From Fragilaria crotonensis (lineage: Eukaryota; Bacillariophyta; Fragilariophyceae; Fragilariales; Fragilariaceae), in contig JAKSYS010000538.1 in NCBI GenBank assembly GCA_022925895.1, forward strand, positions 1-43,251: 43,251 nt of DNA, read 5' to 3'. Position numbers and translations under genes: made by a program. Position 1 is the stretch's first letter; the number at the start of each line of letters is the position of its first letter. The notes below the pieces were generated by a model. The model worked only from the letters and a program-made list of their open reading frames with translations, did no database searches and had not been told where the DNA came from. Shown piece after piece: positions 1 through 43,251 of the stretch.

Positions 1-116
1 CCCTAACCCCTAACCCCTAACCCCTAACCCCTAACCCTAACCCCTAACCCCTAACCCTAACCCCTAACCCTAACCCCTAACCCCTAACCCAGACGAAACC
101 CTAACCCCTAACCCCT
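1..116. repeat. Telomere, C-rich strand
   Basis: The window starts with uninterrupted CCCTAA and CCCCTAA units (TTAGGG and TTAGGGG on the other strand), running to about 90. After a short break (agacgaaa), two or three more units follow to about 116. The mixture of 6- and 7-base units is read directly. The orientation, C-rich strand 5' at the left edge, is that of a true left chromosome end. Confidence 0.97.
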
Positions 117-179
117 GACGCACAAAAATTTCAAACACGGACGACGGCCAGACGAATATGCAACCGTAAAACAGTAAGA

Positions 180-520
180 CGGTATGACATTACCACGATA
201 CAACCTTACAACAGTACCACATTAAGACGGTATGACATTAGCATGGTACAACATTACGACGATACAACAATACAACGATACGACATTAGCACGGTACAAT
301 ATTACGACGATACGACATTAGCACGGTACAACATTACGACGATACGACAATACGACGATACGACATTAGCACGGTACAACATTACGACGATACGACAATA
401 CGACGATACGACATTAGCACGGTACGACGTTAGCACGGTACGACGTTAGCACGGTACTACATTAGCACGGTACAACGATAACATTCAACGGTACGACATT
501 AGCACGGTATGACATGACTT
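180..520. repeat. Subtelomeric satellite, ACGGTAYRACATTAGC family
   Basis: This is a degenerate tandem array of short units such as tacgacattagcacggtac and acaatacgacgatacgac, in higher-order blocks of about 50 bp around 300-420. Stop-free frames across it give only repetitive Tyr/Asp/Thr-rich peptides, which come from the repeat and are not a gene. The flanking 520-710 sequence is a more diverged mix of cgtcgacaacg-like words. Confidence 0.85.
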
Positions 521-710
521 CAACGGTAAAATGTATAAACGATACGGCATCACTACAGTGCGGACACCACATGGCCACGGCATCAGATTCGTTCGACATC
601 TGATCGGCACATGGTCACGACCACATGTCGTCACAACGTCGTCAACGGTACGATTACGTCGCCATTGAAGCGTCGCAATCGACACGTCGCCATCGACAAC
701 GTTGCAATCA

Positions 711-796
711 TCGTTCGACGTTGAACGACATCGAAGATGAATTGTTGTGTGTGTCGTTCGACGTTGAACGACATCGAAGATGAATTGTTGTGTGTG
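711..796. repeat. Two tandem copies of a 43-bp unit
   Basis: Two adjacent 43-bp copies, 711-753 and 754-796, start with tcgttcgacgttgaacg and end with gttgtgtgtg. They look identical by eye. Nothing suggests coding function. Confidence 0.9.
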
Positions 797-872
797 TAAT
801 GAAATCTTCACAGTACAAACCTACGTGGAATTTTACGTAGAATATTTCTTGTGTGATAATGGTTGACGCTAT

Positions 873-1182
873 CGTAGGCACACGTAGACTCTCAGTATGG
901 TACATACATCGTAGGCACACGTAGACTCTCAGTATGGTACATACATCGTAGAGACACATAGACTCTCAGTATGGTACATTCATCGTAGAGACACGTAGAC
1001 TCTCGGTATGGTACATACATAAAAGGTTTGCGCTGTCGTAGGCACACGTAGACTCTCGGTATGGTACATACATTGTAGAGACACGTAGACTCTCAGTATT
1101 GTACAGACATCGTAGAGACACGTAGACTGTCACTATGGTACATACATCGTAGAGACACGTAGTCTCAGTACAGTACATAAAT
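873..1182. repeat. 37-bp subtelomeric satellite, eight units
   Basis: Units of 37 bp (start cgtagagacacgtagactc, end ggtacatacat) lie at 873, 910, 947 and 984, then after a 16-bp spacer at 1037, 1074, 1111 and 1148 (the last shortened). Units differ by a few substitutions. The words ggttgacgctat (before the array) and ggttgacgatag (just after it) flank it, and the spacer (ggtttgcgctgt) is a related word, so the true higher-order unit may include this linker. Confidence 0.92.
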
Positions 1183-1745
1183 GGTTGACGATAGGAACGT
1201 TCGTGCGAATACCGCACGAATTATGTACGTTGTAGATCGTACGAACGTTCGGCGAAATATACTTGGGAATGGCTGTACAAGTACTTCCCTGAATGTATAC
1301 GTATGCGACGAAATCTACACATGAAAAGAAGATGTGTTACATTGTTTATACAAACGGGATAGCTAAGTAAATGTTTTCACTGATTCGTCATTCTTCGAAT
1401 GTAACATATGAAGTTGTTAAGTAAATTAATGTGTTAACCATTTCTTATCATTTAAGTAATAATTATACTTAAGACGAAATGCTTCTAACTGATTCTACAC
1501 TCTTCCGAATTGATAGATAAAGATGTTGAGTTGGAGTTTCTGTGTCTTGTGGGACTTTATTTTCAGAAACAGTCATCGTTAATTAATTCGTATACATAGA
1601 ACTCCAAACGTGTAAATTGTTGCTTTGTGCGAATTCGACTCCCTATGGCTTTGGTATAATGCAATCGGTGCACAGCAGTTGTGTTGCACTTTGCAAAACT
1701 GATTGACATTGTCAACCGTAAGAGACAGAGCATTCTCATTCTGAT
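1183..1745. other. Subtelomeric stretch without recognised gene
   Basis: AT-rich sequence of about 560 bp between the satellites and the palindrome cluster. It contains no convincing reading frame on either strand; the short minus-strand frame at 1579-1794 looks like noise. I see no repeat longer than about 12 bp in it. Confidence 0.6.
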
Positions 1746-2114
1746 CTACCATTTGGTAGCGTTTGAGTCCCCTGCCTTCTGACTTGTCTACCATTTGGTA
1801 GCGTCAGTTTCGCAGACATTCAAACACCGACAAAGCACTTGTGCCGGCTGAGGACAAAAACATTCCGTCTACCATTTGGTAGCGTTTGAATTTGTATCAA
1901 GCCATTCGGAGATCAGCGTCTGTTCAGCATTACTTACTCATTCTGGCAACTGCCACAAGCGAAATTGTAGTAGCTGTGGTTCGGTGACACCGTTGGCCAC
2001 GCGGAAGCATTGCTCACCATTTGGTGGTATTGTGCTGGTCGTTACGGACACTGATTGGTTTCGAACTCCGTTGAAGATTGAAACCTCGACAGCTTCCTGA
2101 CTCACCATTCGGTG
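1746..2114. promoter_or_regulatory. Five palindromic ACCATTTGGT sites upstream of gene
   Basis: The core ACCATTTGGT occurs at 1748-1757, 1790-1799, 1871-1880 and 2016-2025, with the variant ACCATTCGGT at 2104-2113. The first three are embedded in the longer palindrome CTACCATTTGGTAG followed by GCGT. The last two are embedded in CACCATT(T/C)GGTG, so the change of T to C on one arm is matched by A to G on the other. That compensation suggests a dyad-symmetric protein-binding site. All lie within about 510 bp upstream of the ATG at 2256, so they may be promoter or operator elements for that gene. The binding factor is unknown. Confidence 0.55.
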
Positions 2115-2255
2115 GTTGGCCTGCTTACAGTGTTTTATCTTGAGACGGCCTGTTTCGAAGTGATAGCACGTCGCGACTTCCATTCGGTTGTCCGTGCAGC
2201 ACTGCCAAGAAAGTTTGTAATAAATTTCTACGTGGAAACAAGTCTTTCTTTTCCT

Positions 2256-5046
2256 ATGTCGGAAACACACAAGAAAGGTAGCGCAACAGCGGGCCAAAAG
2301 GGAGCTGTCTGGAATAAGAGGACAAGAAGGGCATCATCGTCAACTCTTGGCTCGCGCGTTCGACAGCGAACATTTCCAAGTGAAACCGCTAGGCGCCTTA
2401 TGGCGACCATGGCTTTGGATTGTGGCAACCCTCGTGCGTTGTTGAAGATGACTGGCGGGGTCGTCGGTCATGTTGATTCGCTTATGCCTAGATCTGATTT
2501 TGTGGAATGCGATTCGGGTGACACCACCTTTCGTGACAACAAGGTTGGCGGTCGTCGCAAGACGGTCGAAGAAGCCGACAAATCCGACGAATCATGTACA
2601 ACTGTTGGTGGTGAAGATGGGGATGAGAATGAACAAACCATTGACAAGCAATCGAAGAAGAAGAAGCGGAAAGTCCTTATGCTGCTTTTCTATTCCTTCG
2701 AAGCCGCAAATGGCACGTACATTCTCGAAGTGTATTCCAAAGCAGGATGTTGCGGAGTTTGAACGTCTTTTCAACTCCTTCCAAAGCCAAATGTCATGTC
2801 CGCCTGGGTGTGACAATCGTCGCGTCGACGTTAACGCATTGATCATCAAGACTCGGGTTGTCACCATTATTTGGGCACTTCAGCGGCTGTATGGTGTTGA
2901 CAACGTTGTTTGCCAGAGATGCGTGGAAATGTGTGGAGAGCGCGTCGACGGTAAAGTTTTGTATAAGCAACACTTCGTAGAGATAGTTGCCATGGACGCT
3001 GTTTTGGCACGAACTCTGAGTCCCCCACGTGCTGTCACTGGAACAGAGACTGTTGACACTCCTGTCAGGTTCCTTGCTCAACGAAAAGAAATGTTGGATC
3101 CGAAATATGATCAATTGTTCCGCGCGTTTGTCGTCGTTGTCCCCGACGGCGCAACGTACTACTGCCACCGCGAGAGGCGGCGTGCCTGCATTGGTGTTGC
3201 CAACGCACTCATTCCGATGGACACGTCGTGGTTGAGAGTGAAACGAAATGGGAATCGCGGCGACCAATTCGCTCTTGGAGGCTACGTCTTGCGACTTTGG
3301 GATGGGCAACCTTACTGGAAGTTTAAAATTCGCCGTGGAGAATCAAATTTCCAGCTGCGACCAATCCCAAGGAATCCGGCGGAGCGTCTCTCGTGGAATG
3401 TCAAACGGTCCAATTTGAAAGTCTTGTGTGCGTACCAGATGGCTGATGAAGTGGGACCAGCTATGCCCCCAGATTTTGTGGACGGGAAACAGCTTCAACA
3501 TTGGCCGTCGTTGAGGCGCGCTTACCGAGCGGCTATCAACAACTCCCCTTCATCGAGGCGCGGTTGTAGGCACTACGCCCAATCACATCTTCACCGCCGT
3601 ATCGATCCGATGAAAACACTGGTCATCGACCCGAAAGAGGGAGATGTGGACCTCCGCATCGCGATTCAGGTTAAGCGTGCAGGTGACGAGAAAAAATTGG
3701 ATTCTAGAAACGGACCCAAGCGTGATCGACTTGCACTTTCTCGTGAGTCGGTTGTGCAAATCCGCTACTTGCTGGACTTGGGAAGCGGAGCCCCGAAATT
3801 GGTTTCCGAAGTTTGGGAACACGCGAGCACTGCTACAAAATGGAATCGCCAGTCTGCTCGGCGTGGACTGGGTGATATGGGATCCATGCATCCCATTGGA
3901 ACACGCATTATGAAGGACAACAAGACTCGCGAGAGATACAAGACATCCCGTGGAACTCTCCAACAAGAAGCGTTGCGTAAGGCAGTTGTTGCGTCCGCTC
4001 GGCTGGCGGCTGTAACCATCCCTACTGTCCTGCGGATCATACAGGATGTTGAAGAGGATGGTGACCTTGACCCTCCCGAAGGTGGAATGAATGGTGATGG
4101 AGGGTGTCTGCGTGTGTCGTTCACGATGGATGTGAGCGTTGACCTTGCGAATGCTTCCCATTTCGATGTGAATGATGCGACACAAGGGTTCAGCATATGG
4201 ACCGAAGACGAACCTGGCACAACAAAGGAATGGTACTTCGTCTTGCCGAATGTATACGGGAGGAGGAGCCCCAGTGTGGACGGAAAACCCGGTGACATTT
4301 ATCATGGGGTTGCCATCAAGCTGACGCATGGTGTCCTAATTGGGTGGGATGGTCGCGTCATACGGCACTGTACGTCCGTAATGGATCGTGGGAGCCCAGC
4401 AAATCACGTGTACGGTTCGTTTTTTGCGGCGAAGACTTCCGTCGTGGCGTACGGTGCGCGAATGGCTTTTGTGCGCGAAGCGTTGAGGAGAGTCCATGCA
4501 AAGCAGGACCGAAGACGGGATCGACAAAGAACTGCTACCGGCGAATCTGTGGGAAAGGCTGTGACATGTGTTGGTGCGGGTGGTGAAGGACTTGGAGATG
4601 TTTTCGGTGCCCCGATTCCAAAGAAGAGTAAACAGGATGATATGACGATGGATCGTGGTTCTGCAGATGAGAGGTCAGTTGATGGTGAGGAATCTTGGAG
4701 TGACTACACTTACGCTAGTGGCGGCAGCGATTCCACTGGTGGTAAAGACGTTGGCTTCGTTTTGGAAAGGGATCCATTTGTTGAACGCGTGGAAGACGAT
4801 TTGAAGGAAACGAAGGCTGGTGATGTTGTTGCGGTTGGTAGGGAGTCGGCGTGTCCAGTTGCACAGGATACCGGTCCGTTAACGTGTGGTTTCCCTCGTG
4901 AGGTGTCGGTGCCTGGCAGCTGTGATCGCGCACCAATTGATCTCGTAGAATGTGACGACGAGATCGGCGGTTACCTGGATTGCGTGGCGCAGTGCCCTGG
5001 TGATGTCGCATCACGTGATACGGCCGAATTTCGAGGAAAATTCTGA
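2256..5046 (+). CDS. Unknown protein with possible 2OG-Fe(II) oxygenase-like domain, two exons
   Basis: Exon 1 starts at the ATG at 2256 (MSETHKKGSATAG) and reads a basic, Ser/Arg-rich N-terminus ending in KKKKRK, a likely nuclear localisation signal. A GT-AG intron at 2673-2745 (73 nt, phase 0) joins it to exon 2 (DVAEFERLFNSF...), which runs to the TGA at 5044-5046; total about 905 aa. Around 4120-4440 the product has a block with an HxD-like motif (ASHFDVND), a Trp/Pro-rich stretch, then GVLIGWDGRVIRHCTS and a downstream Gly-Ser-Phe-Phe segment. This pattern is like the HxD...H core of 2-oxoglutarate/Fe(II) oxygenases, including TET/JBP-type enzymes. The family assignment rests on that pattern only. 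The C-terminal about 180 residues are acidic and low complexity. The gene converges with the helicase gene on the opposite strand. A nucleic-acid-modifying role would be speculation. Confidence 0.6.
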
Positions 5047-5055
5047 TCGACGTAG

Positions 5056-5750
5056 AAAAATCCGTTCTAGGGAACAACACTCGAGTTCCAGTGTGGCTGC
5101 TGGTTTCATCGGCGATTATGTTGATGGTGAACAACGAACAAGCGGTTGGGAATTGCATCGGAGGTGTCAGAACTTTTTGTCGAGAGAAGTTGAGGTATGC
5201 GGCACTCGAAACGCACGTTGTGAACACGGATGCGGTGGTCGGCAGCCGAATCGGAGCGGTGGCTATGAGGTGCCTGACTTTGGTGGCAGGGGCCAGGATG
5301 ACAACCGACGGACTCCTTGCCGCGGTCGTGATCCTGGTTCGTGGCTAGGTGAACGGAAGCGCCCGCGTGGTGGGTTTTGGTGTGACACACGAGTTCGTGG
5401 CGAGCATTGTGACTTGGGACGAATCAATGGTGTGCCTGACTGGGAGCCTCGTGGACGTGGCGGGCACTGGGAACATCATCACGGAGAAGACTGCGTCGAT
5501 GATCGTTGGTCTGGCATTCCTCTTGCCGGATCACACCGGCAAGAGGTTCGTGGAACCACCAGTGGCACCCCGACGCGATGGACTGGTATTACCCCGCGGA
5601 GATCATTGTCATGATTTGCCGTCGGGTGGACGGAATCGTGGTGATTCGTCGTATAGGGGGGAAACACGAGGACGTGAATCATGCCTGATGAGGAATGATG
5701 GAAGGACGCCTGACGTAGATCAGCAACCTGCCAAATGTTTTCGGAAGTGA
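5056..5750 (+). other. Possible C-terminal continuation, Arg/Gly-rich frames
   Basis: After the stop at 5046, open frames continue on the plus strand. One to 5614 has RGRGG, GGRGQDD and RPRGG, and another to 5750 ends in Arg/Gly/Asp-rich sequence. The composition is like RGG tails of RNA-binding proteins and unlike random sequence. It may be a further exon of the preceding gene or a frameshifted tail. Removing a short intron starting at GT 4992 and ending at AG 5055 (64 nt) would join the frames, but the splice sites are weak. I cannot decide this from sequence alone. Confidence 0.3.
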
Positions 5751-5889
5751 AAGTGAAAGCGAAACGAAAACGCAGCGATAAGTCGTGAAAATCATAAAAC
5801 GAATTATTGTTACGCTGACTGGAGTTTTAAGACAAGGGAAATCAAGTACATAGAATCAATGAGGACACCAACTATCCATGTATCGGTGT

Positions 5890-8800
5890 TTATAATGCTG
5901 TCTCCTGGGAGCTCAAGAATTGACAAAAAGATTCCTGGGTGGTGTAAATTCGTTCGATGTATTCCTGGAAGGTTCCCGGCATTTTTGAGCGGACAAAGTT
6001 GTGTGAAAGTAACCGTCGCAATCTTCCCTTCACGGGGCAGCTGTTGATTTCGTGCTTTGTAGCACCTGCTGCACCTTTGAAAACCCAGCACTCACAGCAT
6101 GCTCGCTTGTTCAAGTAATCCTTTTTAAAGGGACAAAGTTTGCGATCGTGTGTACTCACACCACATGCGTAACACATTTTCCATTGGAAACACACGTCTT
6201 TGTTCTCTGGCAGAGTCTTACTCCCAGTTCCTCGCAAGAGAGGTATTCCACGACATGTGGTTTTCCGACACACAAGACATGCCAATGACAGTTGGGTTAA
6301 TACACGTCGCGAGGCACATTCGTTCGTTCGGGCGTGATGAATGCGGCTTGTGGCGTCTTTTTGGAGACTTGTCAATGGAATGTTGCGACAAAAGTGGCAG
6401 GCACCGCAATTGTGATCCATGGCTCTCCCAAACAAAGCTGACAAGATCTTGATTGCACATCCCCTTTGTCCTTGGGAGGTGTCAGATAACCAATCGCGAA
6501 CTCCACTCGATGTCAGAACAGTTTTGAAGTTGGAATGGTCTTGTGAAGAAATAAAGTGCTCGTTCAAGAGCCGAGTGTAGCGGTGCTCGTCATCCTTGGT
6601 TCGGTGATTGGACAATTTGTCGGGAACGGCAAATAACACTTGGCCGAAGGAGGTTCGCATGTAGCTTCGCAATCTACCGAAGGCTTGTACTATCTGCATA
6701 GTATCGTACAGGTATCCTACGCAAACCAAATATCTGCAGGATGGATTTTCATTGCCAACCAAGCCCATGGTTGTCGATATGAGGATGTCTAACTTTCCAT
6801 TGCTCCATGCAGTGGCCGATTCTTCCACTTCTTGGTGAGTAGAATCGGAGGAAACAAACTTGCATTTGTATGGGGTGGTGGTGGAAAGCTGCTCGAATAA
6901 AGTTATGCCATCCTTCTTCTCGGCAACAATAATGTGAGCAGCACAAAGTGGACCTGATAGTCCTCCACTTGAGTCCATCTTTTTCTGTACGAATCGGGCG
7001 GCGAGGTTTACGTACAGAGATGAAAAGGCCACCTTGATCTTGAACCCTTGCGGAAACTGACCCACAACATGATTCCCATGGATTACTTTAAGGTCGCTCA
7101 TGTCATCGGTTTTGGACAAGCCGAGTTTCTTTGTAAATTTAGAAACCGCAAATGTTGGCATTGATCCACTTAACACGACGATGGGAATACCCAAACTTGG
7201 AAGTTTGGAATAAACCTTATATGTGTCGCGGAAACTTGTCTCAGAGAGGATGGTGTGGGCTTCATCTATTACAATTTTGTCGACAACATCCACCCAAGAC
7301 TTGAAAAGCTCCCCAGAGTAATGGAACAAATTGTTTAAGGCATCGAGGTTTAAGAACAGTAGGCTCGGGAGATTTTCTCTTTCTCGGAGTTCTTCCGGCA
7401 AAACACCATCAGAAGTGATGTCTTGCCCCGTGAAAAGATGGATGTTGGCCTTGAGTCCATGCTTCTCGAAGGCTGCCGAACATGTGGCAAACTGATATCC
7501 GGCCAGGAAGCGATATGGAGAAACATGGATGATGGTCTTGGAACTCTGGTTTGTAAGGAGGCGAGCAATAGTTGGGATTATATAGCATTCCGACTTCCCC
7601 TCACCTGGAGCTAGTAGAGCAATGCAATGTTGTGGTTTGGTGAAGGTTGTTCCATATCCGAACTCGACCAACTCTTTCTGCTGTAGTGACAAGTAATTGT
7701 TGTTACTGTTGCTTGCTGATGCAGACATCGGATAGCGAAGACGCATTGCCGCACGCAGGTCAGCCAAGGAAAGTGTTGCCGGGGATCGCGAGGTTTGATG
7801 TGATGTATCACCTATTGCAAAATGATATGCGCTGAAGTGTGTCTCCTCAGAACCTACTTGCTGGCTGGAGTAGGTCATCGAGTGCGTCAAGGAAGAATGA
7901 CCCATTTTTGAAGCTCCAATGGTGCTTGAGGAAAGGAAGTGATTGGGTTGGCCACCGGTCACAAAGTTGGAGACGCCAGCCCAAAAGTGCCGGACCTGTG
8001 TCATGTTTGGGACGGCGGATAAAGAAAAGAGATCTCGAATGATGTGTGATGGCCTGACATCAGAACGGTTGTTCCTTGTGGGGAAAATCAATCTGGGAGC
8101 ATTGGAACAGCTGGGAAAGAAGCTTCCTTTTGTTTGGACAAGAGATCGAAACAATAAGAAGTAACGAGTAATGATGGGGGGTAACTTGCGTTCAATTTCC
8201 TTACAAGTGCGTTGTGACATGGCATTGAAGCCTTTCAAGGAAGAAAGTGTGTAGTAGATTGTATTGTTGGTGAACAAGCAGTGAAACATGGTTGGATCAC
8301 GCAACTCATTCAACCTTGCAGAGCCACCACCAAAACCATGAAATGCCATCTCCAACAGTGCTGTCAAATGGTCAAAATGATCCAGAGGAAAAACAGAATC
8401 GGGCTTCCAAACGGGACATATATCTGCAAGGAAAAGGTCGCCGGTGTCGTCATCGACAACAACTTTTATGTTGCTCAGAACATCAACTACTGGCTCCCAC
8501 CAGCTCCCGACCGCCAAGTTTGATACTGCCACATTCATCAAACACACCGTCTGCGGTACAATTTGTGACCAGTCATCAAACCGAAAAGAAAACTGATCCA
8601 CCGTGATGTTTCCTATTTCATCAATTGTTGTCTTCCTCCTTTTGGGAAGTCGGCGGTGCATTTCACGAATTTGTCGAAGCATCGGAGATAGAAAATGGAG
8701 AACATGCGATTTTCTTACAGCCATGATAAGAGCGGGACCGTGTAATGTGAAAGCGTCTTCCAAAAACGAACATATAACGGAACAAATGGCGGCTTTCAAA

Positions 8801-9864
8801 ACTGATGCAACCTTTGCAATTACGGAAGAAATGGTGTCACAAGAGATCATTTTGATTTTGGAATCTTTCTTTTCAACGCGGAATCCCGTCATCAAACAGA
8901 ACTCAACTGCCAGGGGATGATGTTGCACGGAAGGTGGGATTTCAAGCATCAAATCCTTCAAGAAGTATGCAATTGAAAATCCGTCTCGGAAGTCAAATGA
9001 TTTGGCGGCAAAGAGACCACGTCGGTATGCAAATGATAAAAGCTTCTTGAGTTCAAAAAGTAAAGTAGATGGATCGTGTTGCATGGTGTAAGTCCAGCGT
9101 TGCGATACGTCTTCAACTTCATTGCCTTCAAATGTTTGCAACGCAGCACGGAGATTACCCGGCACCATCTTTATATTTTTCTGAGCATAATTCAGAAGCC
9201 AAACTTCGGCAAGTTGGTGAAGTTTCACCAGAAAGGACTCAGTCGCCGGATTTGGCGGTGAATGAATGGAGATAAAGTCAGTTTTGACTTTTTCAACAAA
9301 CTGCCTGACACCGCCACAACGTGAAATAAGTGGAGTGAACATATGAGTGTACGTATCATCGTGCTTCTCCCTTTGTGGAAGGAAAGGTAGAATTGCAGCT
9401 CTTGCCTCATTATAATCAAATTGTTGCTTGATCCTGGATGGTTCGGCACCCTGAAAAAATGATGTGACCTGTGATTGCGATACATATCTACCACATGAGA
9501 GCTTGATAAGATCAGCTTTCTGAAGTCTTGTTCCATTGCATCCCCATGTTTGGCAGTGACGATCAGCATTGGCCTTCCTCAAAAATGAAGGTCCGCATAT
9601 GCAGGAATAGCCAGAATAGGTATTTTTGTCCATTCGGAATTGTTCAATGCTTCCGGATGCCTTTGCTATGTTGAGTTGCATGTTATATCCATGAAGAAGA
9701 GATCGGACGGTTGTGATTCTGCTATCCATGCCATGTTTCTTGAGGTGGTTGCGAATGGATCGCTCATCCAATTTGATTGCTACATGTTTTTCACATTTGC
9801 AACAGCAGAGACCGAATGGGGAGAAGGTGAAGAGTGATTCTGGAATTGACTCGAGAGGAGTCAA
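5890..9864 (-). CDS. RecQ-like helicase, telomere-linked helicase (TLH) type
   Basis: An uninterrupted 1324-codon frame. Near the N-terminus is a C2H2-type finger (C21, C24, H40, H44), similar in layout to the finger domain before fungal TLH helicases, then a second Cys/His cluster (C88-C109). Residues about 120-740 have no motif I recognise. The helicase core follows: Walker A GEGKS (754-758), DEAH (867-870), motif III SGS (899-901), motif V around 1030 and motif VI QAFGRLR (1060-1066). The C-terminus has Cys clusters near 1153-1159 and 1197-1204, then a CCHC zinc knuckle (C1231, C1234, H1239, C1244). DNA unwinding driven by ATP hydrolysis in the nucleus is expected from the family. The first codon of the open frame is TTG directly after a stop, so the true start is probably in an upstream exon. 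A frame with ATG at 10102 is a candidate, but I found no clean splice pair. The gene points towards the telomere. Confidence 0.85.
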   Translation of the reverse strand: MTPLESIPESLFTFSPFGLCCCKCEKHVAIKLDERSIRNHLKKHGMDSRITTVRSLLHGYNMQLNIAKASGSIEQFRMDKNTYSGYSCICGPSFLRKANADRHCQTWGCNGTRLQKADLIKLSCGRYVSQSQVTSFFQGAEPSRIKQQFDYNEARAAILPFLPQREKHDDTYTHMFTPLISRCGGVRQFVEKVKTDFISIHSPPNPATESFLVKLHQLAEVWLLNYAQKNIKMVPGNLRAALQTFEGNEVEDVSQRWTYTMQHDPSTLLFELKKLLSFAYRRGLFAAKSFDFRDGFSIAYFLKDLMLEIPPSVQHHPLAVEFCLMTGFRVEKKDSKIKMISCDTISSVIAKVASVLKAAICSVICSFLEDAFTLHGPALIMAVRKSHVLHFLSPMLRQIREMHRRLPKRRKTTIDEIGNITVDQFSFRFDDWSQIVPQTVCLMNVAVSNLAVGSWWEPVVDVLSNIKVVVDDDTGDLFLADICPVWKPDSVFPLDHFDHLTALLEMAFHGFGGGSARLNELRDPTMFHCLFTNNTIYYTLSSLKGFNAMSQRTCKEIERKLPPIITRYFLLFRSLVQTKGSFFPSCSNAPRLIFPTRNNRSDVRPSHIIRDLFSLSAVPNMTQVRHFWAGVSNFVTGGQPNHFLSSSTIGASKMGHSSLTHSMTYSSQQVGSEETHFSAYHFAIGDTSHQTSRSPATLSLADLRAAMRLRYPMSASASNSNNNYLSLQQKELVEFGYGTTFTKPQHCIALLAPGEGKSECYIIPTIARLLTNQSSKTIIHVSPYRFLAGYQFATCSAAFEKHGLKANIHLFTGQDITSDGVLPEELRERENLPSLLFLNLDALNNLFHYSGELFKSWVDVVDKIVIDEAHTILSETSFRDTYKVYSKLPSLGIPIVVLSGSMPTFAVSKFTKKLGLSKTDDMSDLKVIHGNHVVGQFPQGFKIKVAFSSLYVNLAARFVQKKMDSSGGLSGPLCAAHIIVAEKKDGITLFEQLSTTTPYKCKFVSSDSTHQEVEESATAWSNGKLDILISTTMGLVGNENPSCRYLVCVGYLYDTMQIVQAFGRLRSYMRTSFGQVLFAVPDKLSNHRTKDDEHRYTRLLNEHFISSQDHSNFKTVLTSSGVRDWLSDTSQGQRGCAIKILSALFGRAMDHNCGACHFCRNIPLTSLQKDATSRIHHARTNECASRRVLTQLSLACLVCRKTTCRGIPLLRGTGSKTLPENKDVCFQWKMCYACGVSTHDRKLCPFKKDYLNKRACCECWVFKGAAGATKHEINSCPVKGRLRRLLSHNFVRSKMPGTFQEYIERIYTTQESFCQFLSSQETAL

Positions 9865-10102
9865 TCAAGTCGGATGTTGTTTTCCGTGTTTCGAATGCTT
9901 CTAATGAAAGCTGTTGTTGTTGGACAATGGATTCGGACACAAACGAAACCTCCGCTTTTCTTTTCAAAGAGGTGGAGCAAAGCATGGTGAAGATGGGATG
10001 TATATGTGAGGGAGTGAACGAAAATGTGGCGCCACATGGAATTTCAAATGCTTTCGATGTACTGAAGTCTACGGCAGGAACTCCGTTGCTCACGATGCAC
10101 AT
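9865..10102 (-). other. Candidate 5' exon of the helicase gene
   Basis: An ATG-started frame at 10102 runs into the helicase N-terminal region in a different phase. An intron of length 3n+1 would be needed to join them. Candidates such as GT at index 165 with AG at 252 of this segment (88 nt) fit in length but not in consensus. The encoded peptide begins MCIVSNGVPAVDF and has no known domain. Transcript data would settle it. Confidence 0.3.
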
Positions 10103-10119
10103 TCCCTTAAGTAAATATG

Positions 10120-10250
10120 ACTCAGGATGTTCAAAAAATTACTCAGGATGTACAAACCCATATCAGAAATTACTCAGAATGTATCAAGTAAAAACATATG
10201 TACCTGAAGAATTTTTATGTGTTTTTAGCCCCGCCCCCTTAGGGCCAAAA
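10120..10250 (-). promoter_or_regulatory. Conserved 5' block of helicase copy 1 with three CTCAGGATGT motifs
   Basis: ACTCAGGATGT occurs at 10120-10130 and 10141-10151, with the variant ACTCAGAATGT at 10172-10182. These are followed by GTATCAAGTAAAAACATATG and a C-rich end with CCCCCTTAGGG (10235-10245). The same order of elements is found 5' of copy 2 (12794-12945). Position upstream of a helicase gene in both cases suggests promoter or element-terminus function. In gene sense the block starts with CCCTAAGG, directly abutting the truncated copy 2. Confidence 0.6.
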
Positions 10251-12530
10251 AATTATAGGGCGATACATGAATTATCATTTTGCTTCTTTGATTGCCGATC
10301 CGTCTTGCAATTGTGGGAATAATGAAAACTTCAGATTTTCCTTCACCAGGGGGGAGAAGTCCAAAGCAATGTTGTTTCTGCATTGAGTCATTGTGACAAC
10401 CGTATCCAAACTCAACAAGTTCCTTCTGTTGAGATGAAAGATAGTTGTGACCATCTGATGAAATAGCCTTCGGGTACCGTAGCGACATTGCCATCCGAAT
10501 ATCACCCAACGATAGTTTGCACAAATGGATTTTTGACATCTCGTATGATGTCCCCGATGGCAAAGTGATAAGCATTGAAGTGTGATTCAGCCCGGTCGCT
10601 TGTTTGAATAAGCAACACCATGTGTCATCTTGAGTGCCCCATTTTCGATGCTGCCACAGAGCTTGCCGTGGATGTGAAAAGGCATTTCCATCCTCATCAT
10701 CACCAGTAACAAATGATACACAAGCCCAAAACTGTCGAATCTGCCGCATATCGGGTGATGAATCCAAATTGAAAATATTCCTGATCACATTTGGAACACC
10801 AAAATTTGAAGGTGTTCTCCGCTTTGGAAAAATCAAAAGGGAATCGGATTGCTCAAAAAGATTTTCATTTGCATTGACGAGAGATCGGTACAACAAAAAG
10901 TATCGAGTGATAACAGGAGGGAGTTTTCGCTCGACTTTCTTGAACCGACGACGAGAAGAACTGTTAAAACCCTTCAGTGACGTCATGGAGTAATAAACAG
11001 CATCATTGCTGTACACGCAGTGGAACATAGTCGGTTCTGTCAACTCTCTCATCCTTGCCGAGAAACGCCATCTTCAACAGTGCCATAAAACAATCCAATT
11101 GATCAACGAGGAAAGAAAGTCCAACATTCCAACAGGGAGTGACATCAAGCAAGGAAATGTCTGCCGTGTCATCATCGACACGGATTCTGATAAATGTTGA
11201 TGGATCAACCACAGGCTCCCACCAGGAACCATCAGCCAAATGAGTTAATGACTCACGCATCAAGGTGACAGCTGTGGGGACTATGCGTGACCAGATGTCG
11301 TATGGAAATGCGTGTTGGTCAACAATGATATTTCCACCTGAGTCAATCATAGTTTTTGCCTTTTTGTAGTCGTTCATGCATTTCGTATTTGTCGAACCAT
11401 CGGTGACAGAATGGAGTACGGAGCCTTGCGAATAGATGACACAAGCAAATCTCCAGAATGGGTGGATGACTGCTCTGAAAAAGCAGATGACGGAGCATAC
11501 TGCTGCTTTCAGAAGGGATGCTACCTTGGAGAATAACGATGACACAGTGTCACAGGATATCAGAGAGATTTTTGATTCCTGAGCAGATACACGAAAAGGA
11601 AACATGAGACAGAATTCCACCACAAAGGGATGCGTGGCAACTGATGGTGGAACTTCAAGCAAAAAATCTTTCAAAAAATATGCGACTGCAAATTCATCGC
11701 TTTCATCAAAACCCCTTGATGCAAAAAGGCCCTTGCGATAGGAATAGGATAAAAGCTTCTTCAATTCAGGTAGTAAGCTGGTTGGATCATGCTGCATCGT
11801 ATAAGTCTTTCCCTGTGACATACCATTGACTTCACCAGCATCAAAATTTTGTAGTCCAGCGCGGAGATTCCTGGCACCATCAAAATATTTCTTCTGCGCA
11901 AAATTCAAAAGCCAATTTTCAGCTTGGTTATGAATTTTGATCAGAACTGTCTCATGCATTTGGCTCGGTGGAGAATGGATAGAAATGAAGTCATTTTTAT
12001 CCTTCTTACAAAGTCTTGTGGACAAACACAACCATCAATGATGGGGTGTACATGTGTGTGTACGTATGGTCGTGCTTTTCCCTGCGTGGAAGGAAAGGAA
12101 GCAAAGCCGCTCTTGCCTTGCAGTAATCAAATTGACTGAGGTACAGTGTTGAAGAACTTGTCAATTTGCACCTCTGAAACAAATTGACCACAACACAATT
12201 TGATGAGCTCAACCTTCTGGAGACAAGACGGATCACAACCCAACCTTGTGCAGTGACGGCGTGCGTTGTCCTTTCTTGGAAAACTTCACCGCAGATGCAT
12301 GAAAATCCCTTATAAGTACTGTTGTCAATTCGAACGGCTCAATTGTTCCAGCAGCCTTTATGACTTCCAGTTTTGTTACAAAAGTATCAAAGGGAACGGA
12401 TAGATGCGGCCCTGCTGTCAAAACCATGTTTTTGACATGCTCACGGATGCATCTCTCATTGATCTGATAGACACTTTTTGGGCAGAGTCGACACCCAAGT
12501 CCAAAGGGAGAAATGGAAAATATACCTTGA
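10246..12530 (-). pseudogene. Second helicase copy, frameshifted and lacking its 3' half
   Basis: Translated pieces on the minus strand align in order with copy 1. They include the N-terminal finger region near 12530-12430 (SPFGLGC, CIREH), a YKGFSCICG segment, FDYCKARAALLPFLP (about 12130), KNDFISIHSPP, the long middle region (12031-11003), EPTMFHC and Walker A PGEGKSE (about 10345). The reading frame breaks at about 12420, 12300, 12015 and 11050. The second His of the first finger is replaced by Asn. Similarity ends just after HVSPYNFLA, the strand after motif I, where copy 1's 5' block begins; DEAH, motifs III-VI and all C-terminal zinc clusters are absent. It is a non-functional remnant in the same orientation as copy 1. 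Confidence 0.85.
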
Positions 12531-12793
12531 AGTGATGCAGGGGTGACTGTTGATCAGATGCTTGCAAAGGAGACATGTTGTTGGTAGTCACCTCTTGTAT
12601 CTCAAGGGTGGTCATCATGATGTGATAATGGCGCTTGTACCAGGAGTGCCGAGTGCATAGTTCAAAATTGGGCGGCAAAAACATTTTGACCATACCTGGT
12701 TTAACATACACGTAAAAACTATCATTCAATGAGTTGATGCACCTAAATTGCGCCATATTTTTGTACGAGCAAATTGTACGGATAGCGTTTTCC

Positions 12794-12945
12794 CTCCGGA
12801 CGTAGTCGTTCCTAAGTAAAAAACCCTCCGGACGTATAAAATTCCCCTCCGGACGTACAAATTTCCCCTCCGGCCGTATCAAGTAAAAATATATATACTT
12901 GAGGATTATTTATCTACTTTGAACCCCTTTTCCTTAGGGAACCAT
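12794..12945 (-). promoter_or_regulatory. Conserved 5' block of helicase copy 2 with four CTCCGGACGTA motifs
   Basis: CTCCGGACGTA lies at 12794, 12826 and 12847, and CTCCGGCCGTA at 12868 (spacing 32, 21, 21). They are followed by GTATCAAGTAAAAATATATA and CCCCTTTTCCTTAGGG ending near 12939. This matches the block at 10120-10250 in order and spacing (31 and 21 there), although the motif itself has changed from CTCAGGATGT to CTCCGGACGT. Beyond the TTAGGG the two copies no longer resemble each other, so this marks the element boundary. Confidence 0.6.
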
Positions 12946-12949
12946 CAGA

Positions 12950-13710
12950 TTCGAAGCATAGGGACGCATCGCACCATTAAAGTCAAAGCCAGTACCAATG
13001 GCGTGCATTGTGCCAACATCACCACCTTTAGACCTCACACTCCCACCCTTTCCCAGTCGACGGTTCAACACAGTGTTGTGGAATGTGATGTGGTTCAATG
13101 CCCCAAGTAGGTGCGTGTGGTGGTCCCATTCGTCACGATACATAGCAGATTGCCGGTCGGCTTCGCCATCAACGACCATCAGGTTCCTGATCATCACCAC
13201 CGACTGCCGATCAGCACAATGACCCACAGTGTCAACATCAATCCAAACATCCACGTAGTGATCGAGTGCTGGATCGATGATCCAACACTGTTCAGGGAGC
13301 CTAAAGTGGTGGCAACCCATGGCATAGTGGCGGCCATTCGCTCATCCTCGCACTGTTGGACCTCGCCAGGCGGCGGTTATACTCAGCCTTCAAAACACCT
13401 TGCGGCCAACAGCCAATATCCTGGCTGTTGAAAATGTCCGTGGCAGCATGGGACCATCACTGTCATGACACTGTACTGCCCTATAGATTATGCGATTCTG
13501 TCGTCGTGCAATTGTTTTGTGGAGGAAATCCTCCAAGCCGACACACGGTTGAAGTCGCGATAGTACTTTGCAGACCATCGGGTATCCGAAAACCTTTTCA
13601 CGTAGCCATCCTTGCCAAATGTGTACGTGACTTCGGCAACTCCTGTAACACCACTGCTGGATAGCGGCGTCACCGGCCGTTCCCTTCATGCGCAGCCAGC
13701 TCATGTCGAG
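12950..13710 (-). pseudogene. Unrecognised degenerate coding remnant
   Basis: Minus-strand frames at 13704-13390 and 13320-12934 have protein-like composition, for example YTFGKDGYVKRFSDTRW in one frame and DVWIDVDTVGHCADRQS, YRDEWDHHTHLLGALNHI and GTMHAIGTGFDFNGAMRPY in the other. The pieces need frameshifts to join. I do not recognise the family. It starts right at the outer boundary of helicase copy 2, so it may be the sequence into which the array was added. Confidence 0.35.
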
Positions 13711-14330
13711 AGGAATGAGTGACTTTGCAACCCCCGCATCACCTTTGCGGCGCTCCCGTGCACATTAAAACACGCCACACTGAGGCATAAACAGAATCAT
13801 TGTCCTGAACTTGTAATCGAATGCATCGTTGAGGTCCTCAGGTTTGTAACACCAGGAGGTTCCGGGATATCCTCTTAACAGGAGATGGTATTGCGAATCC
13901 TGTAGAAGTTAAACTCACTCCGGAGTACTTGTAGTCCGGGAGTGTCCTTTCGCCAGTAGGACACGGTTTCAGTATCTGCTACCAGGTACTAGTACTAGTA
14001 AAGACACAAGGTTGCACCGTATGATCCATTATGCATTGCAATTTACATAAGAGTATGGATACAATTTTAGTAGCAAGCAGTTCTTTATACTAGCTTATAG
14101 TAGAATCGACATTCTTTCCTTTCAACATGATACTCAGGGTCAAAGTGACATTCAAGTTTTTGAATGTTCCGTTATTCGGCACACGTAGAAGCCATTCCTT
14201 GTACATTACACTTGTCGCACTTTGCAATTAGAAGTGGTCACTTTTTAACATGAAATCGTCATACGGAGAAATTTTCTTTTGATGAAACGTGAATATCAAT
14301 TCCGAGATGGAATCTTGATATTCAGTTTTT
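13711..14330. other. Intergenic stretch
   Basis: No convincing gene on either strand. It contains AT-rich sequence with scattered short words such as actagtactagtaaag near 13990 and an A/T-rich run around 14070-14320. I see no tandem repeat or structured RNA here. Confidence 0.5.
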
Positions 14331-14450
14331 TTCAGTTTTCTTAAGCAGATTTCAGTTTTCTTAAGTAAACTTCAGTTTTCTTAAGTAGACTTCAGTTTTC
14401 TTAAGTAGACTTCAGTTTTCTTAAGCAGACTTCAGTTTTCTTAAGTAGAC
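14331..14450. repeat. 20-bp tandem repeat, six units
   Basis: Six consecutive 20-bp units, TTCAGTTTTCTTAAGYARAY, start at 14331, 14351, 14371, 14391, 14411 and 14431. Length is constant and only the last few bases vary. Confidence 0.95.
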
Positions 14451-15260
14451 AGATGCGTTTGGAATTCTCCTGCAAACATAACGGCTTTGGGATACTCGGA
14501 GTAGAAGAGGATATGCATTTGAGCCGGAGGAGATGGAAAAAGATCGGAACTACTACTACTCTAGTACTACTAGCTAGCTAGAGATAGTATTACCCCAACA
14601 GTTCTTGTAGACCTAATTGGAAGTTTCGCGGACCAACCAAACACGTTGCAAGTCCCTTATAACTGCTCGATCTACAAAGGGGATCTGGAGCGAGAACCCG
14701 AGACTACTTGATTCCAAACGTATTGCATTGTAGCGGCCGGCAGTTCCAACCAACAAATGAATGAACCATCATTGACGAAGACTGGTTGAAGGGTGACATT
14801 CGCTCTTGTCGCATACATGACAAACGTGACAGGAGCTTCAGCAACGTGTGTAAACGAACAATCAAGAATTGCCTTCTCCAGACAAATCAGCAATCATGTG
14901 TCACCAGTTTGAACTTGCTCGAGTCCCATTTCATATTCGGTCTTCCATTGTTATGAATCGTACTTGACGACTCAAACTGCTATTTATTATGGGAAGAGGA
15001 AGGGGGGTCTATCTACGGTAAGCACCATCAAGCCATAAGGCTGCCATGCTCGCATGCCGGCATGCCTTGCTGAAGAACTTTGCAGAATACTGGCATAATC
15101 TTTGAATCAAGGACAACACCGTGAACCGTAGTCTCGCCACGAGGCCACGTGAGATGGCAATCGATCCCCGACTTCACCGCGGTTCGAACACACCCAGGAG
15201 GACGACGACATCCTCTGCCGTCGCGACTGACAAAACCTAACCGGGTGAATGCGATGAAAA
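14451..15260. other. Intergenic stretch with no assignable gene
   Basis: A minus-strand frame at 14893-14672 (with VTFVMYATRANVTLQPV) and overlapping frames at 15276-15028 do not match a family I know. They could be decayed sequence linked to the kinase fragment at 15270-15612. Around 14560-14590 there is a cluster of tactactac and ctagctag words. Nothing else stands out. Confidence 0.45.
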
Positions 15261-15269
15261 ATACCAGAT

Positions 15270-15612
15270 AGATCATTTAGAGTGAAGCCACTTTGAATGT
15301 GAGCTTCCATCATGATAGCGTTTTCTTGGCGGGTCAAGAAGCCCATTTTGTGCGACAATTCCAAGAGACTCTACCTGTCGACAAAACTCTTCGGGTACTC
15401 TCTGGCAGCTCCAAAGTCGATCAAAGTGGTAGTTCGGCTTCCAACATCATACAAAAAGTTACCCCAGTTTGGATCTGTTTGCATGAATCGCCACACACAT
15501 AGCTCCTGAATCATTAACTAAAAATTTGACGGCCAATCCGATTCTGTTCATCTTGGTCCAAGTTTAACACCTTGTCGATCACAACTGGTAAGACATTGAC
15601 ATCGTAGAATGC
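15270..15612 (-). pseudogene. COQ8/ABC1 (UbiB-type) atypical kinase fragment
   Basis: Reading the minus strand from about 15612, the peptide VLNLDQDEQNRIGRQIF is followed, after a frameshift with stop codons at about 15507-15512, by [15 protein letters not shown]. Then come [17 protein letters not shown], a TAG, and GFLTRQENAIMMEAHIQSG. The QTDPNW motif, the DFGA.REY metal-binding segment and the later GFLT.xE...M...AH block are hallmarks of COQ8/ADCK kinases, which act in coenzyme Q biosynthesis in mitochondria or plastids. The segment covers only the C-terminal third of the kinase. A region expected between FVD and GFLT is missing, or lies in an unrecognised intron with GT right after the FVD codons. 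It is most likely a relocated gene fragment. Confidence 0.75.
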
Positions 15613-15619
15613 CATGGCA

Positions 15620-15860
15620 TATCACAACCCGGCCACGTCGTGCGACGTTGCAACCGTCGGCAACGTTACAAGCCGATCGTTATGACGATGGCATCGTACC
15701 ACGCCGCCACATCGTACGATCGTACGACGTTGCCACGGTGGGCCACGCCAAGCCGTACGAAGCTGTCATCGTGCGACGCTGCCACATTGTACGACGATGC
15801 AACCTTCGGACCCTCAAATTCAGCAATCGTACACTCCAGTACAACATGTAGGAATTGTAC
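15620..15860. repeat. Internal island of subtelomere-like satellite
   Basis: Words such as gtacgacgttgccacggtg and cgtgcgacgttgcaacc repeat in degenerate form. They resemble the terminal satellite unit tacgacgttagcacggtac near 421-455. Open frames here on both strands come from the repeat and are not genes. Confidence 0.6.
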
Positions 15861-16660
15861 ACAATTTGAACGAAGTACAACATGTACCCCAGTATCAAGT
15901 ATCAAGTACTGTACATGTACTCTGCGTAATACCTACTAGTAGTATTTGTACCAGTACAATGTGTACGAAGTAGAGTAGAGTACTTAGTATACTACTGTAC
16001 TCCGTAGTACTTTAGTACTTTACTGCCTGGTCATGGTCACGGTCAGTGATCACATATAAGTTATACCTGGACAATGTCATTACTTAACAAGAACTTGTCG
16101 TATGAGCACTTGTCGTATGATACATTATTTGGTACTCTGGACTCTGGAGAAGAATGGTGAGTCATGGTCATGGTCATGGTCATGGTCATGGTCATGGTCA
16201 TGTTTCATTCCAAGTCACATGACCGGTTCAGTTGATTAATTTTGTAGCTCTTGTGCAGCTAATTATAAATTGTGATGCAGGCAATACGATGGAAATCATT
16301 TAGAATTTTCTTCGTATGTAATTCATTATTTGAGCTATCTATAAAATAAGTTAATATTAATTAGAGGCGAGGTTTTTTTCAATAGCCCATCATATAGGTC
16401 GATTGGTTTTCCCTAGGAGAGAAGGAAACTATTTATTTAGGCCATAATCTCCTAAGTAACTAGGACCATGTTCCATACAATGCGGAACAACGGTTGCAAT
16501 AGGAGCAAAAGAAACTATTTTACATAGCATTACAATTTGTAAGTGTTTCCTTAAAAAGAAATGGCTAAGTAAGAATTACATAGCAAAATGTGGTAAAGTA
16601 GGGAACGAAGGAAATTATTTTTTATGTTTGACTATGACCGAATGACCCAGAGACAACATG
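15861..16660. other. Gene-free AT-rich stretch
   Basis: This stretch holds clusters of gtactagtac-like words (15890-16020), the hexamer repeat at 16163-16202 and AT-rich sequence up to the fold-back repeat. I see no coding frame of interest. Confidence 0.5.
16163..16202. repeat. (CATGGT)n hexanucleotide repeat
   Basis: About 6.7 perfect CATGGT units. A related short run (tggtcatggtcacggtcag) lies at about 16028-16046. Confidence 0.95.
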
Positions 16661-16680
16661 CCTTGCAAATCACAACAAGG

Positions 16681-17126
16681 TCACTACAGACCATTCGGGC
16701 CTTTAAGGGGTGAACCAATCCGGCCGGGCAACCGTTATATGGCAGCTTCGAATATCACAGTTTTACAATTTTTGTTCGATCAGGAATTTCAATTTGCGAT
16801 AACTCAACCAATTCTTGAAACGACGATAAAAGCGTGCAGGATGTCATTGAACGTATGGTGGACTCTCACATACTGCACTCCTTCATCGTCGTTTCAAGAA
16901 TTGGTTGAGATATCGCAGATTGAAATTCCAGACTGAAAAAAGGAGGACCGTTAGTTTCTCCAAATTAAACAGTGCATAAAAAAATAAACCATGATCTAAA
17001 ACAATCGAACCCCTAAGTAGATTAAAGAAATAACAGTAAAAGACGGGTAAATTTTTATATAAAAATGGACTCATAACCAGAAATTGATTTCGGTCCTAAT
17101 GGCCCGAATGGTCTGTACATGTAGTG
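16681..17126. repeat. Fold-back element with nested inverted repeats
   Basis: An inner inverted repeat pairs 16783-16827 with 16885-16929 (45 bp each, only a few mismatches; both contain AACCAATTCTTGAAACGACG in one orientation), separated by a 57-bp loop that extends the pairing imperfectly. An outer pair matches TCACTACAGACCATTCGGGC at 16681 with the complement at 17101-17126, where one arm carries a 4-base insertion. Such a structure is typical of a fold-back or MITE-like element. No target duplication was recognised. Confidence 0.7.
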
Positions 17127-17269
17127 AAATCTCCTCAAATGCAATGTGATTTTTACGCAAACTACTACAGTACTCGTAGTTCGTTTAGCTACCGAGTTCC
17201 GGTGTACGAGTATTTTTTACGGTAGTGGATCTATTGTACTCGAGTACGTTATACGATACATTACTCCGC

Positions 17270-17581
17270 ATGGTGAAAAAAAGGCGGCGTACATTTGTAC
17301 ATCGAAATTTGTGCCATTCTAAGGTGTACTTAGAATATGACATGATGCAGGAGACAAGGATGTGCCGATGCATATTCCAAGAGCAACCTCGTGATCATGA
17401 AAGAGATGATTGCTACATTCTACTGGTGTTTCGAATGAACAAGCACCACAGTAGTAACGAAGAGGGAAACATCATATTGCCTGCTGCATGTTGGAGGGCC
17501 CTCGTGAAAGATATGCTTGAATGGTTTGGATTTTGGATGGTCCAAAAGCCATTAATACGATGCTCCTATTTGTATTTGTGA
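17270..17581 (+). CDS. Hypothetical small protein, doubtful
   Basis: A frame of about 103 codons from the ATG at 17270 (MVKKRRRTFVHRN) to the stop at 17579-17581. The peptide has a basic start and a segment YILLVFRMNKHH...ILPAACWRALVKDMLEWFGFWM with protein-like composition. No family is recognised, and it lies tail to tail with the minus-strand gene at 17620. It could be a decayed exon or chance. Confidence 0.25.
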   Translation: MVKKRRRTFVHRNLCHSKVYLEYDMMQETRMCRCIFQEQPRDHERDDCYILLVFRMNKHHSSNEEGNIILPAACWRALVKDMLEWFGFWMVQKPLIRCSYLYL

Positions 17582-17619
17582 GATCAATGAATCCAGTGCG
17601 CGATTATAAGTTTGATGCT

Positions 17620-19662
17620 CTAAGATGGCTTAGAGAAAGTCCATTCGGTCTCTTCCTCTATGATGGAGTTTTGATAAGAGGAAGATGAATCAAGATACTT
17701 GAGAGGCAGTCCTTCTTGTCCTTCGTCCATGAGGGTGTCTACTAGCAAATCAATAGGGAAGGGCATCGATTTTTTCCTTGCGTCCTTGTCTTTGGCAGAG
17801 GGAGGAGTAAATTGAGGAGTATACTGTCCATAAGCAGGATTGTTGTGCTCGCCCTCAGGAAAAGGAGCCATTGGTATAACAGGATTGGTGGAAGCTGAAG
17901 GAAATTGTCGAGTGTTGTCCTTGTTTCCGTGTGTCACTGGTGCTGTTTCCTTTTGGGCATAATAATGAGTAAACGGAGGAGGAGTATAATGCCCATGATC
18001 ATTGTTGTGCTTGTCCAAAGTGGAAGAAGCCGCGATTGCGGCATTGGCGGACCTTTGTGGGAACTGTTGGGGTGAATAATGTAGGAGGCGAGACTTGTTA
18101 TCCATGCGAGGGAGAACCTGAGCGGAGGCAGACGAGTTGTTTGAAAAGTGTTCGTTCCTGACGATAGCGTGTCCATGTGGGGATGAACGAGGAATGGTGT
18201 ACCTGTTGGTGGTGAGGCTTGGGCTATCCACACTTCCGACAATTTTGTGGCGCATGAACTTCTGCCTTTATTCATTCCTTCACGATGAAGCACCAGAAGG
18301 GAACGCAGATTGAATCAGATCGAGCATCAAAACAAGGCTATAGATTGTTACCTTTGCATACCTTCCATGGCTCTGATCAAATCATCTTCATAGGTATTGT
18401 CCTCATCATCTTCCTCATCGACAATTCGCTCCGTGGCTTCAACAATATGAATCTTCCAGGAAATCCGACATGGCAATGAAGAATATGGGATCTGGCCAAT
18501 CATGACAGGGAGTTCATATGGAGCACTGATCAGCTTGATCTCGCCGTCTTTGGATTTCGGAGAGTATATGGTATTTGAAAGGGACATGTACCCGGGGAAC
18601 TTCAAAAGGAAGTTTTTCAATTTCCTCTTTTCAGAGTTTTGAATTGCATTCCGAGTGATATCACGAGCTTCTTTCACTTTGTCACACGAATTGGTTCCTT
18701 CCTTCTCAGATACGAGACGATGGTCCAATGCAAAAGATGCAGATTGTGCAGGAAACTGGATGAATACATCAGGACGGTTTGGCAAGATAAAGGCTTTGTA
18801 AAGACCTTTCGTGACATCTCGTACATCAGCAACCAGTCCGATGGAGATACCATCATGAAGCTTTCCTTGGTGCTTCTTTCCTGAGAAGGCAAAAACAAAG
18901 ACTTCCCTGTTTCGTTCCGGGAAGCTTAAGTCAACGTCGATTTCAACTTGAATTTGCAATTATGAAAACAGGTGCAAGTTAGGTGAGTAATCCAGCAGTC
19001 CAGCAGTCAGTATAAAGAATGCTTCGCTCACCATAGTTTTCTGTTTGTAAAGAATGCTCAATGTAGGTGGCGTTCTTGCTTGCACTTTGCGATACCCTAC
19101 TTGGAGCTGCAACACTGGTAGAAAGCATTGGTGTTCTTAGTGATTCCAGGATCAGTTTGTCCTTGGATGTTGACCGGAAAAGAGGAGGCGATGAATAGAC
19201 TCTCTGTGAAGGTGTTGTTTCTGATGGAGGGGTGGATATGGAATCCTGCGAAGTGTCTAAACCGTCTTGTTGTTCTTCTTGGGGCTTTATGCGGAGGAGC
19301 AATGCTCGGTATTGTTTGCAATCGTACCGCTTCCAATATGCCACCTTGTTCTGGATCTGCTTTCTTAGTGAGGATCCTGACTCACCGTAGACTCCAGGCT
19401 TTCTATCACAGATGAAGGCAAGAGAAGCGGAATCAATCCCCCCAAAAGCTTCGATGTCAGTAAAAAGTTCTGTTTCAACTCTTTGTGGAATGCCTCTAGC
19501 TTTTTCTGGCGTTCTCGAAATTTTTGCTTTGTTGCTGGGAAATTCCGCCAAGGAAGTTTTATGAGGATCACTCGCATCTCCATGTTTGCAAAGGGCGCCA
19601 AGTAATCCGGCGCAAACGGTAGAAATCAATCGTAGACTTGTACATTCAGACACCAAACAATA
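17620..19662 (-). CDS. Unknown protein, at least three exons
   Basis: Three minus-strand frames join through two GT-AG introns of nearly equal size. Exon 1 ends at 19032, intron 19031-18947 (85 nt, GTGAGC...TTCAAG), exon 2 18946-18352, intron 18351-18266 (86 nt, GTAACA...TAAAG), exon 3 18265-17620. Phases agree at both junctions. The product is over 600 aa. Exon 1 contains STVCAGLLGALCKHGD and DPHKTSLAEFPSN, exon 2 has VEIDVDLSFPERN and GISIGLVADVRDVTKG and ends acidic (EEDDEDNTYEDD), and exon 3 is Pro/Ser/His/Asn-rich low complexity (HYTPPPFTHYYAQ). No ATG precedes the exon 1 frame, which opens right after TAG at 19663-19665, so another exon lies upstream or the gene is truncated. I do not recognise the function. 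The lack of stops across about 1.9 kb and the consistent introns argue for a real gene. Confidence 0.6.
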
Positions 19663-20059
19663 CTATGTATGCAAGTAATGGTACATGCGAATTGTAGACA
19701 TGACACTACACAATATATGTTCCACCGAATCGTGTTCAGACACACTTCGAGACACACACTTTGGTGGAAGGATGCATCTTGCGGATTCAAGGATTTGTAC
19801 CAGCATTGTATGTGTTTCTAACACAATCTTAAGACTTCTGAGGCCTGGTTCCAGAAACGTGGAATCAATTCCATGGGAAGGAGCCTCTCATACACACGGG
19901 TTGTGTGGGCGTATGTAGGATCAAGTAGTATGTGTGCTGTTACTTTGTACGAGGAGTAGCTACCTGGCTGGTGTTGTTGTTTGAAAGAACTAGTGCTTCC
20001 AACAAAAGCCCACAAACAGATAGCTAACGACCCGAGCATCAAGGACACAACAGGTCGAG
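19663..20059. other. Short intergenic stretch
   Basis: About 400 bp between divergent genes (minus-strand gene ending its visible 5' part at 19662, plus-strand gene starting at 20060). It probably holds both promoters. A minus-strand frame at 20048-19818 (MSLMLGSLAICLWAFVG) might be a missing 5' exon of the minus-strand gene, with a signal-peptide-like start, but no splice pair is convincing. Confidence 0.4.
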
Positions 20060-20569
20060 ATGGAATCCACTCCAGAGACTCATCCCTGGAGGAACAGCAA
20101 GGCGCAGAAGATTCTTCAAGAACTCCTCATTTCTGGCGAAATTCCGTGCACAACTACAAACAAGGCAAAAATGGAGGAAATTTGGAACACGTATTGTCTT
20201 CCTCGGCAAGAGTTTGCTGGTTTCAGATTTACGAAGTTCCCTGCGAGACTTCGAGCGATGCAAAAACGCCACGCCACGCAGGGTGGACAAGCAGACTCAG
20301 AATATGCAGCTCTATTGCATCACAAACAGCACTTCCCAACCCCAATTCTCAATCATCGTGGTGAGCCCCAGTGGCATGGCTCAGATGCTGAACGGCTTCT
20401 CAAGGCTGATGTTTCTGCCAAAATGCACGAGACAATGGCTCCCCAGCAGCTGCATCGAACAAGAACAGAGTACCAGATTTACCCTCTGGAGGTGTTTCGA
20501 AAACACATCCACCAGGAAGTGCGTCTACAAAAACTTTATTTACAGTATGGCCATCACCAGCAGATGTAA
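20060..20569 (+). CDS. Unknown 169-aa protein near the DDE transposase
   Basis: Starts at the ATG at 20060 (MESTPETHPWRNSKAQKILQ) and ends at 20569. The N-terminal part has KILQELLISGEIP and EIWNTYCLPRQEFAGF. The C-terminal part has FPTPILNHRGEPQWHGSDAE, LLKADVSAKMHETM and FRKHIHQEVRLQ. It reads as a compact, mostly helical soluble protein rich in charged residues. I believe similar proteins recur in diatom genomes, but that is memory rather than a search. It converges with the DDE transposase at 21080-22081 and could be that element's second, DNA-binding protein, as PIF/Harbinger transposons usually carry one. That pairing is inference. Confidence 0.55.
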   Translation: MESTPETHPWRNSKAQKILQELLISGEIPCTTTNKAKMEEIWNTYCLPRQEFAGFRFTKFPARLRAMQKRHATQGGQADSEYAALLHHKQHFPTPILNHRGEPQWHGSDAERLLKADVSAKMHETMAPQQLHRTRTEYQIYPLEVFRKHIHQEVRLQKLYLQYGHHQQM

Positions 20570-21079
20570 ACGAAGATGAAGTCAATTTGTAGCATTTTTG
20601 CAAGATGCTCTTCTATCACTTTGACAACTTGAGAATTTATACTTCAGAATTTATAAAGTTGGGAACAGTCGACAAGGTCAATGCATGTCTAGTGCAATAC
20701 AACCATACTATAGAGGAGCTTTTTATTGACTTATTCTGTTAGCTCAGGAGTTGCAGTTTGTGTCGATGAGAACATGTGGCCGGAGGCACTTGACGTCACA
20801 AGCACGCCAATCTTGCTGCAACAGCAAGTCAGACAACATTCGAGAAACATCTCCTGTGCTCGACCAACATGAGTTCGTACACTCTAGCATTCAAGCGGAA
20901 ATCCAATCATAAGGAATGATGGAGTACTAGTAATTGTTGACGATGCTGCCTTAATACCCCTACAACAAGTCTATCTGATGAGTGCATGGCGGAGGAATTA
21001 CTGTCGTTGTTGCAGTTGCTCTTGCCTTGACATTACTAGATGTCGAACAAAGGGGCACCATTTTCCAATTGATACTGGA
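20570..21079. other. Intergenic stretch between convergent genes
   Basis: About 510 bp between the ends of the 169-aa gene and the transposase. No gene or repeat is recognised. Confidence 0.5.
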
Positions 21080-22081
21080 CTATGACACATACGGCTTCAA
21101 AGCATTGTTTGTGACGCTCCATGCCATGGCGAAATCTTGTGTCAAGACAGGAATAACTTTTAATCCTTGCGTTGAATGTTTCATGTCGTGCACGTGCTCG
21201 TGTCTATTTTCAAAGCAATTATTTGTGAGCTGCAGCCAGTTAAGAAGCAGTTCAAACAAAGCAGCACATGACGTAGTTTCACACACCTTGAACTTTCGAA
21301 GTTCTGCATTATCATAGGAACTCGGTGTGCACAAAATGCCCCTTTCCCCTCGATAGCCCTTGTCAGCAATTCCCTTTGCACCAACAGGGGTCATCCCTTT
21401 CAGCTGTTCACGAAAGACTGTGACATCATGTTTTGATCCAACAAATGGGCCATTCATCCAAACCAAACCAAGGTCTCGCACTGACAGGGCAAGTTCATAA
21501 TCTAATCCAGCTTGGTTGAACTTATGTGAGTACAATTTGGTATTCTTTGCTAGTGTAGGATGGACAAGTTCGTTGATGCGACAATGCACTCCATCCACAG
21601 TGTAAAGGATTATCTCTGTGCACGATTCTGATGTCCATGCCTCTGGCTACACAATCTGTTAAAGACGAGGAGGCAAGTGAGTTCACTAGCATGATAATAC
21701 CCAGAGCAAGCACACTCATCTTATTACCTTTTTTGCTTTCAATGCTTGGACCTTTTCCACGTAGAACCATACCCACTTCCGAGCTCCCGTTTCACACGTG
21801 TGCCACATCCCAGCCAATTTCTCTTCCGATGGATACTCCTTCAGGAAGTAAAGAGCCATGAGAAACTTGTCAAATGTGGCATTTCTTGGGTGTTTAATAT
21901 CCTGTGATGATACCAAATCTTCCCACATAACAGAGCAGACAAGGTTTGACGAGCCATAGTATGACTGGAAGCGTCGCACATTTGTTGCTCCCTCTACACG
22001 CAGCTGACGACCGGTATCAAAACCAGCACAAAGCAGCCCAATTCTCAAGACTTTGTCTGCATTGAAGATGCGATTAACCAT
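21080..22081 (-). CDS. PIF/Harbinger-type DDE transposase
   Basis: Two exons: 22081-21728 (ATG, MVNRIFNADKVLRIG) and 21646-21080. They are joined over an 81-nt intron 21727-21647 (GTAATAAG...TGTGTAG, phase 0), giving about 306 aa. Exon 1 has the helical N-terminal region FQSYYGSSNLVCSVMWEDL, FLMALYFLKEYPSEE and RKWVWFYVEKVQALK. Exon 2 begins the nuclease with ILYTVDGVHCRI (first Asp), then YSHKFNQAGLDYELAL, NGPFVGSKHDVTVF (second Asp) and IADKGYRGERG. This order is that of the DDE_Tnp_4 / Harbinger family, which catalyses cut-and-paste transposition. The usual third acidic block near NGRLK is not obvious; RHEHVHDMKH stands in that place, so the enzyme may be inactive or from a divergent branch. 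Terminal inverted repeats were not identified. Confidence 0.75.
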
Positions 22082-23006
22082 GTTGCTGAGATGTTTGGTG
22101 TGGCACAGTGTAATGTGGCGTTCTTGATGAAGAGAAAGTGATACTGTTGAAATCTGCGTTTGATGGCTGGTGTCGTTTAAACGTGGTTGCAACGAACTTC
22201 ACGGCAACAATGCACACACGATACACGATCCTCGTCCAAATAAAGGAGTGTGACTTGTGTCTTGTTGTGATTCGAGAGTAGTCATGCATGTCTACTGCAT
22301 CATACGTACACCATGTGCCAGTACGCGCAGTGAATTCCTAATGTGCCTCGATTGTACGTACTGTACAATCATTGTATTGTACACAAAATATACAGTAGTG
22401 GTCAGTGGTATTAGCCTCGTGGGGGAGTCCATGTCCATGTACGTTTCAGTTTCATGAAGTGTACGTTACCGTTTGATTAAGTATGTTTAAGTTTGACTAA
22501 GTAAGTTTCAGTATGATTCAGCAAGTTTCAGTTTGATTCAGTAAGTTTCAATATTATTCAAGAGGCGATGGCTAAGATTCCATTGCCGAACTTCGGAGTA
22601 ATTAACAATTCTTCATAGAAAAATCCGTGAAGAAGAAAGCTTCCATGTCATCAAATGTTTTTCATAATAAGCACAACACGTGCTCACTTCAACGAAGGAG
22701 GTATTGCATTCCCAAGCCCTATCGTGGTACTAATTACAAATTATGTATGGTTACTTAAACTTTTATGCCTACTACAAATGTTGTACTGGAGTACTTATAA
22801 CAGTATGATAACATAGAATATCTACACGGTTTATAATTATTGTTGTCGCATAAGCTACATGACAAGTAGAGTACTCCGTACGAACTCAGACCTCAAAGAA
22901 GGAATCCTCAGGAATACTACCAGTACAAAGTACCTTCTACGACTGTGCAAAGGATCACTGATCTACCGGGATTTACGTAGAATGCTGCAGTAGGTCAATA
23001 TGTGCT
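22082..23006. other. Intergenic stretch
   Basis: Upstream of the transposase, an in-frame extension without an ATG reaches 22192. The rest holds the 20-bp repeat at 22471-22560 and AT-rich sequence with gtactcc-like words. No gene is recognised. Confidence 0.5.
22471..22560. repeat. Degenerate 20-bp tandem repeat
   Basis: About 4.5 units of GTTTGATTCAGTAAGTTTCA start at 22471, 22491, 22511 and 22531, with increasing similarity towards the right. The period equals that of the array at 14331-14450, and both contain a TTCAG word. Confidence 0.8.
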
Positions 23007-23776
<770 letters not shown>

Positions 23777-23998
23777 CCTAGACAAGAGTGCCATCGCCTG
23801 ATTTTGGGACGGCAGATATTCACGTGGACTACGTCCCTCTGGAACCGAAGTATCCCCATCTCCAGCGGCGTCTTGTTCGTCGTTCGAGAGCCGCGGCGAT
23901 GATCCCATGCTCAAAACTGATGCCTGGCAAGGCGATGTTCTCTTCGACTTCGCAATCAGATCACTATCACGTCGATTGACGACATGGTATTCCTCTTC

Positions 23999-24121
23999 CC
24001 GCTGTATGGCAGGAAAAGGAAAATGTCTTGTTCAGAACCTCTCACTGCTGTATGGCAGTGCAACGAGCGCGTGATGGATGAAACAACCTCCACTCTCCGC
24101 TGTATGGCAGGAGGAAAGGAT
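23999..24121. repeat. Three spaced copies of GCTGTATGGCAG
   Basis: GCTGTATGGCAG occurs near 24000, 24049 and 24100, about 50 bp apart. Two copies extend to CGCTGTATGGCAGGA. They may be remnants of a tandem array with a 50-bp unit. From 24122 to 24441 I see no gene. Confidence 0.65.
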
Positions 24122-24441
24122 GCGACAACAACACAAGAGAACGATCCGACAGTGATAAGCTACTTCTTGCAAAGTGCTTCAAAGAACACAATTTGAAAGG
24201 TTGTGTACAAACTGTGAGTGATAGAAAGCCATACACTTGCGAATGGCAACGACGTAGTACAGCGTGTACGACACATACTGAAGACTTAAAAATTACTCTG
24301 AGTACTTTACTCTAAGTACATTTTTTTAATGCATACATTTTATAGGTAACATATACCATGTGACTTGACCCAAAAAGTTCAGGAGCACAGAAATCACTCT
24401 AAGTACTCTCAATACACACGGCAAGGGTGGCGAGCACATGG

Positions 24442-24458
24442 TCGGTGCATACCAAATA
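24442..24458. repeat. Left target-site duplication of element A
   Basis: TCGGTGCATACCAAATA (17 bp) is identical to 30367-30383 and immediately precedes the A-run that ends element A on this strand. Confidence 0.85.
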
Positions 24459-24587
24459 AAAAAAAAAAAAACCTCAAATCTAAGTTAACGTGCTGCCGCT
24501 TCTTTCGTGGTATAAAAGGTCGACTCGCACGACCAGATATGATCCGAGTGGGACCACGTCCAGTATCAGTAATTCGCTGTACGGTAT

Positions 24588-26439
24588 TTACCGCACGGGT
24601 TCAAAATAAGACCGTATCGATCTCACCCCTGCTATCGCTTTCTCCTTTGCTCGTTTTGCGCTTTCTTTGAAAATTGGTACATTCACCGTTAGCCAATTCC
24701 GAGTTACCCATAGTGGCTTATGCATATGTTCGTGTTCTTCACGAAGTAATAGTTCGCGGACTCTCGGTTCATATTGAGACGCTTGCCATATACTTCTCGC
24801 AGCTGCGCTGAAATCTCTCGCTTTTCCGCATGGCACGGTCTGCTGCGTCGCTCCCGTGTAACTCTTCGTTCCTTATCTTCCATAGCTTTTGCCATTCCTT
24901 CCATATCAAACAAATCAGTTTAGTTTGCCATCGGTGACCGCTGCGCCTGTCCTGTGTGCCTCGTTGGGACCGCAACCTTGCATAATGGTCGTCTTGAATC
25001 CGGCTCCATTCCGCACTGAACCTCCCGTTGATCGTTTGGCGCCAACCGATCGAATTTTGCTGGGTGATCAACGCTCGAACATCAGTGGAAAAGAAAATTG
25101 GCGATGCTTGAAACTCGACTTCCTCATTTGTGACCATCCAGTCTCTTATTGTTTCGTTCCATAAATTGCGAAGTAATGGATTTGTTTCTTCTTTAGCGTG
25201 GAACTCATCAATGATGTGATGAAAACTGTCCCTCCATTCTGACGACTTGCGGCCGTACACTTAAGGATATGGTCCCTGGTTTCCCGGCATGTTCCACAAC
25301 CTGGGCACATTCGTGTTCTGCTTTCTTGCTTGTTTAAGCGTTCAAGAGTGGGTAAGCACTCGTGTACCAGTTTTGTGATGTGTATCCGTTTCTTTATCAT
25401 CTGTTTCATCGCCTTTCCATGCGCCCGCCAGTTAATCGTAGCCATAGTTGCTTCGGTGTACCCATACTTGGCTTGAATGTATTCTCGCAATGGTCCTATT
25501 GTCGCCCGGTGTCGGATATCTTGCGCATACTTCGAAGTTTTTGTTCCTCTGGATAAACAAGAAATGCTCCTGTATTCGGTGTCATGAGTGCATATGGATG
25601 TGCGCGTCCATATTGATCTTGATACCTCCCGCTAAATCATCAGCGTCGACGTTTAACTGCGCCCGTAGAGTAAGTCTATTGTACGCCTTCTTCTTGTCCT
25701 GGTGGCCTTTAACATAGACCAGTTTGACTCCTGGCATATGTGTAAGAGCATATCGGATTTCAACGAGTAAATCCCATTCAGGTATCAAAGGATCAAGGGG
25801 GGTGAGATTCCTGGGAAGTGCAGTCGGGGCAGATGCCGCAGGGCCCCCGTCCCGATCTCGTCCGAATATTGTGTCAAGCATGCTTTGACTATCTGTCCCG
25901 ATTGTACCGTCCCATGGTTCAATCATGTTTGTATATTCAGACAGCCTCAACAAAAATCGCAGAATTGACAGCATGCCACTGCATTCTGCTCGGTAGGAGT
26001 CCATTACGTATCCCCTTGATGGTCCCATTCCCGTCGCTACTCGTTCGCCTTGGGATGTGCTAATCATCCATCCGAATGATCCGTCGGTGCCATACTTCTC
26101 GGAACCATCGCTCCCGGCTTCAAATCCTTGGTGTAACTCTAAACATGCTGTATACGGATCCACAAATAAGTCTGTATGCCGCAGGAGATCGACCTCCCAT
26201 GCATCAAGCTGTTGAACGTAGTCGTCAAACGTAGCCACTGGTAACGGTCGCGGTTGGATACTCCGAGACAGCTTGTTGATTATTTCCCATCGATGCATTC
26301 TTCCTGCCTGCTGAATTTCCACGGGTACTGCCATATTCGGAATCTCCCCCCTCTTCGATATTGAGATTGCTTTCTCTATACATTCGTTGAGTGTCTTCAA
26401 GCTTCCGACATTTGACATATTCCCCTCCCATTCGTCGCA
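24588..26439 (-). pseudogene. Element A: RNase H, CCHC finger and C-terminus
   Basis: RNase H motifs are visible in order: GSDGSEKYGTDGSFGW (Asp), SYRAECSGML (Glu), IGTDSQSML (Asp), then VKGHQDKKKAYNRL and LNVDADDLA (final Asp). These would remove RNA from the RNA-DNA hybrid. A finger CPGCGTCRETRDHILKC follows at about 25265-25315. The rest to 24588 is a Trp-rich helical tail ending in SIRSYFEPVR. Frame changes occur near 25510, 25250 and 24740. Confidence 0.8.
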
Positions 26440-29184
26440 CGTATAATGTCGATCTGTAGACGTAAGCAGGGTAAGATATCCGACTTTCTGTGGTAGTTAG
26501 TAACCAAGGCCCCAAGGGTTGGACCAATGTGCCGTCGGGATAGCTCCATAGCGCATTTGCTTTTTTTCCATAATTTCCATGATACTGCAGATGGTAACTC
26601 TTGATGCACCTTCATCCACCTCGGACGATTGCTGAACAGTGATTCTTGACCCGTGAGTTTTGCTTGATCTAACTGCGTTCCCTCTGTCGTCGCCAAATCC
26701 GATATTGTCAGCGCTCCCAGGTATAATCGACAATAATTGATTCGCCTGATTTCATTATCGCTGAATCGACCTGATGCTAATATCCGATCCATAATGAATT
26801 CATCGTGACGTCGCTCTAGTGGTGCAACACCCGTGTAGTCCAACTGTATTCCTGCTTTGATAAAGGCCAAATATCCACGCAGGGAACTTAACCATTTGGA
26901 TTCCAGATGCGGGAGATTATCGTACACATTTTCCATCAACGGTAGTGAGGTCCCAACACAGTATTGTGCCCAAGCTACGGCACATCGGAGTAGCCTTCCT
27001 GCTGTTGTCTTGTTGCGCCAATGCCTCAAGAATAATTGAACTTGTCCGATACCTTGTTGGTCATACAATCTCCTGAAATTAGCGCCGCCGTATTCCAATG
27101 GACCGTATATGATAGCTCGTTTTGTGTTCCGATTATATCCACATTTCGCAATGATGATTGACATCGCTTTCCGTTGAATATTGTTTAATTGAGCTGCCGT
27201 GAAGTGTGAATTTGCGAGGGGATAACCGATACTTGGTAAGTAGCACGCGTAATAGAACGTCCATGCTTCTTCTGGGGTCAATGAACATTGATACAAAAAT
27301 TCGACCGAATTATCGCTCTTGGATTTCAGTTGTCGATATTGTTCGCGCTGTGTGCCCGCCGGATCTTTGTAGTGACCCAAGGTTTTGTGTGATGCATATG
27401 GAGACAAGTACGTGAGTTCTTGATCGATTCCTGATGCGGGATCTTTTACGCGGACTCCTTTGAACTGAGACGAATCCGTCATTAGGATAGGGGCTCCTGT
27501 TACCGTGAATTGCCAAGCCATAACGTGATACGAGCACTTCGATGGTTCTAATGCTCCTCCAGAAATCCCAAGCAGTTCCGCCCAGAGTTGTGCGTTATTT
27601 TCCAACTGGGTGATAATCTGATGGCGTGCATTTTCCGTTTCCTCATGATCGAACAGGTTGGTTTGCCCGTTTGAGTCATCGACGAAGCCGACCATACCGA
27701 GTTCCACTGTTTCTGATGTACTTGGATTTTTGTAAGTTGCCTTTGCTGCTTTCTGGTCATAGCAATCGTAAAGTAGACTCGACAAGAAACACCATATAGC
27801 AGGAGAATTACCACTTCCTTGTCCTGTTCCGTATATTGGGTGAGTATTGCTATGCGTGTAGCTCTCTCTGCTAATCCCATTTCGGTTCTGATGTGATATC
27901 TTGCGTGCTTTAGCGTCCGCGCGTTTGACGCTGTCACTGAAGGGGCACTCAAATGTCTGACTTGCAACCATTGCCAAGTTTGGAACAATCCGGTCGTAGC
28001 ACGAGGCTGCATCGTAATTCGTCTGCACCAATGTTTTTCTTGTTAAGCGGAAATCTCAAACTGAAGTTCTTCGATGAATACTGGGTCTATTGCATTCCGA
28101 TGAGGTCGCGATCCATATTGGCCATCGTTTAGAAGTGATAGACTCTCTGCGTGATACAATGCTGATCGCCATTTTAATCCCATCGCTAGATTGTAATCTG
28201 CTTCATACAGATGGATAACTCTGGTACGATGGATCCGAATGTTCCCTGGTTCTTTGAACAGTATACTATTTGCCACTTTCTGCCACCGGCGATAGGAGTA
28301 TCCTCGAGTCAGGGCGTAGTTTATCAAGTGCAAATGAAGTTGGAACAAATCGGACTGCATTTTGTCAAGTTCTTCCCGATTGGCTTTGTGTTCTTCATCT
28401 TCATCTTCTGGAATGTTGGAATATTGATGCTTTGCTATCAATGCTTTGTAATGCCCGAGATGTAATCCTGATGGTGAGGTCGCAGTGGATTCTCGCCATA
28501 CTTGTAGTTTACTCTTCATCTCGCCCTCGGTTATGGAGGCCATGTGTTCCATTGTCGCTATTTCTGCTGATTGTTTCAAATGATCTAACAACAGTCGAAG
28601 ATTGCTTTGCATTTCCGGATCGTGTTGGTAAGTTCCTGTTAGTAGTTGTTTCGCTGCCGAACGCTGGCCTGTGAATCCAAGGTCTGTACTCAACGGTGGA
28701 ACAGTGAACGGAGTCCCTTGCGCTTGTCCGAAATGCTTCTGATTCCGTGTCCGAAGATGATGCAAAACTTGAGTTGGGATATCAATCTGTTGCCACGAGG
28801 TGCACTCTTTTGGATCCATCGTCAAATCTGTCGGTATTTCGATACGTGTAACGCCTTGTCGCTCATGAGTCAGTCGTAATCGTCGCAACTTTGAGAAGAG
28901 TTGGTTGAGGGCTTCCGCTTTTTTGTAGATGTCGCAACCTTGTAGCTTGATCCTGATCACTTGCAACCGCCGATGCTGTCAATTCGTCGATCTTTTTTCT
29001 TCTTTCGCTTGCCCTTACTTCGTAACTGGATTTGACCAATTCTTGAACTTGGCGTTTCAATTCTTTGAGTAATTCTTTACACGCTTGTGTGGTTCTGGGC
29101 ATCTCTTCGGATGGAAAAACGTCCTGCCACTCGTGCTGTATGACCTCCCAATTATCCAATCGTGTCCTCGCCATTGATAAGCAC
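26440..29184 (-). pseudogene. Element A: reverse transcriptase
   Basis: A coiled, charged linker (to about 28860) is followed by the reverse transcriptase. Motifs are WRESTATSPSGLHLGHYKAL, VANSILFKEPGNIRIHR, HLYEADYNL, NDGQYGSRPHR, NYDAASCYDRI (first catalytic Asp), YGTGQGSGNSPAIWC and GFVDDSNG (catalytic Asp pair). All catalytic residues are present. Frameshifts lie at about 28918 (A-run), 28050 and 26440. The product copies the element RNA at the nicked target. Confidence 0.85.
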
Positions 29185-30329
29185 TTATTCACCACTTGAA
29201 CTTTTTTTCCTAGCTTGTGCTAAGTCGACTGACCAGAATGGTTTGTCGAAGTGAGGAATGGTTTGTTCAGCTGCAAGGCTCGCCGCTTCTACATCTTTAT
29301 CGAGTCTTTCTGCAAATCGATGTCTATTCCCTGGCAATTCTAAGCGTTTCATCCTGTCGAAGACGTTATGTGCATCCAGATACTTGTGTTTTGCTTTGAT
29401 GTATGCCGTCACCTGTTTCAGATTGTTTGCCTTCAACACTCGTGGCTCGTATTTTGATAATGGTTGAATCTGAATTCCGAACAACTTGTCTGTCGAAAGA
29501 TCCACAAAATACGTTCGATGGTCCGTTTGGTATCTTGCGTTGAATGCTTCATACCCTGCTTTTTCCACTGCATTAATTACATGCGGGGTGGCGAGGGCGT
29601 AATCCAAACATCTCTGGCCGCGGGCGTAAGTTGCTGGAAGTCTGCCTCCGTGCCGGTGCTTCATTACATCAATTAAGCCAATGTCGTCTACTATTTTTTG
29701 CATGGAGTCTTGTTCGTCTCCGATTTGCTCATTGAAGTCGCCGACCAAGAGAATTTCATGACGTTCGCTGCGACATTGCTGAAGAAACCGTTTCAAATCT
29801 CGCCGAAAAGCCTCTCTGGGGCGATCACCGGATCTTGTTCTTGGATGAGAAAACTTTGTTGTTGAGATGCCGCTGTCATCAAACCTTTGCCTGGACTATC
29901 TGTAACGACTTGATAAGCTGAGATTACTGTAAATATAACACCTGCTCTTCCCTGAAATGTTTGACTTGTCCATCGACCCCATTTGTCTTGTGATGTAGAC
30001 TTGATTCTGCCTGTAGCGTTTCCCATTGTCATCATGAATGTGCCGCCTGGTTTATATAAATTCTTGAAGACGACGGGGGTGTTTGCGAAGTTAATCCGTG
30101 ACCGTTGCCAGTACTTACGTGTAGTATCGAATACTATACTTCGAACTGGTGATTGCATGGAGTCGAGGTTGTGTTCTTGTCCGCACGCTATGTCCGCCTG
30201 TACTTCTTGTAAAGTTGTGCAATATGTATCGAATTGTCCTCCTCTGCGATCCAGTGTAAATCCGTTGACGTTTGCCGAATAAACTCTGAGTATTCCGTCT
30301 CCTTTATTTTCCATTTCATCGCCCCACAT
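29185..30329 (-). pseudogene. Element A: endonuclease domain
   Basis: The frame starts at the ATG at 30329 (MWGDEMENKGDG). Motifs of apurinic/apyrimidinic-type retroelement endonucleases follow: RVYSANVNGF at the start, ACGQEHNLD (catalytic Glu region), LLVGDFNEQIGD, RCLDYALATPHVI and YQTDHRTYFVD (the final His). It would nick the target DNA to prime reverse transcription. One frameshift at about 29800-29820 separates the two halves. A second, at a 7-A run near 29208, leads into the reverse transcriptase part. Confidence 0.8.
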
Positions 30330-30366
30330 ATGATTATTTCGTTGATTCGTTGTCGACAATTGTATC

Positions 30367-30383
30367 TCGGTGCATACCAAATA
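30367..30383. repeat. Right target-site duplication of element A
   Basis: TCGGTGCATACCAAATA, identical to 24442-24458. The flanking bases differ on both sides (C/G before, G/A after), so the duplication is exactly 17 bp. Confidence 0.85.
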
Positions 30384-30960
30384 GCTACGCCGTAAAAAAT
30401 GAGTGTGTTTATCACATGACCGATATGTGATAAACAACAATCAAGATGTATATTACGCAGAGTAGTATACCAAAGTATTGTAGATAGAAAAATTTAATAT
30501 GTACTAATGTGATATTATTTTGTATCGCGAAAAAATTTGTGGCGTATGGAAGAACGTATGTAACATTATAATGATTAACATGATATAAAATGTAACGGAC
30601 GCACCATATTTACAGAAACAATTCCAAAACTCATGTTACTTGAATAGTATGATTAGTACCCAAATTAGTCGAAGTAACTTGTCACGCGAAACATTATGAA
30701 ACATCAACTGACAATAAACAAACTAGAAGTTTAAGGTGGATTAATTACATAATCACTATACAAGGGTCAATACATGCGATTTCAAAAAGATATGTTCACA
30801 AGATTGTTCAACAATGCACGACTTCATTCAAACAAGGCAAAAACATACTAAGCACGCAATAGTAGCCTTGCAACATATCGCATAGAATTTGCTGTTCAAC
30901 AATAGTTTAATAGTTTGATAAGACTACCACTTCCCACTCTCCTTCTTGTGTACATCCATC
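30384..30960. other. Intergenic AT-rich stretch
   Basis: No gene or repeat is recognised on either strand. It is the flank of element A and the likely upstream region of the plus-strand gene starting at 30961. Confidence 0.5.
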
Positions 30961-32790
30961 ATGGGTCCATCGCCAGCTACGAAAGACAACGGTCCACCGG
31001 AGGAGACAGCTTCGGAAGACGAGGGTCCACCGGAGGAGATGATGATTCCTCCTCGTCGCAAGTCCCCTCGCACCCGTAAAAAAGAAGCGAAGGCGACAAG
31101 AGTGGCGGCGATTGAGGAGGAGTTCCAGAAGAGTGCAAGGAGGCAACTGAACCAGAATCCAAAGAACAAGACGAATGAAAAAGGTACAAACAAGACGAAT
31201 GAAAAAGGTACGAACAAGGCGAACGAAAAGGTACAAACAAGACGAATGAAAAGTAAGAAGAATGTTGTAAGTACTACTACCAACCAGAATGATGAGGGAA
31301 CCACTGCTGCGGCTCCAATTGATGAGCGAACCGCTGCTGCTGATTCACTTAATACCGACGAGAAGAAGAAAGAACAAGAACCCGCAGGTAAGCACAAATA
31401 CTACCAACAAATCGAGTAAGGGCAGCAAAAGTGGCAAAACTTGTGAAGAAGACGGTAGCACGTAGGGTGGTGACAAGGCGTAACCCGGCACCACCTGAAG
31501 AAGAGGAAGAGCAACATCGGATGACGATAAATCATCGGTGGCAGAAATTGTTTTGGTACGTACAGTGGGTACGAAACATAATCCAAAACCACGTGTAAAG
31601 GAAGAGGAAGAAGAAGAGCAAAACTCCGCTGCTAATCATTCACCAGATCCACCACGCTATGTCAATAGGGACGATGTTGATGATGACGAGGAATATGAAA
31701 CTAGCTACCATACTGCTGACCATTCATCATCAGATGATGACGATGACATTCTTGTGGACAATTAAAATGAAGAAGCAGTGGTGGATTGTGATCAGGAGGA
31801 TTTGTCAACTTCAAGCGACGAGAAGTCACGAAGGCCAAGGGCGTAGGGACAACGAGTGTACTACGGGTCATACAGCCAGTAAAATCCCAACGGTTGCGAT
31901 TGTTGCCAAAGCACCAACAAGTGCTGCCGCATCAACTCTGGGACTTGATGGTGAAACGCTCCACATACACGGGATGTTGCGATCGCAGTCAATTAAAAAT
32001 CGGCAAAACATGTCACTGACCGTGTACGAATATTTGTCAAATCCGATATCTTCAGGAAGATCAAGTTTATAAACAGTGATGCGAGTTTTCAACAGGCAAT
32101 CAGGTTGGTGATGGATCATGAGAATGTGCCGGAACAGCAGCGTGGTCATTTCCAGATGCTATACGAGAGCGTGTTTAATGAAGCCTTGAACACCAAACAA
32201 AGTTCTTGTGAGCAATCGGGTGGAAAGATTGTTCGAGACACCATTGCCAAGTTTAAATTGACTGGAGAGGAATTGTTCACAATGGACGAGCTCTGTAAGC
32301 TGAGAAGAGCCACAACGGAACGCGAGTTGCAAGCTTTCTATTGGTTTTGGAACATACTTGGAATGCGTGTGCGGAAGGAGGTCTTGGGAAAGCACAAGAC
32401 AAGGCAGTTGATTTCGAAGCAAGAGAGCCCGGTGGTCGTGGCAGAATTGTCACAAAAGTGACGAGGCATTTGCGTTACTAATGTTTGAAAATTATATTGA
32501 TGAGTGGAAATCCTTGCCTCCTGTTGCTGATGAGGCCGAAGATTCTGATTCAGAGCAAGGACAACGAAAGAAGAAAGCGAAACCTAGACAGCGAGGAGCA
32601 TACACACGAACAAAAAGTGGGCACTGCAAATACGGTGGGTGGAGTCATGAGGGAATTGCACGATTCAATGAACTTTACAGCCTTGTGCAGGAAGACAGGC
32701 AATGCACCCAAGCAGAGGCAATGGAGAAGCAATTACTGGCGTTTTGCATGAGTCAGGCAGGTCTAGTGCATGGACGAAAATGTAAAACGT
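30961..32790 (+). pseudogene. Unknown basic/acidic protein gene, broken and cut by element B
   Basis: From the ATG at 30961 (MGPSPATKDNGPPEE) the N-terminal part is Lys/Arg-rich with a KANEKG-like repeat, up to a canonical GCAG/GTAAGC splice donor at 31387/31388. A basic stretch (KLVKKTVARRVVTRR) and an acidic stretch (NRDDVDDDEEYETSYH) follow in other frames. From about 32005 a clear domain reads VTDRVRIFVKSDIFRKIKF, VPEQQRGHFQMLYESVFNEA and ERELQAFYWFWNILG. After a frameshift near 32420 it continues SDEAFALLMFENYIDEW and KYGGWSHEGIARFNELYSLV. I believe this two-part domain is shared with many unknown diatom proteins (from memory, not searched). The frame ends where the 3' end of element B begins, near 32790, so the normal C-terminus appears to be lost. 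Confidence 0.55.
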
Positions 32791-32880
32791 GAACTAATTA
32801 TTTGGGTTGTCACCATATAATGGCCGGCAGGTCGCACTTGTGTACCCATTTCCAGCGGTCGCCCGCGAGAAAATATTGTT

Positions 32881-32896
32881 AACCTAAACCCTAACC
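32881..32896. repeat. Short interstitial telomere-like sequence
   Basis: AACCTAAACCCTAACC, about two and a half telomeric units, lies inside the 3' end of element B in the same orientation as the left telomere. It is short enough to be chance. Confidence 0.4.
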
Positions 32897-33902
32897 ACTC
32901 CGGAAAAAAATTTGTGATCAGTGTCTGTGCCGTACCGTCTTTCGTTAATTCAGCTGATGATTGCTTCGCCTTGCGTAGCCACCGACGCCTTGTAGCGGGA
33001 GTACCGGCCAAGATCTTAGACAGGGGTCTACGACAGTAATGTTGGTCACCTGTGCGAAGAAGATGCGGCCGACTATGATAATACGTAATCTCCGCTGCTT
33101 CAGTAGATCGAATGTTAACCAGAGTCACGTCATGCTGGGAATGCAGTACCTCATTCCGCGATAACCAGAGCCGTCGAGTATGTGCACTCAAAGCAGTAAT
33201 TATCTGCTTCATGCGCATCGCTCCTCGTCGTGCATCCCGAGTCTTGCGATGCATATCGTATTGTGCCAGTATTCCCAGTGCTTCGCAAAGTACTTTCATA
33301 GAGCTTTCCCAGCCTATTTGTGTTTGGGCCTCCAGCGCCGCGGGTAATAGATCGTGGAAATGGGATGAGAACTGCGATATCGGCGGAGAATATGGAGTAT
33401 CCGCTTGTTGAAGTGACAAAAACCATCCGCCAAAAGATAACGTACCGGGTGAACATCAGCAGTCAATATATCAGACCGTAACTGGTCAATGCTCGACAAA
33501 AAGGATGGATTATCTCGGCATCGGAGGAAATGTTGAGCGTTTCATCCGCTGTTTTACAGCAGGACAAAGTTTCAATGACATATCTTTCACTGGGGCCTCT
33601 CGAAATCGTCGTTCGCCAAGGTAATTGGTCATGCACGAATTTGAAATGCTGTCCTCGATGATTTGGTCAGGTCGTTTGAAATGTTGCCCAAAGGTGTGAA
33701 AATCAATCATATCCCAGGTACCGTTATTCCACCGATGGCGTTGTTGAACATATTGACGGAGGTGATATCCATTAACGTGGAAACGAATGCATTCATCGTA
33801 TTGACTGGTGACAGGAGTGCCATTTATATAGAGCGAGATCTGTTGATCCGGCCGATGATCGACAGATGCAATGGCCCGAAGCCTGCCATGTTGACGGTAT
33901 CT

Positions 33903-33913
33903 TGTTGCCAAAA
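33903..33913. repeat. Left target-site duplication of element C
   Basis: TGTTGCCAAAA (11 bp) equals 43179-43189. The coding sequence of element B is split exactly here. Confidence 0.8.
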
Positions 33914-34041
33914 ATAAATAAATATAAACTAATTATTGGGTTAGCACCGTCTCCAACCTTTGTCAAGATTGAAGTGTGTACCCCGGAGTGGCGTCACTGT
34001 ACTAGTACAGTGTCGCGGCCCCTTACTAAAATGTTCCACGA

Positions 34042-36005
34042 TTATAGTCTCTTGAAGAATTCCGTAATCGCAGTTTGGGTTTTACCGTCGTGTTCGTACC
34101 GTGCTCGAGCGTTTCGCATGTACAGTAACCACCTCCTCCTTACTGAATGACTTGCACGAAGTAAATCTCCCAGTGGACGTTCACAGAAATGTCGGTCGCC
34201 CGCGCTTACGAGTTCAGGATGGTTGTGAAGATGAGTGATCTCAAATAATTCTGGACAACGCAATCCTCGCATACCCTGCGAGTCATGGCCATGTAGTTTT
34301 TGGTTCCGTGCTTTCCACATCGACATACTGAATTCGTGGGTTGCTCGAATGATTTTCCGCATAGTCTGGAGACCCTTTGCCTGGATTATTTCCTCCGTAT
34401 CACCTGCTGGTAGGGATGCTAGGTATCGCCACTCGACTGTGAAGAACCCTCGCATGGCTGCAGACCATCCAATCCGTGACTGTTGTGCCACCGCCTTCAC
34501 GATCGAAGATTGATGGAGACTCGGATACTCCGTCATATCCAAATGCTGGTCCTTGTTTTCCAGCCAGTTTAACAACATATGCTTGAGCGCCTTGACGGGT
34601 GGGAGCAGACTCGCAGTGTCTATCGCTCGTCTAAACAGACCAAGGGCTGTCTCTCGTCCTGGATTTTCAATACATTGGAGAACGTGGTCGTCATCTTCCT
34701 CCACCCGAAAACAGCATGGACACAATCTCATGGTTGGGTCTTTTATCTTCGCCACTTGGTACCTCCGTAGTCCAGTGTGTCTCTGGTTGTTCATGAACTT
34801 GACTTGTGCAGTGTGCTTAGATGGGGTCAGCGACCGGCAGAACTGGCTCAGTAGTTGAATATCAATCGTATTCCACTCGTCGTCGGTCCACTTGTGACGA
34901 GCTTGTAAATGTTGACGCAAATGATAGCCGTTGATGTGGAAGCGGATACACTCCTCCACCTGTCCTACTTGCTGAATGCCTTGAATCCAAATGGAGACTC
35001 TCGACTCTGGAATATGGACCGTGATTTCTCTGGACTGTCGTCTTGTGGTACCATTGCGATATTCGGTAGCTAGTTCGTCCGCGCGGTTGTTTCGGATGAC
35101 ATCCTTGCTTGGATTTTTTGTACTTTGATGACCTTTTACCCATGTTGGTAGAAGCTGAGAGCGTAGAGAAGTTCGATACGATCTTATCTGGGCAAGGAGA
35201 TCTGAGTTTGTGGGTTGTTTCCACCTGGGCTTATGGGCTGAAGTATGCTTCTCGACGTTCGAAATTGCTGCTTTACTGTCACACACCCACCGTAGCTTCC
35301 CCCTGAATCTTTGTGCCCCACTGGTGAACGAGCAACGACAGTAACAGGAGTGGAGCAGCCAATCCAGCAATCTCGCATCGAGTCGAATTAGCAACATCTC
35401 TGGGCCCGTCGACTGGTCCCGATCCTTCGTACAGGATGATATTCTCTGAAGTGCTCAGTGTCCACCCGAATGTACCCCTAGCATCTTTCAAACCGCCGTC
35501 GCTAGCAATCGTGAGATTCTTTTTCGAGCGGCTGGCTTCCCATACTTCTGCTTCAGATACACATAGTCGGACTGAACTGAGTAACCGTCGTTGATAAGGG
35601 GGGTAGCGTTTCCATTTGGATGCTGTCCGTACTATTAGTGAAAAGATCAGCGGGCTCTTCCCGCGGCCGGATATTCTGCTTGATTTCTTGCAGATTGTCT
35701 ATCGGTCTCCTCTTCCATAAGTCTCCATATCGTAAATAATTTGACGAGATATAACGTCGCCATAGTCGTCGTTGGTGGGCGGACGGTCGCTCTGGCGAGG
35801 CCACCCAGGTATGGTTTCGAAATGTGGAGGCCTGTCACCCCTAGGAGATGTTGGGAGATCTTTCTGTGGTCGTGGAGCAACACAAGTCAGACAGCTTGAA
35901 ACATTGCAGGTATAGGCGAACCAAATTTATATCCCTTTGTTGAACACGAGAGTATCGGGATAGCCGATCAGGATCCATGATTGCCGTATCCTGCTTCCCT
36001 TTAGA
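34042..36005 (-). pseudogene. Element C ORF2: RNase H, zinc finger, C-terminus
   Basis: The segment WRRYISSNYLRYGDLWKRR (about 35765-35710) precedes RNase H pieces KDARGTFGWTLSTSE, RWVCDSKAAI (catalytic Asp) and TWVKGHQSTKNP with NNRADELATEYRNG (final Asp). A finger CPCCFRVEEDDDHVLQC lies at about 34680-34730. A Trp-rich C-terminal region follows (GWSAAMRGFFTVEW, FSMSMWKARNQKLHG), ending TAITEFFKRL. The last 1.2 kb is one open frame; breaks lie near 35340, 35500 and 35850. Confidence 0.8.
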
Positions 36006-37940
36006 TCAACTTGTAGTACATCCGTAACATGGATCGCCATGTTGTGATTCGACAGAAATTGGCGGAGAGAAAGGATCCACGTTGGCGTCAGGTAATCCAA
36101 AACGATTGTTGGATGCTCCAGAAGATGGGACAAAATACCCGCTTCCAACTGAAGCGTCTTCAAGTATGACCAAAAGTTCTCCCACTTCCGTACGACGGTA
36201 GATATGATGGCGAAAGTACTTCACCATCTCAATTCCACACTCGGTGCGAAGATCCATCAGTCCCAATCCTCCCATGGAAAGCGGCCCGTGGCGGACTGCT
36301 GTTGGTAGATTCCTATTCATCCCTAGCTTTTGTACAATTGCCGGCAATATCCTTGTTTGTATCTGTTCCAACTCCTCCTCATCGATCGCTAACGCTGGAA
36401 GCGAGTATCGCATTGCTGGCTCATAGGTTGTTCGTACGAAAACTCTTATGTCGCTCGACGTCAACCGTGGTGTCTGTATCCGGGATGCGTACTCGTCGGC
36501 CTTTTTCTTCAGTATGGAAACGTGGTGGGAAAAATCGCCGATCGGGTTTGGTAAACTCAAGTATTCGTGTTGCTTGATTGAGTGATTGTCGGCGAATTAC
36601 AACTCGGTGCGGATCTTGTCCTTGGCTCAATCTGACTGTTGCGAGGGGATCTATCGTTTGCTCTCGAAGAATGGGACGTCCTGACCTCCAATCCCAATAC
36701 ATGACAAACCACGAGCATTTTGAAAGATTTAGAGAACCTCCGGAGTAGTGCAATAGTTTCTCCCATGTTTGTGCTAGATCTTCAAGGCTTGTTACGAGAT
36801 CTTCAAAGGACATACTTCCGTTGTCCGTGAATCCGAGGGCAGTGTCGTCCACAAATGCATCCACCAATCTCGAATGCGTATTGACGCCGTCCGATGATCG
36901 GAAGCTCATTCGGAGGGGACTGACTCGCTCCAGCGTATTCAGAAGAATGACTACCAACGTGAGCCAAACAGCAGGATGCTCCGCTGCCTTGCCCCGTACC
37001 AAAAGAGGAGCAAATGGAGTACCTGTATAGGAATTCTCCGACACTCCATACACAGTTTTAACCATATAGCGCATAAGTTCCAACGATTGGGCGTGAGACC
37101 TTACAGCATTGATCGGCATGCCGCATCGTCGGGCGGCCAACATTCCCAGGGCTACTATGATACGATCGAAACACGCAGACGCGTCATTATCGAATCGAGC
37201 GTAGTTGGTCTTCAAAAGTCTACTCATGTCGGCCGTTAGTTGGGTCAACATGATAGGTTCCATTGTCGTTTTCCTGGAGTTGAACCGTGTTGGCCCGAGT
37301 TGAGTAGATTCATCTGCACTGCTCTCCGTACCAGTCGCGATCCCAAGTGAGTTTCAGGAACAAGTTATAGTCTGCCTCGAACAGATGAATGATACGTAGA
37401 CGATTGATTTTGGGATCTCCCTTATCTTTTCGATCATGACGTTCACTGCTTTTGCCATCTGGGAATAGATATCCCGCGTGTCACAACAATGTTCAAGAAT
37501 TTGGCCATACTGTCGAGCAGGATCGGATCCTGTACCAACGCTTTATAGTGACCGAGGTGTCGTCCAGATGGGGACGTAGTGGTAGATTCCTTCCAACTTA
37601 GGATTCCTTTCTTGAAATCCTCACTGGAGATGGTAATGGGGATTGGATCAGCGTCTTGTACCGAGTTGGGAATGGTGAACGACGCGAGAAACTCTTTCAA
37701 TAGCATGTCGTCTCCATGCCATGAAGATGGTACTATCCCCCGTAGGAGATCCTCGGCTGCAGGAGACAAACTGGTGAATGTTAACGCGTCATGGATCGTG
37801 CCATTGCCGCAAGGTGAAGAAGCTGCAGCTCTGAATGCGTCTCTATTGAACTTGACAAGGTGGGCTTCGATTTCCTCGCGAGAGATGATGGTGTCCCACA
37901 TTATGTCCGCGGGAGGTCTCCTCCAATACCGTGTGCACAT
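36006..37940 (-). pseudogene. Element C ORF2: reverse transcriptase
   Basis: Motifs in order: WKESTTTSPSGRHLGHYKAL (about 37600-37540), RFDNDASACFDRI (first catalytic Asp), a GTGQGSGAS-PAVWL block that is readable only across two nearby frame changes near 36990, and DAFVDDTALG (catalytic Asp pair). The thumb-like C-terminus follows, with RHGPLSMGGLGLMDLRTECG. The frame from 37263 to 36421 is open, but the QG.S motif inside it is misread because of compensating indels. A further break lies near 36550 and another between 37440 and 37263. Confidence 0.8.
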
Positions 37941-37949
37941 CGCCGGGCT

Positions 37950-39818
37950 GAGTTACCTTGCTGGCTTCTTTCTCGCGAGGAATTTTCAACTTTGTGAGTG
38001 GAGAGTATTCCCGGTTTAATCAAGTTTTTGATATGTGAAAACATATTTCGATTTGATTCACTGAGAGTGTTCGTCGTACGATTTTGGCCTTTCGCATGGA
38101 TTCATGTTTCGTGTGGTGATTAGTGTCAGCGTCGTATGTGTCTAACAGATCTTGAAAACTCTGTTGGCGGTGAGACAATGAATGTTTCTGAACGATGCGC
38201 AGTTGTTTAGATGCCTCGTTGAGACGCTTTCTGACCGTGTTCACATCCAATGCCTGACCAAACTCGGGAAGTCGAAAGGACGAGTCAAATTCTTGAATCT
38301 TCGTTTCCCATCTTTGAAAGGTTTCTTGGTAATCTGCCCCATGTAGGAGTTCGCGCAGTCGGAGTTTCCAGTATCGCATTATCACCCCCGTATTGCGTAG
38401 TTTCGGCGACCATTTATATGTTTTCGGTTGGATGTGGAGAACCTTTTCGGCATGCATCATCGCGCGGCCTTGGTCGTTGTCCCACGCACATAAGAGTTTG
38501 CGGAGTTGTGGCGTTGTCATTTCCTGATGACGTGCATGTAACTCTTGGATCCGAGATTCCATATTGTGAGTCTCGTAGTATTTCCGGACTCCCGATAGAT
38601 ACGTAGCAACCATTTCTGGATTTCCACTGTACAACGATCTCATATTCGGTGTATCCATTGGACTATCAACCGTATCCCTAGGATTTCTTCCAGTCTTAGA
38701 TCGACATAGAGACCTCGGTGATCTGATTGTGGGCCCTCTATATAAGCAAGACTGCCTTGGCGCATTACAGAGGATACAACTTTTGGACACCCAGTATATA
38801 ATCGATCCGTCGATTCGCTGAACCAATAAATGTGGATGGGGCAGGGTGAGTGCTGTGTAAGTCAGACAAATCGCAGGATCCAATAAATTCCTGCAAGTGC
38901 TTATCCTGATAGATGGTTCCGTTTGCGTCCATCATTACCAAAATCGAGTGCCCTGCATTCTGGAGCTTCATGATTGTCTGTCGGAGATCTGATAGTATCC
39001 TCTGTCGGGGCTGGGAGAAACTTCACCTTGTCTCCGGTAGTACTCATGTTCCCTTACCAATGCACTCCCTAGTGGCGCCTGCCTTACTGATCCTCGCATA
39101 CTCTGTAGACAGTGAGTAACGAAAGAGTGGATCCGCCTTTACCTTCGATGGTGATTCCACTCCATCTGCCCAGTCCTGTAGGGTCGCAGATTCCTGGACC
39201 TTGAACTGTCGTTGTGTGTTTTCCTCGGATAGTGGTGAGACATCCCCTGCCTGAAAAGATTCGCTACGAACATCGATCCACCTCCGTTATTGGGTACCCA
39301 AAGACTGTTTTCCCCAATCTAAACTGTCTCTAACACTCGCTGTGTATTCCATTTGGAGATGGTATTGTTGCCACGCGGTGTTTGTCTCAGCCAATCCAAA
39401 ACAGTCGACCTGAATGCCGCCATCTGGGACATGTAGTATTTGTAGTCCTCCAATCCGGAGGAATACGTCAATCCTTTACATTCTGAAAGAATATCCTTAA
39501 CGAACGTGGGTCTTTATACACAACCGCATCACCGAATGATTGTGTAGCCTGTGGGTCTGTTTGCTTTCTTGCTTTGATTCGTCCAGGGCGATGTCTCGGG
39601 AGCATTAAAACTGATGACAGATGTGGCAGTGGTGGATGCCTGTCTTGTCCTTGTGACATATAGCGGCCTCTTGTTCTGTTGGACATTCCGCCATTGCATG
39701 ATTGACCAAATGGAATCGTGGTAGTATCTAGGCTGTTCATTTCCTCGTTCGCGGTAGTCTCTCCTCGTGTCCGCATCACCTCCTCTGTACGCTGCTGATT
39801 ATGATGCTGTGTCGCCAT
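37950..39818 (-). pseudogene. Element C ORF2: endonuclease and linker
   Basis: ORF2 starts at the ATG at 39818 (MATQHHNQQRTEE), 20 nt before the ORF1 stop. A disordered lead-in is followed by RSLRIFFQNVKG, GLEDYKYYMSQMAAF and CFGLAETNTAWQQYH (catalytic Glu region). Decayed sequence precedes ILVMMDANGTIYQD and STFIGSANRRIDYILG, the Asp/Asn and R.DYI motifs of apurinic-type endonucleases. The linker (38883-38020) is helical and charged. Several frameshifts and stops lie between 39460 and 38970, so this domain is the most decayed part of the element. Confidence 0.7.
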
Positions 39819-42800
39819 TAATCAGGTTTGCCACCGTCTGGATCGAGGGTCTTGTGTATTGATCGTCCAGATCGGTTGGGGCTTCGCGGGATGCAAGGTT
39901 CCCAATATGATGTTGTCCGCTAGCCTGGTGTAGGGTATTAGCGTGTTGTAGTTCCTCGAAAGCATCTTCAAGGTTTAAGCAGACGTCCGACGACTCAGAC
40001 ATATCCTCAAGAAGGTCTTCACCACCGATTCCATGAATTGCGAATCCTTCACCCTTCTCTTCTTGGTATGCAAGGCCCTCTATTGGTTTAATCTTGTCCT
40101 TATCTATCTTATCCGCAATTATGCAGTTGTTGTGTTCGTCATCGCCGATTCGGTGTTTGGATCTTGTATGCTGTTTCTTTTTCTCAGGAGATCTGTAAAC
40201 GCTCGTGTCTTGGGATGAGTCCTGAGATGTCTTCGATTTCGTCGATCCAGAATGCACGCTCGACCCGCCACTATGTTGGCTTCTTTTGTTTGCCCTAGGA
40301 TTTTCCAAATTTCCAGGGTTTGAATACTTCGTGCCGTCGATGTGTTGTCGTGTCATTGCTATTTCCATTTTGTCCGCCATGGCTGTCATAAACTGAGATA
40401 ATTGTTCGAATTGTTTCCTCATGTCCAACATCGTGTATGACATGTCTTGTTGGCTTTCCATTGTGAGAAGTATCTTGTCGTTCATGTCTGAAAATTGGTG
40501 GGATGTTTCCTTGGAAAGTACCTCCAAATTATCTGATAAGATCTTTTGCTCTTTGCCGATTGTTCCAGCTTCACATTTGAATGTTCTAGTTGCGTCTGGA
40601 CTGCCGACATTTTGGTATCCAACTCCTCTATTCTTGTGAATTGCCGTTCAAGATTGTTCAAGCGGTCCGATGATATCTTCCCTGATGTTTTCGACTCCTG
40701 TTGTTGTCGTTTGATTAACTGTTCGAGTTCATGGAATCTAGAGTCCGTGCTATTCATTCGAGAGACAACTGTCATTGATCGTGTTGAGGTTGTGCTTCTT
40801 TCCTCTTCCATACTTGTGGCAGAACTTGCCTCCGACCCGAGGTACGGATTGTTTTGCTCATGGTTGTTGCGTTGGTTAGTTGTTCCAGTGGACTGATCGC
40901 TACGGTTGTTGGACGCCTCAGATGGAGTTGGCCATGCTTGTTTTGTGCGTTGGAGATGTGAGTTCAGACTGGTGTTCTGTGAGACTGTTTGGGGCTTGTT
41001 GTGATTGGAATTGTTGCTTGGCGACGTTGAATCTGACCTTGGTTGTCCTTCTGGTTCTCGGTGCCATGTTGTCGCCATCGACATTTGTTCCAGGAATTGC
41101 ACATTTGCTTGGATCTCCGTCTGAATGACTATTACGTCGGGAAGACCTGGTAAATTGTCTCTGAACCTTGCTTCTCGATGACTCGGAGCCTTGATTTGTA
41201 TTGCTGCCATTGATATTGTGCGCGTTTAAAATAATGACTCAGGTCACCAAATATGCCTTGTTGTCATTTGTCCCGTTAACTGCATCGCATAAAGCTGAAG
41301 TGGTTCCGTCCTTTTCTTTAAGAGATGCTATCCATTCTCGTGTAGATCGTTTTGTTGTTGATCCGTCTTCATGGTATTCAGTGCGAACTTGATCAAGATG
41401 AGTGACTTGTGGAGAAAGTGTGATCGCTTGCAATGACTTTGCCCACCTGTCATGGAACTGAAAATGTTTCCGAACCTGTTCGTTGCTCATTGTGCCTAGT
41501 GCGTATCTTGGTAAGAACAGAGCGATACCTCGTCCCGTCATGATCGGAAGAAGTGCTTGGCACAACGGTGTGACATGTTTCTCCCCGCATTGGATCGTGA
41601 GATGTGGAATTAGCTGATCCATAGGGCACTTTTTCTGTCGAATGACGTCAAAAATGGAGCATGATCCGGCAGTAAACTCCTTAAATACTTGTTGTACCAG
41701 AGTTTATGAGTGGTGTTCGGAGCTTTGAGCAGGATATATCCCGCTGTAACCATTTTACCACTTGAGCTCGCAGAGTTTGAAATTGTGACATCAAGTTGTT
41801 TTGTTGTAAACTTTTCCTTCATCATTTCAGAATTCTTCCACATGGACGGATTGTTCTTAAAGCCAAAGCGGACTCCAAATATCATCTGAGATCGCTCTGG
41901 TATCATTGTAACTTTCGGAGATATATAGTCTCGTAACCCGATAGCTGTTAGATTTTGCACCGAATTTGACATCATCAAATCTTCGCTTTCCCACCGGTAC
42001 AGCATTCCGTATTGTTCGGGAGAATATCACTCACTAAGTTGTAGATTGCTTCATTCATTTTATTTTTTGTCGCTTTCGTATACTGCCAAATCCTCCGGTG
42101 GGAACCATTTGATCGTGACTCGATGGGTACCATCGTTTGTCGGAATGTTTGGATGTGGTGCTGTTTGGGTGGTTGTATTGTTCCATGGCGTCGTACTCTC
42201 CTTTTCATTTAGATCATGTCGGTTGTTACCAAATACGTGTTGGGTTTCCTGTTCAACTTCGTTATCCGTCACATTTCGACCAAGTGGAAGTTGCTGAGAA
42301 TCCTGCTTCTTATTCTCTCTCATCGTTTTGTTGAGCTGGTCAGCTTTTTCCCCTTTCCTTTCGATCACGTCTTTGTTCTTTTGGATCAATGGGAGTTGTC
42401 CTCGTTGTTCCGGCAGTTTGTTTTCCATGGGTCGATAGTTCCTTGGTAATTCTTCTGGGGGAAGATTAAAACCAGGAGCAAAGGCACCGACAACATTGCT
42501 CGTATTCACGTTAATAATGGACTGCTGATTTGGTGGGCTCTTTGATCGACGGCGTCCTGAAACTGGGATCCAAGCTTGGGCATCGTCAATCTCCATTTCC
42601 TCTTGCTGTTTGAAAAATCGCATCTCTTTCCAAGAGTAAGCAGTGGTATCGGTTTCGTGCAATGTCGTTGGGTCATGGACCGCTAGATACGGTTGAGAGA
42701 TGTTGGTTGCCCAATCGTTTAACTTGACTGGAACCTGGAGATCACGATCAACGTGACTCATGAAGTTATACCAGATTGCTCTATGGACCATGAGAGGATC

Positions 42801-43084
42801 CGTGTTAACAGCTGCCCAAACTTTGTCGCATTCGAAACAATCTTCGAACACAAACAATCCAAGATGAATGTATCGATTCCAGTTGGTTGGGTGTCCGTAC
42901 TGCCGATAGGCCTGCGCGTTGGCGTTCCTACGATAACGTTCTTGGCGGGAAAACCAGTCGGGGCTTCGGGAATGGGTTGATCTACCCAGGTGTCAGTCTC
43001 GAATCCATACATCGTGTGCGATGGAGTCAAATCGACGGGGAGAGCCGAAGGAGGCGTGGGAGCCGTTCCTTCGGTCATGGTCAT
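39799..43084 (-). pseudogene. Element C ORF1, gag-like protein
   Basis: Starts at the ATG at 43084 (MTMTEGTAPTPPSALPVD). The visible pieces are a Pro/Gly N-terminus and a segment FEDCFECDKVWAAVNTDPL. A polar linker follows, then a domain with RVTIKWFPPEDLAVYE, SPKVTMIPERSQMIFGVRFG, AGYILLKAPNTTHKLWY, LTIQCGEKHVTPLCQAL and VRTEYHEDGSTTKRSTREW. The C-terminal half has a long Gln/Glu/Met-rich coiled-coil region and a charged tail ending LINGDTAS. By position it would be the RNA-binding particle protein. I recognise no CCHC knuckle. Frame changes occur near 42850, 42060, 42005, 41620, 41210 and 40540. Confidence 0.7.
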
Positions 43085-43178
43085 GATGCTTGGGGTACGC
43101 GACAACTTCCTATTTACTGTACGCAATTACGGACTGCGGACAGACTGTACTTGCGAAACTCTAAACTAGAAAATTGTG

Positions 43179-43189
43179 TGTTGCCAAAA
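43179..43189. repeat. Right target-site duplication of element C
   Basis: TGTTGCCAAAA, identical to 33903-33913, followed to the right by the RNase H coding sequence of element B. Confidence 0.8.
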
Positions 43190-43251
43190 GTCGGCGTCGA
43201 TATTAAGGCGTGCAGACACAGGGAGCCTATCGTAGGCCATGGAGTTATCTT
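43190..43251 (-). mobile_element. Element B, upstream RNase H part, partial at window edge
   Basis: In sense direction the last 62 bases encode DNSMAYDRLPVSARLNIDAD, aligning with KKKAYNRLTLRAQLNVDAD of element A's RNase H. The peptide continues, across element C and a 1-nt frame change, with LATRYRQHGRL at 33911. This shows that B was one element before C inserted. The remainder of B lies beyond the window. Confidence 0.8.

Follow-up and report, generated by a model that had tools for sequence, protein, structure and literature searches.

A subtelomeric RecQ-like helicase family in the diatom Fragilaria crotonensis, in repeat units that share one fixed border

The window analyzed here, the whole stretch of 43,251 nucleotides from contig JAKSYS010000538.1 of Fragilaria crotonensis (assembly GCA_022925895.1), carries a RecQ-like helicase gene close to a telomere. 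We lean towards reading it as a protein-coding copy of a self-spreading subtelomeric unit, added to raw chromosome ends via a fixed 5' border. What is new here is that there is one such border and that older copies are cut where the border of the following unit begins.

Window gene and its surroundings

The gene is a frame of 1,324 residues, open throughout, and the features around and within it are as follows (other contigs of the assembly are designated C plus a number).

1..116, no strand: terminal telomere array, C-rich strand CCCTAA / CCCCTAA (TRF, sequence, genome-wide pattern search)
179..515, no strand: 16-bp subtelomeric minisatellite (relatives outermost on contigs C754, C411, C578 and C413)
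871..1179, no strand: 37-bp subtelomeric minisatellite (tandem-repeat search, TRF)
5634..5889, minus strand: 3' tail of the unit (matches the terminal unit of telomere-capped C23 as far as 5634)
5890..9864, minus strand: helicase reading frame, 1,324 residues (open frame and Pfam)
6133..6174, minus strand: CCHC zinc knuckle, residues 1231-1244 (motif)
6388..6459, minus strand: RecQ-type zinc motif C-x16-C-x2-C-x2-C, residues 1136-1159 (motif spacing)
6670..7638, minus strand: RecQ-like SF2 helicase core, residues 743-1065 (Pfam, structure searches)
7870..8325, minus strand: tyrosine-recombinase-like segment, residues 514-665, with R517, K544, R625, H656 and Y665 (motif evidence)
9538..9804, minus strand: two N-terminal zinc-finger-like motifs, residues 21-109 (motifs; model pLDDT about 74-85)
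9865..10243, minus strand: unit leader on the 5' side, containing short G-rich tandem repeats (flank comparison)
10230..10243, minus strand: fixed 5' border CCTAAGGGGGCGGG (genome-wide pattern search)
10244..12938, minus strand: decayed older unit copy with its border at 12938 (helicase residues 9-510 and 515-788)

Positions 1-116 are a TTAGGG/TTAGGGG array and so mark a true chromosome end, 5.9 kb beyond the 3' end of the frame; transcription runs towards it, as the preliminary description had stated. The diatom host that it had suspected was borne out by 19 silicon-transporter matches in the genome, 18 of them above the cut-off. The frame first described belongs to a single unit; a second, decayed copy lies directly upstream. 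The listed start is a TTG immediately 3' of a TGA, and the first Met is residue 46, just past the first finger. Six of the eight copies tested (C84, C389, C588, C847, C413 and C271) have a leader ATG from which the frame stays open into the finger block; the other two are C411 and the window copy, so that the 5' end of the latter may be damaged or mis-assembled.

Helicase core and zinc motifs

All the helicase motifs predicted at the outset were found (GEGKS, 754-758; DEAH, 867-870; SGS, 899-901; QAFGRLR, 1060-1066), together with the C-terminal CX2CX4HX4C knuckle and the N-terminal finger, C21-x2-C24-x15-H40-x3-H44. The latter is followed by a second motif, C88-x-C90-x12-H103-x5-C109, and its own residues are conserved in the aligned copies (C21 22/22, C24 23/23, H40 23/26, H44 22/26). 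Pfam recognized DEAD (2e-13) and Helicase_C (8.4e-6) in the frame. Structure searches with the predicted model put the core among RecQ helicases, which is consistent with the RecQ-like assignment made earlier; the best PDB sequence matches were LGP2 (DHX58) and DEAD-box proteins, with RecQ not singled out by the sequence profile. The four-cysteine zinc motif has the spacing of E. coli RecQ, seen in 8 of 5,000 shuffles, and Pfam PF16124 (RecQ_Zn_bind) does not reach it. The aromatic-rich loop QWGHDFR and the motif VI GRAGRDG of RecQ are absent, with ETSFR and GRLRSY in their places.

The fold and the zinc spacing could also belong to an ordinary cellular RecQ that lies near the telomere by chance. 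However, the gene is present in many copies with a bias to contig ends, three further loci of the genome (C218, C502 and C701) exceed the RecQ_Zn_bind cut-off, and neither RQC nor HRDC gave a Pfam match in the frame at E <= 1. A clear grouping with cellular RecQ did not appear either, the core profile scoring a cellular RecQ fragment of the genome no better than DeaD. On copy number, location and the other RecQ_Zn_bind loci we reject a cellular RecQ as hardly credible.

A tyrosine-recombinase-like segment

Between the fingers and the core, residues 517-665 form, on motif evidence, a tyrosine-recombinase-like series. The first pointer to it was a presumed likeness to fungal proteins, which is not evidence. 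The series of catalytic residues R, K, R, H/W and Y, in this order and at the usual distances, is present in the window protein, in 7/7 paralogues and in 4/4 control recombinases; it occurred in 9 of 5,000 shuffles and in none of 97 other frames (those with family motifs excluded), and a looser pattern in 1,574 of 5,000 and 9 of 97, both patterns having been defined after the sequence had been seen. The box II histidine (HxxR) is absent, with T or R there. Profile searches of Pfam, PHROGs and PDB gave no significant recombinase match to residues 514-665, nor did a profile comparison with four recombinases match the segment, and these missing matches are counted against the recombinase reading. 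In the structure model, pLDDT is below 50 over nearly all of the region, and among the structure matches listed for that half (mean pLDDT 44, a weak model) there was no recombinase.

Copies at the ends of contigs

The helicase gene belongs to a multicopy family found on 23 contigs. On 20 of the 23, the outermost copy points to the contig end that is nearest to it (sign test, p = 2.4e-4; 22/47 for a control repeat) and lies within 10 kb of the end on 20/23 (control 15/47), the ends used being contig ends, mostly not proven chromosome ends. The even spread that would have spoken against a subtelomeric bias was therefore not seen. The telomere-capped contigs found (C490, C754, C592 and C23) all end in telomere-pointing units, three of them with large helicase copies and C23 with a remnant, and a subtelomeric minisatellite also marks C411, C578 and C413 at their outermost ends. 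Exceptions are C12, C847, C389, C122 and C273, where copies or borders are interior or point inwards.

One fixed border and cut older copies

Towards the telomere, a unit runs in the order border CCTAAGGGGGCGGG, leader of about 380 bp, helicase gene and tail, so that units start at one border, typically ca. 380 bp upstream of the gene. The border has 79 matches in the genome, 49 of them exact (two for a reversed control), and is present on 20 of the 23 helicase contigs. Taken alone, it points to the nearest contig end at chance level (20/35, p = 0.25). The arrays are head to tail: centromere-side units are shortened on their telomere side, and there the next unit begins with its border. Such a cut runs through an older helicase copy on 11 contigs, mostly at differing residues, the matches ending at residues 788, 640, 597, 753, 204, 759, 1085, 376, 367, 182 and ~177. 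The decayed copy in the window is one such case, its cut point being the exact start of the next unit. On C389, C592 and C754, the unit that directly follows the cut gave no match to the helicase. It should be noted that some of these contigs are not independent: C490 and C754 are nearly identical, and the cut in C411 falls at almost the same residue as that in C754. A telomere-like word was present within 60 bp upstream at only 1 of 47 border matches; the units are thus not separated by telomere repeats, and unit addition to telomere tracts was rejected.

Repeat misjoins by Nanopore/Canu could in principle have produced arrays and truncations. The assembly is a draft of 881 contigs, and excerpts of its probable source (PMC9476933) describe Nanopore R9.4.1 reads with short-read polishing, which makes indels in repeats likely. 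Against this, the border is exact 49 times genome-wide, with 24 differing flanks among the 27 upstream flanks compared, and we consider an artefact very improbable. Another explanation is the nested insertion of a DNA transposon (with a tyrosine recombinase, Crypton-like, or of another class) for which subtelomeres are a safe haven, accompanied by deletion at the target or by loss of distal parts later on. It would fit the fixed 5' end, the recombinase-like motif series, an excess of C at position -1 of the border (15/24) and the end of C23, an internally deleted unit in which the leader is followed by residues 1273-1324, the tail and then telomere. However, flank comparison revealed no fixed right end, the remainder of the interrupted copy was not found resuming distally at any of the 11 junctions (partly from 35 of 190 candidates scored), and the border keeps one strand on 18/18 contigs with multiple matches. 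We judge this transposon distinctly improbable.

Relations and selection among copies

Some blocks are near-identical on different contigs, namely C490/C754 (99.8% over 3.8 kb) and, over more than 2 kb, C783/C592 (99.5%) and C551/C578 (99.7%). The helicase family is under purifying selection, with dN/dS of 0.10-0.21 among older pairs (n = 35) and 0.32-0.44 among recent ones (n = 6). These blocks, the low dS of recent pairs (0.01-0.06) and the nearest relative of the window copy, which switches along the protein, would all suit a plain duplication in which homologous recombination or break-induced replication carries whole terminal blocks from one chromosome end to another. The helicase would then be a passenger, or serve telomere maintenance as a backup, and the border would be no more than the start of a conserved repeat. 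Yeast Y' offers a precedent, as its end repeats are amplified on telomere failure (excerpts of PMC4522978). Homologous exchange, however, joins matching positions, and here mostly differing residues meet one fixed point; we regard duplication, like its account of the border, as rather unlikely.

The stops in the copies are mostly TGA (112/150). They look like out-of-frame reading because the residues opposite are mostly not Arg and many fall in gaps, and they are not taken as a sign of RIP-like C-to-T decay. One scan of viral contigs for a viral origin gave 16 pattern matches and no relative.

A model of end joining

The selfish behavior proposed in the preliminary description is in line with the fixed border, the internally deleted copy and the recent spread. 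In the most likely history of the self-spreading unit, a chromosome end would erode or break within a unit, and a new unit with a telomere behind it would attach by its fixed 5' border to the raw end. The encoded protein would probably act in joining or copying, with the fingers and the recombinase-like domain at the border, and the helicase part may open the donor DNA. Later recombination between ends would add mosaics, which the near-identical stretches on different contigs support.

More specifically, and tentatively, this could be a DNA-based end-capping mobile element whose self-encoded recombinase-like/RecQ-like protein joins a telomere-bearing unit to broken ends, a reading that we hold possible rather than probable. 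The reaction could be a strand transfer of type IB kind: the enzyme would hold the recipient by its 3' end, and the 5'-OH of the unit border would attack there, which, if true, would yield exactly the observed joints. With the fixed border and the cut copies, what had been a vague part in maintaining telomeres becomes a model that can be tested, a DNA unit joined to breaks. Such a model, if true, would mean chromosome-end rebuilding without telomerase or retrotransposition, with an enzyme to assay.

Comparison with known systems

Among mobile elements in general, excerpts of PMC3627910 name Academ and other transposons that likewise encode a RecQ helicase; unlike Academ-type transposons, the window protein had no match to a transposase domain. 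HeT-A/TART, MoTeR, FoTeR and Athena also form end arrays or copies with truncations and one orientation, according to excerpts of PMC5537684 and PMC12857005. By the same excerpts, HeT-A/TART have their 3' (poly A) end on the centromere side and FoTeR and MoTeR their 5' end towards the terminus, whereas here the 5' border is on the centromere side; in Athena, 5' truncation is described, and here it is 3' parts that are missing. Pfam gave no reverse-transcriptase match in the helicase frame, and the polarity of the units is opposite to that of the telomeric retrotransposons compared. Yeast Y' elements, likened by description and not by sequence, also have a helicase gene in a telomere-adjacent repeat (excerpts of PMC4522978), although here units join at a single fixed border instead of at points of homology.

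Another parallel is with fungi, where excerpts of PMC5576322 trace subtelomeric RecQ-like helicases at chromosome ends back to 1998, in Ustilago. The TLH, UTASa and OrsD-helicase families are likewise subtelomeric and multicopy with a RecQ-like core; in the excerpts available, the Colletotrichum family has one orientation to the telomere (PMC5576322) and that of Fusarium has truncated copies (PMC12857005). The RecQ-type zinc motif kept here is of a kind described as undetectable in Colletotrichum and Agaricus (excerpts of PMC5576322 and PMC7473861), and the fungal TLH features that these excerpts describe include neither a recombinase-like segment nor a fixed border at which older copies are cut. 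The N-terminal OrsD domain marks several fungal relatives of TLH type, in some families only. OrsD (DUF3505, PF12013) had no match in this diatom genome at E <= 10, and OrsD-family membership was rejected. The TLH-like arrangement first suggested for this gene thus holds for copy number, end bias, consistent orientation and the RecQ-like core, and not for OrsD. That the family works like TLH is well supported; that it is TLH by transfer or descent is unproved. If the end-capping element is real, fungal TLH genes might be relics or relatives of such elements. A TLH-like arrangement in a second lineage, here one of the stramenopiles, implies convergence, transfer or deep ancestry.

The helicase gene and its host

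The genome that we searched (62.1 Mb in 881 contigs, C490 being one of these) contains 19 silicon-transporter matches, 18 of them over the cut-off, and the host is therefore a diatom. A 1,456-residue open frame (locus L036, G000:C97:29749-33762) contains three of them and represents a tandem-fused transporter. Contig C490, which makes up the entire 43,251-bp window, begins with a telomere array, followed by these features:

2452-5046 (+): large open frame separating the helicase unit from the telomere and belonging to a dispersed repeat family (at least 53 matches)
5890-9864 (-): RecQ-like helicase gene
23161-23468: perfect (TCA) array of ca. 103 copies, contained in open frames on each strand
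25582-28966 (-) and 34042-35397 (-): weak reverse-transcriptase and RNase H matches, below the Pfam cut-off

The helicase frame of the preliminary description was confirmed, being open over 1,324 residues with every named motif present. The 5' end of this copy lacks the leader ATG from which six of the eight copies tested can be read without a stop into the finger block. For the frame at 2452-5046, Pfam gave nothing over the cut-off, and its HxD...H series is one that we take to be reminiscent of 2-oxoglutarate oxygenases. The two regions with weak matches (RVT_1, E = 0.23, frame 26397-28031; RNase H, E = 0.016) are possibly decayed retroelements.

Selection was examined in 14 open stretches from 13 copies, using pairs of at least 250 codons and 50% identity. 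The 35 older pairs with computable dS had a dN/dS of 0.10-0.21, and the six pairs at dS 0.03-0.06 had one of 0.32-0.44; one pair was almost identical, and the remaining pairs given were saturated. This pattern indicates that selection has maintained the protein, that several old lineages coexist and that there has been recent spread between contigs. The nearest relative of the window protein switches along its length.

The family is located at chromosome ends

At least 55 helicase matches were found on 23 contigs, a lower bound since the best 35 of 190 candidates were scored. The outermost copy is directed at the nearest contig end on 20 of the 23 (p = 2.4e-4; the exceptions are C12, C847 and C389), on 20/23 it is no more than 10 kb from an end, and each of the 14 contigs with several matches has them on a single strand. 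In contrast, the dispersed repeat of frame 2452-5046, used as a control, points to the nearest end in 22/47 cases and lies within 10 kb in 15/47, its positions being indistinguishable from uniform. The copies are not evenly spread, and a bias to contig ends is supported. In the complete genome list, telomere arrays stand at the very start of four contigs (C23, C490, C592 and C754), three of which carry large helicase copies. The exception, C23, reads leader, residues 1273-1324, tail and telomere; its leader is 94-95% identical to those of C84 and C389, and its terminal unit is an internally deleted copy. Relatives of the minisatellite adjoining the C490 telomere occupy the extreme ends of C754, C411, C578 and C413. 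It should be noted that C490 and C754, with 99.8% identity across 3.8 kb, possibly represent two haplotypes and thus do not count as independent. Contig C427 has interior telomere arrays in opposite orientations, ca. 26 kb apart (G000:C427:70351-70733 and 97101-97149), which may go back to an old fusion or insertion.

A constant unit border and truncated older copies

Comparison of flanks revealed a sharp start of the units at CCTAAGGGGGCGGG. The extracted loci hold 27 of these borders, 23 of them followed by a helicase match within 900 bp (at 374-385 bp in 11) and four by none. Genome-wide, the word has 79 matches at one mismatch or less (49 exact), and the reversed pattern has two. They are spread over 35 contigs, including 20 of the 23 helicase contigs, and are strand coherent in all 18 contigs with several matches. 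Taken alone, borders are not significantly oriented to the nearest contig end (20/35), a weakness that counts against the end-unit model. The first ca. 65 bp past the border are similar even between subfamilies with protein divergence of up to ca. 45%. Upstream flanks differ, with 24 distinct junctions among 27 (two of them differing by a single A), and C immediately precedes the border in 15/24 (p = 3e-5). A telomere-like word occurs in the 60 bp upstream of only 1 of 47 matches, namely, at locus L019 (C754:10445); the rate for random 60-mers is 1.1%. Three units (L028, C588:8561; L019, C754:12757; L029, C389:17909) have the same 14-bp stub, CCTAAGGAGAAGGC, immediately ahead of the border, and their flanks differ; such a pattern would be expected if exchange took place preferentially at the border. 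Loci L110 (C23:1482) and L032 (C121:83993) have an identical 25-bp upstream flank and two different units after the border, which suggests exchange exactly at this point.

On 11 mapped contigs, the older helicase copy ends 0-15 bp from the border of the next unit, although the C411 match overruns by 77 bp.

Residue at which the match to the older copy ends
Contig: residue
C490: 788
C84: 640
C551: 597
C413: 753
C588: 204
C389: 759 (irregular junction; an overlapping match reaches 800)
C271: 1085
C121: 376
C592: 367
C754: 182
C411: ca. 177 (nearly the same point as C754)

In 8/11 junctions, the unit that follows the cut immediately includes a helicase copy, the others being C389, C592 and C754. 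Homologous exchange between ends would join like to like; here, mostly differing residues meet one fixed border, which makes this route the less likely one. Nested insertion of a unit into an older copy would leave the interrupted copy on both sides. However, among the matches listed, the missing remainder was found distally on none of the 11 contigs, an absence that for C271, C389, C84 and C121 rests partly on the best 35 of 190 candidates scored or on contigs possibly ending before the telomere; nested insertion is likewise disfavored. What fits the cut copies best is that a chromosome end would erode or break inside an older unit, and a new unit would then be joined to the raw end through its border. 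We prefer this joining model because mostly differing residues of the older copies meet one fixed point, with no remainder found beyond.

A recombinase-like segment

Between the fingers and the helicase, the family keeps an ordered set of residues, GSARxxEL (R517), LKG (K544), Q[VI]R (R625) and GHS...Y (H656 and Y665). Among aligned copies, decayed ones included, R517 is kept in 22/25, K544 in 22/26, R625 in 20/26, and H656 and Y665 in 17/22 each; all are invariant or almost so in the open-frame protein alignment (A5). Their spacing is close to that of XerD, XerC, lambda Int and Cre. A single spacing pattern fits all four recombinases, the window protein and 7/7 paralogues, against 9/5,000 shuffles and 0/97 other frames, and a looser one is non-discriminating (1,574/5,000 shuffles and 9/97 frames), both having been devised after the sequence had been seen. 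Profile comparison with the four recombinases was not significant (probability, 0.1%); its best-aligned columns were the GHS...Y box, whereas with a longer alignment (A3) they were elsewhere. Searches of PHROGs, Pfam and PDB gave no recombinase, and the box II histidine of tyrosine recombinases is absent. We consider this putative tyrosine-recombinase-like segment a serious lead, not a result. It is plausible that the protein has candidate parts for a border-specific DNA reaction.

Comparison with known systems

Fungal subtelomeric RecQ-like helicases appear, in the portions of the literature covered, in Ustilago, Colletotrichum, Agaricus, Fusarium and Mycosphaerella (PMC7593156, PMC10532341, PMC5576322, PMC7473861, PMC12857005, PMC4522978) and, through works cited there, in Magnaporthe and Metarhizium. 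In Colletotrichum, each of the 24 subtelomeres is described as bearing a helicase-DUF3505 repeat from one of three families, in a single orientation (PMC5576322). For diatoms, titles and abstract openings of the papers listed, with few subscription journals among them, gave no description of subtelomeric RecQ genes, and the word "helicase" is absent from the main text of the Phaeodactylum telomere-to-telomere paper (PMC9266582). The covered parts of the cited work on end repeats likewise gave no description of older copies truncated at a fixed border. The TLH interpretation of the preliminary description is upheld in part: the diatom has a selfish helicase family that is TLH-like and located at chromosome ends, a likeness that does not imply kinship to the fungal TLH genes. 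The border and truncation pattern is the more important result.

Telomeric retrotransposons, like the diatom units, build arrays at ends, and reverse transcription primed at the chromosome end could be considered here. However, in the sections covered, HeT-A and TART are oriented with the poly(A) end facing the centromere (PMC5537684), and FoTeR and MoTeR with the 5' end facing the terminus (PMC12857005). The polarity of the diatom units is the opposite, so end-primed reverse transcription does not seem to explain them, whereas a border-specific DNA reaction would account for it.
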